Positions 1 to 43,732 of a stretch of 43,732 nucleotides of DNA are shown piece by piece. Made by a program: the position numbers and the translations under genes. Numbering within the stretch: position 1 is the stretch's first letter; each line of letters starts with the position of its first letter. Below the pieces are notes generated by a model, which did not search any database, was not told the DNA's origin, and was given only the letters and a program-made list of their open reading frames with translations. Source of the DNA: Nitrososphaerales archaeon (lineage in GTDB: Archaea > Thermoproteota > Nitrososphaeria > Nitrososphaerales > JACPRH01); assembly GCA_030754585.1 (NCBI GenBank), contig JASMAB010000003.1, forward strand, positions 1 through 43,732. The letters run 5' to 3'.

Positions 1-789
<789 letters not shown>

Positions 790-831
790 CGAGAGTACGG
801 TTAGATTTTTATGGGGTTATTAGCTTATGTC

Positions 832-852
832 AGATTCAACTTTATTGAATCT
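832..852 (-). other. Second stem-loop in the 16S 5' leader
   Basis: AGATTCAA-CTTTA-TTGAATCT: perfect 8-bp arms, 5-nt loop. Confidence 0.6.
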
Positions 853-876
853 CCATTCTTGTTTGCGTATCTGGAG

Positions 877-922
877 GTCCATATTTCACAGCTCGGGCTG
901 TGCCCATTCACTTGATATGGAC
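877..922 (-). other. Stem-loop in the 16S 5' leader
   Basis: GTCCATAT/ATATGGAC 8-bp outer stem enclosing a CACAGC/GCTGTG 6-bp stem with 4-nt loop, with an asymmetric internal loop between. Confidence 0.6.
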
Positions 923-977
923 GCCGCCAAACTGATGCGCAGGTCCCGAAACTATATTTGTAGTTATAAGCTTTGCC

Positions 978-993
978 CATTTATATTTTAAGG
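978..993 (-). promoter_or_regulatory. Probable archaeal BRE/TATA promoter of the 16S transcript
   Basis: Minus strand reads CCTTAAAATATAAATG about 190 nt upstream of the 16S 5' end. Confidence 0.5.
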
Positions 994-1115
994 AATTTTA
1001 TAATATTACAAGTAGTACTTTCTAATTCGGATGTATAATAAATCCTAACTTCTCTTATGGCAGATCTTACTGATATATTACAAATCAGAAGACGATATTA
1101 CAAGAATAATTTATT

Positions 1116-2528
1116 TTAATTTATTTCAGCATCTTGAGCAGCCTCTGTTAATGCTTCTGAGAAAGTAGGGTATGGATGAACTGTGCCAGCAATATCATCT
1201 ACTGTTGCACCTAAACGTATTGCTAGTGAAGCTTCTGAAATAATTTCTGAAGCATGCTCTCCAACAATATTTACACCTAAGATTTTTCTTGATATTGATT
1301 CAACAATTATTTTAGTGAAACCTTGAGTTTCACCAATTAGTAACGCTTTAACATTCTTATTCATTTTTGATTTTCCTATCTTTACATCGAATCCCTTGCT
1401 CTTCGCAGTTTTCTCATTCAAACCGACAGCAGCAACTTGAGGGCGAGAATAGAGGCATCTTGGAATTGTAAGTCCCTCGTATACAGAGCCAAGTCCAAAA
1501 GCATTCTCAGCGGCCACAGTACCTTGATTTGATGCCACATGTGCCAATCCACCACCTGTAACATCTCCGACTGCAAATATTCCTTTAATGTTTGTAGCCA
1601 TATGTCTATCGACTTGGATTAAACCATTTTTTGTAGCCACAGAAAGGGCCTCAAGCCCAATATTTTCAATATTAGATTTCCGTCCCATAGCCAAAACTAC
1701 TACATTTGCTTTTAGTTTATTTTTAACTTCATTTTGCTGAATTGAAACAGTTTTTACACCATCACTTTCTGATATTCCAGAAACTTTTGTTTTCACAAAA
1801 ACGTTTACACCACTTTCGCGGAGAACCTTTTCAAGAACCCGGCTGACATCTTCATCCTCAATTGGGAGGAGATGGTCCGTTTCCTCAAGCACTGTTACAT
1901 CAATACCCATATCATGAAAAATAGTTGCAAATTCAACTCCTTCGGGTCCTCCCCCAATTATCACCATACTGGCCGGTACTCTACTAAGGTCAGGGAGATT
2001 TGTGGTGGTAACGGCGTGCATTGCTCCATGAATCAATGGAATAGATGGCCTAGAACCAGTGGCAATTATTATTGCATTAGAATTAATTTCTAGTGGTCCT
2101 TTTTTTCTATCCACTTCAACAATCCCTACTGAAGATAATCGTCCATGCCCATGAACTACTTTAACACCATTTCTCAGTAAAAGTTTCTCTAATTCTGTAA
2201 TCATGTCATTTATCAAGACATTCTTTTGAGTTAGGAGACAGTTCCAATCTAATTGAACATTACCGATTAGAGTACCTGTTTTGACAGCATTGTGCACATG
2301 TTGCAGAATACCAGTGGTATGAAGAAGTAATTTGCTTGGGATACACCCAATATTCAAACAATTTCCTCCCAACTTCTCTTTCTCTATAAGAATCACATCT
2401 AAACCAAGCTGAATACCTCTCAAAGCTGCAGAATAACCACCTGGTCCACCTCCTATAACAGTTAAACTTGCATTCAATATCTCTGCTTCTACCAACTCTA
2501 TCACTAGAATTTCAAAAAAGATCCTCAT
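1116..2528 (-). CDS. lpdA: Dihydrolipoyl dehydrogenase
   Basis: GGGPGGYSAALRGIQLG FAD motif, GGNCLNIGCIPSK redox disulfide, C-terminal HPYPTFSE. True start is probably downstream of the ORF start. Confidence 0.93.
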   Translation of the reverse strand: MRIFFEILVIELVEAEILNASLTVIGGGPGGYSAALRGIQLGLDVILIEKEKLGGNCLNIGCIPSKLLLHTTGILQHVHNAVKTGTLIGNVQLDWNCLLTQKNVLINDMITELEKLLLRNGVKVVHGHGRLSSVGIVEVDRKKGPLEINSNAIIIATGSRPSIPLIHGAMHAVTTTNLPDLSRVPASMVIIGGGPEGVEFATIFHDMGIDVTVLEETDHLLPIEDEDVSRVLEKVLRESGVNVFVKTKVSGISESDGVKTVSIQQNEVKNKLKANVVVLAMGRKSNIENIGLEALSVATKNGLIQVDRHMATNIKGIFAVGDVTGGGLAHVASNQGTVAAENAFGLGSVYEGLTIPRCLYSRPQVAAVGLNEKTAKSKGFDVKIGKSKMNKNVKALLIGETQGFTKIIVESISRKILGVNIVGEHASEIISEASLAIRLGATVDDIAGTVHPYPTFSEALTEAAQDAEIN

Positions 2529-2541
2529 ATTCTCGTAACAA

Positions 2542-2901
2542 TTAGAGGAGTTTCAGGGAGCTTGTGATTCGATCTATTTTTGACGAGTAATCAGGGCCAA
2601 TACCAATACAGCTTATTGTTCCAGATTTGAGTTGCGTCAACCCTCTATCTTCAATTATTGATGTAATCAATCCTTCTCTCTCAGCAATTAGATGAATATC
2701 TAAGAGAGCATCAAGACTATTGACTTTCACAACAATCTTGGCCTGTCCTGTTGAAGTCCATTCCCTGTAGACCCTTTTTCTTGTTTTTCTCGCTTTTTCT
2801 GTCGCCAAGACGGCTGCATGTGCTACTTGAGCTGATAATTTTCCTTTCCCCATCTTTAAATCAGATCTAATAACTATAACCTGCTTAAATTTTTGTGTCA
2901 A
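2542..2901 (-). CDS. pth2: Peptidyl-tRNA hydrolase (Pth2 family)
   Basis: VIVIRSDLKMGKGKLSAQVAHAA plus C-terminal GIGPDYSSKID. Confidence 0.93.
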   Translation of the reverse strand: MTQKFKQVIVIRSDLKMGKGKLSAQVAHAAVLATEKARKTRKRVYREWTSTGQAKIVVKVNSLDALLDIHLIAEREGLITSIIEDRGLTQLKSGTISCIGIGPDYSSKIDRITSSLKLL

Positions 2902-2938
2902 AGTTGGATATCCTTTAAAATATAGCTACGAATAAGCT

Positions 2939-4126
2939 TTGTCAAAAGAGGCGAATATTCTGAAATCTGACTGGGATGTAATTACAATTGGTGGAAGTGT
3001 TTCTGGGCTCTTGGCAGCCAAGGGGATAGCGGAGGCAGGTTTTACTGTCCAGATTCTAGAGGAAGATTTGGAGATAGGTATTCCTGAAAGATGTGACGGT
3101 CTTGTTAGCATGAAATGTCTAGAAACAATAGGCATTGCACCAACAAACCGTGTTATTCAGAACATTATCAAGCGAGCTATCCTTTATTCTCCTAGTGGAT
3201 TAACAATTGAATTAGATGCAAGTAGACAGAGGGTGTTAGTACTGAATAGAAGTCAGTTTGATCGTGAATTGGCTAAGATAGCTAGTAGAAGTGGGGTTGA
3301 TATTAAAGTGGGGAATAGGGTAACTAACAAGATTGAAAAGGATGGAAAAGTACGCGTTGAGTCTAAATCAAATATTCAAACAGCAAAATGGGTAGTAAAT
3401 GCTGCTGGATGTTTATCTTTGCCGGATAAAAATAAGATTCTTCAGGCAGCTAAGTTTGAAGTAATTGGGAATTGGTTTGACCGTGATAGAGTTGAAATAT
3501 ATTTTAACCAGATGAAATCTCCTGGTTATTTCATTTGGGTCATACCAATCAGTAGTGACTCTGCAAAAATAGGTGTAGCAGGAAATGGTGTTAACCAGTT
3601 CAAGATTCTTGATGAATTTATAGCGTCTAAAGAAGGTACAGTTGTTAAAAAAACAGCAGCACAAATAGTTGTTGGTGGGCCTATAGATAATTTTTTATCT
3701 GGACGTATTGTTTCTGTTGGTGATGCTGCTGGTCAGGCCAAACCGACCACAGGAGGAGGAATATACAGTGGTGGTGTGGGAGGAATGCTTGCTGGAAAAT
3801 ATTTAGGAGAGAGCTTATCCTCAGGAGATTCATTTAGAATAAAAGAGTATGAACGGGCTTGGAGAAATCTTTTTGGTAAAGAATTTGGGTTGTTGTTACA
3901 AGTAAGAAGGATTCTTGAGAGGCTTGATAATGATAATATTGATAAGATATTTACAGCGGTATCATCCTCAAATATTCTTACAAAAATATCTTCAGAGAGT
4001 GACTTTGATTATCACTCGATAGCTCTGCTTAAGACCCTTGGTTTGAAAAACATAATCCAAATAGCAAGTATAGCGGGGGTCGATAAGTTAGAAAGTCTAA
4101 GGTCATTACTTCGACTGTCAAAATAA
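2939..4126 (+). CDS. Geranylgeranyl reductase family FAD-dependent oxidoreductase
   Basis: N-terminal GGSVSGLLAAKGIAEAG FAD motif; VSVGDAAGQAKPTTGGGIYSGGVGG signature. TTG start. Confidence 0.85.
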   Translation: MSKEANILKSDWDVITIGGSVSGLLAAKGIAEAGFTVQILEEDLEIGIPERCDGLVSMKCLETIGIAPTNRVIQNIIKRAILYSPSGLTIELDASRQRVLVLNRSQFDRELAKIASRSGVDIKVGNRVTNKIEKDGKVRVESKSNIQTAKWVVNAAGCLSLPDKNKILQAAKFEVIGNWFDRDRVEIYFNQMKSPGYFIWVIPISSDSAKIGVAGNGVNQFKILDEFIASKEGTVVKKTAAQIVVGGPIDNFLSGRIVSVGDAAGQAKPTTGGGIYSGGVGGMLAGKYLGESLSSGDSFRIKEYERAWRNLFGKEFGLLLQVRRILERLDNDNIDKIFTAVSSSNILTKISSESDFDYHSIALLKTLGLKNIIQIASIAGVDKLESLRSLLRLSK

Positions 4127-4170
4127 CTGATTTATATCTATACAAATAGATAATATTAACATTATTCATA

Positions 4171-4189
4171 AACATCCCTTTAGGGTGTT
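4171..4189 (+). other. Small hairpin downstream of the reductase gene
   Basis: AACATCC-CTTTA-GGGTGTT, 7 bp with one G-T pair. Confidence 0.35.
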
Positions 4190-4316
4190 AATGACAACTT
4201 TCTTTGTAGTAAAATAAACATTAGGTAGCGTTAGATTAATACGGTATTTTCGAAGAAAGAATAGATGTGGAACAAACTGTTTTAATATATGATTATTAGG
4301 GTCAAAGTGAAAAGAT

Positions 4317-4505
4317 ATGTCTGAAAAGCATCAAAGTGCACAATTACCGGTGTGCTCATCTTGTAATAGGCCTATAATGCCAGGGGATAAAGCGTCGAGA
4401 TTCAATTGTCCAGAATGTGGAGATATTTTGGTATGGCGATGTGAAAAGTGCCGAAAATTTTCACGGAAATATAGGTGTATAAACTGTGGTTTTGAAGGAC
4501 CTTAG
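4317..4505 (+). CDS. Small zinc-ribbon protein (HVO_2753-like)
   Basis: Four CxxC motifs (CSSC, CPEC, CEKC, CINC) in 62 aa; stop abuts the EF-1beta start. Confidence 0.85.
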   Translation: MSEKHQSAQLPVCSSCNRPIMPGDKASRFNCPECGDILVWRCEKCRKFSRKYRCINCGFEGP

Positions 4506-4799
4506 GTGCCATTATTTTTGTTGTTTGTTACAGCGAGATTAAAAATACTTCCTACTGATGCTGGAATAAAGAGTGATGATATCGTTGAATCTATTAAGAG
4601 TAAATTACCAGATAACGTGGCCATAAAGAACCAGAGCGAAGAACCTATAGCTTTTGGTTTGATAGCATCGATTTTAGATATTCAGTTAGAAGAGAAAGAT
4701 GGTGCGATTGATGCTTTAGAGGAGGCTATTAAAGCTTCAGATATAGTAAGTCAAGTTGATGTAATCGGCATAAGTCGGAGTTCAACTAACATTAAGTAA
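4506..4799 (+). CDS. Elongation factor 1-beta
   Basis: 97 aa with aEF-1beta features (PIAFGLIASILDIQLEEKDGAIDALEEAI); archaeal neighbour of the short Zn-ribbon gene. Confidence 0.85.
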   Translation: MPLFLLFVTARLKILPTDAGIKSDDIVESIKSKLPDNVAIKNQSEEPIAFGLIASILDIQLEEKDGAIDALEEAIKASDIVSQVDVIGISRSSTNIK

Positions 4800-4866
4800 T
4801 CAGGTGCATGTAGAATAAAATTTATACCACTTATTCATCACTAAACTTAGAGACGGAGGCATCTCA

Positions 4867-7062
4867 ATGGTTAGAGAGAAGCGGGTATCTAAGATTCAAT
4901 TGAAGGTGGCTGAAGCTAAACAGAGAGATATAGGTAAAGGTAGGGCAAGGTTAGATATTGATACTATGAATTCTCTTAAGATAATAGCTGGAGACGTTGT
5001 TGAACTTAAGGGTAAAGGGTCTAGCGCTGCTACTGCTTGGCCGTTGGATCCCGTTGATCAAAAGCAGGGAATTCTGAGGATTGACGGGCAAACTCGAAAG
5101 AATGCAGGTATCAGATTAAATGATTTTATTTCAGTAAATAAGGAAAATGCAAAGTCAGCCCGCAGTGTGACCCTTGCACCTGTAGGAGCAAGACTAACGG
5201 TTGACAAAGATTTTTCAGATTTTGTAAAAAATCGCATAAAAGATTTTCCCATAACTGAAAAAGATGATATCTCGGTAGTCGTTCTGGGTAATCCAATTAT
5301 ATTCAACATATCCCAGGTAAAACCAAAAGGTATTGTGAAAGTAGAGCAGAATTCACGTATAATAATTCTCGCTGAACCCATAGCTGAAAGGAAGGTATCA
5401 TCTACAATAACTTATGATGAAATTGGTGGGTTGAAAGACGAGATAGGTAGACTTCGCGAAATCGTTGAACTGCCTCTACGCCACCCAGAAATCTTCCAGA
5501 GGTTGGGCATAGAAGCTCCAAGCGGAATATTGCTTCACGGTCCTCCAGGGTGTGGCAAGACTCTTCTGGCGAAAGCTTTGGCAAATGAATGTGAGGCCAG
5601 ATTTTTCTCAGTTAATGGTCCGGAGATCATGAATAAGTATTATGGTGAAACTGAATCAAAGCTACGTGAGATATTCAAAGAAGCAAGTGAGAACGCACCA
5701 AGCATAATTTTTATCGATGAGATAGATGCGGTTGCACCAAAACGTGAAGATGTATTTGGAGATGTAGAAAAGAGAGTTGTGGCTCAGATTTTGGCATTGA
5801 TGGACGGACTATCAGATAGAGGTGATGTAGTGGTTATGGGGGCCACTAATAGGCCTGAGGGAGTTGACCCTGCCTTAAGAAGGCCTGGTAGATTTGATAG
5901 AGAAGCTGAAATAGGTGTACCGAACATTGAATCTAGACTCGAAATTCTTAGAATACATACTAGAGGTATGCCACTTTCAAAGGAGGTATCACTTAAAGAA
6001 ATGGCCAAACTTGTACACGGATATACTGGAGCTGACCTTAGAGCTCTCTGCAGAGAATCAGCTCTAAAAGCATTAAGACGATATATCCCAGATATTGACA
6101 TCGAAAATGAAATTATTGCACCAGAAGTATTAGATAAACTCAATGTTACCTCAGAAGATTTCCTTGAAGCCGTTAAAGACATCGTTCCTACAGCCTTGAG
6201 GGAGTTTTATGTTGAGACCCCTTCAGTTAGTTGGAGTGACATAGGGGGTTTGGATGATTTAAAGAAGAAGCTTAATGATAATGTGATTAGGTCGATTAAG
6301 AATCCAGAATTGTTTAGAAAAGCTGGAGTCAAACCTGCAAGAGGTGTTTTATTATATGGTCCATCAGGATGTGGGAAGACGCTTTTGGCACGATCTATCG
6401 CCACAGAGAGTGGAGCCAACTTCATCACTGTTCGCGGCCCAGAGGTTTTATCCAAATGGGTTGGCGAGTCTGAGAAGGCAATTCGTGAGGTATTTAGAAA
6501 GGCAAAGGCCTCAGCACCTTGTATAGTTTTTTTTGATGAAATTGATTCCATTAGTAAATTCAGATCTAATGGAACCGAAGATGATGGGGTAGGAGAAAGA
6601 GTTCTCAGTCAACTTCTGACAGAGATTGATAGTATATACAATGCTGGAGATATTTTTGTGGTAGCTGCTACAAATAGACCGGATTTGCTCGACTTGTCTC
6701 TCATACGTCCAGGAAGAATAGATCTCACCATATTTGTAGCCCCACCTGACGAACAAAGCAGAGAAGCTATTCTTAGAGTAATCACAAAAAAAATGCCTCT
6801 TGCAAATAATATATTATTGTCTGATATTGCCCATAAATCAGATGGCTATTCTAGTGCTGATCTTGAATCGCTTTGTAGAGAAACCGCAATATCCGCATTG
6901 AATAGAACTGCAAAAAAATTAATTATAATGAATCAAGATTTTGATTTTGCCTTCAGAAATGTTAAGCCTTCAATTAATGCCGATATTATATCGTGGTATG
7001 AATCGATTTATGAAAAGATGTACAATCACTTGCCAACAAGAACAAAGAATGTTTACAGTTAA
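4867..7062 (+). CDS. cdc48: CDC48/VCP family AAA ATPase (N-D1-D2)
   Basis: Two Walker A ([16 protein letters not shown]) and two Walker B ([16 protein letters not shown]) motifs with an N-terminal double-psi barrel region. Confidence 0.96.
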
Positions 7063-7097
7063 CGGTCTTCATTGAAAATCTCTATTAACTTTTTTAA

Positions 7098-7286
7098 CTA
7101 TGAGCTATTAACTCCTACATGGGGATAAGTGGGTAAATCTGGAGAGATAATGACTACGAAGTGGTTTATAATAGCTAAACCAAAGGACTGATTTTTAATC
7201 AGTAATAGATACTCTTCATCTTCATTCTTAGTGAGGATTTTTATTATTGGTCCATTCTCTTTAGAGGCAAAAAATGTGAATAACAC
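7098..7286 (-). CDS. Small hypothetical protein (62 aa), uncertain
   Basis: ORF in otherwise unassigned intergenic DNA with a plausible composition (SKENGPIIKILTKNEDEEYLLLIKNQSFG). No family recognised. Confidence 0.3.
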   Translation of the reverse strand: MLFTFFASKENGPIIKILTKNEDEEYLLLIKNQSFGLAIINHFVVIISPDLPTYPHVGVNSS

Positions 7287-7393
7287 CAGATTCTCTAAGA
7301 TTATTGCGCATCTTTTCTCATTACAAAACTTGAATTATGGAGTTCCTAGTCAATAAACTGTATATTTCGTCAATAGAGAGAATATATTTACTT

Positions 7394-7525
7394 TCATTTT
7401 TTTTGTCTTTGGGGCATTCTCATTAAACGCGTGGATTTGCAGACAGGGCATTTAGCGGGAAACTTTCCTTCAATATCAGATATGTGTATATATCCGCACC
7501 TTAGACATCTCCAATCCCTATTCAT
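7394..7525 (-). CDS. Rubredoxin-like/zinc-ribbon small protein (43 aa), absent from the ORF track
   Basis: Translated by hand: MNRDWRCLRCGYIHISDIEGKFPAKCPVCKSTRLMRMPQRQKK*; CxxCGY...CPVC. Confidence 0.7.
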   Translation of the reverse strand: MNRDWRCLRCGYIHISDIEGKFPAKCPVCKSTRLMRMPQRQKK

Positions 7526-7609
7526 TATCTATGACTACCTATTTTCTAAGAGTTAAGGCTTCAAAGTTAAAAGTAACTCTTTCTATTAAAAAATATGGAG
7601 AACATATAG

Positions 7610-8635
7610 TTGGGAGTTAATCTAAGAGATATTATTAATCCATTAAAAATAAATCTCCAGCAGCTTTCAGGTCGAACAATAGCTGTGGATACATACAATG
7701 CACTCTATCAGTTTTTATCCATCATTAGAGGTGAAAGTGGTAATTATTTAATGGATGAAGAAGGAAGAGTAACCAGCCATCTGAGTGGTTTGTTCTATAG
7801 AAACATAAACTTACTGGAATTAGATATTAAACCGATCTATATCCTAGATGGTAAACCTCCGTCACTAAAGACTATTGAAATAGAGAGAAGACGAAAAGTC
7901 AAGCAAGAGGCAGTTAAATTATATAATGAATCGATATCCAAAGGTGATTTAGCAGAAGCTAGAAAATACGCCCAATCTACATCTCACCTGAAAGAATACA
8001 TGATAGATGATACGAAACGAATGTTAGAACTGCTAGGAATACCTTGGATTGAAGCATCTTCAGAAGGAGAAGCAACTGCATCATACTTAACTAAAATCAA
8101 TATAGCAACAGATGTTGTTAGCCAAGACTATGATGCTCTCCTCTTTGGCGCTAAGAGACTAGTTAGGAACGTAACGGTAACTGGAAAGAGGAAGTTACCA
8201 GGAAAAAGAGTTTATATGGACATTGCCCCTGAAGAGATAAATTTAGAGAAGACCCTAGGGCATCTTGGGGTAACATATGAGCAACTTGTCGATATTGGAA
8301 TATTGGTGGGAACAGATTTTAATCCTGACGGGTTTAGACGAATTGGTCCTATTACGGCCCTAAAGTATATACAGAAATACGGTTGTCTTGAGAAGATAGA
8401 TAACATTAGGAAAGAATTACAGAAGATAGATTATCCTGCAATTCGAAAAATATTTCTCAAACCCGCAATCACAAAGCCAAAGAAGAAGCTTATATGGAGT
8501 CGGCCTGACCGGGAAAAGATTAATGTATTTCTATGTGGTGAACGAGCCTTTTCTGAAGACAGAGTAAATAGAGCGCTTGATAAGCTTAAGAAAGTTGAGA
8601 ATGAAAGATCAGAAAACCTAGAGAAATGGTTTTGA
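7610..8635 (+). CDS. fen: Flap endonuclease 1
   Basis: MGVNLRDI, IYILDGKPP, EGEATASYL, VSQDYDALLFGA, GILVGTDFNPDG; TTG start. Confidence 0.96.
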   Translation: MGVNLRDIINPLKINLQQLSGRTIAVDTYNALYQFLSIIRGESGNYLMDEEGRVTSHLSGLFYRNINLLELDIKPIYILDGKPPSLKTIEIERRRKVKQEAVKLYNESISKGDLAEARKYAQSTSHLKEYMIDDTKRMLELLGIPWIEASSEGEATASYLTKINIATDVVSQDYDALLFGAKRLVRNVTVTGKRKLPGKRVYMDIAPEEINLEKTLGHLGVTYEQLVDIGILVGTDFNPDGFRRIGPITALKYIQKYGCLEKIDNIRKELQKIDYPAIRKIFLKPAITKPKKKLIWSRPDREKINVFLCGERAFSEDRVNRALDKLKKVENERSENLEKWF

Positions 8636-9951
8636 TGAAAACTGAAATAAGTCAATATTGCTATGATTCAAAGATAGGTATCGAAAGTTACTCTACTGAT
8701 TTCAAAGGCATCGGGGGCAGAATAAAAGATAGATATGAAGATTTCAAAGTGGAAGAATTAATAAGCTCCGAGATCCATTCAAACATATCAGAGAAACCGA
8801 CACCCGATAATGAATATCCTATTCTTAGACTTGTTAAAGAAGGGATTGACACAATTCATGCTATGCGACAGATTCGTGATCGCCTAGGATGGAACGCGCA
8901 CTACCTTGGACTTAAGGACAAACAAGCTCAAACAATACAATACATAAGCCCTAAGATGCTGAAAAAAGAGATACCGCGAACGATTCAAGTATCATCACAG
9001 ATATCACTGGACCTCTTTGGATATTATAGAAAACGCCTAACAAGAAAAAACTTAGTAGGAAATAGATTTACAATAAGAATATCAAACATAGAAACCAATT
9101 TTGAACAAGTAAAAAAATCCATTTCGGAGTTGAAATGTTTTATCAACGATTATCGTATACCAAATTTCTACGGACATCAAAGATTTGGATCTAATAAACC
9201 CAATAATCATCTAATTGGAAGAGCAATAGTGAAAAAACAATTCAAAGAGGCAGTTACATTTATCCTTGGGCACATTGAGGTAGATGACAAGAAGACTTCA
9301 TTGTCAAAAGAAGATATCGAGGATCCAGGTAATTATCCTTCGCTAATAAAGAAACTTAATCAAAAACAAGATATTGAGAGACTAGTCTTAAAGTCTCTTA
9401 TTGACCATCCTAATAATTGGATTGTAGCCCTAAGAGCAGTTCCAATTACTATTAGGAGGTTCTTCGTAAACGCCTATCAATCATATATCTTCAATAGAGT
9501 TATGTCAATAGCTGTTAATAGGGGTCTCAATTTAGGAGAAGTCGATATTGGAGATATTTATGGAGCAGTTAATGAAGATGGAAATATATTAGATATTAGA
9601 AGAGCAAAAAGCAGAGTGATATCATATAATACAAAGAAAATCCTTCCAATGGTCCAACTTGTAGGGTACGCCTTTAGAGCGGGTATCGGCAGATTTGATA
9701 AGATTACTCAAAACATACTTGATGAAGAAGGAATATCGCAGAAACTATTCTATAATAATCAGATGTCTGAACTAAGCATGGAGGGAGGTTTTAGAACACC
9801 TCATCTACTGGTTAATGATTTGAAAATCTTGACCTATTCAAGAGATAAATCTTTCATTTCCCTTCAATTCGCACTTCAAAAAGGTTCGTATGCAACCATT
9901 CTTCTTCGTGAATTGATTAAGCCATCTAATCCGATTGCTGTTGGCTTCTAG
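8626..9951 (+). CDS. truD: tRNA pseudouridine(13) synthase TruD
   Basis: LGLKDKQAQTIQYIS, IPNFYGHQRFG, FVNAYQSYIFN. Confidence 0.95.
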   Translation: MVLMKTEISQYCYDSKIGIESYSTDFKGIGGRIKDRYEDFKVEELISSEIHSNISEKPTPDNEYPILRLVKEGIDTIHAMRQIRDRLGWNAHYLGLKDKQAQTIQYISPKMLKKEIPRTIQVSSQISLDLFGYYRKRLTRKNLVGNRFTIRISNIETNFEQVKKSISELKCFINDYRIPNFYGHQRFGSNKPNNHLIGRAIVKKQFKEAVTFILGHIEVDDKKTSLSKEDIEDPGNYPSLIKKLNQKQDIERLVLKSLIDHPNNWIVALRAVPITIRRFFVNAYQSYIFNRVMSIAVNRGLNLGEVDIGDIYGAVNEDGNILDIRRAKSRVISYNTKKILPMVQLVGYAFRAGIGRFDKITQNILDEEGISQKLFYNNQMSELSMEGGFRTPHLLVNDLKILTYSRDKSFISLQFALQKGSYATILLRELIKPSNPIAVGF

Positions 9952-10400
9952 GCATTTTTTGCAATTATCCCAACAACCCCATCACTCTTTACAGATGGAT
10001 GACTTGGATCTATCAGAATAACCTCGTACCAAGCGTGCTTGCCATCTTTATATAAGAAATATGAATTGAGAACCTTCAAGTTGGGAAACTTTTTGGCAAC
10101 TCTATTCTCAGAAGTTTGACGCATATTGACATTAGCCTTCATTCTCAATATCCCCGCGTGTTTAGGTCTCCTTCCTCCACTGGGTTTACTTCTCCTCATA
10201 CCTCCTCGGCCAACTTTAATTCTAACAATGATGAAACCTTGTTTTGCCTTATATCCCATTCGTCTGGCCCTATCAAGACGAGTGGGTCTTTCAAGTCGTT
10301 CAATAGTATGTCGTCTTCTTAGAGCTATACCTTTTGACTTTAGTTCATTACTTTTGTTCTTGATCATATTTTGCCAAGTTTTCTCTATTGCGCGGTACAT
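9948..10400 (-). CDS. rpl15e: Ribosomal protein L15e
   Basis: MYRAIEKTW, LDRARRMGYKAKQGFIIVRIKVGRGGMRRSKPSGGRRPKHAG. Confidence 0.96.
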   Translation of the reverse strand: MYRAIEKTWQNMIKNKSNELKSKGIALRRRHTIERLERPTRLDRARRMGYKAKQGFIIVRIKVGRGGMRRSKPSGGRRPKHAGILRMKANVNMRQTSENRVAKKFPNLKVLNSYFLYKDGKHAWYEVILIDPSHPSVKSDGVVGIIAKNA

Positions 10401-10440
10401 TCTTTAGACTACCAGTATGATTTTGAACTCTTCTTAAACA

Positions 10441-11370
10441 TTATCCAACAAACCTAAAGAACTCAATAATCCTTTTGGACACCTCAATAGCTGCTGCTTC
10501 CTGTGCCTCCACTGTCTGTGCACCAATGTGTGGAGTGCACACCACATTAGACATAACTACAAGTTTATTTCGCCCTGGAGGCTCATTCTCAAATACATCA
10601 AGAGCAGCACCCTTAATGCGATCATTCTTCAACGCATCCAGTAACGCTTTCTCATCCACAACTGCTCCCCTTGAAGCATTGATGAGGTATGCAGTTTTCT
10701 TCATCTTAGATATCTTTTCTCCAGATATGAAGTGTTTGGTCTCTTGAGTTAATGGAATATTCAATGTGATATAATCAGATTTAGTAAGAATGTCATCAAT
10801 TTCAGCATATTTTAGGTTTAATTTCTCAATTGTTTCTTTTGGGGCCTCAACAATATCATAGAATAGAATATTCATACCTATTGCTTGCACGAGCTCAGAA
10901 AGACGTGTTCCTATTCGTCCTAATCCAATTACTCCTAATACTTTATCTTTTAACTCAAAGCCTTTAAGGTGACTTTTCATCCAATTGCCTTCTTTCAAAC
11001 TCGAATTTCCTATACAAATACCCCTGGATAGACTCAGCATCATACCAAGGATTAGCTCAGCCACGGAGTTGGTTACAGAATCTGGCGTATTGTACACTTC
11101 AACATCTGCCTCTTCAGCAGCCTTAAGATCTATATTATCTAATCCCACACCCGCTCGTCCGATAATCTTCAACTTTTTTCCTGCAGAAATTAATTCCTGG
11201 GTTATCTCAGTCCTACTTCTTATTATTACAACATCGTAATTAGGGATTGTTAAGAGTAGATCCTCTGGGGTTATGGATGGTAAATAGGATACTTCAAATC
11301 CGGTATCTTTCAGCAGATTCACCGCCTTTTCAGAGATGCTATCACAAACTAGAATCTTTGTTTTAGACAA
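10441..11370 (-). CDS. D-3-phosphoglycerate dehydrogenase-like 2-hydroxyacid dehydrogenase (short, no ACT domain)
   Basis: GRAGVGLDNIDL, LGVIGLGRIGTRL, INASRGAVVDEKAL, VVCTPHIGAQT. Confidence 0.88.
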   Translation of the reverse strand: MSKTKILVCDSISEKAVNLLKDTGFEVSYLPSITPEDLLLTIPNYDVVIIRSRTEITQELISAGKKLKIIGRAGVGLDNIDLKAAEEADVEVYNTPDSVTNSVAELILGMMLSLSRGICIGNSSLKEGNWMKSHLKGFELKDKVLGVIGLGRIGTRLSELVQAIGMNILFYDIVEAPKETIEKLNLKYAEIDDILTKSDYITLNIPLTQETKHFISGEKISKMKKTAYLINASRGAVVDEKALLDALKNDRIKGAALDVFENEPPGRNKLVVMSNVVCTPHIGAQTVEAQEAAAIEVSKRIIEFFRFVG

Positions 11371-11580
11371 CTATGTTCTCGCCCCATAATCGCACGACAT
11401 CATTATCCCTATAATACTTCCGACAACGCTCTATAGATTAGCTGATTATCTTCAATTTACATTGCTAAAAAAATCAAAAAGTTATTCCCTAAAGGATTTT
11501 TTTCCAATTACCTACCCTTAGATTAATCCATTAAGAGAGTCAGCTCGCTTTATATGCTTAGCATGTGTCCAACGATATGC

Positions 11581-12786
11581 ATGATACTGGGGGTAATAGG
11601 GAAACCTAATGTAGGAAAATCAACCTTCTTCAATGCAGCTACTTTGCTCAACGTCCCAATGGCAAGCTACCCTTTCACTACAATTGAGCCAAACTTTGGA
11701 GTGGCATATGTATCCACCCATTGTATATGTAGAACTCTAAATGTAGAAGATAACCCCGTAAATTCCCGATGCATAAATGGTACACGTCTGATTCCCATTA
11801 AGCTTGTAGATATAGCAGGTCTTGTAAGAGGCGCAGCTGAAGGAAGAGGGCTGGGAAACAAATTTTTAGATGATATAAGACAGGTCGACGCTTTAATACA
11901 TGTAGTTGATGCATCCGGTTTAACGGATGAAGAAGGCGTAACGACAGAAGAAGTGATTGACAACCCGATTACTGACATAGATTTTGTTGAAAAAGAATTT
12001 GATCTATGGTTAAGGCAGTTATTATTGAAAGATTGGCGACGAATATCCAATAATTCTGAATCAAACACTGGAAAAACAGCTGAGATGATCTCGGAAAGGT
12101 TGAGTGGACTTGCTATAACAGAGAAGCATATCCTCACTGCTGCAGAAAAGAAAAATCTAACAATAGACAAACCAACGAGTTGGAGTGAAGATGATATAAT
12201 GAATTTCTGTATATCTCTTCGAGAATTATCAAAACCATCCATAATCGCAGCTAATAAGATAGATAACCCATTTGCGAAAGAAAATATTGAGCATATCAAA
12301 GCAACAGGCCGATTATTTGTTCCCTGTGCTGCCGAAGCAGAGCTCCTACTTAGGAAAGCAGCAGAAATTAAGATGATAGACTATTTGGCAGGAGGATCAA
12401 CATTCAAAATGTTGAATACTAGTAACCCCACCATCGCTCAGGTCAAAGCTTTGGAAATGGTTAAAAAAAATGTCTTGGATATTTGGGGTTCTACAGGCGT
12501 ACAAACTACAATAAATTCAGCTTACCTCGACCTCTTAGATGGAATAGTAGTTTATCCTGTTGAAGATGAGAATAAGTTATCTGACAAGAAAGGTAACATC
12601 CTCCCAGATGCCTATATAGTACAGAAAGGATCTACAGCCAAAGATTTGGCATTCATTATTCATAGTGACCTTGGAGAAACATTTTTGCATGCATTTGATG
12701 TAAAAACAGGACTTCAATTGGGCGCGGATTATATTTTAAAAGATTCTGATGTTATAAAAATAGTTTCTAGATATAGTAGAGGTTAA
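11581..12786 (+). CDS. ychF: Redox-regulated ATPase YchF (OBG/TGS family)
   Basis: MILGVIGKPNVGKSTFFNA, DIAGLVRGAAEGRGLGNKFLDDIR, C-terminal TGS. Start set at 11581, not 11554, because a TATA-like CTTTATATGC lies about 28 nt upstream (leaderless). Confidence 0.92.
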   Translation: MILGVIGKPNVGKSTFFNAATLLNVPMASYPFTTIEPNFGVAYVSTHCICRTLNVEDNPVNSRCINGTRLIPIKLVDIAGLVRGAAEGRGLGNKFLDDIRQVDALIHVVDASGLTDEEGVTTEEVIDNPITDIDFVEKEFDLWLRQLLLKDWRRISNNSESNTGKTAEMISERLSGLAITEKHILTAAEKKNLTIDKPTSWSEDDIMNFCISLRELSKPSIIAANKIDNPFAKENIEHIKATGRLFVPCAAEAELLLRKAAEIKMIDYLAGGSTFKMLNTSNPTIAQVKALEMVKKNVLDIWGSTGVQTTINSAYLDLLDGIVVYPVEDENKLSDKKGNILPDAYIVQKGSTAKDLAFIIHSDLGETFLHAFDVKTGLQLGADYILKDSDVIKIVSRYSRG

Positions 12787-12794
12787 ATTACTCT

Positions 12795-13445
12795 TTAATT
12801 TGGTATCTGGAACCTTCGATAATAGTATATGCTAGCATAAGATACCAATAGAATGGGGATAAGATACGGAGTCAGAGAATTTAAGATTGATGGACTTTGA
12901 AAAGTTGAAGTTTCTATCAAGAAAGATTTCTCTAGGTCACCTCTATTAGTAACAACCGTTACATCATAAACATCATCTTTAGGGGTAAGATCTGCTAATT
13001 CTGTATTCAATCTAATGACACCGAATCCACCTGAAGGCACTCTCCGGTTATAATAGAAATATCCATTCGCATCAAAGACATATGAGTTGCCAGAATAGAC
13101 ATTATGATGTTTTTCATTAATGTATATGGATCTAATATATAAATAGAGATCCCCAGGATTTGTTACAGTTACTGTTATTGTATCATTTGAAACGGTATCC
13201 TGATCAATACTCATTGATTCCACATTACCCGTTAACGTATAATTTGCTGACAAACGCCACCAATTAGGATAGTTATTCTCATATGTTCCTATTTTAATTA
13301 TATTTCCATAGTATCCAGCGAAAACTATGCATATAGATAATACCGAAATTATTAGGATAATATGAGTTATTATACGATTCACAATGATATCACAAAAACT
13401 ATTTAAGAACAAATGAGTTAATGTATATGGTATAAGCTTTTTCAT
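12795..13445 (-). CDS. Hypothetical membrane-anchored protein (N- and C-terminal TM, beta-rich extracytoplasmic domain)
   Basis: Hydrophobic segments IITHIILIISVLSICIVFAGYY and LIPILLVSYASIYYY flank a VTVTNPGDLYLYIRSIYI-type beta-rich region. Start abuts the stop of the NAD-kinase-like gene. Confidence 0.7.
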   Translation of the reverse strand: MKKLIPYTLTHLFLNSFCDIIVNRIITHIILIISVLSICIVFAGYYGNIIKIGTYENNYPNWWRLSANYTLTGNVESMSIDQDTVSNDTITVTVTNPGDLYLYIRSIYINEKHHNVYSGNSYVFDANGYFYYNRRVPSGGFGVIRLNTELADLTPKDDVYDVTVVTNRGDLEKSFLIETSTFQSPSILNSLTPYLIPILLVSYASIYYYRRFQIPN

Positions 13446-14447
13446 CTACACTGTGGAATACATTTTCTCACGTCCATCTCTGAGAGAAGATCTCCTTTTA
13501 ACTAAACCCCTATCAAGAAGGCTTGATAGCGCCAGACTGACTGTTCTATCAGGAAGCATTGTCTTCTTCAATATATCTCGGCGGCTCAATGGCCCCTCAT
13601 ATTCCAAGGTCTTTAGCATCAGTTTTGCACTTGGTGGCATGGCAAGAAGATCACGAGCAAGAATGATTTTCTTTGCCATCTTATTAGTGGTATGTGAAGT
13701 CTTAGTCAACCTAATAAGACGCACAGGGTTTATTGACTTAGATATTTCAACCATTTTACCTATCTTTGAGCGATAGATACCATCGATTATTACTTCGCAC
13801 TGAAGTCTGCTGACTATGTTATCCACCATTACTTTAGAATCATCTGGTATAATTAAGGGTCTACGTGTCACATCCAAAGAATTAACAGAAACTACAGTAA
13901 AGACACTGGCCTGTGGCAATATCATTGGTCCACCAGTTGACATAGCATATGCAGTTGAGCCAGTGGGAGTAGCAATAATCAATCCATCGCTACTGTCAGT
14001 CCATATCTCTTCATCATCCACCTTTAGAGTATATTCCAGAAGGGTGGCGGATCGATGTGGAAAGATTGCGACTTCATTGACAGCTGGTGGACATTCTATG
14101 CTGTCTGTCTTTACGGTTAGAGTTTTAGATTCTTCCACTTCGAATTTTCCTTTGGAGATTTGTTGGATTACTTGTCTAAGTTTAGATAATCCAAGTTCTG
14201 TGAGGAACTTTCCGTCATCATTTTCATTTACACCAAGAATAGGTATATTCAGTTTAAAGATCTTATGAAAAGTCTTTAGTATATCATTATCATTACCCAA
14301 TATAAGTACAAAGTCCCCCCATTTTGCATCAGAGTCAGAAATTTCGTCAATAGTTTTGAATTTAATATTGATATCACTAAGAATCTCGAAAATATTGTGC
14401 AGAGCTCTTTCAGATCTTCTTGGAGTCATTATCAAGATATTAATCAA
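13446..14447 (-). CDS. NAD kinase-like domain fused to a C-terminal winged helix-turn-helix
   Basis: NEVAIFPH, DGLIIATPTGSTAYAMSTGGPMI and RRPLIIPDDSKV are NAD-kinase-like. C-terminal ~60 aa PPSAKLMLKTLEYEGPLSRRDILKKTMLPDRTVSLALSSLLDRGLVKRR is wHTH-like. GGDGT position reads GNDND. Confidence 0.85.
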   Translation of the reverse strand: MINILIMTPRRSERALHNIFEILSDINIKFKTIDEISDSDAKWGDFVLILGNDNDILKTFHKIFKLNIPILGVNENDDGKFLTELGLSKLRQVIQQISKGKFEVEESKTLTVKTDSIECPPAVNEVAIFPHRSATLLEYTLKVDDEEIWTDSSDGLIIATPTGSTAYAMSTGGPMILPQASVFTVVSVNSLDVTRRPLIIPDDSKVMVDNIVSRLQCEVIIDGIYRSKIGKMVEISKSINPVRLIRLTKTSHTTNKMAKKIILARDLLAMPPSAKLMLKTLEYEGPLSRRDILKKTMLPDRTVSLALSSLLDRGLVKRRSSLRDGREKMYSTV

Positions 14448-14549
14448 ATAAATTCCTCAGCAGTTTTTACCTAAAGACTACTTGTATGTATTTTTTCTGC
14501 TTATTACTAAAACCTTATCTTACCGCTAAATGAATAGAATGTAAGAGAA

Positions 14550-15416
14550 TTGATAGAATCTCAGAAAGAAATAGTAGAATCGAGATTGAGCCTAAAAATA
14601 TTGGAGTTCCTCCGTGAAGATTTGGGTTCAGGAGATATTACAACTAACTCAATTATTGATGCTGAAAGACATGTAAAGGCCAAGATAATCTGCAATGAGA
14701 AAGCCGTGATATCAGGAGTTGAGGAAGCTATCTTAGCATTCAATCTCCTAAAATGCTCAGCCCAAGGTTTGATTATGGAGGGTGATTCTGTTGAAGAAGA
14801 TACTGTTATCATTAAGGTAAGTGGTAAAGCAAGGTCAATTTTGAAGGCTGAAAGAACTTCACTCAATATTTTAGGTCGAATGTCTGGAGTTGCCACTGAG
14901 ACAAATAAGATGGTTAAAGAGGCCAGAAGGGCCAACCAGAAGATAAGGGTTGCAGCAACTCGTAAAACTCAACCAGGTTTTAGAATCTTTGATAAGAAAG
15001 CTGTCAAGTCTGGAGGGGGTGATCCACATCGATTACGACTTGATGATGCCGTTCTCATTAAGGACAATCACCTTAAGATTACTAGTTCTGTTACAAAAGC
15101 TGTACAATTGGCAAGAAAGAATGTTAGTTTCACGAAGAAAATAGAGGTAGAAGCTTCGTCGGCAGAAGAGGCTTTGGAAGCTGCTGAAGCTGGAGCAGAT
15201 ATTGTTCTACTGGATAATATGTCCCCACAAGAAGTTTCAAAAGTAATTAAGATATTAAAAGAAAGACAAGTTAGAAATGGAATATTTCTCGAAGTTTCAG
15301 GAGGAATCAGATTAGAGAATGTTAAGGCATACAGTGAGACGGGTGTTGATGCAATATCTTTGGGCTGGATAACCCATTCAGCGAAGAACATCGATTTTGA
15401 TCTTGAGATAATCTGA
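14550..15416 (+). CDS. nadC: Nicotinate-nucleotide (quinolinate) pyrophosphorylase
   Basis: EDLGSGDITT, ERTSLNILGRMSGVAT, RKTQPGFRIFDKKAVKSGGGDPHRLRLDDAVLIKDNH; TTG start. Confidence 0.96.
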   Translation: MIESQKEIVESRLSLKILEFLREDLGSGDITTNSIIDAERHVKAKIICNEKAVISGVEEAILAFNLLKCSAQGLIMEGDSVEEDTVIIKVSGKARSILKAERTSLNILGRMSGVATETNKMVKEARRANQKIRVAATRKTQPGFRIFDKKAVKSGGGDPHRLRLDDAVLIKDNHLKITSSVTKAVQLARKNVSFTKKIEVEASSAEEALEAAEAGADIVLLDNMSPQEVSKVIKILKERQVRNGIFLEVSGGIRLENVKAYSETGVDAISLGWITHSAKNIDFDLEII

Positions 15417-15434
15417 ACGAAGGAGATACATTAC

Positions 15435-16262
15435 ATGATAAAAGTTGGAATTATTGGATGCGGAGCAATCGGAACTACATTAGCAGAAGCTATCGATTCG
15501 GGTGTTGTAAATAATGTTGAGCTAGTAGCATTATTTGACTTATTTGATGATCGAATTGAGACTCTTGTCCAAAAACTGAATCATAAACCTAAAAAATATT
15601 ACGAGTTCGAAGTGTTTCTAAGAAATGGTGGTGCAGACATAATAGTAGAGGCAGCTTCTCAACAGGCTGTTATTAGTTATTCCGAAAGAGTGATCACATC
15701 AGGAAAGGACATCCTGATTATGAGCACAGGTGCTCTGCTTGATAAAGAATTCTTGAAGAGAATAAAAGAAGCAGCTAAAAAGCATGGGAGACAAGTACAA
15801 GTACCCTCGGGTGCAATAGGTGGGTTAGATGTTGTAAAGGCCGCAAAACTTGAGGGATTAGAAAGAGTTGTTTCAACTATACGTAAGAATCCAGAATCAT
15901 TAAAGGCCTCACCTGATTTCCAGGGAATAGTGAAAGACTTCGATGACTTAAAGGAACCTAAGATTATTTTTCAAGGATGTGCCAATGACGCTGTCAAGCT
16001 TTTTCCATCTAACACCAATGTTTCAGCAGCCTTGAGCCTAGCTGGGATAGGTGGACAGAATACTGTTGTCAGGGTCATCGTTGACCCTACTATAACCATG
16101 AATATCCATGAGATAGAGATTAAAGGAAAGTTCGGAAAGATGAAGATTCAATTAGAGAATTATAAACACCCATCAAATCCAAAAACGAGTTATTTAGCAG
16201 TTCTCTCTGCAATCGAAACATTAAGATCGAATATTTCAGGAGGTATGAAAGTAGGAACCTAG
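15435..16262 (+). CDS. nadX: L-aspartate dehydrogenase
   Basis: VGIIGCGAIGTTLAEAI, VEAASQQAV, VPSGAIGGLDVVKAA; lies between nadC and nadA. Confidence 0.92.
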   Translation: MIKVGIIGCGAIGTTLAEAIDSGVVNNVELVALFDLFDDRIETLVQKLNHKPKKYYEFEVFLRNGGADIIVEAASQQAVISYSERVITSGKDILIMSTGALLDKEFLKRIKEAAKKHGRQVQVPSGAIGGLDVVKAAKLEGLERVVSTIRKNPESLKASPDFQGIVKDFDDLKEPKIIFQGCANDAVKLFPSNTNVSAALSLAGIGGQNTVVRVIVDPTITMNIHEIEIKGKFGKMKIQLENYKHPSNPKTSYLAVLSAIETLRSNISGGMKVGT

Positions 16263-16366
16263 AAGATTAATATGAATATCGTTGGCAGTTTTTGCCTAAG
16301 TTTTGGAATTGAATTAACCTTTTGCAAGTAAAATATTGTATATTAATGTCCAAGGTCTGATATAAA

Positions 16367-17341
16367 GTGAAACAAAGGTTGGAGAGACTCGAGATAAAGC
16401 AAATAGATCATCTTATAGAAGATATACAGAGATTGAAGGAGACACGGAAAGCTATTATTTTAGCCCATAATTATCAACTAGGTGAAATACAAGATATAGC
16501 TGATTTTACTGGAGACTCGTTAAAGCTCTCCCAAAAGGCAGCTGAAACAGAGGCAGAAACAATAGTATTTTGTGGAGTAAATTTTATGGCCGAGACAGCT
16601 GCCATATTATCTCCAGAGAAGACAGTACTAGTACCGGATCCTGCAGCAGGTTGCTCCTTAGCAGATACAATAAACATAGATCAGCTTAAGACATGGAAAA
16701 TGAAGCACCCAAATGCAATTGTGGTTTCATATATTAACACCACTGCAGAAATTAAAGCGGAAAGCGACTATTGCTGCACTTCAACAAATGCTTTAAAAGT
16801 CATAAACGCAATTCCATCCAATAAAGAAATCCTTTTTCTGCCTGATATTTTCTTAGGTACATATCTTCAAACAATTACCGGACGAAAACTCCAACTTTGG
16901 CCTGGAGAGTGTCATGTTCACGCAAGTATACGGCCAAACGTAGTGAACAATCTGAGAGGTCAACATCCAGAAGCAGAATTCCTAATCCATCCTGAATGCG
17001 GATGTTTGACTCCAAGCATGTATTACTTAGCCAACGGAGACATATCGTCTAAGGATACACATATCCTTTCGACTGAAGGTATGATAAGGCGTGCTAAAGA
17101 ATCGAGTGCTAGTAGATTCATAATAGCTACTGAGGTGGGCATACTTTACAAAATGAAGAGGGATAATCCTCGCAAGACTTTTCTGCCAGTTAATCCAGAT
17201 GCGGTTTGTGAGTATATGAAGCAAACTACACTAGATACTGTATATAAATCTCTTAAGGAGATGATTTATCAAGTAAAAGTGCCTAAAAATATCGCGGTAA
17301 AGGCAAGAAGATCAATAGATAAGATGCTTGAGTTAACTTAA
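16367..17341 (+). CDS. nadA: Quinolinate synthase
   Basis: ILAHNYQLGEIQDIADFTGDSL, FCGVNFMAETAAILSPEK, HPECGCLT. Confidence 0.96.
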   Translation: MKQRLERLEIKQIDHLIEDIQRLKETRKAIILAHNYQLGEIQDIADFTGDSLKLSQKAAETEAETIVFCGVNFMAETAAILSPEKTVLVPDPAAGCSLADTINIDQLKTWKMKHPNAIVVSYINTTAEIKAESDYCCTSTNALKVINAIPSNKEILFLPDIFLGTYLQTITGRKLQLWPGECHVHASIRPNVVNNLRGQHPEAEFLIHPECGCLTPSMYYLANGDISSKDTHILSTEGMIRRAKESSASRFIIATEVGILYKMKRDNPRKTFLPVNPDAVCEYMKQTTLDTVYKSLKEMIYQVKVPKNIAVKARRSIDKMLELT

Positions 17342-18018
17342 TTTGAAGATATTGGCGTAACAGGAACATCCACCTCTTCGGTTTCTTCGGGCTGAGGTTT
17401 TAAGGTCACCATATCTTCAACTTCAATCGATGGCTTTTTAATGAGCTTGGTCTTACTCACTCCTACGTGTCGTAATCTGGATATCTTTTTGGCAGCATTA
17501 TAGATATCTGAAGCGATTTTTCCTAATACAGCTTCCTGTGCGAATTGATTATAGGTAAGTTCAGTAGCCTTCTGTTCTGTAACTTCATCCGTAACTTTTC
17601 GGATTGCATGTTTTCTAGAAGTGTTAAGTCGTCCCAGAGTAAAAACAACAATTTGTGCTTGTACAATAGCTTGATCTCGAGTAGTGAAATTCTTTATTAA
17701 TCGTATACTGGAAGACCCACGGCGTACCATACTTCTAAGATATTCACGTGAATACTCATGACCTTTCGCTATTGTATGAGCAATATCGCCTTCTATAGAT
17801 TCGATCTGGAAGTAGAGTTTAATCGAGTAATGTTGAGGATCCTGCTTTAAGATATCAAAAAGTGTAGTTCCAACCACTCTTCCAATCGCTTTGGCCTCGC
17901 TTGTAATAGGAATATAGGCGACAGAATCCCCACCGAAGGGTAAAGGTGCCTTTACGATAAGCCACTTCTTTATCCGCCACTTATCCTTTATTTTCTGCCT
18001 TTTTCTTCCTCTAGCCAT
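17338..18018 (-). CDS. rps3ae: Ribosomal protein S3Ae
   Basis: KDKWRIKKWLIVKAPLPFGG, LRSMVRRGSSSI, IRKVTDEVTEQKAT. Confidence 0.93.
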   Translation of the reverse strand: MARGRKRQKIKDKWRIKKWLIVKAPLPFGGDSVAYIPITSEAKAIGRVVGTTLFDILKQDPQHYSIKLYFQIESIEGDIAHTIAKGHEYSREYLRSMVRRGSSSIRLIKNFTTRDQAIVQAQIVVFTLGRLNTSRKHAIRKVTDEVTEQKATELTYNQFAQEAVLGKIASDIYNAAKKISRLRHVGVSKTKLIKKPSIEVEDMVTLKPQPEETEEVDVPVTPISSN

Positions 18019-18188
18019 ACTTGAGCACTAAGCTCATCTAGGATTAGGATATAAGTTATCCGTTGATATTTAATTATATAATATCAATATATTTTATTTC
18101 TACTATTTGATATAATATTATTCTAACCCGATTAGATAAATATTTCATTTTCTATAAAAAAAACATTGTTCTGTAGATTGGTGATAAT

Positions 18189-19463
18189 CTATGGGGCTTC
18201 GATAACTTCAAGATTACCTACATATGGCTTAAGCACCTTTGGAATTTTTATTGATCCATCTTTCGTCTGGTGATTTTCCATTATGGCGATAAGTGTACGT
18301 TCAGTTGCTACCAATGTGCTATTCAAGGTGTGGACAAATTTTGATGTCTCGTGTGGCTTATCTCTGAATTTCACTAACAAGCCTCGCGCCTGATAATCAG
18401 TACAGTTACTGCATGATACTACTTCTCTATACTTCTCCTGACCAGGGAACCAAGCTTCAAGATCATATGTTTTTGATGCGACTTTTCCCAACTCTCCCCC
18501 ACAGAGAGAAACGATTCTATATGGTATTTGTAGAGCATTAAAAAAGTCTTCAGCATTTCGTATCATGAATTCAAGCTCATTTTGAGAGTTTTCAGGTCTT
18601 GAGAATACAAATTGCTCAACTTTCTCAAACTGGTGAACCCTAAATATTCCTTTTGTATCTCTACCGTGGGCACCCGCCTCTTTTCTGAAACAAGGGCTCA
18701 CACCTGCATAGCGAAGAGGTAATTCTCCACCCCGTAGTATTTCATTCATATACATTGAGGCAATTGCGTGCTCTGAAGTTCCAATTAGGTATAGATCTTC
18801 ATCATCTATCTTATAGATTACGTCTTCAAAATCAGACAATATTATTGAACCGCTGATTGCATCTTTCTTTAACATATACGGTGGTTGAATAAGAATCCAT
18901 CCTTTACTATCTAGAAAGTCTAGAGCATAGTTGATCAAAGCATGATTTAATCTGACTAAAACACCTTTTAGGAAATAAAAGCGGGCACCAGACACTTTGC
19001 TTGCACGTTCCAGATCCACCAATCCCAAATTCTGAGCTAGATCTATATGGTCAAGGGGCTTGAAGCTAAGTGTTGGGGGTTTGCTGTTTTGAATAATCTC
19101 AACATTGTCTTCTTCTCCAATTCCATCTGGAACTGTTTCATCAGGAATATTAGGAAGGCCACCCACTAGTTTATGAAGATGTTTATCCAACTCTCTAATT
19201 CTTTCATCACCTGAAGTGATTTGTCGCGATATCTCTTTTGTTTCATATATTTTCTTAGAGGTATTCGTATTCTCTGTCCTCATCCTCGCTATCTCATTGG
19301 ATATGACATTTCTCTGATGTTTCAGCTCCTGAATCTTTGTGACGAGGGCTCTACGTTCTTTATCAAATCTTATAAGTTCAGAAAAAGGATATTCTAAATG
19401 TCTCTTCTCAAGCATTTGTTGAACTTTTTTTGGATTATTTCTAACAAGATCCATATCAAGCAT
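18189..19463 (-). CDS. serS: Seryl-tRNA synthetase
   Basis: MLDMDLVRNNPKKVQQML, LIGTSEHAIASMY, YAGVSPCFRKEAGAHGRDTKGIFRVHQFEKVEQ. Confidence 0.96.
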   Translation of the reverse strand: MLDMDLVRNNPKKVQQMLEKRHLEYPFSELIRFDKERRALVTKIQELKHQRNVISNEIARMRTENTNTSKKIYETKEISRQITSGDERIRELDKHLHKLVGGLPNIPDETVPDGIGEEDNVEIIQNSKPPTLSFKPLDHIDLAQNLGLVDLERASKVSGARFYFLKGVLVRLNHALINYALDFLDSKGWILIQPPYMLKKDAISGSIILSDFEDVIYKIDDEDLYLIGTSEHAIASMYMNEILRGGELPLRYAGVSPCFRKEAGAHGRDTKGIFRVHQFEKVEQFVFSRPENSQNELEFMIRNAEDFFNALQIPYRIVSLCGGELGKVASKTYDLEAWFPGQEKYREVVSCSNCTDYQARGLLVKFRDKPHETSKFVHTLNSTLVATERTLIAIMENHQTKDGSIKIPKVLKPYVGNLEVIEAP

Positions 19464-19466
19464 AAT

Positions 19467-19718
19467 CTATCTATCCTTTAAACTATTCAAGGTATTACAG
19501 GTAATTTGAATTGATTCTATCAGATCGTCAAGGGTTGATAATAGAGATAGTATCTCGTTTTTTGATACGAGTCTAAAGGAAAGGATTTTATTTAATCTAT
19601 TCATTTTAAAATCTATACCATCTGGAAAGCCGATATTATCTGGCTCCAGAGATCTATAGACTGAATCAAGGAGATGTTCATCCTGAAAACTCATTGAAAG
19701 ATCAACCATTATTTTCAT
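19467..19718 (-). CDS. pcc1: KEOPS complex subunit Pcc1
   Basis: Small protein with VYRSLEPDNIGFPDGIDFKM and LLSTLDDLIESIQIT, Pcc1-like; between a recJ-like gene and serS. Confidence 0.78.
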   Translation of the reverse strand: MKIMVDLSMSFQDEHLLDSVYRSLEPDNIGFPDGIDFKMNRLNKILSFRLVSKNEILSLLSTLDDLIESIQITCNTLNSLKDR

Positions 19719-21123
19719 TATTATTCTGTAGCCTCTTATTAAGTGTCCGCAGGAAAACTTTTAGTCGAGCTGTTGGAATTTTACAACCAGCGGCAGCTTC
19801 GTGACCTCCACCGTTACCCCCATACTGATCTGCTATTTCTTTTACTGTTATACCTAAATTAATTGAGACACCTGCTTGTGGAGGACGTCTTAGAGAAAAC
19901 TTGTAATGGCCAACTGTTGTTGTACGTACTAATAGTATTTTTAGTTCGAATCTTGGGATACCACTTAATACAGATGCGAGGGACCCAAGCATTTCTTCAT
20001 CCACTATTCCGTCACCTATCACCATGTTGAATGCGTTTTTCTCTATTATTCTGGTATCGTCTTCGAGAACCATCTGAATCAATTGGCTCAGGGTCTTCCT
20101 ATATTCTTTAAGAATCTGTTCACTTTCAATAAGTGACTCATTTCTATCACCTAGACATATCGAAACACCTACACCGGCGTGTTTCATCCTTCCGCAGGCA
20201 TTGAGGAGTGTTCCGAACTCTCGTACATCTCTTAGAGAAGAATGCTCATCTTCCTTTTCAAGCGTATAAACATCTCCTATTAGAGAGTCTACATCTTCAT
20301 TTGAAGTTTCAACTTGCGTAAGATGTGGGATGATAGATTCTATCACCTTCTTTTTCTCATCTTCGTCTAAGTCTGCCAGAGTTCGCCATCGACCATTTTG
20401 TTTCATTTCTAAACCCGTGGATGCGAGTGTTGCTAAGCAGGCATCTCTATTACCACTTAGACCAGGTATAAATGGGGTATTCATGGATGCTAGAGCCATA
20501 TAAACTGGTTTTGTTTCTCGACCGTAAAGCAAAATATCTCTTCTCACATTTACTAGTCCTTCTTTTACAGCATCATCGAGTATCATTCTATTTAGACTTA
20601 AGACTGATCGTCTTTCACCTTGATCCTGCCTATCGGCAATCATAGCAACTACAGGTAACCAAGAAATATCGGTGTTATTCACGTCGATTTTTTTTGCAAC
20701 AAAGTAGGCCATACCAGCAGCAGATATTTCTTTGCTTCCATCGTAGTTGAATTGCCAAATATTAAAGACCTGTTTCATATTCTGTTCCTTTGATGGAATT
20801 TGGTGGTGGTCCAAGATTATCCATTTGTCTTTAAAAATATCTTCAATCTCCGTGGCTAATCCTGCACCTAATTCGCAGAAAATATGGAAGTCGTATTCTC
20901 CTTTTTTAATTTCCATTAGTATCTTAGAGTTCATTTCACTGTAAATGCGAATTATGTAGTTACCTTTCTTTCGTTGGATTGTTTTACCCATTACACTGGC
21001 AGAAGTTATACCATCAGCGTCTAGATGCCCAATTATTAGAATAGTCTTTTTTTCATCAATAAGACTAAGAATACATTTACCTATAACTTCCGCTCTTTTT
21101 TCGAACTCTTTTAGTTGGCTCAT
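19702..21123 (-). CDS. DHH/RecJ-like phosphoesterase (archaeal RecJ/GAN family)
   Basis: IIGHLDADGITSASVM, ILDHHQIP, C-terminal GGNGGGHEAAAGCKIP. Confidence 0.92.
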   Translation of the reverse strand: MSQLKEFEKRAEVIGKCILSLIDEKKTILIIGHLDADGITSASVMGKTIQRKKGNYIIRIYSEMNSKILMEIKKGEYDFHIFCELGAGLATEIEDIFKDKWIILDHHQIPSKEQNMKQVFNIWQFNYDGSKEISAAGMAYFVAKKIDVNNTDISWLPVVAMIADRQDQGERRSVLSLNRMILDDAVKEGLVNVRRDILLYGRETKPVYMALASMNTPFIPGLSGNRDACLATLASTGLEMKQNGRWRTLADLDEDEKKKVIESIIPHLTQVETSNEDVDSLIGDVYTLEKEDEHSSLRDVREFGTLLNACGRMKHAGVGVSICLGDRNESLIESEQILKEYRKTLSQLIQMVLEDDTRIIEKNAFNMVIGDGIVDEEMLGSLASVLSGIPRFELKILLVRTTTVGHYKFSLRRPPQAGVSINLGITVKEIADQYGGNGGGHEAAAGCKIPTARLKVFLRTLNKRLQNNNENNG

Positions 21124-21137
21124 GCATTTATTCGCTA

Positions 21138-21602
21138 CTAAGCAAGCTGTGCTACCTTGGATACATATTTCCAGTCAGGTGGCATAAGACCTAGCTTCTT
21201 GTAACGCTTTGAGAGACGATGAATCTTGGCTTCTACCAACTCAAGGGATCTTACATTCTTTCTATCACCAGTATTTCTCTTTAAGTGTGACTGAATCCCT
21301 CTGGCCCGCTTCACTAATAACTCAAGATCTTCAGGAATATCTTTTTCCAAATTGTGTTCTTTTAATACTTCAGTTATAGATTTACCAATGAAGGTTTTTA
21401 AGAGAGGAATGCCATACTCATCTCTGAGCTTAATGCCAATTAAGCTAGGAGGGATCTCATCTTTAGCCATCTTTACTATCAACGCTTCAACTTTATCTTG
21501 GCTGTACATAACCCAGGATGGAGAACACTTGGAAGTAGGTCTTATTGAATGCGATTTACCTTTACTATGAGAATACATTCGACCCATATTCTTCTCTGGC
21601 AC
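21138..21602 (-). CDS. rps15: Ribosomal protein S15
   Basis: MGRMYSHSKGKSHSIRPTSKCSPSWVMYSQDKVEALIVKMAKD, archaeal S15. Confidence 0.95.
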   Translation of the reverse strand: MPEKNMGRMYSHSKGKSHSIRPTSKCSPSWVMYSQDKVEALIVKMAKDEIPPSLIGIKLRDEYGIPLLKTFIGKSITEVLKEHNLEKDIPEDLELLVKRARGIQSHLKRNTGDRKNVRSLELVEAKIHRLSKRYKKLGLMPPDWKYVSKVAQLA

Positions 21603-21643
21603 ACTTCAATTATAATTACAACATAAAGATTACGCTGATACTA

Positions 21644-22189
21644 TCAGTTAATATTATACCAAGATGCAAACTCCTTTAAAGCTATTGCTCTATGTGAGTA
21701 CTTGCACTTTTCCTCTAATCTAATCTCCGCGAAAGTCCTATCCAATTGTTTTGGAATAAAGATGGGGTCAAAGCCAAATCCTAGATCCCCACGCATCTCT
21801 CTCGATATCTCTCCCTTTACAACCCCTAGAAAGATCTTAACTGTAGGTGTTGTAGCATCTTTGGTGTGAGCCACTACTGATTTAAATTCTGCAGTTCTGT
21901 CCTCAAGATCATCGAGAAGCTTCAAAATCCACTTGCAACCGAGAGTTTTATGTATATAGGCTGAATAAGGACCTGGGAAACCATTTAATTCCTTAATAAA
22001 AAGCCCCGCATCTTCTACAATAATAGGCCCACTAACTCTGGTTTGAGCTTCTTTAACGGATGTGTTTGCTATTATTTCAATTTCATCGTTCTGAATCTCA
22101 ATCATCTTTGCTTTCACCATTTTGAGTTTTAGGTTATATTCAGAAAGAATTAACTTAGCCTCTTGAAACTTGTTTGGATTTCCAGTCAC
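21644..22189 (-). CDS. XTP/dITP diphosphatase (HAM1/RdgB)
   Basis: TGNPNKFQEAKLIL, VEDAGLFIKELNGFPGPYSAYI, GFGFDPIF, KCKYSHRAIALKEF. Confidence 0.94.
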   Translation of the reverse strand: MTGNPNKFQEAKLILSEYNLKLKMVKAKMIEIQNDEIEIIANTSVKEAQTRVSGPIIVEDAGLFIKELNGFPGPYSAYIHKTLGCKWILKLLDDLEDRTAEFKSVVAHTKDATTPTVKIFLGVVKGEISREMRGDLGFGFDPIFIPKQLDRTFAEIRLEEKCKYSHRAIALKEFASWYNIN

Positions 22190-22208
22190 AAACTTTATTT
22201 TCCTTTCA

Positions 22209-22844
22209 TTATTCGTCTCGTTTATACCTTCCTCTTAGCTCCACGATCTTCATTCTTTCAAGTAGACTATGAGAACTCGATTCACCTGCAATCTCCTGAT
22301 AACCCATTAGTACAGCATGTATAATCTTTTCAGCGTAAATATTATGGGCACTCTTTACCACCATATTCAAAAGATGAATATCAATAGCTTTATCCTCTAG
22401 CCTCTGGGAGTAGAATGATAATCCAAAGTCTATTAGAATAAGTCTATTATCGGATATAATAAAATTGGAAGTAGTAAGGTCACCATGAATTATTTCGGCG
22501 CTGTGAAGTCGTGCTATATACCGCCCTGCTTCTTTGCACCATTCCAATGAAAAGTTTTCTTCATAAACATCTATAATCTCTTTCAAACGTCTTCCGGGTA
22601 TAAATTGCATAATTATCTCCGCTTTATTTACATCCACAAAATAGACAAGGGGAGTGTTTACACCTACACGCCTAGCTTCTTTAAGGAATAAGGCTTCACG
22701 TCGAGTTCTTGATTGCCTTAGCTTGAGGTCAAGAACTGATTGCCTAAAGGTTTTGAGTATCCTGATCTTACGGATAGCTTCCTCTCCGAACCATTTAGTC
22801 TGATAAAGCGATGCTTCAGCTCCCTTCTTCAGTTGCTTCTCCAC
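22209..22844 (-). CDS. bud32: KEOPS serine/threonine kinase Bud32
   Basis: GAEASLY, LRQSRTRREALFL, IIHGDLTTSNFI, LIDFGLSFYS. Confidence 0.95.
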   Translation of the reverse strand: MEKQLKKGAEASLYQTKWFGEEAIRKIRILKTFRQSVLDLKLRQSRTRREALFLKEARRVGVNTPLVYFVDVNKAEIIMQFIPGRRLKEIIDVYEENFSLEWCKEAGRYIARLHSAEIIHGDLTTSNFIISDNRLILIDFGLSFYSQRLEDKAIDIHLLNMVVKSAHNIYAEKIIHAVLMGYQEIAGESSSHSLLERMKIVELRGRYKRDE

Positions 22845-23881
22845 TTAACATCTACCTCATCCAATCGCCAAGATGGTTTAACTGAACTATCAGATATTCC
22901 CACTGAAACACCAGCCTTGAATGCTTGAATACCGTTCCAAGATATTTGGGCACCACAATCACCGCTAAATACTTTAGGAATTGAAAAAAAATTTGATTTA
23001 TGAATCTTACATACGCCTTGAAGCATATTTTGGAGCCTATTATTCGCAGCCACCCCACCAACAAGTAATAATTCATCTTTTTCTACAAATGCTAAGGCTC
23101 TTTCAACTGACTCGGCCAACATGGCAAAACCAGTCTCTTGAATCGAGAAACATATATCTTCAAGTTTCTTATCATCACGGAAAAGACGCTTTGAAGTTGT
23201 AAGAAGACCTGAGAAAGATACATCATTCCCTTTTATTGTGTAAGGAAGATCAATAAAATTTTGAGATTTTTTGGCATACTCTTCAAATGCTATACCGAAA
23301 GGAGAACTAAAACCGGCTGCGCGTCCAAACTGATCAATCAATTGGCCAATAGTTATGTCTAGAGTTTCACCGAAAACTCTCCAACGTCCAGAAGAGAAGG
23401 AGGTAATGACTGTATGCCCACCGGATACTAGAAGAACTAGAGGATCTGAAACCCCAGTGAGCATCGCTGCAAGCTCGATGTGGGCTACCGCATGATTCAC
23501 TGGGATTAGAGGTAGATGATAATAAGCACTGATTGACCTCGCTACTACTGCACCTACTCGAAGGCAAGGACCAAGTCCAGGTCCCTGTGAGAAAGATACT
23601 ATATGTATGTCTTCCATAGGTGTTTTAGCTTTTTTGAGTGCCTCTGTTACGGTAGAGGCAGCAATTTTAGCATGATGCCTAGATGCTTCCCTTGGATGTA
23701 TTCCTTTCCCTTTTTCAGGTTGGTAAACTCGGCGCACATCAGAGAGAATTTCAGGCTTAGTGTTTCCTCCGATTGAGATTATGGAGACCCCGAAGGTGTG
23801 AGCAGTAGACTCAATACCAAGACATGTAATGCCCAGTTTAGAGCCTTCTGGTTCTCCTGTAAAGGTTTCCAAGAATTTCAA
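22829..23881 (-). CDS. kae1: tRNA N6-threonylcarbamoyladenosine synthase Kae1
   Basis: CLGIESTAHTFGV, PREASRHHAK, SQGPGLGPCLRVGA, NHAVAHIE, VSGGHT, VGGVAANNRL. Start may be downstream of 23881 (overlaps the next ORF). Confidence 0.96.
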   Translation of the reverse strand: MKFLETFTGEPEGSKLGITCLGIESTAHTFGVSIISIGGNTKPEILSDVRRVYQPEKGKGIHPREASRHHAKIAASTVTEALKKAKTPMEDIHIVSFSQGPGLGPCLRVGAVVARSISAYYHLPLIPVNHAVAHIELAAMLTGVSDPLVLLVSGGHTVITSFSSGRWRVFGETLDITIGQLIDQFGRAAGFSSPFGIAFEEYAKKSQNFIDLPYTIKGNDVSFSGLLTTSKRLFRDDKKLEDICFSIQETGFAMLAESVERALAFVEKDELLLVGGVAANNRLQNMLQGVCKIHKSNFFSIPKVFSGDCGAQISWNGIQAFKAGVSVGISDSSVKPSWRLDEVDVKWRSN

Positions 23882-24503
23882 TTTGGGGTCTTACCTCCTG
23901 TTGAAAGTTTTCGAATGTTGCTTTTTCGAACATAGTGTCTTCTTCGCTTGCAATATGATGCCTACATGCATATATTACTCCACGACTCAATTCAATATGA
24001 CGACAAATCTTAGGTATAAATATGATAGCGGCAAAGCCAAAAATTTCTTCTTTATCTCTCAGTATTACTGAATACAATGAAAACCAGTTTTTTAGAGAGG
24101 TTTTCTGCTTGACCTCTACCCGCCTAACCTCTTCAAACCTTCTCTTAGATAGTAATTGCATAACTTCCTTCAGTAGATCCATTTCAACAACCTTCTTATT
24201 GATAGGTTTTAAGATAAAATCAGATCTAAAAGCCTTCTTCAAGACTATGCTCCAGTCTGCTGATCTCAATCTAGATTCAGATGTTATAAACATATTATTT
24301 TTCAATTCCTGTATTAGAATGCTCTTTACTTTATCAGAATATTCTTGATGTACAACCATATTCATATCCTCCAAAACCTGCAACCGGTTTTTACTAGGGT
24401 TTCTTAATAACCATTCGAAATAATTATAATAAAGTTTAGATCCTAATATCAAGAATTGAAGAAATCTATCCTTTCTTCTGCTGAAATTAAATTCTTTATT
24501 CAA
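23838..24503 (-). CDS. Hypothetical protein (221 aa)
   Basis: Long ORF upstream of kae1. No recognised family; both ends overlap neighbouring ORFs, so the boundaries are uncertain. Confidence 0.55.
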   Translation of the reverse strand: MNKEFNFSRRKDRFLQFLILGSKLYYNYFEWLLRNPSKNRLQVLEDMNMVVHQEYSDKVKSILIQELKNNMFITSESRLRSADWSIVLKKAFRSDFILKPINKKVVEMDLLKEVMQLLSKRRFEEVRRVEVKQKTSLKNWFSLYSVILRDKEEIFGFAAIIFIPKICRHIELSRGVIYACRHHIASEEDTMFEKATFENFQQEVRPQIEILGNLYRRTRRL

Positions 24504-24896
24504 GCCACCGAAGATGAAGAAGGATTTACGAAGAGAGTTTCTGAAGTATTTATGATCCCTTTAAAGACGTTTGAAAAAACGATGCTGGAAGGACACTTTG
24601 GAAACCCGATTACATCTTTTAGGATACATCTAAAAGGAGAAATTGCGGACAAGTTTGGAAGTAAGATATTGAATCTTTTATTAGAAAAAGAGAAAAAAAT
24701 ATTACTTTCAGAAATATCGAATCACATCGACAAGCATGGTTCATTATATCTAAGGATTGATAAGCAAAGTATCTTTAGTAATCGGCTGATTCAATCACCA
24801 ATTGATCCATTAAGAGTAAAAATGAAGATTAGAACCAAGTTACCTCCCCAGGAAATGATTAAATCCTTTTGGAGATTATTATCAATTCCAAATTAA
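24456..24896 (+). CDS. COG1325-type predicted exosome/RNA-binding protein
   Basis: FFIQATEDEEGFTKRVSEVF, EGHFGNPITSFRIHLKG, GSLYLRIDKQS. Confidence 0.7.
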   Translation: MKKSILSSAEIKFFIQATEDEEGFTKRVSEVFMIPLKTFEKTMLEGHFGNPITSFRIHLKGEIADKFGSKILNLLLEKEKKILLSEISNHIDKHGSLYLRIDKQSIFSNRLIQSPIDPLRVKMKIRTKLPPQEMIKSFWRLLSIPN

Positions 24897-25020
24897 ATAT
24901 AATTTGGTAAAAATATGATCCATCAAATGAATGTAGGTGCTATTAAATTAATCTCTGATTTTCCATAGCAATTTATTTTTAACTTCGCTAGGAATAAGGA
25001 TATTTACTACTTCTTAACAA

Positions 25021-25701
25021 TTGAGAATAATGCAGCCCATAACCCCTGAACAGATGGACATGATAGACGCCAACAGTGAAAAGCTAGGTTTTCCACGTAT
25101 TTTACTTATGGAGAATGCTGGGAGTGCATTAGCAGGTCACATCATTAATCATGCAAAGGAATTGAATTGTAGAAAAGTGGTTGTAGTTGCTGGAACTGGG
25201 AATAATGGAGGGGATGGTTTTGTGGCTGCAAGACATCTGGCTGGTGATAGTAAAGAGATATCAGTGATTTTACTTGGAAGCAAAATGAAGACTAAAGAAT
25301 CAACTATTAATTGGAACGGAATCAAGAATATGGATAAGACTATAAAATTTCTAACAATAGATGACTTTGACTTCGAAAAAAAAATGAAATCCATCATATT
25401 GGAAGCAGATATAATTATAGATGCTATATTTGGCACTGGAATCAAAGGTTTACCTCGGAAATTGCATTCAAATGCTATAAGTCTGATAAACGATTCTAAA
25501 GCATATGTTTTATCTGTAGATGTTCCTTCTGGATTAGACCCTTTGACAGGAGAAGTGAACAATATATCAGTAATTGCGAACGAAACCATAACATTTCATA
25601 GGCTTAAGATAGGGCTTTTGAAACGCAAAGATATTACTGGGAAAATTATTTTAAAATCAATTGGGGTACCTCCAGAAGCCGAGGAAGGAGTTATGAATTG
25701 A
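25021..25701 (+). CDS. nnrE: NAD(P)H-hydrate epimerase (YjeF N-terminal domain only)
   Basis: LMENAGSALAGHI, VVAGTGNNGGDGFVAARHL, DAIFGTGIKG, SVDVPSGLDPLTGEV; no dehydratase domain follows. Confidence 0.9.
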   Translation: MRIMQPITPEQMDMIDANSEKLGFPRILLMENAGSALAGHIINHAKELNCRKVVVVAGTGNNGGDGFVAARHLAGDSKEISVILLGSKMKTKESTINWNGIKNMDKTIKFLTIDDFDFEKKMKSIILEADIIIDAIFGTGIKGLPRKLHSNAISLINDSKAYVLSVDVPSGLDPLTGEVNNISVIANETITFHRLKIGLLKRKDITGKIILKSIGVPPEAEEGVMN

Positions 25702-26312
25702 TTTTCGCACAAGTAAAGGTTGGGCATATGGAAAATTTTAGCTACATAATTGGTGATGATAAAACTCATTTGGGAGTGATAATTGATCCTGGTTTCGATA
25801 CAGAAAAGATTCTCAATAAAGCATTTCAGATGAAACTAACGATAAAATACTTGATAGATACTCATGAACATCCTGACCATATTTCTGGAAATATAGATCT
25901 TTCAGAAAAAACTGGAGCTAAGATAGTAGCACATAAGGATGCAAAAATAAAAAAAGACTTGGTAGTCAAAGATGAAGAAATTATCAGTATTGGAGAAACG
26001 AATATCAAAGTGTTACATACACCGGGTCATTCACCAGGAAGCATTTGTTTATTAGTAGATAACAAACTTATCACAGGAGACACACTCTTCGTCGGAGAAT
26101 GTGGAAGAATAGATCTTCCAGGTGGAAATGCAGAAGATCTTTATCACAGCTTTTTTGATAAGATATTAAATATAAGTGATAATGTTGAGGTCTATCCTGG
26201 ACATGATTATGGTCTTAAACCATTTTCTTCCATAGGATTTGAGAGGAAACATAACTATGTCTTAAGACCTAGAACGAAAGAAGAGTTTGTTAGGTTTATG
26301 AAAAACCCTTAA
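25698..26312 (+). CDS. MBL-fold metallo-hydrolase (glyoxalase II-like)
   Basis: IDTHEHPDHISGN, LHTPGHSPGSICLLVDNKLITGDTLFVGECGRIDLPGG, VYPGHDYG. Confidence 0.92.
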   Translation: MIFAQVKVGHMENFSYIIGDDKTHLGVIIDPGFDTEKILNKAFQMKLTIKYLIDTHEHPDHISGNIDLSEKTGAKIVAHKDAKIKKDLVVKDEEIISIGETNIKVLHTPGHSPGSICLLVDNKLITGDTLFVGECGRIDLPGGNAEDLYHSFFDKILNISDNVEVYPGHDYGLKPFSSIGFERKHNYVLRPRTKEEFVRFMKNP

Positions 26313-26519
26313 TCAGATTTGTTCTAAAGTAAATGTGAATCTTGCACCTTCAAACTCAGTTGTTCCAACTCTTTCCCAATTAACCTTAAATGTTTTACTT
26401 ACCTGCTTACCTTTCACTATTACTTTTCTGGGCAATCCTTTGAATAGTTGTTCCACCTTCTGTTTATCTTTAGTTACTAGTAAGCTTCGTCTCCTTTTCA
26501 TAAAATATTTAGTGGCCAC
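26313..26519 (-). CDS. Small basic protein of unknown function, possibly 5'-truncated by a frameshift
   Basis: ORF from GTG at 26519. The same frame stays open and protein-like upstream but has no usual start codon. Confidence 0.45.
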   Translation of the reverse strand: MATKYFMKRRRSLLVTKDKQKVEQLFKGLPRKVIVKGKQVSKTFKVNWERVGTTEFEGARFTFTLEQI

Positions 26520-26690
26520 GCTCTTATGTTCGTATCCTTCTATGGGGATCTCTTCATCTCCTATATCTAAAAAAAACTGTCTTTTAGAGAATTTGAATGC
26601 ACCTTAATTTAATAAACATCATAATTGATTAATTGCTACAGTATCCATATAAAGGATTTCAAAAACTCGGTTATTTGACTTGAGGAAATT

Positions 26691-27278
26691 TTGAAAACAC
26701 TGCTTGTCAACAATTATCTTACAAAACCCTCTAAAATTATTAGATTACAACAAGAAATTTCTAGAATAACAGATGATAGCCCCAAAGTTCTTCATGTTTC
26801 AAATGCAGAGGGCTTTAACGTAGAAAAGTTTAATGCAGTAGTTTTGAGCGGTGGAGAAGCACCACTAAATTGGCCTGAAGTAATTGAAACCTATTCTAAA
26901 GTAGCTTCTTGGATAAGGAAGATTAGAAAACCAATTCTTGGAATATGTTTTGGGCATCAATTACTTGGTTTTGCATTTGGTGGAAGAGTAGCACGGTTTA
27001 ACAGAAAATTTGAAGGATACCAGGAAATAAATATTTTAAATCATGATAATATATTTCGGGATCTACCTGATAGAATAAAGGTATATATGTCAAATAAACG
27101 AGTGGTAGTCAAAGTTATGCAGGACTTTGAGCTATTGGCCAAAGGTTCAGCGTATCAAGTTGAAGCATTCAAACATAAAAATCATAATGTTTTTGGCGTC
27201 CAATTTCACCCTGAATATTATTCTAAAGATTTTTCTCATGGGAAAAAAATATTGGAAAACTTTTTTGAAATAGTGTAA
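26691..27278 (+). CDS. Class I glutamine amidotransferase (GMP synthase subunit A-like)
   Basis: ILGICFGHQLLGFAFGG nucleophile loop, VFGVQFHPEYY. Confidence 0.85.
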   Translation: MKTLLVNNYLTKPSKIIRLQQEISRITDDSPKVLHVSNAEGFNVEKFNAVVLSGGEAPLNWPEVIETYSKVASWIRKIRKPILGICFGHQLLGFAFGGRVARFNRKFEGYQEINILNHDNIFRDLPDRIKVYMSNKRVVVKVMQDFELLAKGSAYQVEAFKHKNHNVFGVQFHPEYYSKDFSHGKKILENFFEIV

Positions 27279-27323
27279 CCCTTCAGATTAGTTCTTATTT
27301 AGACGAGTTCTGTTGTTCATACC

Positions 27324-27704
27324 TTGTCAAAACGTGTGATTATCAAGCAAGATGTTGTAGATGGATTGCTAAGCTACTGTCGTAACTTTCATCCTAGAGA
27401 AGCTATACTTCTAGTAAGAGGGAAGAAATTGAAGGATGAGATCCAGATTAATGCCCTGATGATTCCACCACTCCCTGTTCATAGTGAAACATTCACATCG
27501 TTCCCAATTCATATGCTACCAATAGACCCATCAATACTTGGAACAGCTCATTCTCATCCTAACGGAGTACTAAGACCTTCTTTAGAGGACCTTAACAATT
27601 ATTTTGGGAGAGTTATGTTAATAATTGGGTTTCCTTATATGAGTAAAAATGATATTTCGGTATTTGATCGAGAAGGCAATAGAGCAGTATTCACCGTGAT
27701 ATAG
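27324..27704 (+). CDS. JAB/MPN domain (JAMM) metalloprotease-like protein
   Basis: PREAILLV ... GTAHSHPNGVLRPSLED: Glu and HxHx(n)SxxD JAMM motif. Confidence 0.82.
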   Translation: MSKRVIIKQDVVDGLLSYCRNFHPREAILLVRGKKLKDEIQINALMIPPLPVHSETFTSFPIHMLPIDPSILGTAHSHPNGVLRPSLEDLNNYFGRVMLIIGFPYMSKNDISVFDREGNRAVFTVI

Positions 27705-27774
27705 ACAAAAAAAACACTGTTGTAGTTAAATAAAAACCCCAGAAAAAATATGTTAATACGGATATAAAAATAGG

Positions 27775-28497
27775 TTATAGGTCATCATTTTCTTGTCTAC
27801 TCCAATAAGCTGTTGCATCATGGAGGTGAATAGACTCAAAAGATCTAACTTCTATTGAGATAGCAATCGAGAAACTCGTCAAACATTCTCTAACAACATC
27901 CTCCGCAAATTTAGGTTTAGATTGTGCCTCTTGAATCTTTTCTCCCTCATCTTCACGCTTGAGATGTGCTTTTGGGATAGTAGAGAAGCATGCACCCATT
28001 TTCTTTGCAACATTATCAAAGTCCTGGATTTTTCGGCTTACCATTTTTAATGTTAATTCAGCTCTTTGCATATGCCCTATCCCTACCATCACTTTACTGC
28101 ATGGGCAGGCAGTTATTCCTGTGCGTCTAAAGATGTATTGAATACTTCCTTTCTCGCGCATCTTGATAGTTATGGGAATAAATTGATCTTGATATGAATA
28201 CTGGATTTCACAAATGATTCTACAACCCGGTTGTGTTCTGTTCACATCTTTACAAATGTCTTTCATCGAATATTCTATTCGTTCATTTTCGCTATTCCTC
28301 TGAATAGCAGATACTAACCTACTCATATGAACACCACGTCGATTTTGGGTGGGAACAAGAACCGAATAAGTGATAGGTATCTTCCAACCATTTCCTTTAT
28401 GCATATGTATCAAATTACTTACACCGCCTAAGACGTTAACTTCAGCATATTCTTCATGAACATCTGGTGGCTCTACTTTTCTTATCTCCATTTTCAA
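27775..28497 (-). CDS. mptA: GTP cyclohydrolase MptA/FolE2 family
   Basis: RGVHMSRLVSAIQ, GITACPCSKVM, IGHMQRAELTL, CLTSFSIAISIEVRSFESIHLHDATAYW. Confidence 0.9.
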   Translation of the reverse strand: MKMEIRKVEPPDVHEEYAEVNVLGGVSNLIHMHKGNGWKIPITYSVLVPTQNRRGVHMSRLVSAIQRNSENERIEYSMKDICKDVNRTQPGCRIICEIQYSYQDQFIPITIKMREKGSIQYIFRRTGITACPCSKVMVGIGHMQRAELTLKMVSRKIQDFDNVAKKMGACFSTIPKAHLKREDEGEKIQEAQSKPKFAEDVVRECLTSFSIAISIEVRSFESIHLHDATAYWSRQENDDL

Positions 28498-28721
28498 AGC
28501 TATCTTGAAATATGAATTCCTTAGCTTATTAAGTTCTAACCAAGAACCATAAATCGTGGGATATACCTTTGGGTGATAAATAATTGTTGCGTAAACCCAA
28601 TGAGTGTTGTAAAGGGATTACCAGAAAAAAAATAAATTCAGTAATTAACTAATTATATTATTACAGCAAATAAATCAATATCATCAAGTAGTTAATTTAA
28701 TGAATTTTATTGAAAAAGAGA

Positions 28722-30734
28722 TTATACATCTAGAGTATCTGCAACATCTTTAAGATCCAATTCTTCTAATTTAGCTCTAGTAGGTATACCTGTCTTGGGA
28801 TCCCAACCTACATATGCATAAAAGTCATCTTTCACTTTCTCCCAAGCTGTTCTGTCGATAGGGTTTCCTCGTTTATCCGGATGATTAAAATAATATTCGT
28901 TGAATGTATCATTTTCGCGTCGTCTACCCATCCTGACCATAATCGCTCTTTCAAGATTTACAATCCGAGATGCATCCTTCATAAGATCATCAATTGTTTT
29001 TTCTATTCCAGTGGCAGCTGAAAATACCTGAGCTTCGATAGTTAGATCACTGACCTTATGTTCATCTCCTTCATCATCTTCCGCAAAAAATGGGTCTACC
29101 TTTAGAATTGGGAAGAACCAATCGCAGAAACCTATTGAATCATTCATGCATCCACGATTATATGAAATTGATGCAGCTTGCGCTTTGCCATCATAATTGA
29201 AGGGGTTTGCTGCCTCTGCTGTACCGTAAATATGTTCTGAAAGTTCTGTTGAACCGAAAGGCACCCGAGTGAAACTGGCATTGGAATATGGATCTCTCGA
29301 ACCCATAGCCCACATCAACTGCCCAATAGGATTTGGAAAGCCTGTCGGATCAGCTGGACCCTTGGGGTTTCCTATGTAAAACCAATGCTGTCTCTGTCCA
29401 TGTGCCACAAATCTTTCTTCATAGAGTTCCCATACTCTATTACCAAATTTCTCTTTAAGTTTTTGTGCTGCTCTATGCGTTCCTTCAGCCAAAAGCTCCC
29501 CAAACTCTCCTTCACGATAAGCTATCATCCCAAAGAGCTTATCAGCAAACTCTTTACTCCCCATATCTTCAATTTTGGGAATTCCAGTATTCGCCTCAAA
29601 TTCTGCCTGAGTTGATCCAAAGATTTTCTCCTTCCAGCAAGCCCAAAGCCAAGAAAGAATACCCATCAATTCAAAAGAATTAATGGCTAACTCATCCGCC
29701 AACCTTACTCCGTACCAGGCAGTTTCGCCTTGTTCCCTACCAGCGAAGTCAGGATGGGGAGGTGCAACAGGCCCTATACCTTCCCAGTTATTATACATCT
29801 GAAGCTGAACACACTGAGCTTGTCCAGGAGGACTGCCTGGCACATCAAAAAATCCTCTACAGGCAACTTGACAACCAAAGCAAGAATCTGTTCGCTTAAC
29901 AAACCCAGTTAATATTGATGGATTACCACCATATATTCCACCTGGCCCACCAAATGGAGGGATAACTGGAAACGCTTTATACCGAAGCATTTTACGTATT
30001 TTGTATACAGTTTCCATCATTCTTTGCGGATCCGCTGCTTTTACTGCACCTGTACCCCTTACCGAAATTGCTTTCAGATTCTTGGAGCCCATAACACCGC
30101 CGAATCCTCCTTGACCTGCACAGTCACCTGAATCATGCATGATACAAGCTATTCTACTACTATTTTCTCCAGCAGGACCTATTATCACAGATCTAATATT
30201 TATAGCATCATATCTTCCTGTTTCAGGTTTTTCGCCCATATCTGGAAAAGAACCTTCTGCCGCAATATCTGCAGCCAACTTCTTCTGCCCCCCTATGGCA
30301 TTTAAGCCCCAATAATTACTTGCATTTCTTATTTCTACGGATTCATCACGTATCAATAGGTATACTGGTCGACTTGCTTTTCCATGAACGATAACACCAT
30401 CATATCCGGCAAACTTAAGCTCTGCACCCCAATGCCCACCTATAGCAGATGATGAAGGATACTCATAAGGATGAGAAGGAGAAAGTGCACCAATATTCCA
30501 TCTTCCATTCATGGGAGAATTTGTACCAGTCAATGCACTAGGAGCAAATATTAACCTGTTTTCTGGGTCAAAAGCTTTTGTTCCTTCAGGTACATCATCC
30601 CATATCACTTTTGCTTCTAAGCCTCGTCCTCCTAGAAAATTTGGAAAGTATTTATCAGAAGGAACTCTAGTAATTTTTTCAGATGTGAGATCCACATCTA
30701 GAACTTCTCCAACCCAGCTATGCCAATCTGCCAT
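28722..30734 (-). CDS. Aldehyde:ferredoxin oxidoreductase family (tungstopterin)
   Basis: LGGRGLEAKVIWD, SCFGCQVACRGFF (CxxCxxxC) and the fourth Cys in NDSIGFCDWF. Confidence 0.95.
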   Translation of the reverse strand: MADWHSWVGEVLDVDLTSEKITRVPSDKYFPNFLGGRGLEAKVIWDDVPEGTKAFDPENRLIFAPSALTGTNSPMNGRWNIGALSPSHPYEYPSSSAIGGHWGAELKFAGYDGVIVHGKASRPVYLLIRDESVEIRNASNYWGLNAIGGQKKLAADIAAEGSFPDMGEKPETGRYDAINIRSVIIGPAGENSSRIACIMHDSGDCAGQGGFGGVMGSKNLKAISVRGTGAVKAADPQRMMETVYKIRKMLRYKAFPVIPPFGGPGGIYGGNPSILTGFVKRTDSCFGCQVACRGFFDVPGSPPGQAQCVQLQMYNNWEGIGPVAPPHPDFAGREQGETAWYGVRLADELAINSFELMGILSWLWACWKEKIFGSTQAEFEANTGIPKIEDMGSKEFADKLFGMIAYREGEFGELLAEGTHRAAQKLKEKFGNRVWELYEERFVAHGQRQHWFYIGNPKGPADPTGFPNPIGQLMWAMGSRDPYSNASFTRVPFGSTELSEHIYGTAEAANPFNYDGKAQAASISYNRGCMNDSIGFCDWFFPILKVDPFFAEDDEGDEHKVSDLTIEAQVFSAATGIEKTIDDLMKDASRIVNLERAIMVRMGRRRENDTFNEYYFNHPDKRGNPIDRTAWEKVKDDFYAYVGWDPKTGIPTRAKLEELDLKDVADTLDV

Positions 30735-30854
30735 AAAAAAATCTCACTTTGATACTATTGAGTTTAATTATCGGCTATATAAAAGATATCATATAGTGAA
30801 ATTTGGTAAAACACGATATAACCGAGCACACTTAATTACTCTTAAATCAGCTGA

Positions 30855-31562
30855 TTGTTAGGTTATGGAGATTTGTTGTACATCCTGTTTGCGCTTCTAG
30901 CTGCCACTGCGGATATCTTAAGCGGAGCACTTGCCTTACATCCAAGGTTTAGGGAAATAAGTAAAAGGTATGCTGTAGCATTAGCTTCAGGAATAGTTGT
31001 TTCAGCTGCATTTCTGGAGCTTCTTCCAGCAAGTGATTTACAAAATAATGCTATCTTTGTTGTTCTAGGGTTTTTCACATTTTATCTTGTTGAGAAAATC
31101 ATAATGTTACATACCTGTGGTGAAGAGGAGTGTGAATCTCACACAATGGGTTGGACAGCAGTAGCAGGAATGGCGTCAGATAATTTAATTGATGGTGTAG
31201 GTATTGCCATAGCTTACTTAACAGATCCCGCATTTGGATTGATAATCACATTAGCTGTTGTCGTTCATGAAATTCCTCAAGGGATGGCATCTACTGTTTT
31301 AATGTTGAAAGCAGGATATAATAACAGAAGAATATTGACAATATTAGCCTTCGCTGGTGCAGCTTATCCGATCGGAGCACTACTCTCAACATTTGTCCCT
31401 TCAGACCTCTATGTGATAATTATTGCATTTGTTGCTGGAGATTTCATCTATATAGGAGCTGCAGATCTTCTAGGTGAAGCACACAGACGGTTCAACTACA
31501 AAGTAGTAATTGCAACAATACTAGGTGCAATATTTTTTGTATTAGTTGAAACACTGATATAG
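30855..31562 (+). CDS. ZIP family metal transporter
   Basis: Multiple TM segments with DNLIDGVGIAIAY and HEIPQGMASTVLM metal-binding helices. Confidence 0.9.
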   Translation: MLGYGDLLYILFALLAATADILSGALALHPRFREISKRYAVALASGIVVSAAFLELLPASDLQNNAIFVVLGFFTFYLVEKIIMLHTCGEEECESHTMGWTAVAGMASDNLIDGVGIAIAYLTDPAFGLIITLAVVVHEIPQGMASTVLMLKAGYNNRRILTILAFAGAAYPIGALLSTFVPSDLYVIIIAFVAGDFIYIGAADLLGEAHRRFNYKVVIATILGAIFFVLVETLI

Positions 31563-31611
31563 ATTCAATGACAGTGTCTTTTTAACCGTCATTCATTATA
31601 AAACAAGGAAG

Positions 31612-31686
31612 GCGGTCGTCGTCCAGTCTGGTCTAGGACATCAGCTTCCCAAGCTGGTAACCCGGGTTCAAATCCCGGCGACCGCA
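31612..31686 (+). tRNA. tRNA-Gly (anticodon CCC)
   Basis: GCGGTCG/CGACCGC acceptor stem, TTCCCAA anticodon loop, CCGGG-TTCAAAT-CCCGG T-arm. No encoded CCA. Confidence 0.96.
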
Positions 31687-31738
31687 TCTGAACAATTTTA
31701 CAAACATTTAACTCGAAGAGTTCATCAGTACAACCTGA

Positions 31739-31815
31739 GCGGTCGTCGTCCAGTCTGGTTAAGACACTAGCTTGCCAAGTTAGCAACCCGGGTTCAAATC
31801 CCGGCGACCGCACCA
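31739..31815 (+). tRNA. tRNA-Gly (anticodon GCC), CCA encoded
   Basis: GCGGTCG/CGACCGC acceptor stem, CTAGC-TTGCCAA-GTTAG anticodon arm, encoded CCA at 31813-31815. Confidence 0.96.
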
Positions 31816-31949
31816 TTTTATCAAAAAAAATGGTAAATCAACAAGAAATCTAGATTGGGTCTATAATTCAAATTCTTTTCTGTTACCTTTTTTGAAATTT
31901 GGCGCCGGGGGTGGGATTTGAACCCACGAGACCATTACGGTCACAGGCT

Positions 31950-31961
31950 CACCAGCTTTGT
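31950..31961 (-). other. Inferred 12-nt tRNA intron at canonical position 37/38
   Basis: Intron ACAAAGCTGGTG between CTGGAA and A-GCCTG; CTGG(32-35)/CTGG(intron) can form the central 4-bp helix with G-U pairs. Confidence 0.7.
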
Positions 31962-31969
31962 TTCCAGGC

Positions 31970-31986
31970 TTAAGCTCTAAAAGGAT
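31970..31986 (-). other. Inferred 17-nt non-canonical tRNA intron (position 29/30)
   Basis: Intron ATCCTTTTAGAGCTTAA; its removal restores the 5' half of the anticodon stem (CAG+GC). Only a relaxed BHB (one C-U mismatch) can be drawn. Confidence 0.6.
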
Positions 31987-32001
31987 CTGCGCCCTACCAA
32001 G

Positions 32002-33045
32002 CTAGGCGACCCCGGCATCTGATGTTTTCTTGATCTTCCAGAGTCTGGGGTAAGTGTCCTGCATCATTATTACTCTTCTGGTTTTAGCCACTAATCCTTT
32101 TTTGCATTCTTCAATTTCAATTGCAGACATTATTGCCTCTCCTATTGCAACTATCTCCATCTTTAATGTATACAAGGCAATAGTGTCACCTTTACGTAAG
32201 TCTGGTGATACTTGGAGAACACCTGGGACTGCCAGCTGAGCTCCGTGGCAAATAGCAGATACTGCAGAGTCTCGGATGACTATCTTTTTTAATGATGACA
32301 CCATTTTTTCAACTGGTTGAATTAGGCTAATTAATTTATCTTCAGACTTGTTTTCCTTCCACTCATATACTGCATCATACAAATCATGCATTCTAACTAA
32401 TCCATCCGCTTCTTTTAGATTGCTTACCTTAGTTCTTCTTAGCTCTATCATCGTTGCTCCTGGGCCTAGAACTTCACCAATATCGTATACGAGCTTACGT
32501 ATGTATGTCCCAGCTTGACAAAGAACCCTAAAGAGGATGAGTTGCCTCTTATTCTCAAGGATATCTAATTCATATATCCATCTTCGTCTAGTTTGCCTCT
32601 TCACAGCAGATTTTTGTGGTGGTCGTTGAAATATTTCTCCTCTGAATTTCTCGAATACTTGCTCCAATTTTATTTTGTCTACATCACTATGAATCCTAGC
32701 TAATCCAACATATTCTTTGGGCCCCAATAATAATACAGATAATGCTTTAGTAGCTTGCCCAAGACCAATTGGAAGTAGGCCTGTAACAGCTGGGTCGAGT
32801 GTACCACTATGTCCTGCCTTATCCTCCTTAAGCATCTTTCTAACCCAGGCCACAACTTCATGGCTTGTAGGCCCAGCAGGTTTGTCAAGCGGTATGAATC
32901 CATAATCTAAGATATTATCCAATGTTCTTTTTTCAGGGTATATTCCATATTCTTCACTAGTTTCCTCATAATCAATTATCAGTAGCTCCTCTTTTATTGA
33001 GGATGATTTAGATGAAATATTGAGATGATTTGAGGACAATTTCAA
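32002..33045 (-). CDS. cbf5: Cbf5, H/ACA RNP pseudouridine synthase (TruB family)
   Basis: GFIPLDKPAGPTSHEVVAWVRKML, KAGHSGTLDPAVTGLLPIGLGQATK, C-terminal PUA domain. Last 15 nt overlap the tRNA-Ser 5' end. Confidence 0.96.
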   Translation of the reverse strand: MKLSSNHLNISSKSSSIKEELLIIDYEETSEEYGIYPEKRTLDNILDYGFIPLDKPAGPTSHEVVAWVRKMLKEDKAGHSGTLDPAVTGLLPIGLGQATKALSVLLLGPKEYVGLARIHSDVDKIKLEQVFEKFRGEIFQRPPQKSAVKRQTRRRWIYELDILENKRQLILFRVLCQAGTYIRKLVYDIGEVLGPGATMIELRRTKVSNLKEADGLVRMHDLYDAVYEWKENKSEDKLISLIQPVEKMVSSLKKIVIRDSAVSAICHGAQLAVPGVLQVSPDLRKGDTIALYTLKMEIVAIGEAIMSAIEIEECKKGLVAKTRRVIMMQDTYPRLWKIKKTSDAGVA

Positions 33046-33565
33046 TCACTTGATTCTTTGAAAGGCTGTTTGTATCTAAGACTAGATGAAAGACTGATAA
33101 GTCCTCATCAATTTTGAAGCCATACATTTTTCTATAGAAATCGATATTTTCAGAGTCTCGCTTCTTCACTATCTTCTCTGCTTCTTTATATGCAATTTTG
33201 TCACGGGAAGCCAATCTTTTAGACCTACTATTAGGTGATGCTTTCAACCATATTTTTACACCATTTGTTGAAAGCCATGGTGCAGTATAGCTGGTTACAA
33301 CTACTCCCCCTTCTCCAATTGAATTTACCAGTATTTTGTCCACCTCCAGATCAAACTGGTTAGACTTCTTACGATCTTCTAGAAATTTCATTCCGTTCTC
33401 GGTGTCCCACCAATCATCACCTGATGGTTGGTAGCCTTTTGAGATAGCCATTTCCTTCAAAATGTCTCCTCCACAGAGGTAATTCATACCATATTTTTCA
33501 GCGACTTTAATAGCTACCGTAGTTTTTCCTGAGGCCGCCATGCCTGAAATTATGAAGGACTTCAA
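33008..33565 (-). CDS. cmk: Cytidylate kinase
   Basis: IISGMAASGKTTVAIKVAEKYG, GGDILKEMA, RLASRDKI, KKRDSENIDFYRKMYGF. Confidence 0.85.
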   Translation of the reverse strand: MKSFIISGMAASGKTTVAIKVAEKYGMNYLCGGDILKEMAISKGYQPSGDDWWDTENGMKFLEDRKKSNQFDLEVDKILVNSIGEGGVVVTSYTAPWLSTNGVKIWLKASPNSRSKRLASRDKIAYKEAEKIVKKRDSENIDFYRKMYGFKIDEDLSVFHLVLDTNSLSKNQVIEIVLKSSQYFI

Positions 33566-33585
33566 GTCTATTTTTCTCTGGTATT

Positions 33586-34098
33586 CTAGTCGGTCATTCC
33601 AGTACCGGTTATTTTAGAAATAATTCCATTAAAAGATATTGATGATAAGAAGTACCACCAGAAGAAGTTGAGTTCTACACTATAACTTATACCAAGGCTG
33701 GGAGGCGGAGTTAATAGTGGAACTGCAATAGGTGAATATGCCATAATGGTCTCGTACCCAAAGGCCCCTATTAATATCCACCAAACGCCGAAGAAAGGGA
33801 GCATAAAATACATAGAGGTCTTTAAATTTTGTGTCATCATCTTCATCTGCATCTCATTCATCTTTTTTTGTTTCTTCTTGAGCTTGGTTTCCTTTTCCTT
33901 ATCTTTACTCATCATTGCTTTTCGAAGATCTGTGTTGAATTCCCTTACTTCCTTCTGGATACGTTTAGTTTTCTCAATATCGGTAAACCGCTTTCTTACT
34001 AATGATGAGGCAAGATTAACAAACATAGCAAGACCCGCAATAATTAATGTAGCAATAGGTGGCTGAATTAAGAACGCAGGTACAAACGGTTCAAACAA
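33586..34098 (-). CDS. DUF106 (EMC3/TMCO1-like, YidC superfamily) membrane protein
   Basis: TM-rich, basic coiled-coil KDKEKETKLKKKQKKMNEMQMKMMTQN; conserved position between adk and cmk. Confidence 0.88.
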   Translation of the reverse strand: MFEPFVPAFLIQPPIATLIIAGLAMFVNLASSLVRKRFTDIEKTKRIQKEVREFNTDLRKAMMSKDKEKETKLKKKQKKMNEMQMKMMTQNLKTSMYFMLPFFGVWWILIGAFGYETIMAYSPIAVPLLTPPPSLGISYSVELNFFWWYFLSSISFNGIISKITGTGMTD

Positions 34099-34677
34099 CT
34101 AATTCACCCCTAATGCTGTTGCAGCAATTAATGCAGCTTTATCTGCCTTTCCTTCTGTATTTTGAATATGCATTATTGTTGCACCTGTCATTACAGCCAG
34201 ACAACTCAACATATTTTTAGCTATCTCCAATTCTTCTAGAACTTCACTTTCTGTAATAGGGTCACGACTTCTGGACATATCTTTAAGTCGACGCTTGATA
34301 ATCTCTTCAGGTTTAGCTACAACTAAAAAAATATGTGTAGGTGAAAGTGTGGTCGCAACATCATATGGAACACCAGGCCAGAAACCATTATGTGTTTTAA
34401 TAAAAAGATGGGTATCAACTAGCAGAACTTCTGTCTTCATTTTCGATATCTTAATAGAAGCAGCTACCTGCAATTTTCTTTGCTGAGTAACTGGTAACTT
34501 TCGCATATCATCTCTATCTTTCACACCTATTTTTTCAGCTTCTTTCATCATAACGGAACCAAAAACAATATATTTAGTGCCTACACCTTTTTTATGTAAT
34601 ATCTTCGTGACTTTATCCACAATTGTAGTCTTTCCAACTCCAGGTATACCTACAATAACCACCTTCTTGGAATCCAT
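34099..34677 (-). CDS. adkA: Adenylate kinase, archaeal type
   Basis: VVIVGIPGVGKTTIVDKV, DDMRKLPVTQQRKLQ, DTHLFIKTHNGFWPG. Confidence 0.94.
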   Translation of the reverse strand: MDSKKVVIVGIPGVGKTTIVDKVTKILHKKGVGTKYIVFGSVMMKEAEKIGVKDRDDMRKLPVTQQRKLQVAASIKISKMKTEVLLVDTHLFIKTHNGFWPGVPYDVATTLSPTHIFLVVAKPEEIIKRRLKDMSRSRDPITESEVLEELEIAKNMLSCLAVMTGATIMHIQNTEGKADKAALIAATALGVN

Positions 34678-34740
34678 TGTTCAACAACACCTATTTGGAT
34701 ACCGTGAAGGTTGAATGATGTATCTAAAAAGTTTGCTTCT

Positions 34741-36153
34741 CTACGATTTACCTAACAAACTAGCTAAAGCTGGTGCTTGTGTTTCAAGTTGCTCCTTCAT
34801 TAATGTCTGGTAGTACTGCAGAGTGATACTAGTCATTAAAAGTAGGCCAATACCTGACCCAAATGTACCTAAAATATCAGATACAGATGCAAGGATTCCA
34901 ATAAATGCACCTCCTAAGATCGTGATTACAGGTATATATCGCGAAAGAATGGCTTGAACAGATGCACCAGAACGTCTGAATCCTCGTACTTGTACATCGG
35001 CACCAAGAAGATTTTTAGCTACATCCTTCGGAGAAAGACCTCCTATCTCAACCCATATTCTGGCAAACAATATCGACAGAACTACAAAGAAAAGTATGTA
35101 TCCAATAGCCCGAAGAGGATCTTGCATGGTAGTACCTATAGTTCCTGGCGAAGAAATATAGTACATTAAACCGCCAGTAGGGCCTCCTGCAGTATCCGTG
35201 GTATTGTAAGTAGCAAAGAAATTGAGAATAGAATTACTATTATCAGAATTAAATCTACTCCACGTCATTTGTGCCCAGAACATAAAATTTGCAGTTAATG
35301 CTGAAACGAGTATGACAGGTATGTTTGATACATATAGCAGTTTTATGGGGTATGTACCTTGGAATCCTCGATATTTTGTTGAAGTTATCGGTATCTCAAT
35401 CCTTATTCCCTCAACATATATGATTATGATGATAACCACTATTGTTATCATTAGCCCGAATAAACTAGGCAGATTATTAGGTCTAAATAGAACAAGATCC
35501 CAGGTCCCACGAATAGCTGAGTCTATAATGAATGGAATGATTCCCAATGGTCCTTCTCCGGTTGGAATGATGCTGAATAGATTCCACAAGACCTGCTGTG
35601 CAACACCAGCCATAATAAATAGACTTACTCCACTTCCTAAACCCCATCCCTTCTGAATAAGCTCATCAAGTAGAATAACAATAATACCGACAATAAATAA
35701 TTGGGTTAAAATAATGGTCATAGTCTGCAAAGTCAAATTCTGACCATATATCCCACTAAAAATGAATGCTGATGCCTCAACTAAGATTACGATAAGTGTC
35801 AAAATCTTGGTAGCCGACGAGAATAATGCCCTGTCCTCCGGTTTCTTGAAATCAAGCTTTATTATCTCGGAACCCTTCAACAACTGAAGAATAAGTCCTG
35901 CTGTAACTATAGGTCCGATACCTAATTCCATAAGGGTCCCACGTTGTGAAGCGAATATCACACGGCTAAACGCTAAAGGATCTTGACCTCCAGTCGCAAC
36001 ACCATATAGAGGAATCTGTGCCATTGTCAAGTAAACTATGAGTACTATACCTACCCACATGAGTTTCTCTTTAAAAGAGGGCTTTCTAGTTGGTTTAGGC
36101 ACTTCAGGTAGGATTGTTGCAATACTTTTAACCAATCTTCTGAAAGCGCTCAT
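34741..36153 (-). CDS. secY: Preprotein translocase subunit SecY
   Basis: Multi-TM, IPLYGV, GIGPIVTAGLILQLL, GWGLGSGVSLFIMAGV; spc operon position. Confidence 0.97.
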   Translation of the reverse strand: MSAFRRLVKSIATILPEVPKPTRKPSFKEKLMWVGIVLIVYLTMAQIPLYGVATGGQDPLAFSRVIFASQRGTLMELGIGPIVTAGLILQLLKGSEIIKLDFKKPEDRALFSSATKILTLIVILVEASAFIFSGIYGQNLTLQTMTIILTQLFIVGIIVILLDELIQKGWGLGSGVSLFIMAGVAQQVLWNLFSIIPTGEGPLGIIPFIIDSAIRGTWDLVLFRPNNLPSLFGLMITIVVIIIIIYVEGIRIEIPITSTKYRGFQGTYPIKLLYVSNIPVILVSALTANFMFWAQMTWSRFNSDNSNSILNFFATYNTTDTAGGPTGGLMYYISSPGTIGTTMQDPLRAIGYILFFVVLSILFARIWVEIGGLSPKDVAKNLLGADVQVRGFRRSGASVQAILSRYIPVITILGGAFIGILASVSDILGTFGSGIGLLLMTSITLQYYQTLMKEQLETQAPALASLLGKS

Positions 36154-36161
36154 TTAGTACT

Positions 36162-36581
36162 CTACCTTGACTCTATACTTCCGCCTGCTTCTTCTATCTT
36201 GGTCTTTGCATTACCAGAACACTCTGATACTATTATCTTAAATGATCCTTTCACTTGACCTTGACCTAACAGCTTATCATAACCCATCTTATCGAGATCA
36301 ATGACGTGTAACTTACCTTTGCCATTTGCTTGACTTGCTGCAAAATCGTCAAGTTGACCAATATTTATCCACTGTTTCGTGATCTTCTGATTAGGAGGCG
36401 TAAATCCCTTCGCTCCAAAATGATTAGGATCATACTTAACTGTCCAAGTCCATTTATGCTTGAGTAAACCTGCTTTTCCAGAACCACCTTTCATACCTGT
36501 GGACCTATGTTGTCCTACTTGTCCCCATCCATGAAATCTTGTTCCACGTTGTTTTCGAATTTTTCTTAGTCTAGTAGGCAT
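36162..36581 (-). CDS. rpl15: Ribosomal protein L15
   Basis: MPTRLRKIRKQRGTRFHGWGQVGQHR. Confidence 0.95.
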   Translation of the reverse strand: MPTRLRKIRKQRGTRFHGWGQVGQHRSTGMKGGSGKAGLLKHKWTWTVKYDPNHFGAKGFTPPNQKITKQWINIGQLDDFAASQANGKGKLHVIDLDKMGYDKLLGQGQVKGSFKIIVSECSGNAKTKIEEAGGSIESR

Positions 36582-36647
36582 GTTTTATCCCTTTTATTCT
36601 CGCGTATGATTCTTGTATTAAGTCATTTCGGTCTAAACATATTGGAA

Positions 36648-37133
36648 CTAGAGCATCCTCTCAACTATCTTGGGTAGATCTGGATTTGCCCCCAAAATAC
36701 CACCTTGATTATAGTTTCTCCGTATTGATCTCTTAAACCCCCCTCTTGGAGGCGATAGAGCAAAAGACGGTTTTACTCCTTTAAGTTTCTGGAGGATTAC
36801 TTTTGACTGTGATATATCTTTGACAAGATTATCCAGATTCTCATATCCTAACTTACTTAGATCTTCTTGTTGAAGAGGTTTCCACCCATCTTTTCTTCCT
36901 CTCTTTTCCAGCAACTTCTTTATAATCGGAGTTGTCGCCACACACCACGAAACTTGATCTTTTGCTTTTTGGAGCATTCCTTTATATGATGAAGTCTCTG
37001 GTACTATAGTAGCACGAAATTTCTTCTCCAAATTTAGGCTTTTCAATGTGTCTTTAACTTGTGTAGATGTACTGACCATACCACGCATATTAACAATCAA
37101 TAAACTCTTCACTAATTTAATATCACTCCTCAA
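36648..37133 (-). CDS. rpl30: Ribosomal protein L30
   Basis: LLIVNMRGMVSTSTQVKDTLKSLNL, FALSPPRGGFKRSIRRNYNQGG. Confidence 0.93.
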   Translation of the reverse strand: MRSDIKLVKSLLIVNMRGMVSTSTQVKDTLKSLNLEKKFRATIVPETSSYKGMLQKAKDQVSWCVATTPIIKKLLEKRGRKDGWKPLQQEDLSKLGYENLDNLVKDISQSKVILQKLKGVKPSFALSPPRGGFKRSIRRNYNQGGILGANPDLPKIVERML

Positions 37134-37758
37134 TTATGCTTAGCCCATGAACCTTCTTTAATGCATCGTATACCGCATATGCAACTGACGAAGATGTACT
37201 TGTAGAACCAAATGTTCTAGTCCACGCGTCTTCTATACCTGCTAGTGTAAGGAGATTTTTTATTGTTTCACCAGCAACTAAACCGAGTCCTCGAGGACCT
37301 GGAATTAACTCAACCCTTACGCTTCCTCCCTTCCCCCTTACTTTGAATGGTGTGGAGTGCGCCCTCCCACACTTACACTCCCAACTTCCACAACCAATCT
37401 TTATGGGGATTAAGTTTAGTAGAGCATTATTTGTACCCTTCTCAATTGCAGTTCTCATTTGAGAAGCTTTTCCACGCCCAATGCCAAACCACCCATCTCC
37501 ATCACCAACTGCCACAATAGATACAAATCTAGTCATCTCGCCAGCGTCAGTCTGTTTTTGAACTATTCCTGCATCTACAACCTCACTTTTTATCTCAGGA
37601 AGTAAGGTTTGCACAATCTCTGCTTCCTTGATCTTCCAACCATTCTCAAAAATTTCATTCATTGAGGTAACTTTACCTGAAGATACAAGAAGTCCAAGCT
37701 TTGTCTTGGGGTTCCATAATTTCAAAGGATCTTCTTCATTTTTGGATTTACGCATCAA
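37123..37758 (-). CDS. rps5: Ribosomal protein S5
   Basis: GDGDGWFGIGRGKA, STPFKVRGKGGSVRVELIPGPRGLGLVAG. Confidence 0.96.
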   Translation of the reverse strand: MMRKSKNEEDPLKLWNPKTKLGLLVSSGKVTSMNEIFENGWKIKEAEIVQTLLPEIKSEVVDAGIVQKQTDAGEMTRFVSIVAVGDGDGWFGIGRGKASQMRTAIEKGTNNALLNLIPIKIGCGSWECKCGRAHSTPFKVRGKGGSVRVELIPGPRGLGLVAGETIKNLLTLAGIEDAWTRTFGSTSTSSSVAYAVYDALKKVHGLSIIEE

Positions 37759-38363
37759 ATCTTTTTTGCACCATATTTCTCTAGAATCTTCTTTTTTACA
37801 TCCTCAAAATGTTTTGGATATTCTTCTGGCTTGAATCCGTGTTCTATTCTTTTTGAGAACATTCGTTTGTACTTCTCTTTGTCAATCTTCAAAAGAGACT
37901 GGGCATACATCGAAATATGCTGCCCACTAATTCGCTCTTTAGATGGCATAGTTTTGGTATCTTCTGAAATCTCCAAACCACTATCTATGACTCCCTTCAA
38001 TACTGCTGAAATCCGTGAGCCATGTATATATCGTCTCAATCCAATATATGTCACACACTTCTTAATACCAAGATTTGAGGCTTTTAATCCCACTGTTAGC
38101 CCGGTTAAATATGCTGCAGGCAGACTAGTGCCAGAACCATTCCAGCCTAGTTTATAGAGTTCGTGAACGTAAGCTGAAGTAAGTACACGATCTCCTTGTG
38201 GGGTCGCTTTTAAAATCTGAACACTAATATTTTTACTGGTTATTCTAGGTGATATGAATGTGGTTTTACTCATAAGTACTGTTTTCCTTTTTTTATAATC
38301 TGTTTTTCCTTCTCTTCTCCTTCTGAGAATATAGATATGTTTAGTTTTAACCATCGCCATCAA
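37755..38363 (-). CDS. rpl18: Ribosomal protein L18
   Basis: RRRREGKTDYKKRKTVLM, AAYLTGLTVGLKA. Confidence 0.94.
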   Translation of the reverse strand: MMAMVKTKHIYILRRRREGKTDYKKRKTVLMSKTTFISPRITSKNISVQILKATPQGDRVLTSAYVHELYKLGWNGSGTSLPAAYLTGLTVGLKASNLGIKKCVTYIGLRRYIHGSRISAVLKGVIDSGLEISEDTKTMPSKERISGQHISMYAQSLLKIDKEKYKRMFSKRIEHGFKPEEYPKHFEDVKKKILEKYGAKKI

Positions 38364-38364
38364 T

Positions 38365-38802
38365 TCACTTTTTATATTGCTTAAGAATGCTCTCTAAGTG
38401 TTTTAATGACCTTATATGCCCACCTTTTATCTGTCGGTACATTTCATTAAAGATTTTCCCACTTATCTCGCCTCTGTCTCTCCGAACCTTTAGTCGTCCT
38501 CTGAGAGATCTAACCTTATTAATCCAAATGGACTTCTTTCCACGCCTAGCACCTTTTGCGCCTTCCTTGGAACCGGCACCTACACCTCTCTTCTTAATCT
38601 TGATTCTCATTTTTCGAGCACGACCACGTGAAATACCCTTCTTAGGTTTCACGGAGATTACTCCGCTACTGGCCAATCCACGGATAGATTCTCTTGTGAT
38701 AGCATCGAAGATATCGTCAGTGGATTCGGGATCAAACTTCACTCTTTTTTTACCAACCTTTAGAACATCTGCAGCCATTCTCTTTTTTACTGATAAATTC
38801 AT
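38365..38802 (-). CDS. rpl19e: Ribosomal protein L19e
   Basis: NLSVKKRMAADVLKVGKKRV, GVGAGSKEGAKGARRGKKSIWI. Start set at the internal Met. Confidence 0.95.
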   Translation of the reverse strand: MNLSVKKRMAADVLKVGKKRVKFDPESTDDIFDAITRESIRGLASSGVISVKPKKGISRGRARKMRIKIKKRGVGAGSKEGAKGARRGKKSIWINKVRSLRGRLKVRRDRGEISGKIFNEMYRQIKGGHIRSLKHLESILKQYKK

Positions 38803-38819
38803 ATTCTGGTTCCTCCAAT

Positions 38820-39404
38820 TTACTCTTTTGATGATAATACCCTTAAGCCACAACGATTCAAGATTTTTAGACCAAGTTCATTCGCTCGATCAACTATTTC
38901 ACTTCTTTTTCTTGCACCAAGGCCAGAAGATAGTCTAACTGCATCAGTCTCAGGATTCAATCTTTCAAGATCTTCCTTAGTGAAAACTAGAATATCATTG
39001 AACCCTGATGGGTGTAATCCCCTAGCTTTAATTGGCCCGCGATAGCCTATTTTTACCAGATTTGGCCAACCCCTCTTTCTCAGACGCATTCTACTGTCTG
39101 TACCTTTGGGTTTTCTCCAAGAATCTCCTACCCTAGAGTACCGCCAACTTTCTTGGCGCAGAAACTTTGGTCTATTCTGACGAACTTTGGTTCGAAGCTT
39201 TAGTAACTCCTTTGCCTCTTCTGTTATCAATGTAGATCCAAAAGGTTTCTTTTTATCTTTATTTCCTACCTTTGTTACTTTCTTTTCAGTTTTAGGAGCT
39301 TTTCCATTCCCATTTATGATTTTAGGCTTTTTGGCCTTAGATTTGGATAATGGTTTTGCGGTAGACTCTTGCTTGGATTTAGAACTAGTCTCTGCTTTTC
39401 TCAT
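38820..39404 (-). CDS. rpl32e: Ribosomal protein L32e with a Lys-rich N-terminal extension
   Basis: KFLRQESWRYSRVGDSWRKPKGTDSRMRLR. Start set at MRKAETSS (39404). Confidence 0.92.
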   Translation of the reverse strand: MRKAETSSKSKQESTAKPLSKSKAKKPKIINGNGKAPKTEKKVTKVGNKDKKKPFGSTLITEEAKELLKLRTKVRQNRPKFLRQESWRYSRVGDSWRKPKGTDSRMRLRKRGWPNLVKIGYRGPIKARGLHPSGFNDILVFTKEDLERLNPETDAVRLSSGLGARKRSEIVDRANELGLKILNRCGLRVLSSKE

Positions 39405-39945
39405 ATATGTACACTCCATCCAAAAATACTCTTTGATCTTTCCTCTTAACAGTAGTTGCTTGTTCAATATTAGCAGCGGTCTGTCCAACATCATCTAGTG
39501 AAATTCCTCTAACGATTACATCATCTTCCTGAACCTCTAATTTACAATCTCCAACTATCTTGGAAATTCTTGGTGCTCTCTCACCATAAAAATTCTCTAC
39601 ATGAACTTCTTTTCCCTTAATCTTTACAGTGATCGGGAAATGTGCATAGGCTACTTTCAATTTGTATGTAAATCCTTTAGTTACACCATTTATCATATTT
39701 CTGATTAATGATCTAGATGTATTAGTAATAGACCTATTTCTTTTTCTCGAGCTGAAAGGAGTTATTGTGATGATTTTACCTACCAGAGATATATTGGATC
39801 TAATCTTACTGAAATCACGCTTAATTTCTCCTAAAGGACCTTTTAAATAAAGAATATTATCACTAAATCTCACTTCTATTCCTTCAGGTACTTCAAAAAT
39901 TAGTTGCATCTGCTCCTCTTTTTTTATTTCAGTAGACATAACCAA
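39385..39945 (-). CDS. rpl6: Ribosomal protein L6
   Basis: LYLKGPLGEIKRDFS, FYGERAPRISKIVGD, DVIVRGISLDDVGQTAANIEQ. Confidence 0.95.
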   Translation of the reverse strand: MVMSTEIKKEEQMQLIFEVPEGIEVRFSDNILYLKGPLGEIKRDFSKIRSNISLVGKIITITPFSSRKRNRSITNTSRSLIRNMINGVTKGFTYKLKVAYAHFPITVKIKGKEVHVENFYGERAPRISKIVGDCKLEVQEDDVIVRGISLDDVGQTAANIEQATTVKRKDQRVFLDGVYIYEKSRD

Positions 39946-40321
39946 GTAACCTCCCTCCCATATCAGTACTTAGAGCTTCCGTGTGAGACATAACTCCTGC
40001 AGGAGTTGAAACTATCAGTATGCCTACGCCAACAGCAGGTAGACGCCGTCTCTCCCAATTGCTGAATCCATCCTTTCTAACTGCAAATCTTGGCGAAATT
40101 ACGCCACATTTGTTTATTCTGCCAAGGAGCTGTACTCGTAGCTTTCCAAATAAACCATCATCAATAAATTCAAATTCGCCTATATACTTGTGTTTCTGCA
40201 TTGTCCTAAGAACTTCACTTGCAAGCTTAGATGTTGGTATAATTAGGCACTCCTTCTTGTTCCTAATTTCATTGTTGTATATCGTTGAAAAAAGATTGGG
40301 TAATACTTGATTTGCTGGCAT
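39929..40321 (-). CDS. rps8: Ribosomal protein S8
   Basis: FSTIYNNEIRNKKECLI, LPAVGVGILIVSTPAGVMSH. Confidence 0.94.
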   Translation of the reverse strand: MPANQVLPNLFSTIYNNEIRNKKECLIIPTSKLASEVLRTMQKHKYIGEFEFIDDGLFGKLRVQLLGRINKCGVISPRFAVRKDGFSNWERRRLPAVGVGILIVSTPAGVMSHTEALSTDMGGRLLGYVY

Positions 40322-40332
40322 TCATTTTGCAC

Positions 40333-40497
40333 CTAGCTATATTTAACGAACCCTATCCTAGAAGCAACTTCCCTAAAGCACTGTCTACAAAGCATAAGAT
40401 TATACTTCTGAATTACTGTTGAATAATTTCCACATCTTGTACAGATTCTTGAACCCTTACCATACTTTCTTGGTTTTCCATGTCTATCTTTTACCAT
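40333..40497 (-). CDS. rps14: Ribosomal protein S14 (type Z), absent from the ORF track
   Basis: Hand translation [54 protein letters not shown] (54 aa), two CxxC motifs, between rps8 and rpl5. Confidence 0.95.
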
Positions 40498-40499
40498 TT

Positions 40500-41138
40500 C
40501 TATGAAACTCCTATTTTTAAGTTCGTCTTAAAATAATTAATAGCATCATCTGGAGTGACTTTGTGGTTGCTTCCAACTCTTGAACTGGCTCTTTTTCTCT
40601 TCATCACTCTAGTTCCTGGTCTTTCTAGAACTACTGATATATCCATCCCAAATATTCCAATTGTAGGATCATACTTTACACCAGGTATTTCTATATGTTC
40701 TCTGATTCCAAAAGAGTAGTTTCCTGTTCTGTCAAAAGAGCTCTTGTTTACCTGATTATTTTTTGCTTCCAGAAGACGTTTTAATACATCGAATGCGTTT
40801 TTTCCTCTTAAGGTGACGGTAACACCAATAGGTTCTCCCTTATGTATACCAAATTCTTTAACTGTCTTTTCAGCATTTCTGGAGCTTGGGTTACACCCTG
40901 TAAGATCTTGAAGTAAACTCTTGGCACGCTCAATAATTTCTCCAGATTGCCCCACTCCAATATTCAAGACTACTTTAGCAATCTTAATAATTCGCATTGG
41001 ATTCTCTTTATTCGTTTTTTTTGCCTTAGAAAGTTTCTTTTCAATTACCTTTTTCATGATAGGTTTAACTCCTTTTTTTTCTTTAGATTCATTTCTTGAT
41101 TGCTTTCTAATTTTTAATTCAGATAATTTAGTACTCAA
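40500..41138 (-). CDS. rpl5: Ribosomal protein L5 with a Lys-rich N-terminal extension
   Basis: [48 protein letters not shown]. Confidence 0.94.
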
Positions 41139-41141
41139 AAC

Positions 41142-41882
41142 TTATTCGTCTCCTACTAATGTTATCCATGGCTTATCATCGCCTACAGCAATTATCATGT
41201 CAGCTGGTAGTTCGGCTATAACTCCTTCAATTTCTAAATCGACCATTTTGCGACGAGTGATTGTTCCAGGTCTTATCTCTTTGATTTGCCCTATTTTACC
41301 TACACGTTTACCTTTCACCACAAGAGCAAGAACGCCCTTTTTTAACACAACCACTCTTTTGATATTCTGAGAGGGAATTTCTAAAAGGCACACATCACCG
41401 GGACTTAGATCCGTTTCACTCTCTGCTAAGATAGATCTTCCATCATGAAAACCATATTGAATTTTATCCTTATGTACTGTTGCTTTTCTTTGAACTTTAC
41501 AGAGCTTTTGATTATTTTCAGAATCCGGTATTCTTATTGGTGCCAAAACAGATCCCTTTATTGGTACCATCCTGTAGCTTTTCTCCAATAATGGTATCTG
41601 CAAAACATCCATAAGACCTACAGGAAAGTTTGGATCTTTTCTTACGACTCCATCAACCATTATTTTTCCATCTCTTATTATGTTTGATGCTTCACGAAAA
41701 GTATTTACTATCTTTAAAACATCCCGAATCAAGACTGTGAGCGGATAACTTTCCTCTATACCGTGGGGTCCTGGAGATGCAGTGACTGTAAATCGTTTTT
41801 CTTTCCTTTTAATAACCCAGAAGCTAGGCGCCTTAGATCTCTTCGTTTGTTTATCTTCTCCTTTTCTCCCCATTTTTATCAT
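41142..41882 (-). CDS. rps4e: Ribosomal protein S4e
   Basis: SPGPHGIEESYPLTVLIRDVLK, GKIMVDGVVRKDPNFPVGLMDV. Confidence 0.95.
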   Translation of the reverse strand: MIKMGRKGEDKQTKRSKAPSFWVIKRKEKRFTVTASPGPHGIEESYPLTVLIRDVLKIVNTFREASNIIRDGKIMVDGVVRKDPNFPVGLMDVLQIPLLEKSYRMVPIKGSVLAPIRIPDSENNQKLCKVQRKATVHKDKIQYGFHDGRSILAESETDLSPGDVCLLEIPSQNIKRVVVLKKGVLALVVKGKRVGKIGQIKEIRPGTITRRKMVDLEIEGVIAELPADMIIAVGDDKPWITLVGDE

Positions 41883-42236
41883 TTAACTCCTTTTCTTTTC
41901 TAGTTTCTTTCTTCGCCAACTATCATCCATATTTAAACTGGTCACTATGACATTTGAAGCATGAATTTTAATTGGTACAGTTCCTCCAGCTATCTTTTCA
42001 TGCGTTACCCCATCCACATTTATTTTTCCATCCTCCACAAAGACCTTAGTTATTTTTCCTTCTACTCCTTTATATTCCCCACGAAGAACCTTAACACTAT
42101 CACTCTTACGAATTCTAATGGATCTAACTTTATACTTCTCACGAAGATCAGTCGAAAGAGATGCACCAACCATTGATGATTTTACATGCTTTGGTGCGTC
42201 ATACATACGTTTTCTTTCTTTACTTGGATGTGTCAT
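41883..42236 (-). CDS. rpl24: Ribosomal protein L24
   Basis: LSTDLREKYKVRSIRIRKSDSVKVLRGEYKGVEGKITKV. Confidence 0.94.
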   Translation of the reverse strand: MTHPSKERKRMYDAPKHVKSSMVGASLSTDLREKYKVRSIRIRKSDSVKVLRGEYKGVEGKITKVFVEDGKINVDGVTHEKIAGGTVPIKIHASNVIVTSLNMDDSWRRKKLEKKRS

Positions 42237-42251
42237 ATCTTATTGGTTCTC

Positions 42252-42695
42252 CTATACTATCATTGATGACAAATTTGCAATCCTAGGCCACTGCTCTGCA
42301 GCTTCAGATGCTACAGGTCCTTTGATGTCTGTCCCCTTCATCTCTCCTTCAGGGGTCATAATAACAGCAGCATTATCCTCAAAACTTATTCGGTTACCTG
42401 CTATTCTACGAACTGGATACTTTTGCCTAACTATTACGGCTCCAAAAGTCTGGCGTCTTAAATCCGGAGGCCCTTTCTTTACAACAACGGTAACGTGATC
42501 TCCAACAGAGGCGGCTGGTATTCGCCCTTTCCTCCCTTTAAACTTCGATACTTGAATCACCATTAATGTCTTAGCACCTGAATTATCTGCACAAGTGATG
42601 ACGGCTTGTACTGGAATAGCACGTGTAATATAATTCTTAAATTCTTCAACTCCTTTTGCTGAGACCGCCCGCGATTTACCGGACATATTATTCAC
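42252..42695 (-). CDS. rpl14: Ribosomal protein L14
   Basis: VITCADNSGAKTLMVIQV, GDHVTVVVKKGPPDLRRQTFGAVIVRQKYPVRR. Confidence 0.95.
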   Translation of the reverse strand: MNNMSGKSRAVSAKGVEEFKNYITRAIPVQAVITCADNSGAKTLMVIQVSKFKGRKGRIPAASVGDHVTVVVKKGPPDLRRQTFGAVIVRQKYPVRRIAGNRISFEDNAAVIMTPEGEMKGTDIKGPVASEAAEQWPRIANLSSMIV

Positions 42696-43011
42696 TTGTC
42701 CTTTCTATTACCACAAATGAAGCAGTCTTGTTTAGTGGTCTACATTCAGCTAATACAACCATATCCCCTTTTGCCACCTCAATGCATAATGGAAGATGTG
42801 CATGTAATTTACTGCGCCGCTTCTCATACCGCATATATTTTTTACCATATTGAAAGTACTGTCTCTCAATTACAGCGTTACCCCCTGTTGTTGCTGATGC
42901 GATTTTTCCTTTTACAATTCTTCCCCTTATCTTAGTTGACCCGTGGAAGGGGCAAAGGTCATCATTACAGGTCTTCTTTGGTGGTTTTACATCTATCCCA
43001 ATGTTCTTCAA
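42688..43011 (-). CDS. rps17: Ribosomal protein S17
   Basis: DDLCPFHGSTKIRGRIVKGKI, HAHLPLCIEVAKGDMVVLAECRPLNKTASFVVIE. Confidence 0.95.
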   Translation of the reverse strand: MKNIGIDVKPPKKTCNDDLCPFHGSTKIRGRIVKGKIASATTGGNAVIERQYFQYGKKYMRYEKRRSKLHAHLPLCIEVAKGDMVVLAECRPLNKTASFVVIERTSE

Positions 43012-43328
43012 TGCTTTCGCCTCATTTTCCCTATTCTATCTTCTGGCCTATCTGAAATCCTTTTTCCATCAACCGTGATAAATTTCCCATTGGTTAATTC
43101 AATACTTATCGTGACGATCGATTTTGGAATTATCTTTAATCCTTTATTGGTCTTGATTTTCAAAGTATATTTTGTTTCATCCACAATTTCTCCAGAAAGA
43201 CCGTTCAAAGTATCTTCTGAACTCTTGACAACCGTTATTTTTAATCCAATAAGCTCATGAAACATAATATTTACGACAGACATTTCAGAAAACATCTTAC
43301 TCAAAATCCTCTTTTGCCTTTCTTTCAT
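43008..43328 (-). CDS. rnp1: Ribonuclease P protein component 1 (Rpp29/POP4)
   Basis: HELIGLKITVVKSSEDTLNGLSGEIVDETKYTLKI; typical position between rps17 and rpl29. Confidence 0.93.
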   Translation of the reverse strand: MKERQKRILSKMFSEMSVVNIMFHELIGLKITVVKSSEDTLNGLSGEIVDETKYTLKIKTNKGLKIIPKSIVTISIELTNGKFITVDGKRISDRPEDRIGKMRRKH

Positions 43329-43512
43329 TAATAACAGTTAGAACCCTTGCAATGTTACGTTTAATAGACTTTAGGCTTCCAGATTCTTTCTTAAGAGTTC
43401 CTCGACCAGCCGAACTAACTAGTTCAGCCATTTCTTTCCTAAGATCAATTAACTTCTCGTCGAGAGCCTTCGGCTTCAACTTCATCAATTCACTATTTTT
43501 TAGATTTTTCAT
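43297..43512 (-). CDS. rpl29: Ribosomal protein L29
   Basis: KALDEKLIDLRKEMAELVSSAGRGTLKKESGSLKSIKRNIARVLTVINER. Confidence 0.93.
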   Translation of the reverse strand: MKNLKNSELMKLKPKALDEKLIDLRKEMAELVSSAGRGTLKKESGSLKSIKRNIARVLTVINERKAKEDFE

Positions 43513-43732
43513 CCTTGGTCTCCTTCTCTTTTAACTCTACTTTTCTTCTAACGATTTTCTTATCTAATTTGATCTTGGGGCCTGATTTTTTAGTTCTTTT
43601 TCCCTTCCTTACATTAGACTTCCTTGGTTTAACTTCTATTTTTTTGTCAGCATTGGTTTTAGATTTTGTTGACTCTATTATTACTGATTCTACATCAGTT
43701 TCTTTTTGAATGTCTTCTTTAATTTCAACTTC
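43493..43732 (-). CDS. rps3: Ribosomal protein S3, C-terminal tail (partial, runs off window end)
   Basis: Minus-strand open frame ending ...KRTKKSGPKIKLDKKIVRRKVELKEKETKDEKSKK* just upstream of rpl29; identity inferred from conserved gene order. Confidence 0.7.
   Translation of the reverse strand, partial: EVEIKEDIQKETDVESVIIESTKSKTNADKKIEVKPRKSNVRKGKRTKKSGPKIKLDKKIVRRKVELKEKETKDEKSKK

Follow-up and report, generated by a model that had tools for sequence, protein, structure and literature searches.

The window, that is, the whole stretch of 43,732 nucleotides analysed here, derives from a Nitrososphaerales archaeon and harbours a reverse-strand gene whose product joins an NAD-kinase-like domain to a C-terminal winged helix. 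The reading frame starts with TTG and was confirmed as a real gene; its product is referred to below as the regulator, the role proposed for it. Divergent from it are nadC, nadX and nadA, predicted to be its targets (Table 1). A sequence-only reading had placed these genes about 100 bp away, and the gap indeed measures 102 bp (14448-14549), with all three nad genes scoring above their NCBIfam cut-offs. Directly downstream of the regulator, on the same strand (12795-13445), lies a gene for a 216-aa predicted membrane protein that has no Pfam or NCBIfam match. It is kept downstream of the regulator in 5/5 family genomes, with 32-64% identity in the other four.

Table 1. Features of the regulator locus and their positions in the window.
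Feature	Position	Strand	Basis
Putative regulator gene, 333 aa: NAD-kinase-like domain, linker helix and C-terminal winged helix	13446..14447	-	ORF, Pfam, AlphaFold
NAD-kinase-like domain, aa 1-246	13710..14447	-	Pfam, AlphaFold, Foldseek
Degenerate GGDGT motif, reads GNDND, aa 51-55, Asp kept	14283..14297	-	Sequence, alignment
NE motif, aa 124-125	14073..14078	-	Alignment; contacts NAD in known NADKs (PMC8553519)
DGLIIATPTGSTAY, aa 154-167	13947..13988	-	Alignment; Asp154 and Tyr167 matched by motif spacing
Linker helix joining both domains, aa 252-268	13644..13694	-	Secondary structure of AlphaFold model
MarR-like winged helix, aa 272-332	13452..13634	-	MarR_2 2.8e-6; AlphaFold model
Presumed DNA-recognition helix, aa 300-312, overlaps conserved LPxRT	13512..13550	-	Orthologue alignment
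Candidate operator, first palindrome AGCAGTTTTTACC, differing from GGCAAnnnTTGCC at 3 positions	14459..14471		Weak alone, p 0.12
Candidate operator, distal arm (...CTGCT)	14490..14501		Pair measures 43 bp from outer arm to outer arm, as in relatives
nadC, quinolinate phosphoribosyltransferase, predicted target	14550..15416	+	TIGR00078, 323 bits, cut-off 198
nadX, aspartate dehydrogenase, predicted target	15435..16262	+	TIGR03855, 249 bits, cut-off 207
Candidate operator GGCAGTTTTTGCC, ~70 bp upstream of nadA	16284..16296		p 0.003
nadA, quinolinate synthase, predicted target	16367..17341	+	TIGR00550, 330 bits, cut-off 263

The fusion of an NADK-like domain to a winged helix, previously read from the letters, is recovered concordantly by Pfam and AlphaFold. 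NAD_kinase_C matches aa 124-246 (3.8e-25) and MarR_2 matches aa 271-327, above its cut-off; the NAD_kinase match is weak (5.9e-5, aa 32-101; 23.8 bits, just below the cut-off of 25.5). The AlphaFold model, built with 49 sequences, has a mean pLDDT of 91.1 and folds the last ~60 residues, as had been claimed, into a winged helix with helices at 272-284, 289-296 and 300-312 and a two-strand wing. When the model was searched with Foldseek, the best PDB matches were all NAD kinases, headed by 7qvs (E 1.7e-27), and prokaryotic NADKs gave target-normalised TM scores of 0.78-0.87, with 0.87 for the archaeal 1suw. The NCBIfam NADK equivalog does not discriminate, since not only the fusion (142 bits) but also its canonical paralogue (150 bits) falls below the cut-off of 326. 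Full-length orthologues with 44-87% identity are present in 25/40 related genomes, which puts the architecture far beyond chance. Against a C-terminal domain devoid of DNA-binding residues, the orthologue alignment shows the winged helix to be one of the best-conserved regions of these proteins, with L298, P299, R301 and T302 invariant across the 25 orthologues.

Within the kinase domain, the NE motif and DGLIIATPTGSTAY are both present, as stated previously, and the regulator possesses the NAD-contact residues Asn124, Glu125, Asp154, Thr165 and Tyr167. Judged by motif spacing, Asp53 and these five are, in this order, the counterparts of the NAD-site residues Asp85, Asn159, Glu160, Asp189, Thr200 and Tyr202 of M. 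tuberculosis NADK, with Asp154 and Tyr167 matching the nicotinamide-contacting Asp189 and Tyr202. NAD kinases build this site across the dimer interface, Asp189 of the M. tuberculosis enzyme being contributed by the neighbouring subunit (PMC8553519). Across the fusion family, no variation is seen at Asp53, Asn124, Asp154 or Tyr167. The GGDGT-type motif reads GNDND: the first glycine is kept, as is the aspartate, which serves as the base activating the NAD 2'-hydroxyl (PMC8553519), and the threonine and the glycines at positions 2 and 4 are changed, the loss of both glycines having been noted before. Across an alignment of 72 proteins, GGDGT occurs in 0/43 fusions and in 29/29 canonical NADKs; G-x-D is kept in 43/43 fusions. 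Most fusions carry bulky or charged residues at positions 2 and 4 (GNDND, GEDSD, GTDRF, GRDRD). The f12 fusions read GGDGD, with GGDG intact, and kinase activity is thus possible in these members. That GNDND is an ordinary variant of archaeal NADKs is ruled out by these counts, which leave GNDND-type motifs absent from the canonical enzymes of these archaea, and by a review that lists GGDGT in 124/127 archaeal NADKs (PMC8553519). Because the pocket residues are invariant and GGDGT is found in none of the 43, the fusions have retained the NAD pocket residues with an eroded phosphate-donor loop, and we infer a loss of kinase activity.

The same 72 proteins (43 fusions and 29 canonical NADKs) are parted by one branch, with a support of 100/98 for full-length sequences and 100/97 for the kinase domain only. 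A single origin is the simplest reading of this split: an NADK paralogue was probably fused to a MarR-like winged helix once. A second intact NADK, which the sequence-only reading had proposed to look for, is encoded on another contig of the source genome (C55; L001:1347-2165), is 272 aa long and carries GGDGT, which excludes the regulator as the only NADK of the genome. Most of the related genomes with a fusion also contain a separate canonical NADK, and so do Thorarchaeota, Vulcanisaeta and Nitrososphaeraceae genomes. A PF01513 search of G029 and G019 found the regulator and no second NADK; both assemblies are incomplete, so that this absence may be a gap, or these may be bifunctional cases. 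The canonical NADKs of these Nitrososphaeria (L001:1347-2165 and orthologues) mostly have GSTGH in place of the GSTAY found in the regulators and in most NADKs, the nicotinamide-stacking Tyr being replaced by His.

The fusion is widespread. Among 200 sampled genomes of the window's phylum, 79 from at least 12 families gave matches running through the winged helix; canonical NADK matches end near position 260. Named loci include those of Nitrosopumilus, Nitrososphaera, Nitrosocaldus, Terraquivivens, Vulcanisaeta, Brockarchaeota and Thorarchaeota. The Asgard archaea, the phylum of the Thorarchaeota locus, show the fusion in 22/79 sampled genomes. Spread through DPANN was rejected, as L184 alone among 76 genomes of its DPANN phylum contains a copy. 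This Aenigmatarchaeota copy (L184:4091-5101) has one in-frame TGA between its halves and sits beside intact nadB, pncB and pncA; as it is isolated in its phylum, transfer or a misbinned contig is possible, as is decay.

The association with nad genes remarked upon in the window extends beyond it: many lineages show it, in differing gene orders. The regulator is divergent from nadC-nadX-nadA in G000, G001 and G003, from nadX-nadA, with nadC, in G038, and from nadA-nadC-nadX in Brockarchaeota and in genomes of f19, f22 and f41; in f25 it is directly upstream of nadA. Among the 56 genomes of the phylum sample that possess both genes, the regulator lies within 2 kb of nadA in 15, divergently in 12. 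Eight of 12 Asgard-phylum loci are divergent from nadA and three are directly upstream of pncB, the identities of nadA and pncB being confirmed by NCBIfam. The Brockarchaeota, phylum-sample and Asgard loci rule out chance adjacency in one genome. The fusion and nadA tend to occur together (both in 56 genomes, fusion only in 23, nadA only in 45, neither in 76; odds ratio 4.1, p 3e-6, phylogeny ignored), and the existence of the 23 and the 45 genomes counts against the regulator reading. So does the position of the gene in many ammonia oxidizers, where its neighbours are pyrG and a gene for a ribosomal S26e-like protein instead of nad genes, and so does the fusion-bearing genus f24 g42 (e.g. Terraquivivens), at whose loci no nad linkage was found. 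In genomes without intact nadA, the divergent neighbour is an MFS transporter (G016, G019, G029, G062), an amino-acid permease (G072, G197) or an ABC binding-protein operon (G235). The MFS transporters are nearest to the aromatic-acid/H+ symport subfamily; this match is below the cut-off, and they cannot be named as a known niacin transporter.

Side-by-side reading of the divergent gaps revealed the palindrome GGCAAnnnTTGCC (GGCAA-N3-TTGCC). The site upstream of nadA in the window is the sole match with at most one mismatch in all 43.7 kb. The gap between regulator and nadC contains a diverged double copy (14459-14501), a weak site that counts against the regulator reading; the corresponding site is nearer to the consensus in G003 (TGCAATATTTACC) and in G002 and G004 (CGCAATATTTGCC), and in the latter two the palindrome stands in the regulator's own leader. 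Most fusion-bearing genomes have the palindrome 46-84 bp upstream of the nadA start, including ammonia oxidizers, in which it precedes nadA though the regulator gene is elsewhere; the four genomes that have nadA and lack the fusion show no such site in the nadA promoter (at least 3 mismatches). Asgard, Brockarchaeota, f13, f19 and f22 lineages have it inside the regulator-nadA gap. The site is often a tandem of 13-bp palindromes set 29-31 bp from each other, or roughly three turns of the helix, and conservation is strongest in the outer arms: Asgard regulator/nadA gaps show exact or near-exact pairs 29-30 bp apart, the nadA promoters of f5, f11 and f12 retain exact outer arms only, at N34, and those of f13 have outer arms at N33.

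A motif first seen by eye may be an artefact, and two counts speak against this. When all gapped inverted repeats in nadA promoters were tallied, GGCAA-N3 occurred in the largest number of genomes (11, next best 6); the AT-rich AATTT-N6 touched one family more. A spacing histogram, which used the arms first seen by eye, singled out N3, found with at most one mismatch in 17/41 regulator or nadA upstream regions from eight lineages, and the N33/N34 spacing of the outer arms, found in 11/41, every other spacing giving 0-4. Elsewhere in fusion-bearing genomes, exact matches lie mostly inside genes; the regulon thus looks small, and a large regulon of exact sites is not supported. In nadA promoters, the operator is located just upstream of an AT-rich, TATA-like stretch, a position that allows repression or activation of the nad genes. 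Its closeness to the regulator's own start in divergent loci suggests autorepression there; autoregulation everywhere is not supported, as no palindrome was found in the regulator's own promoter in ammonia oxidizers. In five of the latter (L078, L074, L066, L077, L067), nadC is separately transcribed and weaker sites such as GACAAACTTTGCC or GGCATACCTTGCC are observed ~105-175 bp upstream of it.

Considered jointly, the fusion, the separate canonical NADK, the altered motif with its kept pocket residues, the recurrent linkage and the recurrent operator-like site support the enzyme-derived regulator of NAD synthesis that had been suggested from the sequence, and we hold with good confidence that the protein serves NAD supply as a dedicated transcription regulator that senses NAD(P). 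It would descend from an NADK paralogue in which the NAD(P) pocket was retained, the portion of GGDGT concerned with the phosphate donor was lost and a MarR-like winged helix was added. NAD kinases are usually tetramers. An oligomer of this type is the most likely form of the regulator, and a tetramer with four winged helices would fit the double palindrome: paired winged helices would touch two GGCAAnnnTTGCC sites separated by roughly three turns of the helix, which lie immediately before the TATA region of nadA or nadC and near the regulator's own start. Occupation of the pocket between subunits by NAD(H) or NADP(H) would change DNA binding in such a way that nad genes are expressed at a low pool and not at a high one; the sign of the DNA-bound state forms no part of the claim. 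Where a genome has no nadA, the predicted targets of the regulator are salvage (pncB) or uptake of a pyridine precursor. Binding to the palindrome, the ligand, the oligomer on DNA and the choice between repression and activation are all inferred features of the model. More tentatively, and with slightly less than even confidence, the fusion may be envisaged as an ancient archaeal NAD(P) sensor and general regulator of NAD supply, already present near the common ancestor of Thermoproteota-type and Asgard archaea: a kinase-inactive NADK tetramer that would read the NAD(H)/NADP(H) pool and, by its paired winged helices, a double GGCAAnnnTTGCC operator with a core kept across phyla.

The main competitor of a dedicated regulator is a bifunctional protein that combines retained NAD kinase activity with DNA binding, just as prototypic NrtR keeps its Nudix activity. 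The invariant catalytic Asp53, the intact NE motif and region II, the GGDG of the f12 fusions, the lack of a detected second NADK in the incomplete G029 and G019 assemblies and the existence of alpha-proteobacterial NADKs with GGDGE (PMC8553519) all speak for such a protein. It is nevertheless improbable in view of the complete partition of GGDGT between fusions and canonical NADKs, the bulky or charged substitutions in most fusions and the separate canonical NADK of most genomes. A far slimmer chance is accorded to a winged helix with another role, in dimerization or in RNA or protein contact, the palindrome at nad promoters then belonging to another regulator. The distance between regulator genes and palindrome in ammonia oxidizers would fit such an arrangement, but the palindrome co-occurs with the fusion, is missing from the four fusion-less nadA promoters and appears in the regulator-nadA gap of Asgard, Brockarchaeota, f13, f19 and f22 lineages and in the G002 and G004 leaders, and LPxRT is invariant at the recognition helix. 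It is hardly credible that the protein is an ordinary active NADK paralogue with a decorative tail, its nad linkage reflecting mere pathway clustering: NADKs can adjoin NAD genes and Hfx. volcanii, too, carries a pair of NADK paralogues (PMC8305020), yet here the winged helix is conserved family-wide, the motif loss is uniform, the linkage is mainly divergent and not co-operonic, transporters or pncB are the partners where nadA is absent, and candidate operators are present.

Compared with known systems, the dedicated regulator shares with NAD kinase (PF01513/PF20143; 7qvs, 1suw) the fold, the NE motif, the DG..TPTGSTAY region and the catalytic Asp; it differs in the lost GGDGT, the added winged helix, its place across the 100/98 branch, its proximity to nad operons and the usual presence of a canonical NADK besides. 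The bacterial NrtR also combines an enzyme-derived ligand domain with a winged helix and adjoins and regulates NAD genes, and some of its members lost catalysis (PMC6800001); its ligand domain is Nudix, not NADK, and no Nudix domain was matched by Pfam in the regulator, which is thus not an NrtR. The bacterial NAD/niacin repressors NadR and NiaR likewise govern the synthesis, salvage and uptake genes of NAD metabolism; the former fuses NMNAT to ribosylnicotinamide kinase, and the latter contains a 3H domain. Neither NMN adenylyltransferase and ribosylnicotinamide kinase domains nor a 3H domain were found in the regulator with Pfam and NCBIfam, which sets it apart from both. The archaeal RbkR, reported to be bifunctional (Rodionova et al. 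2017, cited in PMC8305020), is, as far as that citation describes it, a similar union of a cofactor-pathway kinase with a DNA-binding domain controlling the same pathway, in its case a riboflavin kinase, unrelated to NADK, and riboflavin genes. With MarR/TrmB-type archaeal regulators the protein shares the type of DNA-binding domain, and it differs from them in having a whole NADK fold as ligand domain. In open-licence PMC full text, no description was found of an NADK-winged-helix fusion regulator, nor of any regulator of NAD synthesis in archaea, and the family is apparently undescribed so far.

If the proposal is correct, ammonia oxidizers, Crenarchaeota-type thermophiles and Asgard archaea acquire a regulator of NAD synthesis together with a predicted operator, and NAD kinase joins the enzyme folds turned metabolite sensors, namely Nudix (NrtR), NMNAT (NadR) and riboflavin kinase (RbkR). 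Many fusion genes run the risk of annotation as NAD kinase. In nadA-less genomes, the genes divergent from the regulator encode transporters of unrelated types (amino-acid permease, MFS, ABC), which would become candidates for the import of niacin or quinolinate; divergent transporter loci are L279:4290-5798 (-), L280:4343-5920 (-), L268:6945-8132 (+), L038:1203-2546 (-) and L272:7187-10322 (+). A long protein of no recognised family (720 aa, L183:6948-9110; also in L321-L326) follows the regulator in many Asgard loci, where it is probably co-transcribed with it and is a possible further member of the NAD regulon.
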